Of a stretch of DNA of 35,542 nucleotides, positions 1 to 35,542 are shown one piece after another. Under the pieces are notes generated by a model. That model was not told where the DNA came from. It did not search any database and worked only from the letters and a program-made list of their open reading frames with translations. This DNA comes from a virus. The translations under genes and the position numbers were made by a program. Each line of letters begins with the position of its first letter. The first letter of the stretch is position 1. The DNA is taken from positions 1 through 35,542 of IMG/VR virus record IMGVR_UViG_3300042292_000305. One strand, given 5' to 3'.

Positions 1-111
1 AACGTGCAATACATTCAGCCATTAGAATATGGACACAGCACAAAATCACCCAATGGCATGGTTAGAATAAACGTTGCACGTTTTGAGGGGTTATTAAATG
101 GCACTAGTTGA
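1..111 (+). CDS. HK97 gp10-like neck/tail-completion protein, C-terminal fragment
   Basis: The reading frame is open from the first base and ends at TGA 109-111, so only the last 36 residues are visible. They include YIQPLEYGHSTKSPNGMVRI, which matches the ending typical of HK97 gp10-like proteins (Y-x-x-x-x-E-x-G-x-S-x-x-x-P-x-G-M-V-R). Those proteins sit at the head-tail junction and are normally encoded just before the tail terminator, as here. The 3' end overlaps the next start by 14 bases, which suggests translational coupling. Family assignment rests on this short motif and on position. Confidence 0.7.
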   Translation, partial: NVQYIQPLEYGHSTKSPNGMVRINVARFEGLLNGTS

Positions 112-508
112 GATCCGTACCGCATTAGAAACAAAACTCAATGCGCTAACGCCTACACTTGCAACAGCATGGGAAAACGTACCGTTTACGCCCGTCGTTG
201 GTACAGCATATCAGCAAGTTAATTTAATGATTGCAGATACATTAAACCCAACATTAGGCGGCAATCATTATCGCGTAAAAGGATTTATGCAGGTAATGTT
301 ATGTTATCCGGCTAACGTAGGCGCAAAAACAGCAGCAACCCGCGTTGATTTACTGGTTAATCATTTTAAACGCGGTACAAGTTTAACAAACGGCAGTGTA
401 ACTGTTATTATTGACAAGACACCATCAATTGCACCGGCATTGATTGACGGGGTGCTTTATAAAATTCCGGTATCAATTTATTTTTCAGCAGATATTTATC
501 CAACATAA
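98..508 (+). CDS. Tail terminator protein (DUF4128-like)
   Basis: A 136-residue protein resembling the DUF4128 family of siphophage tail-terminator proteins, which cap the tail tube at its head-proximal end. Visible family traits are the N-terminal helix with small substitutions (IRTALETKLNAL), the central segment with a conserved aromatic and GY/GN turn, and a C-terminal beta strand (VLYKIPVSIYF). GAGGGG lies 8-9 bases before the ATG. It is placed between the neck protein and the tail tube gene, the standard position for this function. The family call is by recognition, without an alignment. Confidence 0.75.
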   Translation: MALVEIRTALETKLNALTPTLATAWENVPFTPVVGTAYQQVNLMIADTLNPTLGGNHYRVKGFMQVMLCYPANVGAKTAATRVDLLVNHFKRGTSLTNGSVTVIIDKTPSIAPALIDGVLYKIPVSIYFSADIYPT

Positions 509-520
509 AGAGGTTACACA

Positions 521-1735
521 ATGACAATTGCACAAGGCATTAGCAAAAAGATTATCTACAAAAAACAATCTGGTTTAGGTTCTCCAGCAACAGGAAGTGG
601 CGGTCAAGATTTACGCAGAACGTCTGCGACCTTAAATTTGGCTAAAGAAACTTATCAATCAAATGAGATTCGACCAGATCAACAAGTTGCCGATATGCGT
701 CACGGCACAAAACAAATCAGCGGCACAATTAGCGGTGAATTATCGTCTAAAACCTATCAAGATTTTTTTGCATCGGTTTTGCGTAAAGATTTCGCTGCTA
801 CGTTTACAGCAATTACAGGTTTGTCATTAACGATTGCCACAAGCGGCTCAAATTACACTATCACACGCGGCACAGGTGATTTTTTAGCTGGTAGCGTAAA
901 AGTAGGTCAAGTTGTTAACATTACCGCAGGCAGTGTTAATGCCGCAAACTTAAATAACCGTGTTGTGGTGCTGTCATTAACAACAACAGCATTAACCGTT
1001 AAACCATTAGGCTCAACTGCTTTAGTGGCGGAAGGCCCGATTGCCTCATGCACTTTATCAGACGCTGGTAAATCGTCTTATGTACCATCATCAAGTCACA
1101 CTAATGATTATTTCAGTGTTGAGGCTTGGTATAGTGATTTGGCGCAATCTGAATTATTTACCGATATTAAACCAACAAACGCTCAGGTTAAAATTCCATC
1201 TAACGGCATGGCGACTGTTGATTTTCCTTTGATTGGTTTAAATTTAACCACTAATACAACACAGCAAATTACATCAACTACAGCAACCACAACAACAGGT
1301 ATTGATAGTGGCGCAAATGGTGTATTAATCGTTAACGGCACACCTTATGCAACTATTACATCAATTGATTTTGATGTAAATGGCAATATAGCCGCTGCTG
1401 ATGGCGTAGTGGGTAGCACACTGCGTCCTGACGTATTTAGCGGAACAGTTGCAGTTACTGGAACAATCACTGCGCATTTTGACAGCGTCACATTGCGTGA
1501 TTTATTTATCAATGAATCTGAAGCAACTATTGTTGTGGCGTTAGCGGCTACTGCTGCAAAAAACACAGATTTTGTTGCGTTCACATTGCCACGCGTTAAA
1601 TTTAGCGGTGCAGACATTGATGATGTTCAAACAGGTTTAAAACGTACATTGCCTTTCACTGCAATTAAAAATGAAGTGTCTGGCACAGGTCTTGAAGTAA
1701 CCACTATTGTTATTCAAGATTCGCAGGCTGCGTAG
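521..1735 (+). CDS. Major tail tube protein
   Basis: A 404-residue phage tail tube protein. The N-terminus (KIIYKKQSGLGSPATGSGGQ, then LRRTSATL and the IRPDQQVADMRHG segment) is characteristic of the long tail tube subunits found in many gammaproteobacterial siphophages. Residues about 95-185 form a beta-rich insertion (IATSGSNYTITR, then VKVGQVVNI) of the Ig-like kind often found in this family. The rest carries the core tube fold. It lies directly upstream of the tail chaperone and tape measure genes. A strong terminator follows, which would let this abundant subunit be transcribed more than the genes after it (inference). Confidence 0.85.
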   Translation: MTIAQGISKKIIYKKQSGLGSPATGSGGQDLRRTSATLNLAKETYQSNEIRPDQQVADMRHGTKQISGTISGELSSKTYQDFFASVLRKDFAATFTAITGLSLTIATSGSNYTITRGTGDFLAGSVKVGQVVNITAGSVNAANLNNRVVVLSLTTTALTVKPLGSTALVAEGPIASCTLSDAGKSSYVPSSSHTNDYFSVEAWYSDLAQSELFTDIKPTNAQVKIPSNGMATVDFPLIGLNLTTNTTQQITSTTATTTTGIDSGANGVLIVNGTPYATITSIDFDVNGNIAAADGVVGSTLRPDVFSGTVAVTGTITAHFDSVTLRDLFINESEATIVVALAATAAKNTDFVAFTLPRVKFSGADIDDVQTGLKRTLPFTAIKNEVSGTGLEVTTIVIQDSQAA

Positions 1736-1753
1736 TGTAAATCCTGTCGGTTA

Positions 1754-1762
1754 TGCTACAAT
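1754..1762 (+). promoter_or_regulatory. Possible extended -10 promoter element
   Basis: TGCTACAAT is a close match to an extended -10 (TGnTATAAT) in the gap between the tail tube and chaperone genes. No good -35 is present 17 bases upstream. It lies just before a terminator-like hairpin, so any transcript would meet that hairpin at once. This is weak and could be chance. Confidence 0.2.
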
Positions 1763-1765
1763 GGA

Positions 1766-1803
1766 AACCGCTGCAATCTTTTAGGTTGTAGCGGTTTTTT
1801 TTA
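1766..1803 (+). terminator. Rho-independent terminator after tail tube gene
   Basis: ACCGCTGCAA pairs with TTGTAGCGGT (10 bp with one G.U), with a loop of about 9 bases, followed directly by a run of eight or more T. It sits 30 bases after the tail tube stop and before the chaperone gene. It probably sets a step down in expression after the tube gene rather than fully ending the operon, because all following genes are in the same direction. Confidence 0.85.
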
Positions 1804-1823
1804 ATTTAACGACAGGTAAAAAC

Positions 1824-2228
1824 ATGAGCAAAACAGAATTATTATCCATTGATGATTTAGATTTAACAGCGGCAAGTGACGCGCCTTTTGATTTAGAAGT
1901 GTTAAGCATTAAAGGTGTAAAAACTGGCATTACAATTCAAGTATTAGGCACTGAAAGCCAAAAAGTACAAGAATGGACAAATCGTCAAGCAAACAGAATC
2001 AGAACCCAAGCAACACAAAAAAGTGTTACTGGCAAAGATAAGGTTAGAACTGCTGAAGAAGATGACGAGTATATTATCGAAAGCGCAGCGGTTCGCATTG
2101 TTGGTTGGTCTGGTTTAAAAGATGAATTTACAAAAGACAATGCAACAAAATTAATGGCTAGAAATGTGCATGTCAGAATGCAGGTATTGACTGCATCGAA
2201 TGACTTGGGAAACTACAGCAAAGACTGA
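1824..2228 (+). CDS. Tail assembly chaperone, frame-0 product (lambda gpG-like)
   Basis: A 134-residue protein between the tail tube and tape measure genes, the usual place of the tail assembly chaperone that coats the tape measure protein before tube polymerisation. The N-terminus is acidic (SIDDLDLTAASDAPFDLEVLSIKG) and the middle is charged (RQANRIRTQATQ). Codons 129-130 (GGA AAC), with the preceding G, form the slippery heptamer GGGAAAC. A fraction of ribosomes should shift to the -1 frame there and make a longer product of about 255 residues. The frame-0 protein ends only four codons after the slip site, as in lambda G. Confidence 0.8.
   Translation: MSKTELLSIDDLDLTAASDAPFDLEVLSIKGVKTGITIQVLGTESQKVQEWTNRQANRIRTQATQKSVTGKDKVRTAEEDDEYIIESAAVRIVGWSGLKDEFTKDNATKLMARNVHVRMQVLTASNDLGNYSKD
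2207..2213 (+). promoter_or_regulatory. -1 programmed frameshift slippery site GGGAAAC
   Basis: The heptamer G GGA AAC is in frame with the upstream ORF and has the X XXY YYZ form; lambda G/T uses the close relative GGGAAAG. The -1 frame is open from 2204 through the site to 2590. The downstream ORF lacks a convincing start and SD of its own. I did not find an obvious stimulatory hairpin directly after the site. Confidence 0.85.
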
Positions 2229-2590
2229 TTCGTGATCTTGTTGATTATGCAGTGCGCGAATTTGAGCTAACAACAAAAGATGCAAACGGAAATACCTTAA
2301 AAGATGAAGCCGAAAGCCTTTTAAGGCAACGCGGCTATATACCACCAGAATATGAATCATTGCCGTTTCCGCATTTAGTGGGGCATATCTGGGGATGGTT
2401 TATTGAGCTAACACGCACACGCGGGAGCAATGGATTTGGTGCTAATGCAATTAGTTACACCGAAATTGATTCATGGGCTAGGCTTACAAGGCGAAAACCA
2501 ACAGCATTAGAGATTTATGCGTTAACACAACTAGACGCTGCATATTTAGCAGAGCAATCTAAACAGTCACAAAGTAAAGGCAAAAAATAA
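2213..2590 (+). CDS. Tail assembly chaperone, frameshift extension (lambda gpT-like)
   Basis: This is the -1 frame continuation of the chaperone. After the slip at GGGAAAC translation continues with LQQRLIRDLVDYAVREFEL and on for 125 codons in all. It includes the conserved-looking LLRQRGYIPPEYESLPFPH segment, aromatic residues (HIWGWFIELTR) and a lysine-rich tail (SKQSQSKGKK). Standing alone it could only begin at GTG 2252 without a useful SD, which argues for frameshift expression. In lambda the T domain recruits tail tube subunits while G binds the tape measure. Its stop TAA overlaps the tape measure ATG (TAATG), indicating coupling. Confidence 0.75.
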   Translation, partial: LQQRLIRDLVDYAVREFELTTKDANGNTLKDEAESLLRQRGYIPPEYESLPFPHLVGHIWGWFIELTRTRGSNGFGANAISYTEIDSWARLTRRKPTALEIYALTQLDAAYLAEQSKQSQSKGKK

Positions 2591-5500
2591 TGGCAACCGA
2601 AGAACATAGCATTCGCGTTAGTGTTGATTCTACAGACGTTACTCGTGCAGAGCGTAGTTTACATGGATTAACTAATGCAACAATTAGCACTGAACGAAAT
2701 TTAAGTTCATTATCGTCAACAGCTAGAGCATCTTCGGCTGCCTTATCAGGTTTATCAGGTGTTCTTGGTGGGCTTAGTGTTGCACAATTTTCAAAAAGCG
2801 TTTTTGAAGTAAATAAAGAAATGCAAACGTTAAGAGTTTCACTTGAAACCGTAACGGGAAGTGCTAAAAATGCTGAAATTGCATTTCAGTCAATTCAGAA
2901 ATTTGCATCAACAACACCTTATTCAGTCAAGGAAATAACTGAAGCATTTATTAAAATGAAAGCGTTAGGACTTGCGCCAACAGAGGCAGCATTAACGTCA
3001 TTTGGTAATACTGCAAGCGCAATGGGAAAGCCGTTAAAGCAAATGATTGACGCAGTAGCAGGCGCAACAACAGGAGAAATGGATAGATTAAAAGAATTTG
3101 GTATTAAAGCAAGCAAACAAGGTGACGATATTAAATTTACGTTTAAAGGCGTTACAACAACTGTAAAAGATAATTCAGCAGATATTGTTAAATATTTAGA
3201 AAAAATAGGAAATACTGATTTTGCTGGTGGCATGGAAAGACAAGGAAAAACCATGCAAGGGACGCTTTCAAGTCTTGCTGATTCATGGGACGCTTTTCAA
3301 GATCATATTTTAAACGGGGCAGCGGAAAACTCTATTGCTCAATGGGTAGGAAACGCAACTAATTTATTATCAAGATTTGATGCTTGGATAAATGGTGCAT
3401 CTACTAAACAAGGAAAATTAATTGAATTACGAACAGCACAAGCGTCGGCACTGGAAAAAATAACAGCAAGTGAAAAAAACGGCTTTGGGGGACGTGTTGT
3501 TGATGCTGTAGGTGAAGCAGTTTGGGGTTATAGCATAGAAAATGAAAAGAAAAAACTTGCTGAAATTGGCAAGCAAATGGAAAACATAAAAAAAGAAATT
3601 GCTGCCGATGCAATTACGGCAACAAAAATAACCGCAGCCGCGCCAATAGATAAAAAAACAGAAGAAACTACAAAAGCAAAAAAAGGATTGAGTGACGCAC
3701 AAAAAGAATTAAATCGACAACAAGATGAATATCAACGCCTAATTGAATCCACACCGTATGGCGAATATAACGCGACTATTGATAAATTAACTATAGCGTT
3801 AAAAAATGGTGGAATAAACCAATCAACTTATTCAACATTGCTTAATGAGGCTAACACTAGATTATTAGATTCAACTGAATATGTAAAAGAAAATACAAAA
3901 GCTATTGAAGACCAAACACAAGCAAAGCAACGCGCATTAGAAGGAACAGCTCGCGGAAAGTTTGAAAAAGGCTACAGTGAATTAATGACGCAAAAACCTT
4001 ATATGTCCGATACTGAATACTCAGCAGGGCAGGATAAGCTAAACGCTGATTATTTAACTCAGCAGCAGGGTGTTGATTTTAAAACTCCAGCAGAGCAAGG
4101 AAAAGAGGCTTTAAAAGCATTTAACGATGAAATGGATAATACATCAAAGGCGTTTGATAAATTAGGCAACAGCGGCTCAATGGCGTTTGATGGGATACTT
4201 GGCGGCATTAGCGCGGTAGCAGGTGCGGCTTCATCATTTGCTACTGAAATAATAAAAATCAGCGACAAGCAACAAGCGTCTCAAGAAAAATATGACGCAG
4301 TAATTAAATCAGTAGGTGTAACAGAATCAGAAAAAGCAGATGCCACAAAGAAATTTGCAGCAGATAAAATAAAATTAGATGCTCAGGCATTTTCGGCAGA
4401 AATAAGCGGAGCGCGTCAAATTGCGGGAGCTACTGCAAAATTGTTTGGCGAAAAATCAGCCGCACGCAAAGCGTTTCACGCAATTGAAATGGGTATGTCG
4501 GTTATTGAAATGGCAATGGCAGCAAAGAAAATGATTGTTGATGTTGCCGCTGGAGCGGCTCGTATGTTTGCGCAAGGTGGGTTTGCTGGGTTTGCTGGTG
4601 TTGCGGCAATGGCGGCTATTATGGGTGGACTTGGTTTTGCTATGGCCGGTGGTGGCGATAAAGTCACAGATTTAACAACACCTGAAACATCAACCACTGG
4701 GAGCGTGTTAGGCTCAGACGGTGCCTCAGCATCAATCAAAAACATTGTTGACACACTTAATTCAATTCACGCAAGTGAATATGTTGAGTTGCAAGGAATC
4801 AATAGTAGCTTTCAAAATTTAACTAAATTAACTACGACATCATTAGCGTTAGCTCTTAGAGATAAAGGGGCGTTTTCTTACAATACAAACGGTTTTAAAA
4901 ATACTGGGCCGTCGGTGTTATCCGCTGCAAATACAGCATCTACAGCTTTAACATTAGGTGTTGGCGGTTTGCTTGGATTTGCATTATCAATGCTTTTAGG
5001 GATTGGTAGTGTTAAATTTGAAGCAGTAGGCGGTGGTATTGTTAGCAAAGCTCAAAAGTTAATGCTTGATGGGATGGAAAAGCAAATTGAAGTCATGGAC
5101 TACACTAAAATAAAGAAAACGGTGACTGGTTGGTTTAGCGATGATGTCACTTACTTTGAGGTGATTAACAGAACTAATAGCCAGTTGACTAAATTATTTC
5201 AACAGGTTTTTAGTAATGTAGGCACAACATTATTGCAAGCTGCTACAGATTCATTCAAAGATACGTCGCTTTTAAATACTGATTTAACACTACCGCGAAT
5301 TAAATTATCTTTAAAATCTGGCGAACAAAACAACGCAGAAAATCAAAAGAAAATTGAGGATGCAATCAACAAAGCAAGTGACGACATTGCAAGTCAAGCG
5401 TTTGGGCGTTACTTAACGCAATTTCAGCAAATGGGCGAGGGATTGTACGAAACTACAATTAGACTTTCAGCGCAAGCTGCTGTGGCTAGTGGCGGAATGG

Positions 5501-7752
5501 AAAAGTTGGGCATGAAAACTAATTTGACAGGCTTAGGGTTGATTACATTTTCTGATTCTTTAACTCGTGCATTTGGGGGGTTAAAAGAATTTAAGGCAGG
5601 CATTGATAGCTTATATGAAGCATTTACAAGTGACCCGCAAAAATTAATTGATTCTAAAAAAACAGTAAACGATTTCCTTGTTAGTTTACAAGCTCCTGCA
5701 AGTGCGGGATTGCCAACTGAAATTACGAGTAAGGCAGACGCGGCTAAATTCACTGATTATTTGGTAACTGCTGCAAAAAACATATCAGCAGTGACCGCGC
5801 CATTCTTAAAAACCACTAATTTGCGGCCAGACGCTACAGCAGTATCAACATTATTTAATAGTGCTGTTGGAAATAAAAAACTAGCGGCAGAAACACGAAA
5901 AATATTAAAAGACACTGGAACTGATTATTTAACTTCTGACATATTATTTGATGCAGTAAAAAAATCTAACTTAGATATTACTGCGCCAAAATACGCACAT
6001 TGGCAACCTTTAATAGACTATGCAAAAAATAATGAAAATTATTTTGATTCAAAAAAACAATTAAATGAATTAAAAACAGACAAAGTTTTAAATGAAGAAC
6101 TTAAAAAACTAGGTTTTGAAATGCCAAAAACAGTTGCGCAAGCAGCCGCATTAGCTGAAAAACTTAAGGTATTAGAAAAGAACGCAGCCGATAATGTGGC
6201 TAAATTTGAAGGATTATCTAACGCGACGTTAAAAGTTATTTCTGCACAAGAAAAATTAGCCGAAGCCGGTAAATACGTCACGGACTTTTCAAAATCTATA
6301 TCAGCATGGATTAAGAATGTTCGCGCAACAACAGGTTCGCCTGTAAATCAACTAGGCATGGCTAAAGCTAATTTTGAGGAGCAACTAAAACTAGCTAAGT
6401 TTGGCGCAACAGCAGAAGAAAAACGTTCAGCATTGAGCGGAATCACCGGCTATGCTGATACTTACATGAACGCGATTAAATCTTATTACGCAACAAGCGA
6501 AGACGGTCAAAAAGCAATTGAAGATATTATGTCGCAAGTTAGCGGATTAGGGCAGTCAGTAGACGTGCAAGAATTACAGCTTGGCGCATTGCAAGATATT
6601 AAAGATGCTATTGATTTTAGCACTATTGAAGTTCCAAAAGGCATTAGTAAAGCTAATGAAGATCTATTTCAAAAACTAATTGATGCTACAAAAGCGGCAG
6701 GCGTTACAGCGTTAAAAGACCCAACAACTGATAATTTATTAAATTATAACGCTCTTGCTAAAATTGTTTTATTGATTTATAAATCTGCGCAACAAGGTGC
6801 TGAAGCTGCCTTTATGGATAAATTAATTCAAAGCGTTGCGGGAGAATCTGGACTTCAGGCAGGAATTGAATTAATTATTGATAATGTGGATTTTGACGCA
6901 GCTAAAAAAGAACAGATTATTGCTAACGTATTATCGTCTTTTAATGAAAAACAATTAACGCTAACTAATTTTGAGTTTGACGTGCAGGCGGCTATTGACG
7001 CGGCAAAAGAAAATGTTTTGGCAAGTTGGGGCGAGCCAAAATTAAATGTAACGACTGATGAAGCCGTTAATAAGATTGCCGAATTAGACCAGCTAACATT
7101 AAAATTATCAGAATATGTAAAAACTGAAAAAGCATTAAACGTTAGCACAGATACAGCAAATCAAAAGCTAACTGATTCAATATTATTATCAGGAGAATTT
7201 ATAGCAGCAGCAGAGTTTGTGCCTGTAATGGATGTTAACACTACAACAGTCATTGCAAAAATAGCTGATGTTATAAACTCGGCAACAACTGCAACCGCAG
7301 CATTATCAGCGTTAAGCGGTCAAAATCCAACTCAACAAGGAAACTCTTTTTTAGAAAGGGACGCAACTAATCTGGGTTATCAAGGTGATTTGACAGATAT
7401 CGCAGCTATGCTGAGTTTTATAACCGCTGCTAATAAAACAAAAAGCTGGATGAATGGATACGCAAAAGGCGGCATTGCAAACACACCATCAATCTTTGGT
7501 GAAGCAGGCGCAGAGGCGGCTGTACCATTGCCTGATGGGCGATCAATTCCTGTCACGTTATATAATTCAGCAAATGATTCAAGTGTTAGCAGTGAAGAAA
7601 CCATTGCAGAACTCAAAGCGCAAAATAACAAACTTGAAGTGCTTGTTAATACTTTAATGGCAACATCAAAAGCAGAACGCGAAAAAACACAGGAGCTAAT
7701 TGACGCAATGAACGGATTACGCTCAGATACACGATTAGCGGCAAGGGGTTAA
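2590..7752 (+). CDS. Tape measure protein
   Basis: A 1720-residue tape measure protein that sets tail length and is ejected during infection. Residues about 70-235 form the conserved N-terminal tape-measure domain (FASTTPYSVKEITEAFIKMK, then ALGLAP, GEMDRLKEFGIKAS and the GTLSSLADSWDAF end). Long alanine- and lysine-rich helical stretches follow. Hydrophobic segments near residues 633-690 and 780-807 could cross the host membrane. The C-terminal region has a GGIANTPSIFGEAGAEAAVP motif at about 1627-1646, shared by many tape measure proteins. At about 0.15 nm per residue the predicted tail is near 250 nm. It overlaps the previous stop by one base. Confidence 0.95.
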   Translation: MATEEHSIRVSVDSTDVTRAERSLHGLTNATISTERNLSSLSSTARASSAALSGLSGVLGGLSVAQFSKSVFEVNKEMQTLRVSLETVTGSAKNAEIAFQSIQKFASTTPYSVKEITEAFIKMKALGLAPTEAALTSFGNTASAMGKPLKQMIDAVAGATTGEMDRLKEFGIKASKQGDDIKFTFKGVTTTVKDNSADIVKYLEKIGNTDFAGGMERQGKTMQGTLSSLADSWDAFQDHILNGAAENSIAQWVGNATNLLSRFDAWINGASTKQGKLIELRTAQASALEKITASEKNGFGGRVVDAVGEAVWGYSIENEKKKLAEIGKQMENIKKEIAADAITATKITAAAPIDKKTEETTKAKKGLSDAQKELNRQQDEYQRLIESTPYGEYNATIDKLTIALKNGGINQSTYSTLLNEANTRLLDSTEYVKENTKAIEDQTQAKQRALEGTARGKFEKGYSELMTQKPYMSDTEYSAGQDKLNADYLTQQQGVDFKTPAEQGKEALKAFNDEMDNTSKAFDKLGNSGSMAFDGILGGISAVAGAASSFATEIIKISDKQQASQEKYDAVIKSVGVTESEKADATKKFAADKIKLDAQAFSAEISGARQIAGATAKLFGEKSAARKAFHAIEMGMSVIEMAMAAKKMIVDVAAGAARMFAQGGFAGFAGVAAMAAIMGGLGFAMAGGGDKVTDLTTPETSTTGSVLGSDGASASIKNIVDTLNSIHASEYVELQGINSSFQNLTKLTTTSLALALRDKGAFSYNTNGFKNTGPSVLSAANTASTALTLGVGGLLGFALSMLLGIGSVKFEAVGGGIVSKAQKLMLDGMEKQIEVMDYTKIKKTVTGWFSDDVTYFEVINRTNSQLTKLFQQVFSNVGTTLLQAATDSFKDTSLLNTDLTLPRIKLSLKSGEQNNAENQKKIEDAINKASDDIASQAFGRYLTQFQQMGEGLYETTIRLSAQAAVASGGMEKLGMKTNLTGLGLITFSDSLTRAFGGLKEFKAGIDSLYEAFTSDPQKLIDSKKTVNDFLVSLQAPASAGLPTEITSKADAAKFTDYLVTAAKNISAVTAPFLKTTNLRPDATAVSTLFNSAVGNKKLAAETRKILKDTGTDYLTSDILFDAVKKSNLDITAPKYAHWQPLIDYAKNNENYFDSKKQLNELKTDKVLNEELKKLGFEMPKTVAQAAALAEKLKVLEKNAADNVAKFEGLSNATLKVISAQEKLAEAGKYVTDFSKSISAWIKNVRATTGSPVNQLGMAKANFEEQLKLAKFGATAEEKRSALSGITGYADTYMNAIKSYYATSEDGQKAIEDIMSQVSGLGQSVDVQELQLGALQDIKDAIDFSTIEVPKGISKANEDLFQKLIDATKAAGVTALKDPTTDNLLNYNALAKIVLLIYKSAQQGAEAAFMDKLIQSVAGESGLQAGIELIIDNVDFDAAKKEQIIANVLSSFNEKQLTLTNFEFDVQAAIDAAKENVLASWGEPKLNVTTDEAVNKIAELDQLTLKLSEYVKTEKALNVSTDTANQKLTDSILLSGEFIAAAEFVPVMDVNTTTVIAKIADVINSATTATAALSALSGQNPTQQGNSFLERDATNLGYQGDLTDIAAMLSFITAANKTKSWMNGYAKGGIANTPSIFGEAGAEAAVPLPDGRSIPVTLYNSANDSSVSSEETIAELKAQNNKLEVLVNTLMATSKAEREKTQELIDAMNGLRSDTRLAARG

Positions 7753-7754
7753 TT

Positions 7755-9224
7755 ATGTCTATATGGATTGCAACGATTGGCGCGTTAGACGGCTCAAACA
7801 CGCCAAAAACGCTATATTTTAGTGACGTATCGTATATTGATAATGATGGGAATTATTTTGAAAACCGAATGTTGCAACCGGCATTGATAAAAGTTAGCCC
7901 TGACGATGGTGGAACATTTAAAATATTTTCAACACCTTCAATTGGTGAGATTCAGCTAATCAATAAAGACGGTGGTTTGAATTATTTAATGGATTATGCG
8001 TTAGACAATGGCAGTATTTCATTATCGCTTGTTGTTGATAATGGCACAAAAAACGATTATTTAACAGGCAAAATTGAATCAATGCGATTTAGTGGCGATG
8101 CTGTTTATTTAACCGTGCGATCAATGTCGGAAGTATTAACACGCAACCACGTTAATAATAAATTTTTAGGCAATAATGCTTTGCCAAATGGCGTGGAAGG
8201 TGTTGCTGATGACATCAAAGGCAACGTTAAACCTCGTGTGTTTGGTAGTGTTCTTAATGCAACGCCTGTGCTTGTCAATACTTCACAATTAATTTATCAG
8301 TTTTCAGATCGTCAAAGCGCAACTATTAGCGCAGTTTATGACAAAGGTGCAGCTTTAACGCTTGGCACAACGTACACATGGGCTAACTTTGCTACGTTTC
8401 AAACAACAGCAGTAACAGCTGGTCAATTTAGCCGCTGTGCTGGATATGTAAAACTAGGCACAACACCAGCAGGAACGGTAACGGGCGACTGCGCTGATTC
8501 ATTAACGCTTGCTGGTGACGTATTTGAAGCAATACTAGCTGAAGAATCGCTAACACTTAACGCAACAAGCAAAACCACATTAAATGCAATTGGTGCAGTA
8601 GGAATTTACGTTACTGGTGAAACAACCACTACGCAATTACTTAATCAGATAGCGCAATCATGTGGCGCGTATTGGTATTTCTTGCAAAATGTCGTTTATG
8701 CAAAATTACTTGCGCTTGCTACTACATCAACACTTAGCCTAACCAATAGTGAGTTAATCACCATTGATATTGTAAATACAGGCTTAGGTGAGAATGGATT
8801 GCCAGTTGAATCAATTTCTTTTAATTACGATCATATTGAAACCGTGCAAAAAGAAACCGACTTAGCCGGAGCTGTAACCGTTGCGCGTAAAGCAGTGTTG
8901 TCAAACCAGTATCGAAGTAAATTTATTAATGACGCAGCAGTAAAAACACGACACCCACTTGCGCCTGCAATTAAAATTGATAGTTGTCTTCGCCTTGAGG
9001 CTAACGCAACAACTGTAGCCACTACGCTATTAAACTTATCAAAAGTGCGTGTTGATAGCGTAAACATTACAGCGGTGGTTGATGAGATACCCTCACTGCA
9101 ATTAGGTGATGGCGTCATGGTATTTTCAGATAAGTTAAGTTATGATTACGGTAAATTATTGACGATCATTGGATTTCAAATTGATGCAAAAAGAAAAGAA
9201 ATTGTTTTGGAGTGCATTGGATGA
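7755..9224 (+). CDS. Tail-tip / minor tail protein
   Basis: A 489-residue protein directly after the tape measure gene, where distal tail or hub proteins are encoded. The N-terminal ~110 residues are beta-rich (YFSDVSYIDNDGNYFENRM, then FSTPSIGEIQLINKDGGLNY). A central KGNVKPRVFGSVLNATPVLV motif (about residues 155-174) is one I associate with minor tail proteins of Burkholderia/Pseudomonas-type siphophages. The C-terminus (LQLGDGVMVFSDKL and a terminal beta strand) looks like a hub-type domain. The exact structural role is inferred from position. Its stop overlaps the next ATG (ATGA). Confidence 0.7.
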   Translation: MSIWIATIGALDGSNTPKTLYFSDVSYIDNDGNYFENRMLQPALIKVSPDDGGTFKIFSTPSIGEIQLINKDGGLNYLMDYALDNGSISLSLVVDNGTKNDYLTGKIESMRFSGDAVYLTVRSMSEVLTRNHVNNKFLGNNALPNGVEGVADDIKGNVKPRVFGSVLNATPVLVNTSQLIYQFSDRQSATISAVYDKGAALTLGTTYTWANFATFQTTAVTAGQFSRCAGYVKLGTTPAGTVTGDCADSLTLAGDVFEAILAEESLTLNATSKTTLNAIGAVGIYVTGETTTTQLLNQIAQSCGAYWYFLQNVVYAKLLALATTSTLSLTNSELITIDIVNTGLGENGLPVESISFNYDHIETVQKETDLAGAVTVARKAVLSNQYRSKFINDAAVKTRHPLAPAIKIDSCLRLEANATTVATTLLNLSKVRVDSVNITAVVDEIPSLQLGDGVMVFSDKLSYDYGKLLTIIGFQIDAKRKEIVLECIG

Positions 9225-10381
9225 CAAGTAATATTTCTTTAAGTTATCCAAACCGGATAGACGAATGCACAATTACAGAAACTACTGCAACAACGTGGAA
9301 CGCATTGCTACCACTTAGCAACATTCAAAACCCTGTTATAAAACGTGTTGCACGATCAACCATTGGCGATAGAACATCAACGCTTAAAGTTAACCTTCCT
9401 TATGAGCCGCGCAGTATTGGCGTAGTATCGTTAATTAATCATAATTTAACCACTAATGCAAAGATCAGATATATTGGTTATAGTGGTTTAAATTTTACGG
9501 GAGACGTGCGATTTGATAGTGGTGCTGATTTTCGCGCTTGGACAATTCTCTATCCAATTTATAGCGAGAATACAGCCGGCACAAAATACCCTTGGGAATC
9601 GCGCAATTGGTGGCTAGGGTCAATCGAAGAAGATCAGCGCAAAAGCTACACATCAATGGGGACATATTATCCTAACGATAACGCAATGGTGCGATCAGTA
9701 AAGATTATTATTGATGATACACCATCCGTTTCAGCAACTAGCACAACCAGCGTAACCGTAGGCACGGGCGAAAAATCCTTTACAGTAGGCACTAACCTAA
9801 GTTTTATTGCTGGGCAAGAAATAACCATTTATAAAACTGGTACAATAACAACGTTTGTCGCGGGAACAGTGCAATATTACGCGCCATCAACAGGCGCATT
9901 AGTGTTAAATTCTACCGCTTATGGCGGTACAGGTTCGCACAGCGCGTGGTCTGTAATCAACGGTGAAAACTTTATTGAAATAGGTCGTGTATTTTTAGGT
10001 CGCACAATTGAGCCTAGCATAAATCCTGCTTATGGTGATATTCAGCAAGGCTACACTGATTTAACAGAAATACAACGCTCGGTTGATAATACAAAATATT
10101 ATTATATTAAGCCAAAAATGCGCACGTTAGCGTGTATTTTAAAACACATTACCCAAGATGAAGCATTTAGCGGATTTTACGATGCACAACGCGAAGTTGG
10201 GTTAAGCGGTGAAATGCTTTATAGTTATTCAAAACCAGATTACATTGGCAGTATTAATATGACGGTTGATAAGAATTTTTACGCCCGCACATTTTTATGT
10301 AATTTTTCAGAATTAAGCCCAATTGAAAACCCATTTGTTAATGGATTTCAAACGGCATTAAAATTAGAGGAAATAGTTTAA
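9221..10381 (+). CDS. Minor tail protein with repeated beta module
   Basis: A 386-residue tail protein. ATG 9221 is preferred because GGAG lies 8 bases upstream and it forms ATGA with the previous stop; an in-frame GTG at 9212 is less likely. The N-terminal part has LPLSNIQNPVIKRVARS and the aromatic YPWESRNWWLGSIEEDQRKS segment, a pattern seen in phage minor tail proteins. Residues about 166-246 hold a beta-rich module (TTSVTVGTGEKSFTVG and SGSHSAWSV-like end), which recurs in the following tail fibre gene. The C-terminus (FYARTFLCNFSELSPIENPF) is also family-like. The precise role is unknown. Confidence 0.65.
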   Translation: MTSNISLSYPNRIDECTITETTATTWNALLPLSNIQNPVIKRVARSTIGDRTSTLKVNLPYEPRSIGVVSLINHNLTTNAKIRYIGYSGLNFTGDVRFDSGADFRAWTILYPIYSENTAGTKYPWESRNWWLGSIEEDQRKSYTSMGTYYPNDNAMVRSVKIIIDDTPSVSATSTTSVTVGTGEKSFTVGTNLSFIAGQEITIYKTGTITTFVAGTVQYYAPSTGALVLNSTAYGGTGSHSAWSVINGENFIEIGRVFLGRTIEPSINPAYGDIQQGYTDLTEIQRSVDNTKYYYIKPKMRTLACILKHITQDEAFSGFYDAQREVGLSGEMLYSYSKPDYIGSINMTVDKNFYARTFLCNFSELSPIENPFVNGFQTALKLEEIV

Positions 10382-11370
10382 TGAGTTCAGTCACTTTTAG
10401 TACAACAGTAGGCGGTGACGGTTCAACTGTTACCGATGATGATAATGCCACAACAGGACTTGGAAACGGTGGCTCGTTAATTCGGCTTGTGCCAATGATG
10501 CAGCAGGTTGTTAATGTTGCTGAAACAACAGTTGCAGCCGCCACATCTTCCTTAGGCGGAGCAACAACAAATTCTACAAGTACAACATCATTATCAATTG
10601 CAACAGGTTCAAAATCGTTAACGCTTGTTGAATCTGGCAAAGCATACACGATAGGGCAATATGTTATTATTGCATCAACTGCATCGCCAACTAATTATAT
10701 GGTTGGGCAAGTTACCTCATTTTCTGGTACATCGTTAGTTGTTAACGTAACCGTTATTAATGGCAGCGGAACAATAGCGGCATGGTCTATTAGCGTTACA
10801 GCAGTGGCAAATTATTTGCCTTTAGCTGGCGGTACAATGACGGGTGCAATTACGTTTGCAGCTGGGCAATTTGGAACAAATGTTAATACGTTTTTATCTA
10901 CACCATCTAGTGCAAATTTAGCTGCTGCGTTAACAGACGAAACAGGGAGTGGTGCTGCAGTTTTTGCTACCTCCCCTACGCTTGTAACTCCCGTGCTTGG
11001 CACACCTTCTAGCGGTACGCTGTCATCTTGTACCGTTGATGGAACAAATGGCGTTGGCTATAAAAACATTCCGTTGTCAGGTATCAAGACAGCAAGCTAC
11101 ACCCTTGTTGCTGGTGATGTCGGCAAGTTTATTGAGCTAGGTACTTCTGGCTCAGTCGTGGTTCCTGCGTCTGTGTTTGCGGCTGGCGATGCAATCAGCA
11201 TTTTTAACAACACTTCAGCATCAATTTCTTGCACTTGCTCTGCGGTAACAACAGTCTACAAAGGGGGTACGGATGCAGATATTTCTTCTTTTAGTGTGAC
11301 TACAAGAGGTGTAGCTACTATTTTGTTTATTACAGCCACAGTCGCGGTGGTAACGGGGAATTTAGCATGA
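10381..11370 (+). CDS. Tail fibre protein
   Basis: A 329-residue, Ser/Thr/Gly/Ala-rich protein. Residues about 60-140 are the phage-tail beta module (TTSLSIATGSKSLTLVESGK, then IIASTASPTNYMVGQV and AAWSISV). YLPLAGGTMTGAI is a classic tail-fibre motif, followed by FLSTPSSANLAAAL, TDETGSGAAVFATSPTL and TPVLGTPSSGTLSS, repeats found in many fibre stalks. The C-terminus may be a small receptor or capping domain (VVVPASVFAAGDAISIFNN). It probably contributes to host recognition. Its stop overlaps the next ATG by four bases. Confidence 0.8.
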   Translation: MSSVTFSTTVGGDGSTVTDDDNATTGLGNGGSLIRLVPMMQQVVNVAETTVAAATSSLGGATTNSTSTTSLSIATGSKSLTLVESGKAYTIGQYVIIASTASPTNYMVGQVTSFSGTSLVVNVTVINGSGTIAAWSISVTAVANYLPLAGGTMTGAITFAAGQFGTNVNTFLSTPSSANLAAALTDETGSGAAVFATSPTLVTPVLGTPSSGTLSSCTVDGTNGVGYKNIPLSGIKTASYTLVAGDVGKFIELGTSGSVVVPASVFAAGDAISIFNNTSASISCTCSAVTTVYKGGTDADISSFSVTTRGVATILFITATVAVVTGNLA

Positions 11371-12296
11371 GCGGGATGATGCTTAACTTTGTTGGGGTAT
11401 CTGCTGCAACAGTTCCAGGCGCACCTACTATTGGCACAGCAACCGCAACAGGAGTAACAACGGCAACAGTAGCTTATACAGCTCCAGCAAACAATGGTGG
11501 TTCAGTTATTACAAGCTACACAGCAACAAGTTCACCCAGTGGTATTACAGGCACATTAAGTCAAGCAGGGTCTGGTACTATTACCGTGTCTGGATTATCA
11601 GGTTCTACATCTTATACATTTACAGTTACAGCTACTAATGCAATTGGTACAAGTGCAGCAAGTGCTGCCAGTAATAGCATAACAACCCAAGTAGCTCCAC
11701 CAACAACTATCGGTCAAGCTTATGGCGGCGGATTTTACGCTGGTAAGATTAACGTTTCTGGTACGCAATATTATCTAATTGTTGCCCCTAAAGCATCAGG
11801 AGAAAACTCAGCTAGAGCGTGGGGTGTTTACGGTGTAAATACCGCGCAGACATCAGTAATTAACGGCCCTACTAATTCCGCTGTTGAAGCAGCGTTAGGT
11901 GCGTCATATCAAGCAGCTACTTTCTGCGAGGGTTTAACAATAGGGGGTTATAGCGATTGGTATTTGCCCGCTAAAAATGAACTTGAAGTATTGTACTACT
12001 TCTTAAAACCGACTACTGACGCAAACGAGACTGGTTCCGGTTCAAATGCTAATGCGGTATCACCAGAGCCGATTAGCACTAATTACACTACAGGTTCACC
12101 AGCTCAAACAAGTGCGGGTATTGGCTTTAGAACTGGGGAAACAAATGCGTTTGCGGATGCCTACTATTGGTCATCTACTGAGTCCAATGTTGACTTCGCA
12201 TGGGCACAGGCTTTCGCTAGCGGCGGCGGGTATCAGAGGGTACTAGGTAAGGGCACTAGTCGCTACGTCAGAGCTATTCGGAGAATCGCTGTGTAA
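11367..12296 (+). CDS. FN3 + DUF1566 (Lcl C-type-lectin-like) tail adhesin
   Basis: A 309-residue protein. Residues about 14-110 are a fibronectin type III domain (PGAPTIGTATATGVTTATVA, SYTATSSPSGITGT, LSGSTSYTFTVTATN). Residues about 115-309 are a DUF1566/Lcl-type domain (FCEGLTIGGYSDWYLPAKNE, then YYWSSTES and YVRAIRRI). The domain is a likely surface-ligand binder. Its last ~45 residues align by eye with variable regions of diversity-generating retroelements (fixed W-S-S-T-E, A-W-x-Q-x-F, Y-V-R-A-x-R separated by freely varying residues). Base composition of this end is more GC-rich than its surroundings. No reverse transcriptase is visible in the window. Confidence 0.85.
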   Translation: MSGMMLNFVGVSAATVPGAPTIGTATATGVTTATVAYTAPANNGGSVITSYTATSSPSGITGTLSQAGSGTITVSGLSGSTSYTFTVTATNAIGTSAASAASNSITTQVAPPTTIGQAYGGGFYAGKINVSGTQYYLIVAPKASGENSARAWGVYGVNTAQTSVINGPTNSAVEAALGASYQAATFCEGLTIGGYSDWYLPAKNELEVLYYFLKPTTDANETGSGSNANAVSPEPISTNYTTGSPAQTSAGIGFRTGETNAFADAYYWSSTESNVDFAWAQAFASGGGYQRVLGKGTSRYVRAIRRIAV

Positions 12297-12301
12297 CAGC
12301 G
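12287..12301 (+). other. Small hairpin at the end of the DUF1566 gene
   Basis: CGCTG-TGTAA-CAGCG is a perfect 5-bp inverted repeat that spans the stop codon. There is no T-run, so it is not a terminator. Hairpins just after the variable region are known to help retrohoming in some diversity-generating systems, but this one is short and may be chance. Confidence 0.35.
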
Positions 12302-12324
12302 TTAATTAATTAGCAGGATAAATT

Positions 12325-12750
12325 ATGTACATACAAATAACAAACATTGACGCAGATACAGGTATTCTTTGCACAGAAGCACCAATGCGAACAGGACCGG
12401 CACTCCCAAACGTGAAAGGCTTTCAATTTGTCTTTCAAAACGAATCCGAATTTCCTATTGCATCAAATCCTGATGGCTCACTCAGCACAGCACCACTGCT
12501 TTACGGGACGTGTGATGATGATGCGGATACAACACTAGTAGGCGTTTTAAAAGTGTTGACACAAGTAGAATTTGATGCGGATAAACAGGCAGAGCATCAA
12601 GCGAGAAAACCTTACCCATCATGGGTTGGTGATATTGATACTATGTCATGGCAATCGCCTGTGCCTTATCCACAAGACGACAAATACTATTATTGGGACG
12701 AACCAACAGTATCTTGGATTAAACAAACGCCTGTGGTACAGCTTCCATGA
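12325..12750 (+). CDS. Hypothetical phage structural-like protein
   Basis: A 141-residue protein of unknown function behind an AGGATAA-type SD. The C-terminal part, PYPSWVGDIDTMSWQSPVPY followed by YYYWDEPTVSWI, resembles short proteins or fibre-associated segments in marine myoviruses, where a W-x-S/P-x-P-x-P-Y-P and a W-D-E-x-T-x-S-W pattern recurs. This suggests a tail-fibre accessory or structural part. It lies between the adhesin and a cupin gene and its stop overlaps the cupin ATG (ATGA). Confidence 0.55.
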   Translation: MYIQITNIDADTGILCTEAPMRTGPALPNVKGFQFVFQNESEFPIASNPDGSLSTAPLLYGTCDDDADTTLVGVLKVLTQVEFDADKQAEHQARKPYPSWVGDIDTMSWQSPVPYPQDDKYYYWDEPTVSWIKQTPVVQLP

Positions 12751-13121
12751 AAACTTTTGAGTTAGGGTACTTTGGTAATATCTGGGTTAAGCAAAACGTC
12801 TTAGAACTTGCTGGTGAAACGCACGGTGGGCATGAGCATAAATTTGACCATGTAACTTTATTAGTATCTGGTAAGGTGTGTGTTGAAATTGAAGGCCATA
12901 AACCTAAAGAATTTACTGCACCAACTTTTATTGTTATCCGAAAAGAACACCATCACAAACTCACAGCAGTTGAGGATGGTACGGTTTACTATTGTGTCTA
13001 CGCTTTGCGTAATATGGACGGTGAGCCAATTGAAGATATTTATGGTGAACAACATGATCCAGAATCAGCGAGTGCTAGAGATGATGGGTATTGGGAAAAC
13101 ATTAAGAGGATTGACAAATGA
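12747..13121 (+). CDS. Cupin-domain protein
   Basis: A 124-residue single-domain cupin. The first cupin motif is HGGHEHKFDHVTLLVSGKV (residues about 26-44), with several histidines and a glutamate that could bind a metal. The second is IVIRKEHHHKLTAVEDGT (about 63-80), with H-H-H and the usual G turn. Function is unknown. Candidates are a carbohydrate-active or small-molecule enzyme, or a structural binding domain. Translational overlap with both neighbours places it in the tail-fibre/lysis operon. Confidence 0.7.
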   Translation: MKTFELGYFGNIWVKQNVLELAGETHGGHEHKFDHVTLLVSGKVCVEIEGHKPKEFTAPTFIVIRKEHHHKLTAVEDGTVYYCVYALRNMDGEPIEDIYGEQHDPESASARDDGYWENIKRIDK

Positions 13122-13219
13122 ATAAATTACTTAAAATATGGAACTATTTAATGGCTCGATTAAAAGAGCCTTCTACCTACGCAAGTGCAATTAGCTCGGT
13201 GGAGGTGACAAATGCCTGA
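13118..13219 (+). CDS. Small ORF, possible truncated holin N-terminus
   Basis: A 33-residue ORF starting at an ATGA overlap with the cupin stop. LMARLKEPSTYASAI resembles the start of a class of phage holins (R-L-K-E-P-S-T-Y-A-x), but the expected membrane helices are missing and the frame closes soon after. It overlaps the next gene start by eight bases, and its 3' end carries that gene's SD (GGAGGTG). It may be a decayed holin, or a leader peptide that couples translation of the next gene. Confidence 0.4.
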   Translation: MNKLLKIWNYLMARLKEPSTYASAISSVEVTNA

Positions 13220-13424
13220 CGAAGCCTGCCGCCTTGCTAAAGTAGAGCAACGAATTGAAAACCTCGAAGAAATATTTGAAGATCGTGGTAAGAAGCTCGA
13301 TGCCATAATTGCAACTCTTGAAGAAATGAAGAATGAGCAAACGCGCTACAAAGGCTTTATTGGCGGCATTGTCTTCACCATTGGCGCGTTGTTTTCTTTT
13401 ATTGCTTGGTGGACGAGTAAGTAA
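13212..13424 (+). CDS. Coiled-coil membrane protein, XhlA-like (lysis accessory)
   Basis: A 70-residue protein. Residues about 5-45 form an amphipathic coiled coil (LAKVEQRIENLEEIFEDRGK). Residues about 48-66 are one transmembrane helix (FIGGIVFTIGALFSFIAWW), and the end is short. This topology matches XhlA-type proteins of lysis cassettes. A GGAGGTG SD lies just upstream. It begins a run of overlapping small membrane genes ending in the lysozyme, so a role in membrane permeabilisation is likely. Confidence 0.65.
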   Translation: MPDEACRLAKVEQRIENLEEIFEDRGKKLDAIIATLEEMKNEQTRYKGFIGGIVFTIGALFSFIAWWTSK

Positions 13425-13702
13425 TGGAATTCCTACAGTTTGCAACGGATGTAGGTTTCCCCATTGCCGCTGCTTGCGTGGGAATGTACTTTGTATTTCT
13501 GACCATCAAATTCCTGCTTGATAGCGTACTTGAAAAGATTAAAAGCCTTATCGGTATCATCAAGCAACTTGATAAGCGCGTTACTGCTATGTCACAAGAC
13601 ATTGTAAAAATAGACGTGCTAATGACAGAAACGCTGGATATGCCAATTGAAAAGGAAAAAGTGGCGCGTTTTAATAATCCGCAAGAAAAGAGAATTGATT
13701 AA
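13424..13702 (+). CDS. Small membrane protein, holin candidate A
   Basis: A 92-residue protein with an N-terminal transmembrane helix (GFPIAAACVGMYFVFLTIKF, residues about 11-30) and a charged cytoplasmic helix (VLEKIKSLIGIIKQLDKRV). It overlaps the preceding and following genes by one base (TAATG). The next gene has the same GFPI-x-A start and layout, so the pair looks like a tandem duplication. Placement directly before the lysozyme suggests a holin or antiholin. Confidence 0.55.
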   Translation: MEFLQFATDVGFPIAAACVGMYFVFLTIKFLLDSVLEKIKSLIGIIKQLDKRVTAMSQDIVKIDVLMTETLDMPIEKEKVARFNNPQEKRID

Positions 13703-13944
13703 TGGATGTTGACGCATTAGCTAAATATATCAACCAGTATGGATTCCCTATTATTGCATCAAGTAGCATGGGGTATATCGTCTATTTTGTGTGGATATGG
13801 GTAACAACGATTGTTAAGCCAATACTCACCGAAACCACTGATGCGCTAATTGAGCTTATCGACCAAATACGCCTGCTTGATAACGACATGATACGGCTTA
13901 CACAAAAATTAATTACGGTACTTTCTATGAGATCACGAAAATGA
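13702..13944 (+). CDS. Small membrane protein, holin candidate B
   Basis: An 80-residue protein with one or two hydrophobic segments (GFPIIASSSMGYIVYFVWIW, then VTTIVKPIL) and a C-terminal helix with alternating charges. It shares layout and a GFPI motif with the preceding gene. Its stop overlaps the lysozyme ATG, so translation of the two is likely coupled. Holin, antiholin or an accessory membrane protein are the reasonable options. Confidence 0.55.
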   Translation: MDVDALAKYINQYGFPIIASSSMGYIVYFVWIWVTTIVKPILTETTDALIELIDQIRLLDNDMIRLTQKLITVLSMRSRK

Positions 13945-14387
13945 AAACAGGCGAACGCGGTTTAAAATTAATTAAAGAATTTGAAGGTTGCAAGCTCAAA
14001 GCGTATCAATGCCCAGCTGGTGTTTGGACTATTGGCATTGGCTCAACACATTATGGTGATGGCACACCAGTTACTAAAAATAGAACGTTGCCTAATGAAG
14101 GGGCGGCAATCGCTTTATTAGCCGCAACAATTGGGCAATACGAAAAAGCCGTCAATGCAACAGGCGTTGAATTAACACAAAATGAATATGATGCACTTGT
14201 TTGCTTATGCTACAACATTGGCGCAGGTAACTTTTTTAAATCTACACTTGTTAAAATGTTAAAAGCCGGTGACGACAAGGCAGAAATAGCAAAACAGTTT
14301 TTGCGTTGGGATAAAGCAGGTGGCAAACCGCTTGCTGGATTAACGCGCAGGCGCAACGCTGAAGCAGAATTGTTTTTAACGCCATAA
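13941..14387 (+). CDS. GH24 endolysin (T4/P22-type lysozyme)
   Basis: A 148-residue muramidase that cleaves the MurNAc-GlcNAc bond. The catalytic triad pattern is visible: E15 in IKEFEGCKLKAY, C24 in the position often held by Asp, and T30 in GVWTIGIGST. The later ALVCLCYNIGAGNFFKSTL and LAGLTRRRNAEAELF motifs are family hallmarks. There is no signal-anchor or signal peptide at the N-terminus, so export should depend on a holin from the neighbouring small membrane genes. It is the last plus-strand gene before a bidirectional terminator. Confidence 0.93.
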   Translation: MKTGERGLKLIKEFEGCKLKAYQCPAGVWTIGIGSTHYGDGTPVTKNRTLPNEGAAIALLAATIGQYEKAVNATGVELTQNEYDALVCLCYNIGAGNFFKSTLVKMLKAGDDKAEIAKQFLRWDKAGGKPLAGLTRRRNAEAELFLTP

Positions 14388-14388
14388 T

Positions 14389-14420
14389 AAAAAAGCCGCT
14401 TATTCAGCGGCTTTATTTTT
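14389..14420. terminator. Bidirectional rho-independent terminator
   Basis: AAAGCCGCT-TATTC-AGCGGCTTT is a perfect 9-bp stem with a 5-base loop, flanked by A-runs on the left and T-runs on the right. It can therefore stop the plus-strand lysis operon and the convergent minus-strand accessory operon. The last minus-strand gene ends inside the stem. Confidence 0.9.
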
Positions 14421-14528
14421 AATCATCCATTTTTGATAGGCTTCTTCAGGTGTTAAGCCAGAGCAAACAGCCGTTGTTTGTGTGTAACATAACCAAATTC
14501 TACCTATTTTTTTAAGTCGTGGTTTCAT
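14400..14528 (-). CDS. Small phage hypothetical protein (42 aa)
   Basis: Reads MKPRLKKIGRIWLCYTQTT, then VCSGLTPEEAYQKW and a short end. The K-P-R-L ... I-W-x-C-Y ... G-x-T-P-x-x-A-Y-x-x-W pattern recurs in many short proteins of gammaproteobacterial phages. Function is unknown. Its ATG overlaps the upstream stop (ATGA), and its stop lies within the terminator stem. Confidence 0.6.
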   Translation of the reverse strand: MKPRLKKIGRIWLCYTQTTAVCSGLTPEEAYQKWMIKNKAAE

Positions 14529-14656
14529 GCACTGCGTTCACTTATAAACACGGGTTGCATGGGATTATCTGCAAACCATTTTAATTTTATTAAATAATCG
14601 CGCATGGCTTGATAACGCAAGCCGCCTGATGGTTTACCACTTTTAAATTCATACAT
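14525..14656 (-). CDS. Small hypothetical protein (43 aa)
   Basis: A 43-residue ORF starting MYEFKSGKPSGGLRYQAMRD and continuing with a basic, aromatic helix. It overlaps both neighbours (TAATG with the upstream stop, ATGA with the downstream start), which supports it as a real, coupled gene. No family recognised. Confidence 0.5.
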   Translation of the reverse strand: MYEFKSGKPSGGLRYQAMRDYLIKLKWFADNPMQPVFISERSA

Positions 14657-15159
14657 TACACGCCCTCTTTTTCTTTTAACTTATCAAAATACCACTGCGC
14701 CTTTTTTAAATCCTCAGCACCGTTTTTTTGCTTATAACGCCACTGATATTTTAATATGTTCCCGCGTAAAAATCCGATAAATTCTTCTTTTGTTAGCATA
14801 GATTCGATTGCGTCAATACATTCAACAGTTCCGCTGTTATAGTGCGCTGGTGAGTTTACTTTTTCGCTCGTTTTGATTGGTGCGCCTGCATTAACTAATT
14901 TTTTTTGTCTGTTTAAATGTTTAATAACATTATCCAATCGAACAGGTGAACATTCAACAGGTGGCGGCAATTCTTGATAGCTTGTCAACGTGTACAAATA
15001 AGCGTTGTCTATTCTATCAGCAGACTTATGCACAATACCGTCTTTGATTAACTTTTGAACTTTAAATTCCACTTGGTGTTGCTTTAAATCTGTTAGCTCG
15101 GTTATTTCGCGCATTGTCATGCCTTGACGATTTCCGCGCTGGAGAATTTGCTGGATCAT
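14656..15159 (-). CDS. Winged-helix + DUF3310 fusion protein
   Basis: A 167-residue protein. Residues about 1-60 look like a winged helix (GMTMREITELTDLKQHQVEF, then KLIKDGIVHKS and a beta wing). Residues about 105-165 match DUF3310 (VNSPAHYNSGTVECIDAIES, then FLRGNILKYQWRYKQKNGAE and DLKKAQWYFDKL). DUF3310 is common in phages, usually alone, and its function is unproven though it is often near nucleotide-metabolism genes, as here with dUTPase. A GAGGAG SD lies 5 bases before the start. The N-terminal HTH suggests DNA binding or autoregulation (inference). Confidence 0.75.
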   Translation of the reverse strand: MIQQILQRGNRQGMTMREITELTDLKQHQVEFKVQKLIKDGIVHKSADRIDNAYLYTLTSYQELPPPVECSPVRLDNVIKHLNRQKKLVNAGAPIKTSEKVNSPAHYNSGTVECIDAIESMLTKEEFIGFLRGNILKYQWRYKQKNGAEDLKKAQWYFDKLKEKEGV

Positions 15160-15356
15160 TTTTTCTCCTCATTAAGTTGATAAGGATGGCAAGTTAAATT
15201 CCATCTGCCTGCAAACTGCAAATTTTTAAACGCAAAATCCTGTCTAACTGCCGCGCTTTCACACGAAGCCTTGTCTGCAAATTCGATTGTTGATTGTGTA
15301 AGCTCACCGTGAGTTGTTACAGCGATAATTAAAATATAAGCTGTTGTTGCAATCAT
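15156..15356 (-). CDS. Small signal-bearing protein (66 aa)
   Basis: The first ~16 residues are hydrophobic (MIATTAYILIIAVTTHGEL) and could be a signal or membrane anchor. The rest has two cysteines (SCESAAVRQDF, LTCHPY), which could form a disulfide outside the cytoplasm. The general plan (short hydrophobic start, DKASCESAA-like helix) occurs in small phage proteins of unknown role. A GGAG SD is upstream and it overlaps both neighbouring genes. Confidence 0.5.
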   Translation of the reverse strand: MIATTAYILIIAVTTHGELTQSTIEFADKASCESAAVRQDFAFKNLQFAGRWNLTCHPYQLNEEKK

Positions 15357-15769
15357 TTTGCTTCTCCGATGTAGCGGTATTCTCTATAATCAAGCCATGC
15401 GGGGTTACCCATTATTTTCTCCCAATTATTATCGAGGTTGACTTCAAACTCAACCCAAGGGTCAACACGTCTTTGCGCTACTTCTGCGTATTTCATAATC
15501 ATTTCTGCGTGTGGGTGTGGGGTGATTACTGGTCTATCAAAACAACATATAGTTGTGCGATCAATTTCTTTCATTTCACTGTTAAACCAAACAGCATCCA
15601 AGTAAACTCTAGTTGCGTTAGAAGAAGTTTTATCCCAATCTGGTTCAAATTGTGTTGCAGTTTGTCTTTCGTTCCAATCATAAAATGTATCAAATAATGT
15701 TAGATGTGGTGATTTATTAATAGCAAGTTCAGCCAATTCCATAATTTCATCGTTTGTTAATAAACTCAT
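15353..15769 (-). CDS. Hypothetical phage protein (138 aa)
   Basis: Acidic, aromatic-rich protein with no recognised family. It begins MSLLTNDEIMELAELAINKS and has a HPHAEMIMKYAEVAQRR helix in the second half and PAWLDYREYRYIGEAK at the end. Its start overlaps the dUTPase stop (ATGA). AGGAAA just before the ATG is the probable SD. Confidence 0.55.
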   Translation of the reverse strand: MSLLTNDEIMELAELAINKSPHLTLFDTFYDWNERQTATQFEPDWDKTSSNATRVYLDAVWFNSEMKEIDRTTICCFDRPVITPHPHAEMIMKYAEVAQRRVDPWVEFEVNLDNNWEKIMGNPAWLDYREYRYIGEAK

Positions 15770-16200
15770 TTTCCTGTACTCCCAAAGCCACCAACACCAC
15801 GCTCAGTCACTGCGCTAAATTCCTCAACTTCTTCAAATATCGGACGCAATACAGGCACAAAAAACATTTGAGCAATACGTTCGTTAGGTTGGATTCGATA
15901 ACTATCACCGTGTGTCATGCGCAACTTAACCATAATTTCGCCTTGATAATCACTGTCAATTACGCCAACCGTGTTCATTAACCCAACCCCATAATTAAAC
16001 CCTAATCCACTGCGCGGAACAATCAAACCAACAACAGACTTGTCAGCAATATGGATTGCAATGCCTGTAGGTATTAACACAGGCGTTTCTGGTGTTAAAA
16101 GCATGGTTTCTTCAATACAGGCGCATAAATCAATAGCGGCTGCGCCTTCAGTTTGGAACTGCGGAATAACCGCGATTGGTCTTACTTTTTTTATCTGCAT
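15766..16200 (-). CDS. dut: dUTPase
   Basis: A 144-residue trimeric-type dUTP diphosphatase, which converts dUTP to dUMP and keeps uracil out of phage DNA. All five motifs are visible in order: AAAIDLCA, PRSGLGFNYGV, NTVGVIDSDYQGEI, RIAQMFFVPV and the C-terminal RGVGGFGSTG. Motif 1 reads A-A-A-I-D-L rather than the usual A-A-G-Y-D-L. Start ATG 16200 is chosen because GGGAG lies 8 bases upstream; an in-frame start at 16239 would overlap the upstream gene more. Confidence 0.92.
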   Translation of the reverse strand: MQIKKVRPIAVIPQFQTEGAAAIDLCACIEETMLLTPETPVLIPTGIAIHIADKSVVGLIVPRSGLGFNYGVGLMNTVGVIDSDYQGEIMVKLRMTHGDSYRIQPNERIAQMFFVPVLRPIFEEVEEFSAVTERGVGGFGSTGK

Positions 16201-16832
16201 AATGTCATCTCCCATCTTGTTGGCATGTCGCCAATCCACGTTTTTAAAAATTCCCGTGCGGTTTTATTTCCGCGCTGGCTTTCTGATAAATTAATGCGCT
16301 TAATTTGTATATGCTCGATTCCTTCATCATCAACAACCAACCTTCTACCAATCATGTCACCGCAGTATTTCGTAAACTCTTTTTTATCATAAAAAAACAC
16401 TCTCCAGTTTTTTACAATGCGCTCAAATCGTATTGCATTTCTCATGCGATAATTAACCGTTTGTGGCGATAAACCATGCTCAGTAGCAAAATCTAAAACA
16501 GTTTGTTCATCTTCGTTTGGATGGCAAACAACAATGTTATTAATTCTAAAATTATAATTATCACCATCTTTAAAAATAACAGCATCTTCAAAACTTGGAT
16601 AATAACCATGTGAAAAGAAAACTGCCATGCGCCATGCGGTAAAGTATTTTTTACCATTTTCTTTTTTAACGCAAATGGTGGCTTGCCGATTTGCGTAGTT
16701 AAAAGACAACGGTTTGTCAGGCGTTCTTTTTCGGTAAAATGCGCCTGTTCCACCACAGTAAATAATATTTTCTTTTATACTTTCCAACTCTTTTAGTGAA
16801 ACTTTTAAATCTTTTTTTATTGGTTGCACCAC
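16191..16832 (-). CDS. HNH_3-like endonuclease / DNA-binding protein, probably degenerate
   Basis: A ~213-residue protein. The central part (KKYFTAWRMAVFFSHGYYPS, then VIFKDGDNYNFRINNIVV) follows the layout of HNH_3-type homing endonucleases, but the His expected before the D-G-D loop is replaced (I-F-K). The following segment (DFATEHGLSPQTVNYRMRNA) looks like a helix-turn-helix. GTG 16832 has AAAGG 7 bases upstream and follows the preceding gene's TAA closely; TTG 16853 in the same frame is an alternative. Whether it cuts DNA is doubtful. Confidence 0.6.
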   Translation of the reverse strand: MVQPIKKDLKVSLKELESIKENIIYCGGTGAFYRKRTPDKPLSFNYANRQATICVKKENGKKYFTAWRMAVFFSHGYYPSFEDAVIFKDGDNYNFRINNIVVCHPNEDEQTVLDFATEHGLSPQTVNYRMRNAIRFERIVKNWRVFFYDKKEFTKYCGDMIGRRLVVDDEGIEHIQIKRINLSESQRGNKTAREFLKTWIGDMPTRWEMTLCR

Positions 16833-16836
16833 GTCA

Positions 16837-16998
16837 TTACCTTTGATGTTCAATTTTTAAATCAAAAATAGGGCGTATTTCATGACAACGATCACACTCC
16901 CTAATTCCTCTGCTTACATATTGCCGCCATGTTTTATGCTGGCAGTTTGTTGTGCTTGGCGTTGGTGTTACCTTCTCAACTGGTTTAATTAATGCCAT
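16837..16998 (-). CDS. Small zinc-finger-like protein (53 aa)
   Basis: Begins MALIKPVEKVTPTPSTTN and then has NCQHKTWRQYVSRG and ECDRCHEIRPIF. This gives a C-x-H ... C-x2-C set that could bind zinc. GGGG lies 8 bases before ATG 16998; ATG 17004 in frame is an alternative. It overlaps the tiny ORF upstream and ends just before the HNH-like gene. Function unknown. Confidence 0.55.
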   Translation of the reverse strand: MALIKPVEKVTPTPSTTNCQHKTWRQYVSRGIRECDRCHEIRPIFDLKIEHQR

Positions 16999-17066
16999 AG
17001 CCATATCCCCGCTAATATGAGTGCTAACACATAGAATATTAATGCTGCAATGTCGTCAATCTCCAC
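16989..17066 (-). CDS. Mini membrane protein (25 aa), GTG start
   Basis: Reads MEIDDIAALIFYVLALILAG and ends IWLWH, almost entirely one hydrophobic helix. GGTGGAG lies 7 bases before the GTG, a strong SD. It overlaps the preceding mini membrane ORF by 11 bases and the following zinc-finger gene by 10. The layout suggests a real coupled mini-gene, though size alone makes it uncertain. Confidence 0.42.
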   Translation of the reverse strand: MEIDDIAALIFYVLALILAGIWLWH

Positions 17067-17133
17067 GCGCGTACTCCACCATAAAACAAACTATTAAAAC
17101 AAAAATGCCAGTCCAAAAAATTAACTCAGCCAT
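17056..17133 (-). CDS. Mini membrane protein (25 aa)
   Basis: Reads MAELIFWTGIFVLIVCFMVE and ends YARGD, one transmembrane helix with a charged tail. GAGGAG lies 7 bases before the ATG. It overlaps the upstream gene's end by 8 bases and the next mini-gene by 11. Unknown function. Confidence 0.48.
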   Translation of the reverse strand: MAELIFWTGIFVLIVCFMVEYARGD

Positions 17134-17284
17134 GCTTACGCTCCTCTCTAAATTTTGCCAATATAAATTGAATATCAATTGTTTCTTTGATACTGCGTAA
17201 CTTTTGACGCTTCAGGCTTTTACGTTCTTCTTTAAGATCATTTAGCCGGTTAAGTAGGTGTTCTTCAAGTGCTATTTGTTTCAT
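17126..17284 (-). CDS. Small coiled-coil protein (52 aa)
   Basis: Highly charged helix (LLNRLNDLKEERKSLKRQKL, then SIKETIDIQFILAKFREER). ATG 17284 is preferred because GGAG lies 9 bases upstream and it directly follows the stop of the TGT-like gene; a longer in-frame version would run into that gene. No family recognised. Confidence 0.55.
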   Translation of the reverse strand: MKQIALEEHLLNRLNDLKEERKSLKRQKLRSIKETIDIQFILAKFREERKHG

Positions 17285-17285
17285 T

Positions 17286-18026
17286 TTAAAACTCCAATTC
17301 AAATTGATTGTTATTACTATTCCAAAATGATGCAGAATTATGTTGTTCAATTCTGTCTGCAATTACCGATGCTCTCTGAGCTGCTGTAGCAGGTTTATAA
17401 ATTCCAAATCGGTCAAGTGACCCGCAATTAACAGCGGCATTTGTTGAATCTGCTGACGACAAAGGAAGTTTAGTAAACACTTTAGGGTTAAGCATACGCA
17501 GTCCATGCAGTTTACATTTAGGTCTACCTTTATCATCAGTAACAACATTCATTACGTCTGACATTCTACCCCACCATTTTTTAGTATTCGGTGTTGCATA
17601 ATCTCCACTACTACCAAGTGCAACAATTTCAAAGTTTTCAACAAGCCATTCAAGATATTCAAACGATTCGTGTAAATGCCAAACTGGGACACCTTTTGTT
17701 TTTGTTCCACTGCGTAACCATTTCATCACCCAATCCTGATTGTCAGCTTCTGTGCCGTCAATTATGTCAGGTATTAACGCCCAATCAAAAGATGGATGAC
17801 GACATAGAGATTGCGCCCATGTTAAATACGCATCAAAGTCAATTGCTCCATATCCTTTTTTCCAGTGGCTGAATGCGCCATTATCTAATACAAAAGATTG
17901 GCAAAATTCTAGCACTGCACCTGTGTCATCCTGTCTTCCAAATGGAATCAGTGCATGGCGACTAACAAGAAAACGCGCTACATCTTGACGCGTTCCGCCA
18001 ATTGGTGTGCCATGATAATGAATCAT
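17286..18026 (-). CDS. TGT/DpdA-like protein (putative 7-deazaguanine DNA transglycosylase)
   Basis: A 246-residue protein of a phage family related to tRNA-guanine transglycosylase. Motifs in order are YHGTPIGGTRQDVARFLVSR, CQSFVLDNGAFSHW, DWALIPDIIDGTEADN, VPVWHLHESFEYLEWL, VALGSSGDYATPNT, CKLHGLRMLNP and SADSTNAAVN. The TIM-barrel order with the D-N-G-A-F, P-D-x-I-D-G and G-S-S-G turns fits DpdA-type enzymes, which swap guanine for a 7-deazaguanine in DNA. The zinc-binding end of bacterial TGT is missing. No preQ0 biosynthesis genes are in the window, so the base would have to come from the host or from genes outside. Substrate is not proven. Confidence 0.6.
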   Translation of the reverse strand: MIHYHGTPIGGTRQDVARFLVSRHALIPFGRQDDTGAVLEFCQSFVLDNGAFSHWKKGYGAIDFDAYLTWAQSLCRHPSFDWALIPDIIDGTEADNQDWVMKWLRSGTKTKGVPVWHLHESFEYLEWLVENFEIVALGSSGDYATPNTKKWWGRMSDVMNVVTDDKGRPKCKLHGLRMLNPKVFTKLPLSSADSTNAAVNCGSLDRFGIYKPATAAQRASVIADRIEQHNSASFWNSNNNQFELEF

Positions 18027-18223
18027 CTCGCCACCATGTTCCCTTGATTATCTCGACTTAGCTCATACACCCCGTATAGTTTGCTGTCTCTTAAAACAAA
18101 CTCGCCAATATTGGTTTTAATGATTTCATAATGATGTCTGTGTGTTGCTGCTATTGTAATAAAGCAAAGCAATGCACCAATTGCAAATGAACAAATAGCC
18201 ACCCAAATTAAATCGTTTTTCAT
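18023..18223 (-). CDS. Small membrane protein (66 aa)
   Basis: N-terminal transmembrane helix (LIWVAICSFAIGALLCFITI) followed by a histidine-bearing polar domain (ATHRHHYEIIKTNIGEFVLR). ATG 18223 has GGAGA upstream at a good distance; ATG 18241 is weaker. Its stop overlaps the TGT-like start (ATGA). Unknown function. Confidence 0.55.
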   Translation of the reverse strand: MKNDLIWVAICSFAIGALLCFITIAATHRHHYEIIKTNIGEFVLRDSKLYGVYELSRDNQGNMVAR

Positions 18224-18224
18224 T

Positions 18225-18524
18225 TTATTCTCCAATGCCATGTGCTTTTTCTATTGCTCTGACAAACTTAAAATATGGATTATTATCAATGTAACCATAC
18301 TCGCTTAAAAAGCCGTAGACAGAACCATCATCATTTTTAACATGGTCAAGAGTGAATCCTGCATTATATCCAATGTTGAAAATTTCATCATCACTCAAAG
18401 GTTCACGTTTTGGTGGTGTTAGGTCTAGTTCAGCTTGTATATCCCAGTACAAATCATAATGAGTTTCTTTTAATTCGCGCAGTGTATCTCGCACTCTTTT
18501 TAACAACTCTCTTTCTTTACTCAT
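18225..18524 (-). CDS. Hypothetical phage protein (99 aa)
   Basis: N-terminal amphipathic helix (ERELLKRVRDTLRELKETHY), then REPLSDDEIFNIGYNAGFTL, a linker pattern common in small phage proteins, and an acidic end. GAGGTGGAG precedes the ATG. It overlaps the upstream stop (ATGA). Function unknown. Confidence 0.6.
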   Translation of the reverse strand: MSKERELLKRVRDTLRELKETHYDLYWDIQAELDLTPPKREPLSDDEIFNIGYNAGFTLDHVKNDDGSVYGFLSEYGYIDNNPYFKFVRAIEKAHGIGE

Positions 18525-18679
18525 AACTCCACCTCAGATTGGTAAGTTGTTCCACAACCATTGCAGATATGCCATTCACAGTCAACAGGCGGGTTAGCAT
18601 CGTAATGGAATAAATTGACTCCGCAGGTACACTCAAATACTTTGCCATTAATTTTTAGGAAGTGTGACTCGTTTACCAT
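18521..18679 (-). CDS. Small zinc-ribbon protein (52 aa)
   Basis: Contains C-T-C-G and C-N-G-C-G knuckles (FECTCGVNLFHY and WHICNGCGTTYQ), which form a plausible four-cysteine zinc ribbon, with one more Cys between. GGAG lies 7 bases before the ATG. It overlaps the following gene's start by four bases. Function unknown; nucleic-acid binding is possible. Confidence 0.6.
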   Translation of the reverse strand: MVNESHFLKINGKVFECTCGVNLFHYDANPPVDCEWHICNGCGTTYQSEVEL

Positions 18680-18834
18680 CTTATTACTCCTATTCTTTTT
18701 AGTACCGCACGCACTTTATGAGGGCGTTCTTTTCTAAATATGTGCGTCATATTCATATCTCTAGTAAACATCGCGTATTTAAAACTGCGCCATTTCGCAT
18801 CGCATGGATTGAATCCTCTTTGTCTTACTCTCAT
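18673..18834 (-). CDS. Small basic protein (53 aa)
   Basis: Strongly basic, starting MRVRQRGFNPCDAKWRSFKY and ending with RPHKVRAVLKRIGVIRW. Charge suggests nucleic-acid or acidic-partner binding. The SD is weak, but it fits without gaps between its neighbours. No family recognised. Confidence 0.5.
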   Translation of the reverse strand: MRVRQRGFNPCDAKWRSFKYAMFTRDMNMTHIFRKERPHKVRAVLKRIGVIRW

Positions 18835-18837
18835 AAC

Positions 18838-19044
18838 TTATCCAATTTTAGTTACAGATATTTCATACAATGGTTTACCACAAACTTTAACGATATGGGT
18901 ATCATCCGTCCCAACATATTCTATTATTGCTTTTAGCACATCACTAGTAACGTCAGTTTTATTGGCAAGAAAAGCAGTGCCTTTTTTATTTAACTTACCT
19001 GCATATATAGTTTTCGAAATAATTGCTGTTGCCACTCTAATCAT
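18838..19044 (-). CDS. Hypothetical protein (68 aa)
   Basis: Begins MIRVATAIISKTIYAGKLNK and continues with KKGTAFLANKTDVTSDVLKA and a beta-rich end. ATG 19044 has the near-perfect AAGGAGGTG six bases upstream, so longer versions of the frame are rejected. It overlaps the upstream gene by eight bases. Function unknown. Confidence 0.6.
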   Translation of the reverse strand: MIRVATAIISKTIYAGKLNKKGTAFLANKTDVTSDVLKAIIEYVGTDDTHIVKVCGKPLYEISVTKIG

Positions 19045-19222
19045 AATCCACCTCCTTAAAAGAATTAAAAAAATCTTTTTTAGTTGTAACAAACATTTCA
19101 CGAAGTTTATTTGAATTAAAATAGGCAATTCCTTCAACCCAGTTATCACTAATTTTTACCCAACACGCAGTTTCAAGTAGGTAAACGTCACCTGTTTTTT
19201 TGTGTTTGTATTGAATGCTCAT
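19037..19222 (-). CDS. Hypothetical protein (61 aa)
   Basis: Starts MSIQYKHKKTGDVYLLETAC, a beta-strand pattern (Y-K-H-K-K-T-G-x-x-Y) seen in small phage and bacterial proteins. The remainder is mixed alpha/beta with a basic tail. It overlaps the upstream stop by four bases. Function unknown. Confidence 0.55.
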   Translation of the reverse strand: MSIQYKHKKTGDVYLLETACWVKISDNWVEGIAYFNSNKLREMFVTTKKDFFNSFKEVDYD

Positions 19223-19467
19223 TCTACCACTCCCGTTGCGCTGTCATTGCAGACCGCCATAATCACCCGTGCTGGGCGTTTTGACATCTGGTAAGCACCA
19301 ACAGCAAGATTATATTCTTCTTTTGCGTTAGCGCATGCTTGGCGCGTGTCATAATGTATTGCCGTTGTTGTGTAGGCAATGCGCTCAACCTGTGTTGTTC
19401 TGCCGCGCTTGTCGATGTTTGTGTCTACTGTCAAAAATGACAGCGTTAGTGCTAATGTTGCGCTCAT
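19219..19467 (-). CDS. Small secreted-like protein (82 aa)
   Basis: The hydrophobic start (MSATLALTLSFLTVDTN) could be a signal segment. It is followed by two cysteines, in RQACANAKEEYN and MAVCNDSA. This plan resembles the 66-residue protein at 15156-15356 (hydrophobic start, then a C-x-x-A helix and a late Cys), and they may be distant paralogues. Its ATG overlaps the upstream stop (ATGA). Confidence 0.5.
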   Translation of the reverse strand: MSATLALTLSFLTVDTNIDKRGRTTQVERIAYTTTAIHYDTRQACANAKEEYNLAVGAYQMSKRPARVIMAVCNDSATGVVE

Positions 19468-19616
19468 AAAACCGCCTTTAATTTAAGTAAATGACGTTTA
19501 ACAAAATAAAGCTCTGCTCTTGCTTTTCCGTTTTGCCACCAAAAATAAACAGCGGTTAAAATAAAAATAACATAAGCAATGCCTGTTTCGTCTAACATCT
19601 TTAAAAATTCAATCAT
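19464..19616 (-). CDS. Small membrane protein (50 aa)
   Basis: One transmembrane helix (GIAYVIFILTAVYFWW) between a short acidic N-terminus and a basic tail (KARAELYFVKRHLLKLKAVL). AAAGGTG lies 5 bases before the ATG. It is the first gene after a minus-strand terminator. Function unknown. Confidence 0.55.
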   Translation of the reverse strand: MIEFLKMLDETGIAYVIFILTAVYFWWQNGKARAELYFVKRHLLKLKAVL

Positions 19617-19632
19617 AAATCACCTTTTTATT

Positions 19633-19657
19633 AAAAAAAGCCACTTGTCTTAGCGGC
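19633..19657 (-). terminator. Rho-independent terminator (minus strand)
   Basis: On the minus strand GCCGCT-AAGACA-AGTGGC (6 bp with one G.U) is followed at once by seven T. It would stop or attenuate transcripts coming from the three genes at 19675-20465, separating them from the small-gene string to the left. Confidence 0.75.
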
Positions 19658-19674
19658 AGAGGTAGGAGTATTCG

Positions 19675-19980
19675 TTAAATCAGATCACGCAATTTGTAAT
19701 CTGACTTGAAATCATCAATGGTGGTAGCACCACGATAAATGTTTAAAAAATTGTCGTCGATATGTTCTTCGACAATTTCAATAAGTCTTTTTGATGGTTT
19801 GTTAACTGGATCACCATCTTCATCAAAGATGGCAATTTTTTCAACCAAAACTTCACGATTGTCGTCAACGTCTTCGTAAAAATCTGCTGGTATTAATGAA
19901 CCAGTAATTAGCACTTCAACCTCAGCAGTCAACTCATAACCGTCATCGGTTTTAATTTGGAAGGTTACTGTTTCGTACAT
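19675..19980 (-). CDS. Acidic hypothetical protein (101 aa)
   Basis: Starts MYETVTFQIKTDDGYELTAE and is rich in Asp/Glu throughout (IPADFYEDVDDNREVLVEKI), ending in YKLRDLI. AGGAGG lies six bases before ATG 19980, so upstream in-frame Met are rejected. The high negative charge recalls DNA-mimic or inhibitor proteins of early phage regions, but no family is recognised. Confidence 0.6.
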   Translation of the reverse strand: MYETVTFQIKTDDGYELTAEVEVLITGSLIPADFYEDVDDNREVLVEKIAIFDEDGDPVNKPSKRLIEIVEEHIDDNFLNIYRGATTIDDFKSDYKLRDLI

Positions 19981-19990
19981 AAAACACCTC

Positions 19991-20173
19991 CTACACAATA
20001 GCAGCAAGCATCACTGATGCTTTGCGTGGAAAGTGATGCCCATCGCGTTTGATGGTGTTAACAGTCGCAACTGCACCAGATGCAATTGCTTGTGCGTGGG
20101 TGCGGAATGCAACCCACTGAAAAGATCCGTCTAAAGATACGAATCCGCATACTGTTGTGTGTGATTTTTTCAT
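19991..20173 (-). CDS. Hypothetical protein (60 aa)
   Basis: Begins MKKSHTTVCGFVSLDGSFQW and continues with RTHAQAIASGAVATVNTIKR. AGGAG lies eight bases before ATG 20173. It is part of a three-gene group following the early promoter at about 20.5 kb. Function unknown. Confidence 0.55.
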   Translation of the reverse strand: MKKSHTTVCGFVSLDGSFQWVAFRTHAQAIASGAVATVNTIKRDGHHFPRKASVMLAAIV

Positions 20174-20201
20174 AATTTTTACTCCTAAAAAGTTGAACGA
20201 A

Positions 20202-20223
20202 CTGGACGCATGTTTACGCCCAG
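20202..20223 (-). other. Intercistronic hairpin
   Basis: On the minus-strand RNA CTGGGCG pairs with CGTCCAG (7 bp, one G.U) across an 8-base loop, between two small early genes. There is no immediate T-run on this strand. It could be a processing or stability element. Confidence 0.35.
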
Positions 20224-20234
20224 CTTTTTTATAT

Positions 20235-20465
20235 TTATGCTTCAATACCGATACTTGCAAATTCAGCAACAACGTCTGCTGAAACATCACCAGAAGAAAG
20301 AGCGTCCTCAATACTGAGGAATGTGTAAGTATTCAATAACTCTTGATTATTGGAATTTTCAAAATCAAGACCCTGTTCTAATAATGTCAGACGAGCATTA
20401 TGCTCAGCCGCCATTGCTATTAAAATGGATTCGTTATTTTTTAATTTTTTTAATTTTTCTTGCAT
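20235..20465 (-). CDS. Hypothetical early protein (76 aa)
   Basis: Helical N-terminus (MQEKLKKLKNNESILIAMAA) and an acidic C-terminal half (SIEDALSSGDVSADVVAEFA). GGAG lies eight bases before the ATG. It is the first gene downstream of the promoter-like element at 20522-20550. Function unknown. Confidence 0.55.
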   Translation of the reverse strand: MQEKLKKLKNNESILIAMAAEHNARLTLLEQGLDFENSNNQELLNTYTFLSIEDALSSGDVSADVVAEFASIGIEA

Positions 20466-20521
20466 GTCGTTTACTCCGTAAATTATTTATTATTGTTTCG
20501 CCTTCTTGAAAGCGTGGTTAT

Positions 20522-20563
20522 ATATTAAACCCTATATTCTAAAAAGTAAACATATTTTTTTAC
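20522..20563 (-). promoter_or_regulatory. Minus-strand early promoter with operator-like repeat (site A)
   Basis: On the minus strand TTTACT (20545-20550), a 17-base spacer and TAATAT (20522-20527) form a promoter. An A-rich stretch lies upstream, and GTAAA/TTTAC arms form an imperfect palindrome at 20546-20563. Its 17-base GTAAACATATTTTTTTA recurs exactly at 25231-25247. Its 18-base TATATTCTAAAAAGTAAA recurs inverted at 27453-27470. Confidence 0.6.
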
Positions 20564-20566
20564 ATT

Positions 20567-20965
20567 TTAAACAATAGAATCTAAAAAAGCCTGATAAGCC
20601 GCTTCATAACCCAGCGCAACGCAAACAAATGCGCCTGCATCATGTGCGGCTTTTAAATACTCAAGTTGCCCATCCTGCCATTTTGACTTGGTGTGATCTT
20701 GCCGTTTCAGCTCACAAACAAACGTTTTTTGCATTGGAATAATAATATCGGGCGCACCTTTCGTCATGCCTTCGCTTTTTTGCCGTGCTACCTGCTGCCA
20801 GTTGCGTTTGCCCTCGTTTCTGATATGCGTGGCAATCTTTCCATAAGTCATTGGATATTCACGCCTTATACGCGCAAAAAAAGTTATTGCTTCAAGCGTT
20901 TCGCTTGGGCAATCGCCACGATACGATGTGTCACCATAAACTTTAAGCCACTGGGGGAATTTCAT
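20567..20965 (-). CDS. VRR-NUC domain nuclease
   Basis: A 132-residue protein of the VRR-NUC restriction-fold family. Key residues are in GAPDIIIPMQKTFVCELKRQ (the P-D, then E-x-K) followed by QLEYLKAAHDAGAFVCVALG. Members act as structure-specific nucleases in replication or repair. The N-terminal ~60 residues (ITFFARIRREYPMTYGKIAT) are family-typical. It overlaps the helicase gene by 23 bases, and both probably act together on branched DNA. Confidence 0.85.
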   Translation of the reverse strand: MKFPQWLKVYGDTSYRGDCPSETLEAITFFARIRREYPMTYGKIATHIRNEGKRNWQQVARQKSEGMTKGAPDIIIPMQKTFVCELKRQDHTKSKWQDGQLEYLKAAHDAGAFVCVALGYEAAYQAFLDSIV

Positions 20966-22706
20966 CGTTTCTGAATCTCATGTTGTAATTGTGAACCCTG
21001 TAAAAATCACCTTCTTTTTGATAAGTGACTGTTTCGGGCGGTCTTGTTCCATTTATCGTAACAGTCATAAAACTGTTGTAGTCGCGCGGGATTTTTGGCG
21101 TAAAAAACACGGTAAACGTTCGCCATGCGGTAGTAAATTCAACCCGCAAACATTCGTTGCCGGCTTTGCTAATGGTTGGCTTAACTTTCATATCAAGCAC
21201 CTCATCGGTTTGTGATTGATATGGATCTGATTTTCGCTCGCGGTATTGCCTAATCAGTTTTTCGTTAGGGTCAATCAATTCTTCTTTGCAGCCGCCACAA
21301 TAACGCGCTGCAACATCATTTTCATGACCGCACTCGTGGCATGGCTTAAAACTCCATTTATAATCGCAATAATCAGACTGACACGATCTGCTATGATGCG
21401 CAGGAAAAAAACCATGCTCGGTTTCAATTCTATTTCCTTGCAAGTCTACAAAATAACCGTTGTCATCAATGCCAAAACCAGCATCGTTGTCGCGCGGTTT
21501 AGTTTCATTTAATAATCCGCACTCAGGACAACGCGCGATCAGATACTCGCCATTAAACTCTACGCTGTTACTGGTTTTAATGTCGGGGTTAAAAACATCA
21601 CCATCGGGGCAATGTCGCTCGATGTTCTCCGCGTAATCTAAGACTAAGCAATCTTGCTTTTCATCACCTAGACGCAATCCACGCCCAATTATTTGCTGTA
21701 ATAATGCGGCTGACTCGGTGGCGCGTAAAATTGCGACAACATCGCAGTGAGGCGCATCAAATCCAGTCGTTAAAACCGCCACATTTACTAAATATTTTAA
21801 AATCTGCGCTTTGAATTTAAGCAGGATTATTTCACGCTCTCGAGCTGGTGTGCCGCCTGTGACAATAGCCGATAATTCTGGCGGTAAAGATTCCATGATC
21901 TCACCCGCGTGTTGAATCGTAGCCGCAAAAAATAACACGCCTTTACGATCTCGTGACTGCTCGATAACATCCGCGACAATCTCAGCCGTTAACCTGCCTT
22001 TGCCGTGATAAGCCTTATCAATATCATCTTTGCTAAAATTACCCATTGCATTAGTTTGCATGTTTAGCGTTTCATAATGCTTGCTATGGATTGCACCAAT
22101 TACGGGTTGGCACAGATAACCTTGCTGGATTAACTCACGCGCAGTGATCTTGTAAATCAATCTATCAAAATACGGGTTGCGTGTTTTGCTTTCATGCAGT
22201 GCTACACCGCGCAAATCGTGTTTGAAAATGTAACCCGTTGACATTCGGTAAGGTGTAGCTGATAACCCAATAATGCGCAGGTTTTCATTAAATACCTGCA
22301 GCTGATCAATAATATGAATAACGGTTGGCGTAATCTTATGGCACTCGTCAATAATAACTGCACAGAATTGACTGCCAAAACGTTCAAGCTGGTTTTTGAT
22401 GCTGACAGGCGTACCAACCACTAACGGATTAGCAAGGCAAGTTTCACCAACGCTTGCACTAAACAATGAAACTTGATTTCCTGTTGCAATAATCTTATCC
22501 GCATTTTGCTCAAGCAGTTCTTTACTTGGCACAATACATAAAACGTGTTTGCCTTTGCTTACTTTGTTTAACGAGTTGGCTATCTCAGCAACAATGATGG
22601 ATTTACCCGCACCTGTGGGCAATTCAAGAACGCATGGCGCGGTGTTCTTGCGAACCCACGCTATGCAGTCATCATGCGCCTGCTGTTGGTATGGGCGCAT
22701 TTTCAT
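20943..22706 (-). CDS. SF2 DEAD/DEAH-type helicase with zinc ribbon
   Basis: A 587-residue superfamily-2 helicase. Motif I is PTGAGKS (residues 30-36), motif II DECH (120-123), motif III SATP (about 150), and motif VI QIIGRGLRLG. Two cysteine clusters follow the helicase core: CPECG and then CHECGHENDVAARYCGGC, which should bind zinc. A phage-type RadD/UvsW-like role in replication restart or recombination is likely. GGAGG lies nine bases before the ATG. It starts one base after the exonuclease stop. Confidence 0.9.
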   Translation of the reverse strand: MKMRPYQQQAHDDCIAWVRKNTAPCVLELPTGAGKSIIVAEIANSLNKVSKGKHVLCIVPSKELLEQNADKIIATGNQVSLFSASVGETCLANPLVVGTPVSIKNQLERFGSQFCAVIIDECHKITPTVIHIIDQLQVFNENLRIIGLSATPYRMSTGYIFKHDLRGVALHESKTRNPYFDRLIYKITARELIQQGYLCQPVIGAIHSKHYETLNMQTNAMGNFSKDDIDKAYHGKGRLTAEIVADVIEQSRDRKGVLFFAATIQHAGEIMESLPPELSAIVTGGTPAREREIILLKFKAQILKYLVNVAVLTTGFDAPHCDVVAILRATESAALLQQIIGRGLRLGDEKQDCLVLDYAENIERHCPDGDVFNPDIKTSNSVEFNGEYLIARCPECGLLNETKPRDNDAGFGIDDNGYFVDLQGNRIETEHGFFPAHHSRSCQSDYCDYKWSFKPCHECGHENDVAARYCGGCKEELIDPNEKLIRQYRERKSDPYQSQTDEVLDMKVKPTISKAGNECLRVEFTTAWRTFTVFFTPKIPRDYNSFMTVTINGTRPPETVTYQKEGDFYRVHNYNMRFRNDEIPPVA

Positions 22707-23573
22707 TTAAGACAACCTCCAATATTCACTCGCTTCACCTGTGTAAGGCGTTAAATCTGCATCTGGTAGCAATTCTTTAACAGCCTTTGCATAACTTACT
22801 GCGCCTTTTTTGACTACCTTTGTTAATTTATGCCCGTTGATCTCGCTGTCTTGTTCTTTGCAATCTCGAACAATATGCTCAAGCACGCCTTTTTTAATGG
22901 CTTCAAGTTCTGCGATCTGCGCAGACAATTCAAAATAATACTCCACACGGTACGCTGTAGAATTGGCGTTGTTGGTGGCGCGTTTATCTTGCAAATACTT
23001 TTCTGGGTTATCGCGCTCAATTAAATATTCGTCATGGAAACTTTTTAGAATTGGCAGGTGCTTATTTATCCATTCGCGATCATAATCAATGGTTTCTATT
23101 TGGTCACCATTTGGACTCCATTGATAAAAATCACACGCGCTCATGTGCGTCACAAATAGTTGCACCTGAATCTGCGCATAATAATGCGGCTGCTGCGCTA
23201 AGTTTTTAAACATTGGCGGGATTTTATCGCGTTGACCATACGGGCATTTAATCTCAATTAGTTTATCAAAACCAACAAATCCATCGGGACTTGCTCCTAG
23301 CCAGTAATCGTGTGTATAAAACCCACATTTTTCTACCATAACACCAGTTTTTAGCTGGTAATCCATTTTTGCTAAATCTTCGTGAAACGTGCCATATTCT
23401 GTAGCTTGGTTGCCTTTAAATTCACGTTCTGCGCTGTGATATTCACGCACCATGTTGCGCATGACATCTTCGCGTTTCATAAATGGTGATAATCCAAGTA
23501 TTGCGCCAACGCTTGATGCGGTAATACGCCCAACACGTTGTACAAACCATTCTGGTGTTCTTTGTTCTATCAT
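22707..23573 (-). CDS. YqaJ-family viral recombinase exonuclease
   Basis: A 288-residue lambda-exonuclease-fold protein. The start MIEQRTPEWFVQRVGRITAS with SSVGAILGLSPF is diagnostic of YqaJ. Catalytic residues lie in GTFHEDLAK, LGASPDGFVG and LIEIKCPYG (D ... E-x-K). It resects DNA 5' to 3' to give single strands for annealing. ATG 23573 is preferred because of AAGGTG upstream; GTG 23582 is in frame. It works with the SSB-like and Sak4-like proteins encoded just upstream. Confidence 0.92.
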   Translation of the reverse strand: MIEQRTPEWFVQRVGRITASSVGAILGLSPFMKREDVMRNMVREYHSAEREFKGNQATEYGTFHEDLAKMDYQLKTGVMVEKCGFYTHDYWLGASPDGFVGFDKLIEIKCPYGQRDKIPPMFKNLAQQPHYYAQIQVQLFVTHMSACDFYQWSPNGDQIETIDYDREWINKHLPILKSFHDEYLIERDNPEKYLQDKRATNNANSTAYRVEYYFELSAQIAELEAIKKGVLEHIVRDCKEQDSEINGHKLTKVVKKGAVSYAKAVKELLPDADLTPYTGEASEYWRLS

Positions 23574-23624
23574 TTTACTCACCTTTAGTTATTGCACGTC
23601 CATGTGCAGTTGTTTAGTTAATTA

Positions 23625-24131
23625 TCAAAAAGGAACATCGAAATTATCATCAGCAATTTCTGGTGTTGTTTTAGGTGCTTGCACAGGTTCTTCAACACTG
23701 CGAGGTGATACTGCTGCAACCCAATTGCCTGTTTTGTCGTTTATCTCCCAAACCATGACTTTAATTAACATAGGTTTTTGCATAAGGTGTAAAAGCGTTT
23801 CATTAGTTGGGGCAGAATCAGACTTGGATAATTTGCCGCCCGCGTTTTTATCAATAGCCGCTAACATATTCAAAGCCTTGTCGCGTTTCTTTGTTTCTGC
23901 ATCAAAAATGCGCACTTTTTGAAACACTTTGCGGTTTTTATAGGCGTCTGGTTTGTTTACTGTCCACGCTAAATTGATATATTCATCGCCTTGATATTCC
24001 GCAATGTTAGCTTCAGTAATCATGGCTAAGCAGGTCGTGTTTTCTGGTATCAACGCGATACCACCACCTGATTCAAATTTACCTGTTGTATCTGTTGCGC
24101 TTTTACCTTCGCTTGTTTGCCAAAAACTCAT
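23625..24131 (-). CDS. SSB-like single-stranded DNA-binding protein (DUF669-like)
   Basis: A 168-residue protein between the Sak4-like ATPase and the exonuclease. The core is a beta-rich fold (TTCLAMITEANIAEYQGDEY, then INLAWTVNKPDAYKNRKVFQ). The C-terminus ends in an acidic DDNFDVPF tail, the same kind of tip that ends SSB proteins (D-D-x-x-P-F) and recruits partners. Family by recognition: DUF669 or a related phage SSB. The tail and context support ssDNA binding. Confidence 0.75.
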   Translation of the reverse strand: MSFWQTSEGKSATDTTGKFESGGGIALIPENTTCLAMITEANIAEYQGDEYINLAWTVNKPDAYKNRKVFQKVRIFDAETKKRDKALNMLAAIDKNAGGKLSKSDSAPTNETLLHLMQKPMLIKVMVWEINDKTGNWVAAVSPRSVEEPVQAPKTTPEIADDNFDVPF

Positions 24132-24133
24132 AA

Positions 24134-24883
24134 TTATTCTCCTAAAAATTTTAATAATGGATTGATTCCGTGTTGGATAAAAATATCGTCAGTTAATCCC
24201 ATGCGGTTTTTACTAACGCTTGACGCTTCACTTGTGCATTGAATAATCCGCTCACCCGTGCTTTTTGCTTTTGATTTCTTTTGTTCATCTTTCATCACAA
24301 AAGTTTCTAGGCGCATAAAACCTACAAAATCTGCATCATCAATGTAATGGCTTTGTGATTTCTTTTCCATTTTTAAACCATACTGTTGATAAGCATCACT
24401 GTCTGGCAAATCAATCGTGTTTAATTCTGCATGACTTAAAAAAACAATGTTCATGTCTTTTTTATCCACTAAAATCTGACACGCTTTGCGCACTCTGCCG
24501 TGCATAGATGATAATGCCTGATACCCTGCGCCATAACCACCCATTGCAAGTGCTAATGCTTTTGCGCTGGTGTTGCCTTTAGTTATTTCGTCAGTAAACA
24601 GACGATCTAATTTACTAATTGAATCAATCACAACTGTTTTATAGTTGTGTTGCTCATTAATAAGCGTTAACAGTTGATTGTAAATATCGTCAGAACTGGT
24701 AAGCAATGGGAAAGCATCAGGCATTGCGTTTGCAGGTACAGAAGATAAACCATCTTCTGCTCTGATAAAAATAGGCGCGGGGAATGTGCTGGCTAGACTG
24801 GTTTTGCCAATACCTGCGCCACCGTAAATGGTGAACAATCGGTATTTATTAACGGGTTTGCTAATCGTGCTTAAAAGGCTCAT
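24134..24883 (-). CDS. Sak4-like RecA-family ATPase (single-strand annealing)
   Basis: A 249-residue P-loop ATPase of the AAA_24 group. Walker A is GGAGIGKT (residues 21-28), Walker B is in TVVIDSISKLDRLF, and a sensor-like NIVFLSHAELN follows. Sak4-like proteins are the phage version of RecA core and work with an SSB and an exonuclease, both encoded next to it. Its start overlaps the upstream stop (ATGA). Confidence 0.85.
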   Translation of the reverse strand: MSLLSTISKPVNKYRLFTIYGGAGIGKTSLASTFPAPIFIRAEDGLSSVPANAMPDAFPLLTSSDDIYNQLLTLINEQHNYKTVVIDSISKLDRLFTDEITKGNTSAKALALAMGGYGAGYQALSSMHGRVRKACQILVDKKDMNIVFLSHAELNTIDLPDSDAYQQYGLKMEKKSQSHYIDDADFVGFMRLETFVMKDEQKKSKAKSTGERIIQCTSEASSVSKNRMGLTDDIFIQHGINPLLKFLGE

Positions 24884-25155
24884 GCTACACCTCCAGCATA
24901 AACAGCAGATTGAAAATAAGAGCGTGCAACTTCATTTACTAAATAAGTGTTAGTAAATGATTGGAATTTTTTTGTTGCGTGTTGGGCATAAGCTAAAGAT
25001 AATTCTGTGCGGGTGCTTTCGTCAGAATCAATAAAAGAATCAACCATCTTGTCTTGACTAATTGAATTTGCAACTGATTGTGCAAACATTAAAACATCGG
25101 CTGGGTGTACGCCCATTGATGCTGCCAAATTAATAACGTCTTGTGAGTATGTCAT
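24880..25155 (-). CDS. Hypothetical early protein (91 aa)
   Basis: Begins MTYSQDVINLAASMGVHPAD and is helical with an FAQSVANSI segment and a TKKFQSFTNTYLVNEVARSY end. ATG 25155 is preferred, with GGAG seven bases upstream. It is the first gene of the minus-strand recombination operon, directly after the promoter at 25207-25235. Function unknown. Confidence 0.6.
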   Translation of the reverse strand: MTYSQDVINLAASMGVHPADVLMFAQSVANSISQDKMVDSFIDSDESTRTELSLAYAQHATKKFQSFTNTYLVNEVARSYFQSAVYAGGVA

Positions 25156-25206
25156 TGTGTTGCTCCGCATTGGGATTAAAAAAAATAATTTGTTACTACG
25201 GGTACT

Positions 25207-25247
25207 ATATTACTAAAAATAGTTTATAATGTAAACATATTTTTTTA
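25207..25247 (-). promoter_or_regulatory. Divergent early promoter region with operator-like repeat (site B)
   Basis: On the minus strand TTTACA (25230-25235), a 17-base spacer and TAATAT (25207-25212) match site A exactly in layout and drive the recombination operon. On the plus strand TATAAT sits at 25225-25230, overlapping the minus -35, and could serve the HTH gene, although its -35 is poor. GTAAACATATTTTTTTA at 25231-25247 is identical to site A. Confidence 0.65.
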
Positions 25248-25277
25248 AATCTTAAAATACAACAAGGAAAGCACACA

Positions 25278-25454
25278 ATGACACCAGACGAAATCAAAGA
25301 AAAATTACGCGTGATGAACATTAGCAAAGTAGCGGAAGAATCGGGCGTGTCGCGCAATATGCTGCATCGATTTTTGCACGATCAGTTTAAAAAAGAAAAA
25401 ACACCTTATGAAAAAACCGTTGAACGCTTAGCGCAATATTTAGGAAAATTATGA
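25278..25454 (+). CDS. Small HTH regulator (58 aa, Cro/XRE-like)
   Basis: A 58-residue protein beginning MTPDEIKEKLRVMNISKVAE, with a helix-turn-helix in ISKVAEESGVSRNMLHRFLH and a short basic C-terminal helix ending EKTVERLAQYLGKL. AAGGAAA lies seven bases before ATG. It sits beside the divergent promoter region, so it may regulate that promoter and the two related sites. Its stop overlaps the primase start (ATGA). No full CI-type repressor or integrase was seen. Confidence 0.75.
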   Translation: MTPDEIKEKLRVMNISKVAEESGVSRNMLHRFLHDQFKKEKTPYEKTVERLAQYLGKL

Positions 25455-27304
25455 ATGATTTATTAAATGCAATACGCGCTTCAGGCATAAACCCGCCAAC
25501 CCATATAAATCAGCACGGCATTACGCGCTTTGCCACTACAGGCAAAGAGAAATCTGGCTGGGTATCATTATTTATAGACGGCAAAGGCGCATGTTATGGT
25601 GACTGGAAATCGGGCGAGCAACACGTTTGGTTTGCTGATGGCTTTAGAAGTAGCGAAAACGATTACGAACGCGAACAAGCTATTGAGAAAGCCAAAGAAG
25701 AACGGGATTTTGCTTACAGCAACGCAGCGTTTAACGCTCAGGAGCTGTATGCAAAACTCCCACACGCTTTAGATCACGATTATTTGACGCGCAAAAATGT
25801 CAAATCACACGCAGCACTGCGCATTTATGACGGCAAACTCGTTATTCCTGTTTATGGCGTGGGTGGTGAAATCCAGTCGCTTCAATATATTGCCACAGAC
25901 GGCACAAAACGATTTTACACGGGCGGTAAAATGCAGGGCGGTTACTTCACTATTGGTGAGCCGTCCGACATGGTAATCATTGCCGAAGGATTTGCCACCG
26001 CCATGACAATCCACGAAGCCACAGCACAATGTGTTGTGGTTGCGTTTAACGCTGGGAATTTAAAGCCAGTGTGCGACATGGTGCGCAGTCAGTACAAAGG
26101 CAGGGTGATTATATGCGCAGATAACGATGCAAGCGGTGTAGGTATTGAAAAAGCTAATAAATGCGGGGTAGAAGTTATCCACTCGCCCATTGTTGGTGAA
26201 GATTTTAACGACATGGCAAAACGCGCAGGCATATTAGCGGTTGCGGATCTCATTATTGGCAAAAAGCAAAACCTGTTTGTTTCAGTCCATGATTTGATGG
26301 CAAACACCACACGCGCTGATTGGGTAATTAAAAACTTATTAGAACGCGGTTCAAACACGTTATTGTTTGGCGAATCTGGGGCGTGTAAATCGTTGATTGC
26401 CATGGATTGGGCGTTTTGTATTGGCAATGGGATTGCGTGGCACGGTCACAAAACTAAAAAAGGCACGGTGGTGGTCATTGCTGGGGAAGGTCATCGAGGG
26501 CTTGCAATGAGGATGCAAGCTCTCAAACAAAAATACAACATGAATCCTGACAATATTTATTTTAGCACAAAAAGCGTTAATTTGCTCGATACAGACGCGG
26601 TTATGCGTGTAGGCAGTATATTAGATGGGTTAGGCTTAGACGAGCCTCCATGCGCCATTTTCATCGACACAATGCACAGAAATATGCACGGTGACGAGAA
26701 TAGCAGCGAGGATATGGCGATATTCTTGGCTAACATGGAATTATTGGCTAAGAAATATAATGCAGCTATTTCACCAGTGCATCATAGCGGTCATGGCGAT
26801 AAGGGCAGGGCGCGTGGAAGTAGTGCAATTAAAGCAGGCATGGACGCAGAATTTTGCATGACAAAGAAATCTAAAATGGAAGTCACTTTGTCATGTACTA
26901 AATCGAAAGATTTTAGCGCAGGCAGTAACATGGATTTTAGAATAAAAGTGGTTGATCTTGAGGGCGATTGTTTTTATGACGAGGATGAAGGAAAACAGAT
27001 TGAAGGCGTTTATTTAGAATATGTTGGTCAAGCTGAAGATAAAATAGAGTTATCCAAAACCGAGCAACAGACTTTTGACGGCATGAAAAAAGCCATTGAA
27101 ATGACAAAAATACAAGGTGAAAAATATACATTGCTTGGAAAAGACCATTTTGTACTAACACTTACACAATGGAAACCATTTGCTTATGAAATGTACACGG
27201 ATAAAAATGCTGGCAGACACAAAGGCAACTTTGATAGTAGTGTTAAATCTTTGTTAAATCAAGAAGTTATAGGCAATGATGGCGATTATTACTGGGTTAA
27301 ATAA
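25451..27304 (+). CDS. Toprim primase-helicase
   Basis: A 617-residue replicative protein. A Toprim domain is visible at about residues 175-225 (IIAEGFATAMT, then VIICADNDASG), with the catalytic glutamate and D-x-D. A RepA/AAA_25 ATPase follows, with Walker A GESGACKS (about 307-314), Walker B AIFIDTMHRNMHGD and a VHHSGHGDKGRARGSSAIKA motif. It should unwind DNA and make primers. The C-terminal ~100 residues are less conserved. It is followed by a repeat-rich non-coding region that could be the replication origin. Confidence 0.9.
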   Translation: MNDLLNAIRASGINPPTHINQHGITRFATTGKEKSGWVSLFIDGKGACYGDWKSGEQHVWFADGFRSSENDYEREQAIEKAKEERDFAYSNAAFNAQELYAKLPHALDHDYLTRKNVKSHAALRIYDGKLVIPVYGVGGEIQSLQYIATDGTKRFYTGGKMQGGYFTIGEPSDMVIIAEGFATAMTIHEATAQCVVVAFNAGNLKPVCDMVRSQYKGRVIICADNDASGVGIEKANKCGVEVIHSPIVGEDFNDMAKRAGILAVADLIIGKKQNLFVSVHDLMANTTRADWVIKNLLERGSNTLLFGESGACKSLIAMDWAFCIGNGIAWHGHKTKKGTVVVIAGEGHRGLAMRMQALKQKYNMNPDNIYFSTKSVNLLDTDAVMRVGSILDGLGLDEPPCAIFIDTMHRNMHGDENSSEDMAIFLANMELLAKKYNAAISPVHHSGHGDKGRARGSSAIKAGMDAEFCMTKKSKMEVTLSCTKSKDFSAGSNMDFRIKVVDLEGDCFYDEDEGKQIEGVYLEYVGQAEDKIELSKTEQQTFDGMKKAIEMTKIQGEKYTLLGKDHFVLTLTQWKPFAYEMYTDKNAGRHKGNFDSSVKSLLNQEVIGNDGDYYWVK

Positions 27305-27307
27305 CTA

Positions 27308-27369
27308 TGTACATTTATGTACATTGTATAAAAATGTACAATGTATAAAAGTGATCCAAAAAATGTACA
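27308..27369 (+). repeat. Four TGTACA iteron-like repeats
   Basis: TGTACA occurs at 27308-27313, 27318-27323, 27335-27340 and 27364-27369; the first, second and fourth are in ATGTACAT. Spacing between starts is 10, 17 and 29 bases. This is dense for a 6-base palindrome and recalls origin iterons or a regulator site. Confidence 0.6.
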
Positions 27370-27373
27370 TACA

Positions 27374-27400
27374 TATACACACCCCTTTAGGGGTGTATAT
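27374..27400 (+). repeat. ACACCCC-TTTA-GGGGTGT palindrome
   Basis: A 7-bp perfect stem with a 4-base loop, extending by three more pairs past one mismatch into flanking TATA-rich sequence. No T-run follows, so it is not a standard terminator. Confidence 0.55.
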
Positions 27401-27413
27401 GGATGTATATGGA
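27394..27413 (+). repeat. Tandem direct repeat TGTATATGGA
   Basis: Two perfect adjacent copies of the 10-mer at 27394-27403 and 27404-27413. The first overlaps the right arm of the CCCC palindrome. A helical-turn spacing suits protein binding. Confidence 0.6.
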
Positions 27414-27442
27414 TTTGTATATTTAGCTGTATGAATAATAAA

Positions 27443-27472
27443 TTTACATTTTTTTACTTTTTAGAATATAAT
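27443..27472 (+). promoter_or_regulatory. Plus-strand promoter with operator-like repeat (site C)
   Basis: TTTACA (27443-27448), an 18-base spacer and a perfect TATAAT (27467-27472). The 18-base TTTACTTTTTAGAATATA at 27453-27470 is the inverted copy of the sequence at site A. Start is predicted at about 27479, exactly where the 15-bp inverted repeat begins. Confidence 0.65.
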
Positions 27473-27478
27473 CTTTTT

Positions 27479-27548
27479 AACCAACCAACCCAGAAATCAC
27501 TTTATGGCGATTTATCAATAACTGGGTTGGTTGGTTTTAACCATAAAG
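27479..27548 (+). ncRNA. Structured leader or small RNA with interleaved inverted repeats
   Basis: AACCAACCAACCCAG (27479-27493) is perfectly complementary to CTGGGTTGGTTGGTT (27522-27536). CTTTATGG (27500-27507), inside that loop, is perfectly complementary to CCATAAAG (27541-27548), outside it. The two stems are interleaved; the 4-base linker is too short to span the 15-bp stem in a classic pseudoknot, so alternative folds or a DNA cruciform are likelier. Transcript existence is inferred from site C. Confidence 0.4.
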
Positions 27549-27683
27549 AATTAAACCCTAACGCGTGTCCTCTCGCACGAAAAAAAAACGGGAGCAGTTT
27601 TACCGCAGCATTTTCTGATAATTTTGCAATGCGGGGTTATGGTTTAATTACTTGATGGTTAACTTAAACAGGAACAAAATTGC

Positions 27684-28367
27684 ATGAAGCGAAAAGAGAA
27701 ACGATCAGCTAAGTTTGCACCACAAAATGATTATTATGAGCCGAAAATTAAACCGGTACGCGCATTAAACAAAACACAGCAGCAATATCTGAATCAAATA
27801 CGCGCTAATGTCATCACATTTGCCATTGGTAGCGCGGGAACGGGTAAAACGTATATAGCGGCAGGGGTAGCTGCTCAAATGCTGTCAGAGGGCATTATTG
27901 ACACAATTATTATGACGCGACCCAACGTTGAAGCTGGTCGTGGTTTTGGTTATTTGCCGGGTGAATTATCTGAAAAATATGCGCCATACATGGAGCCTTT
28001 GCTAGATGTGCTTAATGAGCGACTTGGGAAATCTCACACAGAATATTTGCTAAAACGTGGATCTATTCAGTTTAAACCGCTAGAGTTTATGCGCGGCAAA
28101 ACGTTTGCACGGTGCTTTTATATTTTAGATGAAGCGCAAAACTGCACACCACAGCAGATGAAGTTGTTTTTAACGCGCATTGGTGAGGATTGCAAAGTCA
28201 TTATTGATGGTGATATTGAGCAGAAAGATATTACTGGCATGAGCGGCTTACAAGACGCGGTTAATAGATTACAAAATGTGGATAAAATAGGCATGGTTGA
28301 GTTTACAGTTGATGATGTTGTACGCTCAGGCATGTGTAAAGAAATATTGATGGCTTATAGGGATTAG
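27684..28367 (+). CDS. PhoH-like ATPase
   Basis: A 227-residue P-loop protein. Walker A is GSAGTGKT (residues 49-56), followed by TRPNVEAGRGFGYLPGELSE and Walker B in YILDEAQNCTP, then the GDIEQKDITGMSGL motif. These are PhoH family hallmarks. The N-terminal ~25 residues are basic. PhoH proteins are frequent in phages; an RNA-related ATPase role is suspected but not settled. It follows the repeat-rich region by about 135 bases. Confidence 0.92.
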   Translation: MKRKEKRSAKFAPQNDYYEPKIKPVRALNKTQQQYLNQIRANVITFAIGSAGTGKTYIAAGVAAQMLSEGIIDTIIMTRPNVEAGRGFGYLPGELSEKYAPYMEPLLDVLNERLGKSHTEYLLKRGSIQFKPLEFMRGKTFARCFYILDEAQNCTPQQMKLFLTRIGEDCKVIIDGDIEQKDITGMSGLQDAVNRLQNVDKIGMVEFTVDDVVRSGMCKEILMAYRD

Positions 28368-28368
28368 A

Positions 28369-28593
28369 ATGAAAAATACACTGACAGATTTAAACAATCA
28401 TTTATTTGCTCAAATGGAAAGATTGAGCGAAGAATCATTAAGTGTTGAGCAACTGGCTTTTGAAGCAGAACGCTCAAAAAGTTTGACCATTATTGCGCGT
28501 ACAATCGTGGATAATGCGCGTTTAGTCCTTGATGCACAGACACGCATTAATGATATTCCAGAACGTAAAGAGCTACCTGCTATTTTAAAATGA
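28369..28593 (+). CDS. Hypothetical phage protein (74 aa)
   Basis: A helical protein (LTDLNNHLFAQMERLSEESL, then EAERSKSLTIIARTIVDNAR). The D-L-N-N-H-L-F-x-Q-x-E-R-L start and the A-R-x-I-V-D-N-A-R-L segment match a small protein seen before HNH or terminase genes in many phages. Function unknown. It overlaps the next start by four bases. Confidence 0.65.
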   Translation: MKNTLTDLNNHLFAQMERLSEESLSVEQLAFEAERSKSLTIIARTIVDNARLVLDAQTRINDIPERKELPAILK

Positions 28594-29027
28594 ACAGCGG
28601 ACGGTTTCAAAAAGGGTTTACGCCTTGGAATAAAGGCGTTAAAAAATCAACTGGTGAATCAAAAACTCGATTTAAAAAAGGAAATGAAACATGGAACACT
28701 CGACCATTAGGCGATGAGCATGTTGATAATGATGGGTATATTCGTGTTAAAGTGGCTGAAACAGGAACAAAAAGAGAACGTTGGAAATTAAAGCATCGTT
28801 TGATTTATGAGCAACATCATGGCGAAATATCGCCAAGCATAATTATTCGGTTTTATGATAATAATAAACAAAATTTTAATATTAAAAATTTATATGCGGT
28901 AACAAAAGGCGAAAACGCTGTTTTAAATCGTTTAAAATTTGCAAATGAACCACTTGAGTTAAAACCGACAATATTGGCAATGGTTAGAATGTGCTTAAAA
29001 GCTAAAATACCTTATAGGATTACTTGA
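28590..29027 (+). CDS. HNH_3-like endonuclease
   Basis: A 145-residue protein. The N-terminus has F-x-K-G repeats (RFQKGFTPWNKGVKK and FKKGNETWNTRPLGDE), then DGYIRVKVAE, and the HNH-like KLKHRLIYEQHHGEIS followed by YDNNKQNFNIKNLYAV. The usual His before the D-x-N loop is absent (I-R-F-Y-D), as in some phage members of this group. It may be a homing-type nuclease or a non-cutting DNA binder. Its layout is similar to that of the protein at 16191-16832. Confidence 0.75.
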   Translation: MNSGRFQKGFTPWNKGVKKSTGESKTRFKKGNETWNTRPLGDEHVDNDGYIRVKVAETGTKRERWKLKHRLIYEQHHGEISPSIIIRFYDNNKQNFNIKNLYAVTKGENAVLNRLKFANEPLELKPTILAMVRMCLKAKIPYRIT

Positions 29028-29518
29028 TGCAAATCACACAACGTAAAACTGCGGATTTAATACCGTATGTGAACAACGCGCGAACACACAGCGAACAACA
29101 AGTGTTGCAGATTGCGGCAAGCATAAAAGAGTTTGGTTTTAATTCGCCCGTGTTGGTTGACGGGGAGAACGGTATTATTGCAGGTCATGGGCGTGTGTTG
29201 GCGGCTAAAAAGTTAAATCTTGATGAAGTACCAACCATTGAGCTTAAACACCTCACTAAGACGCAAAAGAAGGCATATATTCTTGCAGATAATCGTTTGG
29301 CGTTGAATAGCGGTTGGGATAATGATTTGTTGGCGTTAGAGCTGGGGGAATTATCAGATGATGGGTTTGATTTAACATTGACTGGTTTTGATGATTTTGT
29401 ATTGGATGATGTTGAAGGGCATATTAGTTCAAGTGAATCACCAGAGGAATTTAAAGAAGTTGGCGAAACAGAATTAAATCATAAGTGTCCAAAATGTGGG
29501 TTTGAATATGACGTATAA
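29027..29518 (+). CDS. ParB-N domain protein with zinc knuckle
   Basis: A 163-residue protein. The ParB/Srx N domain is clear (ITQRKTADLIPYVNNARTHS, then QIAASIKEFGFNSPVLVDGE, GIIAGHGRVLAAKKL and AYILADNRLAL). The end has CPKCGFEYDV, a two-cysteine knuckle. In many phages the ParB domain is fused to a DNA methyltransferase; here the two are separate genes with an 11-base overlap. AGGA lies seven bases before ATG 29027. It probably binds DNA or nucleotide to help modification or packaging. Confidence 0.8.
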   Translation: MQITQRKTADLIPYVNNARTHSEQQVLQIAASIKEFGFNSPVLVDGENGIIAGHGRVLAAKKLNLDEVPTIELKHLTKTQKKAYILADNRLALNSGWDNDLLALELGELSDDGFDLTLTGFDDFVLDDVEGHISSSESPEEFKEVGETELNHKCPKCGFEYDV

Positions 29519-30575
29519 AATACCGACACTAAAAGAAATTAAAGATCAAACAGAAAATGGCAATCATAAGTTTGAAGTAGTTAGTTTTTTTGCAGGAGGT
29601 GGCGGATCGTCAACTGGTTATAGAATGGCTGGCGGAAAAGTTTTAGCAGTAAATGAGTTTATCGAAGAAGCGCAAAAAACTTACGCTGAAAATTATCCAA
29701 GCACACATATTTTTAAAGGCGACATTAGAAAATTAACGCCTGAAGATGTTTTAAAAAAAATCAACAAAAATAAATTTGAACTTGATGTTATGGACGGCTC
29801 ACCGCCATGCAGTGCTTTTTCAACAGCAGGCAGCAGGGATAAGGGCTGGGGGAAAGATAAAAAATACTCAGATTCATCGCAAGAAAATGTTGAGGATTTA
29901 TTTTTTGAATATATTCGAATGTTGCGAGGGATAATGCCAAAGGTTTTTATTGCGGAAAATGTCGCAGGTTTATCAATTGGGGTAGCAAAAGGCTATTTGA
30001 ATGAAATCATTAGAGATTTGAAAATATCTGATTATCACGTTGAGTGCAAGATTTTAAATGCAAAATGGCTGGGTGTTCCACAATCACGCAACAGGATTAT
30101 TTTTGTTGGTGTACGAAATGATTTAATGAAAAAAGAATACGTTGGGAATTTACACCCGAAGCCGTTAAAAAACATCGTGACATTAAAAGAAGCCTTTGAA
30201 GGATTAGTATTTTCAGAACAGGATGCGAATGATTCAAACATTTCACGGTTTGCTATTTTTAATGAGTTAAAAAAATTAAAACATGGTGGACAAAGTAAAA
30301 AGTATTTCAGCTTAAACAAAGCCAATCCAAATGATGTCAGTCAATGTATAACGGCGACAACAGGAAATATCGGCGCGGCAAAACCTTGTCATTGGGATAA
30401 CAGAGCATTCACGGTTGACGAAGTAAAGCGCATTATGTCTATTCCAGACGATTACATTTTAACAGGCTCATATCAGCAAAAGGTTGAGCGTCTTGGTCGA
30501 ATGGTCGCACCTTTCATGATGCGCTCGGTTTGTGAAAATTTATTAAAAATTGGGGTAATAAATGGAAATTCCTAA
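29508..30575 (+). CDS. DNA C5-cytosine methyltransferase
   Basis: A 355-residue 5-methylcytosine methyltransferase. Motif I is FFAGGGGSSTGY (about residues 27-38), motif IV DGSPPCSAFS with catalytic C101, motif VI AENVAG, motif VIII QSRNRIIFVGVR and motif X near the C-terminus RLGRMVAPFMMRSV. ATG 29508 is taken as start; GTG 29496 in frame is an alternative. No restriction partner is adjacent, so it is probably an anti-restriction modification. The gene is more A-rich than its neighbours, which suggests recent gain. Confidence 0.92.
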   Translation: MTYKIPTLKEIKDQTENGNHKFEVVSFFAGGGGSSTGYRMAGGKVLAVNEFIEEAQKTYAENYPSTHIFKGDIRKLTPEDVLKKINKNKFELDVMDGSPPCSAFSTAGSRDKGWGKDKKYSDSSQENVEDLFFEYIRMLRGIMPKVFIAENVAGLSIGVAKGYLNEIIRDLKISDYHVECKILNAKWLGVPQSRNRIIFVGVRNDLMKKEYVGNLHPKPLKNIVTLKEAFEGLVFSEQDANDSNISRFAIFNELKKLKHGGQSKKYFSLNKANPNDVSQCITATTGNIGAAKPCHWDNRAFTVDEVKRIMSIPDDYILTGSYQQKVERLGRMVAPFMMRSVCENLLKIGVINGNS

Positions 30576-31221
30576 TGAGTGGACATTTAAAAACAAAGAC
30601 ATTGCTACTGCGTTTAATTTGCACGTCAGGGAGCAGTTGCCATGGTATGATTTAGCAACTCGATTAGTTGAGCATATTGTAAGAAATTACACGCCAAAAA
30701 ATGGCTTAATTTACGATATAGGCGCATCAACAGGAAATATCGGAAATGCGATTGCCGATATTATAAAAACCCGCAACGCAACGTTAATTTCAATTGAAGA
30801 AAGCACAGAAATGTGCGAATTAAACAAATCAATTGGCGATGTAATTAACATAAATGCACTTGAATATGAATTTAAAAAACACGATGTTTCAATTCTGTTT
30901 TTGGTTTTAATGTTTATTCCAACATCAAAAAGAAAGAAATTTATATTGAACTTAGTTGAAAAATTAAATGATGGTGGTGTTTTAATTATTTTCGATAAAA
31001 TATCAAACGATGGGTATATGCAAAATGTTATGCAGCGATTAACCATAAACGAAAAACTCAAAAACGGCGCAGATTACGAAAGCGTTATTAAAAAAGAGTT
31101 TTCATTAAGCGGATTACAACGACCAATTGATGATGATTTTTTAAATTCCATACCATTTAAAAAACACATGGTTTTTAAATTTGGCGAGTTTGTTGGTTAT
31201 GTAATTGAAAAAAATGAGTAA
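30562..31221 (+). CDS. SAM-dependent methyltransferase, CmoA-like
   Basis: A 219-residue class I methyltransferase. The SAM motif is IYDIGASTGNIGNAIAD (about residues 49-65), followed by the acidic ISIEESTEM and a LFLVLMFIPTSKRKKFILNL segment, similar in order to CmoA. The remainder (LNDGGVLIIFDKI) is also CmoA-like. The substrate is unknown: tRNA, protein or small molecule are possible. It overlaps the C5 methyltransferase by 14 bases, and both may be one acquired cassette. Confidence 0.75.
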   Translation: MEIPNEWTFKNKDIATAFNLHVREQLPWYDLATRLVEHIVRNYTPKNGLIYDIGASTGNIGNAIADIIKTRNATLISIEESTEMCELNKSIGDVININALEYEFKKHDVSILFLVLMFIPTSKRKKFILNLVEKLNDGGVLIIFDKISNDGYMQNVMQRLTINEKLKNGADYESVIKKEFSLSGLQRPIDDDFLNSIPFKKHMVFKFGEFVGYVIEKNE

Positions 31222-31226
31222 TTATA

Positions 31227-31622
31227 ATGGCTCTCACACCTAAACAAGAACGCTTTGCACAACTTGTTGCAGAAGGCAAAACACAGGCTGATGCTTATCG
31301 TGGGGCGTTTGATACTAAGCCAACAACTAAGCCTGAAACAATACAAGCTAATGCTTCACGGCTTATGGCTGACAGCAATATTTCAGCAAGGGTTGACGAA
31401 CTACGCAAACCAATCATTGAAGCCGTTGGAATTACGCTTGAATCGCATTTAAAAGACTTAATGACGTTGCGCAACCTTGCCGTTAAAAACAATCAAATCA
31501 ATGCGGCTATTACGGCTGAAATTGCCAGAGGTAAAGCAGCAGGCGTATCAACAGATCGCGTTGAAGCAACTATAAAAACAGGTTACACATTTGTGGTTGA
31601 GCGAGCAGCGCGTGAAGATTAG
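31227..31622 (+). CDS. terS: Terminase small subunit
   Basis: A 131-residue packaging recognition protein. The N-terminal LTPKQERFAQLVAEGKTQAD with AYRGAFDT is a terminase-small-subunit helix-turn-helix, followed by NASRLMADSNISARVDELR and a coiled oligomerisation helix. It recognises the packaging site and feeds DNA to TerL, which starts inside its 3' end. Confidence 0.9.
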   Translation: MALTPKQERFAQLVAEGKTQADAYRGAFDTKPTTKPETIQANASRLMADSNISARVDELRKPIIEAVGITLESHLKDLMTLRNLAVKNNQINAAITAEIARGKAAGVSTDRVEATIKTGYTFVVERAARED

Positions 31623-32859
31623 GCTAAAACTTACAGAGCCCCAAGAAGACTTCATTTTTAGTGAAGCAATCCACCCTGCAATGGTGGCAGGATATGGCGC
31701 GGGGAAATCACAAGCCGCAGTGATTAGACTGGCTTTGCTTGCATTGAAATACGATGGTTTATCGTTTGGATTTGTTGAGCCTACTTATGATCTTATCAGA
31801 TTGATTGCCTTTCCGCGCTTTCAAGAAATACTCGATGAGTGGGGCGTAAAATATAATCTTAATAAAGCCGATGCAATTATCAAGCTCGAAAACAATTCGC
31901 AGATTATTTTTAGATCGGCAGACAACCCAGAGCGTTTAGTTGGTTTTCAATTAGCCGATGCGGTAATAGATGAAGCCGACACGTTGCGCGTTGACCAAGC
32001 CAAACTGGTTTGGACTAAAATGCTTGGACGGATTAGAGAACGCAAACCAGATAATTCACCTAACACACTTGCAGCGGTATCAACTCCCGAAGGTTTTGCT
32101 TTCATGTACGAAATGTGGGGTAAAGAACCACGCGAAGGCTACGAGTTAATCAAAGCACCTACTTCAAGCAATCCCTATTTACCCGATGGTTATATCAAGC
32201 AACTTGAAGCAACCTATTCAAGCGCACAATTAGCCGCGTATCTTGATGGCGAATTTGTAAACCTTAACGCTGGGAGCGTCTACCATGAGTTTGACAGAAA
32301 TCTTAATTCATCCATTGAAGTTATTAATTCAGACGATGTTTTGCATGTTGGGTTGGATTTTAACGTTTCCAATATGTCTGCTGTTATTCATGTATTGCGC
32401 GGTGACAGCGTTCATGTTGTTAATGAGCTCACTGGCGTGTTCGATACGCCAACAATGGCGCGGTTATTAAAAGAGAAATATACGTCACACAAGATTTTAA
32501 TTTATCCTGATGCAAGCGGTAACGCTCGAAAATCAAACAACGCAAGCGAATCAGACCACAGCATTTTGCGCTCGTACGGGTTGCAAGTGTTGGTTAATTC
32601 ACGCAATCCATTCATTAAAGATCGCGTGTTATCGGTTAACGCCATGATTCACAATTTAGGCGCAAGACGTTATTTTGTTAATGCGCAGTATTGTCCAATG
32701 CTTGTTGAATCACTTGAAAAGCAGTGCTATGCAAAAACGGGTGAGCCTGACAAAGCTGGTGGATTTGACCACGTTGTTGATGCAACAGGTTATTTTATTG
32801 CGTATAGATACCCGCTAGTGAATAATAGACCAACATTTGCAGCAATTACAGGAATATAA
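31612..32859 (+). CDS. terL: Terminase large subunit
   Basis: A 415-residue packaging motor. The ATPase has Walker A GYGAGKSQ and Walker B DAVIDEAD. The nuclease has the GLDFNV, YPDASGNARKS and GFDHVVDATGYF acidic motifs of an RNase H fold. GTG 31612 (MKIRLKLTEPQEDFI) is preferred because it gives the shortest overlap with terS; TTG 31591 is another option. Phages with this kind of terminase often package by headful, in agreement with the permuted gene order. Confidence 0.93.
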   Translation: MKIRLKLTEPQEDFIFSEAIHPAMVAGYGAGKSQAAVIRLALLALKYDGLSFGFVEPTYDLIRLIAFPRFQEILDEWGVKYNLNKADAIIKLENNSQIIFRSADNPERLVGFQLADAVIDEADTLRVDQAKLVWTKMLGRIRERKPDNSPNTLAAVSTPEGFAFMYEMWGKEPREGYELIKAPTSSNPYLPDGYIKQLEATYSSAQLAAYLDGEFVNLNAGSVYHEFDRNLNSSIEVINSDDVLHVGLDFNVSNMSAVIHVLRGDSVHVVNELTGVFDTPTMARLLKEKYTSHKILIYPDASGNARKSNNASESDHSILRSYGLQVLVNSRNPFIKDRVLSVNAMIHNLGARRYFVNAQYCPMLVESLEKQCYAKTGEPDKAGGFDHVVDATGYFIAYRYPLVNNRPTFAAITGI

Positions 32860-32861
32860 AA

Positions 32862-34250
32862 ATGGCAGTCGATACAAAACACAGCGCGTATCACGAATAT
32901 TATGAGCAGTGGGAACGATGCGAACACGCGTCAGAAGGGCAAGACGAAATACACGAATATGGTATCAAATACCTTCCACGCCTAAGCGGTCAAAATGACG
33001 CTGAATATTACGCTTACAAACAACGGGCGTTATATTACAACGCCACAGCAAGAACGATTGATGGCTTAAGCGGCATGCTATTCCTAAAACCCGAAGTCAT
33101 CACAGCACCAACAGCAATGGATAATATTATTGCAGACGTGACAATGGGTGGGTTATCACTGCATCAATTTGCTGAAGTTATTAGTGAAGAAGTTATCACC
33201 ATTGGACGTTGTGGCGTGCTTGTTGATTATCCACCTATTGTTAACGCGGTAACACTTGCACAAGCACAGGCACAAGGCGCAAGACCTTACGCGACCATGT
33301 ACGATGCAGAATCAATTATAAACTGGAAAACGGGGCGCATTAACAACATTGAACAGTTAACACTTGTTGTGCTTGAAGAAGAAAACGAGATTGCAGTTGA
33401 TGAGTTTGAATTTAAATGCGAACCACAATGGCGCGTGCTTGATTTAGCGGAAGGCGCATATCGTCAACGTGTTTTCAGAAAAGACAAGCGCGGTGAATTT
33501 GTTTTAGTGGATGAAATTTATCCACAAATTAACGGCAAAGCATTAAACAAAATACCGTTTGAGTTTTTTGGCGTGCGTGACAATTCACCCTGCGTAGATA
33601 AGCCGCCATTGCTTGACCTTGTTGACGTTAATTTATCGCACTACAGAACCACAGCCGATTATGAACATGGCTTGCACTTTACTGGACTTCCAACACCAGT
33701 AGTCACTGGATATTATTCAGACGATAAAAGCGCGTCACTTCGTATCGGTAGCGGAACGGCATGGTTATTGCCAGACCCACAATCAAAAGCATTTTATCTT
33801 GAATTTACTGGTCAAGGTTTGGGTGAATTGCGCGAAGCGTTGCGCTCAAAAGAGGCAATGATGGCAACGCTTGGAGCGCGTATTTTAGCACCTGAAAAAC
33901 GCGCAGCAGAATCAGCGCAAACGGCTAATATTCACAGATCAAGTGAAAATAGTGTACTTGCTTCAATTTCACAATCAATTAGCATTGGATTGACGCACGT
34001 CATGGAGTATTTGCGCGATTGGTCAGGCGTAACTGGTGATGTTAAAGTTGAGCTAAACCGTGATTTTATTCCAAACTCAATGACAGCTCAGGACTTGGAT
34101 AGTTTGGTTAAGGCTTGGCAAAGCGGTTCAATCTCACATCAAACTTTATTCGATAACCTTGTCGCTGGTGACATTATTATGCAAGACGTATCGTTTGATG
34201 ATGAGATGGAGCGCATTGCAGTTATGCCTGCTACTGGTGGGATGTTGTAA
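32862..34250 (+). CDS. Portal protein (DUF4055)
   Basis: A 462-residue portal of the DUF4055 family, which forms the ring at the capsid vertex for DNA entry. Visible markers are the N-terminal YLPRLSGQNDAEYYAYKQRA, IGRCGVLVDYPP, the PFEFFGVRDNSPCVDKPPLL segment and LGARILAPEKRAAESAQT. It follows TerL by two bases and overlaps the head gene by one base, the usual packaging order. Confidence 0.92.
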   Translation: MAVDTKHSAYHEYYEQWERCEHASEGQDEIHEYGIKYLPRLSGQNDAEYYAYKQRALYYNATARTIDGLSGMLFLKPEVITAPTAMDNIIADVTMGGLSLHQFAEVISEEVITIGRCGVLVDYPPIVNAVTLAQAQAQGARPYATMYDAESIINWKTGRINNIEQLTLVVLEEENEIAVDEFEFKCEPQWRVLDLAEGAYRQRVFRKDKRGEFVLVDEIYPQINGKALNKIPFEFFGVRDNSPCVDKPPLLDLVDVNLSHYRTTADYEHGLHFTGLPTPVVTGYYSDDKSASLRIGSGTAWLLPDPQSKAFYLEFTGQGLGELREALRSKEAMMATLGARILAPEKRAAESAQTANIHRSSENSVLASISQSISIGLTHVMEYLRDWSGVTGDVKVELNRDFIPNSMTAQDLDSLVKAWQSGSISHQTLFDNLVAGDIIMQDVSFDDEMERIAVMPATGGML

Positions 34251-35278
34251 TGGAAGAATCAGCTAACACGCAACTACGCGATAAAACGATTGCACATGAA
34301 ATTTATTTGCAGCGATATTATTCATCAACAAGTAAAAAGGTCATGGACTTGTTGCGTGTTGTTGAAAAGGATTTAGTAAAGCAATTAAAAACGCTCGACC
34401 TTGATAACCAAATGACAATCCCGCAGATTGACGCGCGGTTAGAATCAGTACGGGCAATTTTAAATGAAGGTTATGATTTAGCCGGTAAAGAGTTAATCAG
34501 CAACATGAAAGACGCGGCAGAGTATGAGCAAGAATGGCAAATCAAAGCCATTGATGATTCAACGCCTGTTGTGCTTGATATGGTAGCGGTTGCGCCCGTG
34601 ACGTTATTTGCTGCGATTGAATCAAAACCATTGCAGGGAAAACTGATTAAAGAATGGATTGATAAACTAGATCAAGATAGTTACACGCGCATACAGGACG
34701 CGGTTAGGATTGGCTTAGTTGAAGGGCAATCTTATAGTGACGTGGTTAAACGCATTACCGGCACAAAAGCACTGCAATACACTGATGGCATTAACTCACT
34801 TAACGCACGTCAAACGCAGGCGTTAGTATCAACTGCAATGTCACACGCAACCAATGTAGCAAGCGAAGAATTTTATAAAGCCAACGACGATTTAATAAAA
34901 GGCTGGCAATTTTTAGCTACGCTTGATTTTAAAACAACAACCCTGTGCAAATCATACGATGGTCAAAAGTTTGATTTAGGTAAAGGTCCATATCCGCCTA
35001 TTCACGTTCGATGCAGATCAAGCACCGTTCCTGTTTTAAAATCGTGGAAAGAAATGGGAATGAAAGACCCACCAGCGGGAACACGGTCCTCACTTGATGG
35101 GCAAATTAGCGAAACAATCAATTATGACGAGTGGCTGCGTAAACAATCACATGAAAAACAAGATGAAGCATTAGGAAAAGGAAAAGCTGAAATATTTAGA
35201 TCGGGCGTAAAGCTGGAACGATTTGTTGAAAATGGGAAAGAATTAACACTTGAGCAATTGAAAAAAATTGAAAAGTAA
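34250..35278 (+). CDS. Minor head protein (Mu gpF / SPP1 gp7-like)
   Basis: A 342-residue protein. The C-terminal domain (about residues 190-270) has STAMSHATNVASEEFY, then GWQFLATLDFKTTTLCKSYD and PPIHVRCRSSTVPVLKSW, the Phage_Mu_F pattern. Family members sit in the capsid near the portal and are ejected or assist assembly. The last ~80 residues are charged and probably variable. It is followed by a structured non-coding gap. Confidence 0.9.
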   Translation: MEESANTQLRDKTIAHEIYLQRYYSSTSKKVMDLLRVVEKDLVKQLKTLDLDNQMTIPQIDARLESVRAILNEGYDLAGKELISNMKDAAEYEQEWQIKAIDDSTPVVLDMVAVAPVTLFAAIESKPLQGKLIKEWIDKLDQDSYTRIQDAVRIGLVEGQSYSDVVKRITGTKALQYTDGINSLNARQTQALVSTAMSHATNVASEEFYKANDDLIKGWQFLATLDFKTTTLCKSYDGQKFDLGKGPYPPIHVRCRSSTVPVLKSWKEMGMKDPPAGTRSSLDGQISETINYDEWLRKQSHEKQDEALGKGKAEIFRSGVKLERFVENGKELTLEQLKKIEK

Positions 35279-35281
35279 ATG

Positions 35282-35296
35282 TTTATACTGTATAAA
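35282..35296 (+). repeat. Palindrome TTTATAC-T-GTATAAA
   Basis: A 15-base perfect inverted repeat with a single central base, three bases after the minor head gene. It could be an operator. Confidence 0.45.
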
Positions 35297-35298
35297 TG

Positions 35299-35365
35299 CG
35301 ACAAACACTCGCCATGTGTTTACTCTCGTGTCGTTGGTGTTACACCTTTCATCAACGGCACACCC
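35299..35365 (+). other. Hairpin-rich leader before the next head gene
   Basis: AAACAC pairs with GTGTTT, outer CGAC with GTCG, and CGTTG with CAACG, with GGTGT-T-ACACC inside the last. There is no clear T-run, so this is not a standard terminator. It may be a processing site or a leader for the following gene. Confidence 0.4.
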
Positions 35366-35385
35366 TAATTTGCAAGGAAATAGTC

Positions 35386-35542
35386 ATGTCATTTTTTGAT
35401 AATATTGTTCATAAAGTTTCAGACGGTGCTAAAAAAGCAGTCGATGAAGCAACAAATGCAGTTGATGATATTTCACACGGTGACATTATCGGTGCGGCAG
35501 AACACGTTGAAAATATCCGTGAAATCCCACAAGATACAGCGA
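35386..35542 (+). CDS. Hypothetical protein, N-terminal part (runs off window)
   Basis: An open frame of 52 codons reaching the window end. It starts MSFFDNIVHKVSDGAKKAVD and continues with a polar, Ala-rich helix (EATNAVDDISHGDIIGAAEH). AAGGAAA lies five bases before ATG. The position after the minor head protein suggests a head or scaffold accessory. The family is not recognised. Confidence 0.55.
   Translation, partial: MSFFDNIVHKVSDGAKKAVDEATNAVDDISHGDIIGAAEHVENIREIPQDTA

Follow-up and report, generated by a model that had tools for sequence, protein, structure and literature searches.

The window analysed here is the whole of a 35.5-kb virus record (35,542 nucleotides; IMGVR_UViG_3300042292_000305). 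The element of interest sits between a primase/helicase-like gene with Toprim and AAA_25 domains (25451-27304) and phoH, and 3' of phoH the same strand carries genes for an HNH endonuclease, a ParB-like protein, a cytosine methylase, and the terminase (Table 1). It was compared with relatives among metagenomic contigs, namely 68 loci from protein scans and 67 viral contigs in which a pattern scan found the hairpin (HP) described below. An open reading frame at 27341-27655 was considered as protein coding and rejected, its frame being broken in relatives by module inserts and loop indels; a PHROG search of it gave no match. Separately, an iteron-like array of short palindromic units lies 3' of the primase gene (27301-27435); relatives write this array with other units (TGTACA, GTATAC, GTACGC, and TCCC/GGGA), which change in concert. 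The array is a candidate origin.

Table 1. Features of the element and its surroundings (window coordinates)
Feature	Position	Strand	Basis or remark
Sigma-70-type promoter, TTTACA-18-TATAAT	27443-27472	+	11/12 match, best of region; kept in relatives
HP domain, a hairpin whose outer stem has 15 bp; core AAATCAC-loop-GGCGATTTATCAATAA	27479-27536	+	Covariation, strand bias, pattern scan
5' arm of HP (A); first base is the predicted start of the transcript	27479-27493	+	
B, terminal-loop segment CTTTATGG	27500-27507	+	Loop length and sequence vary; pairing with 27541-27548 holds in close relatives only
HP 3' arm (A')	27522-27536	+	
Module insertion junction	27536-27537	+	Gap of 1-3 nt in 37 loci; modules spanning 228-458 nt in 46 (loci overlap, so contigs are fewer)
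PK module, closed by long helix P1 (27537-27558/27641-27662, extension 27549-27562/27636-27649)	27537-27662	+	Repeat finder; conserved stretch
H-type pseudoknot: S1 27564-27567/27576-27579, S2 27570-27575/27589-27594, A-rich loop 27580-27588	27564-27594	+	Covariation
P4 hairpin of PK module (CCGCAGCA / TGC-AA-TGCGG)	27603-27634	+	Minimum free energy fold
phoH Shine-Dalgarno, AGGA	27670-27673	+	
phoH, next gene downstream in this phage	27684-28367	+	Pfam PhoH, E 1.9e-72; not constant in relatives

An initial annotation had proposed a promoter whose start falls on a perfect stem, and its promoter coordinates proved exact. The site (TTTACA at 27443-27448, TATAAT at 27467-27472) is the top promoter-like site within 25.1-28.4 kb, an interval in which the total of such sites equals the shuffle mean, i.e., shows no excess. 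It agrees with sigma-70 promoters (-35 and -10 hexamers, 16-18 nt spacing, and 6-7 nt to the start) in having a spacer of 18 nt and a predicted start 7 nt past the -10 box, on the stem's first base. The same promoter precedes the minimal form of the element in a Methylococcales genome (L266), and another class of relatives has TTGACA-17-TATTAT or TATCAT, where the stem again begins after a gap of 6 nt from the -10 box. The geometry relative to the stem is thus identical in both classes, and two unrelated promoters give the same stem base as the start. An 18-bp promoter segment, TTTACTTTTTAGAATATA, has a second exact copy on the minus strand at 20533-20550, followed by GGGTTTAAT and upstream of a minus-strand ORF (20465-20235); two copies in the window compare with 0.23 expected.

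The arms of the stem are, base for base as first described, 15 nt long, 100% complementary, and 28 nt apart, both in the sequence and by the repeat finder. They form the sole perfect repeat in the window with arms of at least 14 nt and a spacer of up to 40 nt, and the repeat is not due to chance, because a first-order Markov control yields 0.17 repeats per window even for arms of at least 12 nt. Double compensatory changes occur in 12 of the 13 HP stem base pairs (18 distinct arm pairs; 0 of 500 shuffles), and double-change cells number 61 versus 21.6 in shuffles. On an ungapped alignment of the arms, 92% of cells were paired and the covariation score was 0.717, versus 0.208 for shuffled and at most 0.23 for slid controls; the core set was found partly via sequence anchors and filtered for the stem, so the paired percentages are upper values; this selection weighs less on double changes and on strand bias. 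The initial annotation had made preserved pairing in relatives part of its test of the element, and for this stem the covariation answers it. In addition, the HP core AAATCAC-loop-GGCGATTTATCAATRA sits on differing stems (CCAACCAACCCAG, CCACAAGCCAG, GAGGATGGG, AGCACATCACAG, and CTTCATCAGCGCAG), and in L266 the same 4-nt repeat unit is missing from both arms together.

Wobbles in the nine inner pairs, read on the plus strand, comprise 16 G-U versus 1 A-C; these cells are not independent events, and the G-U cases are spread over several stem families and positions. Selection therefore appears to act on plus-strand RNA rather than on a DNA palindrome, and the pattern of change marks the 15-bp stem as a hairpin of RNA. 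HP is followed by only three or four T residues in the window and most relatives and by T7 in L266, so that its service as an intrinsic terminator is a minor possibility. In some other phages HP stands directly 3' of an upstream stop codon, and in one phage group it precedes a gene for a single-stranded DNA-binding protein, with its modules beyond that gene. HP is therefore a portable module that, by these arrangements, need not begin the RNA.

Beside HP, the PK module is the second stretch conserved among relatives. Pairing of its closing helix P1 is kept with wholly different sequence in four loci (L138, L171, L197, and L185). Inside P1 the pseudoknot reads GCGUG-UC-CUCUCG-CACG-A9-CGGGAG, and both of its interleaved stems vary with compensatory change: S1 as CGUG/CACG, GGGU/ACCC, and GGUG/CACC, and S2 as CUCUCG/CGGGAG, CUCCUG/CAGGAG, CUCAUA/UAUGAG, CUCAUG/CAUGAG, CUCCAG/CUGGAG, CUCACA/UGUGAG, and CUCGC/GCGAG. 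Among 17 distinct cores, double changes were seen in 6 of 11 pairs, with a covariation score of 0.43 versus 0.15 in shuffles. S2 was paired in 99% of cells in the same cores, which were gathered by the fixed anchors GUCCUC, A-run, GAG, and CAGU only and are nearly all fully paired; of the six pairs in S2, three are dictated by the anchors themselves and carry no information. The P4 position is occupied by other hairpins in relatives. Folding of 27479-27663 gave a z score of -7.4, and the reverse strand scores equally, so that this measure does not tell the strands apart.

The window thus carries a two-module minimal form (about 185 nt) with an empty slot between HP and PK. In relatives with a filled slot, the inserts are built of recurring modules: a linker hairpin, tRNA-like domains, and other domains. 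The linker hairpin GACAGCUUGGAAAGACAAGC occurs in exact sequence in at least 120 viral stretches and nine genome contigs, with variant stems (GCCG/CGGC and ACUCG/CGAGU) around a nearly fixed loop. One insert module (L008) scores above the Rfam cut-off for tRNA, and the tRNA-likeness of the inserts as a whole is suggested by a few such modules and by reading of the sequences; the stems of these modules run past the acceptor stem. A further insert domain presents the loop UGAAAGUAC on covarying stems and is found also in Salmonella phage SA002. Many of the inserts end in a terminator-like hairpin before the PK module, and in several the closing hairpin is followed by T6-T7.

Several of these parts were also encountered elsewhere. 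In 11 of 137 distinct contexts, which include phages as well as genome contigs from several bacterial phyla, the 20-nt linker hairpin GACAGCTTGGAAAGACAAGC precedes an ordinary tRNA gene by 4-6 nt (loci L157, L240, L245, L137, L144, L145, L170, L174, L156, and L214), and we found no description of it in the literature as a tRNA-leader element. In a 322-kb phage the linker hairpin occurs four times, three copies being part of tandem repeats of 78 nt, with a terminator-like hairpin at the end (L135:4203-4511), and in a 62-kb viral contig a tmRNA gene adjoins the linker hairpin and tRNA-like sequence (L175:485-847). The UGAAAGUAC module that Salmonella phage vB_SalM_SA002 has in common with methanotroph phages is unannotated there (L248:2990-3100), surrounded by degenerate tRNA-like sequence and near tRNA-Tyr.

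The initial annotation had offered a small RNA or leader as one option, and stem covariation and promoter geometry suggest that a transcribed, structured element was the right one. It had also raised the possibility of a cruciform or part of an origin. A DNA element of this kind, or a protein-binding site, would fit the adjoining primase gene and palindrome array and the almost invariant core sequence GGCGATTTATCAAT, but we consider it improbable, since the wobble bias in the stem and the start-site geometry indicate RNA and since in other phages HP is found apart from the primase gene. A two-state RNA switch between stem A and an interleaved 8-bp stem B (27500-27507 with 27541-27548) had been suggested as well. 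The second pair is present as described, 8 nt long and 100% complementary, and the 4-nt linker would make the two stems mutually exclusive; its size is within chance, several 8-mers being listed by the repeat finder in the same 1.2 kb. Pairing of B with B' is 8/8 in most close relatives if G-U is counted, by way of one-sided G-U changes, yet falls to 4/8 in four loci with longer loops (L266, L088, L091, and L092), even though HP and PK in L266 join directly as in the window. Compensatory change keeps stem A and not stem B, which has no double change, and the stem energies are -26.3 and -7.6 kcal/mol, respectively. B' has a stronger partner in 27641-27662 as part of helix P1 and lies more than 200 nt from B in 46 loci. 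The switch was therefore not borne out and appears highly improbable.

In the window the PK module ends 8 nt 5' of the phoH Shine-Dalgarno, as a leader would, and this counts against the reading favored below. A leader controlling phoH had been another option of the initial annotation. Such a gene-specific riboswitch or attenuator is nonetheless quite improbable, because the downstream gene varies among relatives: the same RNA can be followed by phoH, by the gene for a 74-aa protein, by a PAPS-reductase-like gene, by methylase genes, or by the terminase small subunit, and at least six unrelated genes follow it in all, with phoH further down or absent. The main rival is a leader of a late or accessory operon, put-like (HK022) or otherwise antiterminating, in which HP and PK would bind RNA polymerase or a phage factor and allow read-through of terminators in the long downstream block. 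Such a role would suit an RNA that heads a block leading to the terminase genes, an HP directly before the terminase small subunit in other phages, and the terminator-like hairpins between modules and PK in long forms. In L138-type phages, however, the PK module is itself followed by a terminator-like hairpin with T7, and the RNA is located among replication genes; we regard antitermination as unlikely overall.

We favor, as the probable reading, that HP forms the 5'-terminal domain of a structured phage RNA that is built from modules and would serve as a scaffold or decoy, probably in phages of Methylococcales. The structure of this HP-PK RNA is well supported: module order, stems, pseudoknot, strand, promoter geometry, and the slot with its inserts are all read from the compared sequences. 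Its function we infer as follows. Transcription from the element's own sigma-70-type promoter would begin at the first base of the stem, so that the transcript opens with a hairpin that may seal its 5' end and mark its start, and would continue along the PK module, with its closing helix, H-type pseudoknot, and side hairpin, into the phoH-headed block and on to the terminase genes. Relatives fill the slot between HP and PK with further RNA modules, often ended by a terminator-like hairpin before PK. The folded domains may act as a stable scaffold or as a decoy that carries tRNA-like arms, and variable downstream cargo genes would be expressed via read-through.

The host assignment draws on cellular genomes. 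Among 251 genomes from the order to which a Methylococcaceae MAG belongs, two contain HP at an E value of about 1e-14. The Methylococcales genome G142 has the window's two-module arrangement, together with the same promoter type and the same downstream 74-aa gene (28369-28593 in the window), and HP is present in G001. Because a Methylococcales genome holds the same arrangement, the phages carrying this RNA probably infect methanotrophs. Against annotated phages, blastn with the element region gave chance matches only, and a BLAST search with the PK module found none.

In H-type pseudoknots such as those of preQ1-I riboswitches, frameshift sites, and tmRNA, two stems stack on each other and loop 3 is rich in A. 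The PK pseudoknot has this topology, but unlike those examples it carries conserved GUCCUC and GAG(U)CAGU within a long closing helix and has no Rfam match. The put antitermination RNAs of HK022 are structured RNAs near the start of a phage operon; the HP-PK RNA resembles them in being structured and in its position, and differs in that in some phages it ends in a terminator-like hairpin. As in phage tRNA arrays, the inserts of relatives carry tRNA-like modules and the linker hairpin found elsewhere before ordinary phage tRNAs, whereas the window has neither linker nor tRNA and the module stems extend past the acceptor stem. Neither ARAGORN nor Rfam found a tRNA or tmRNA in the window element. 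Closest in general character are GOLLD and ROOL, likewise long structured noncoding RNAs of phages and prophages, frequently located close to tRNA islands; GOLLD combines a conserved 3' part with a 5' part that varies, and its linker sometimes contains a tRNA (PMC12286853). The HP-PK RNA differs in its module slot between HP and PK and its far shorter minimal form. The GOLLD and ROOL covariance models gave no match at the gathering score in the window and 31 relative loci, nor at E values up to 5 in L008 (470-1200) or the window (27300-27700). No Rfam family matches the window element, and the long forms of relatives match none besides the tRNA model. In a limited search of open-access papers about tRNA arrays of phages, ornate RNAs, and phages of methanotrophs, we found no description of this RNA.

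More tentatively, it is conceivable that phages draw on a common stock of interchangeable RNA domains (HP, PK, the GACA-linker hairpin, tRNA-like domains, and the UGAAAGUAC domain) from which custom noncoding RNAs are assembled, as is done with protein domains, and that these RNAs mimic tRNA or act as decoys, countering host translation or defenses that cut tRNA. This possibility touches on two recurrences: phages from other bacterial phyla carry the same linker immediately before ordinary tRNAs, and a jumbo phage of Salmonella has the UGAAAGUAC domain. The number of large structured RNAs known from phages is small. With a compact minimal form, probable methanotroph hosts, strong covariation, and a natural series of inserts, the HP-PK RNA could allow the roles of its modules to be compared across existing forms. 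If the linker hairpin before real tRNAs has the same role, tRNA arrays and ornate phage RNAs would be linked.
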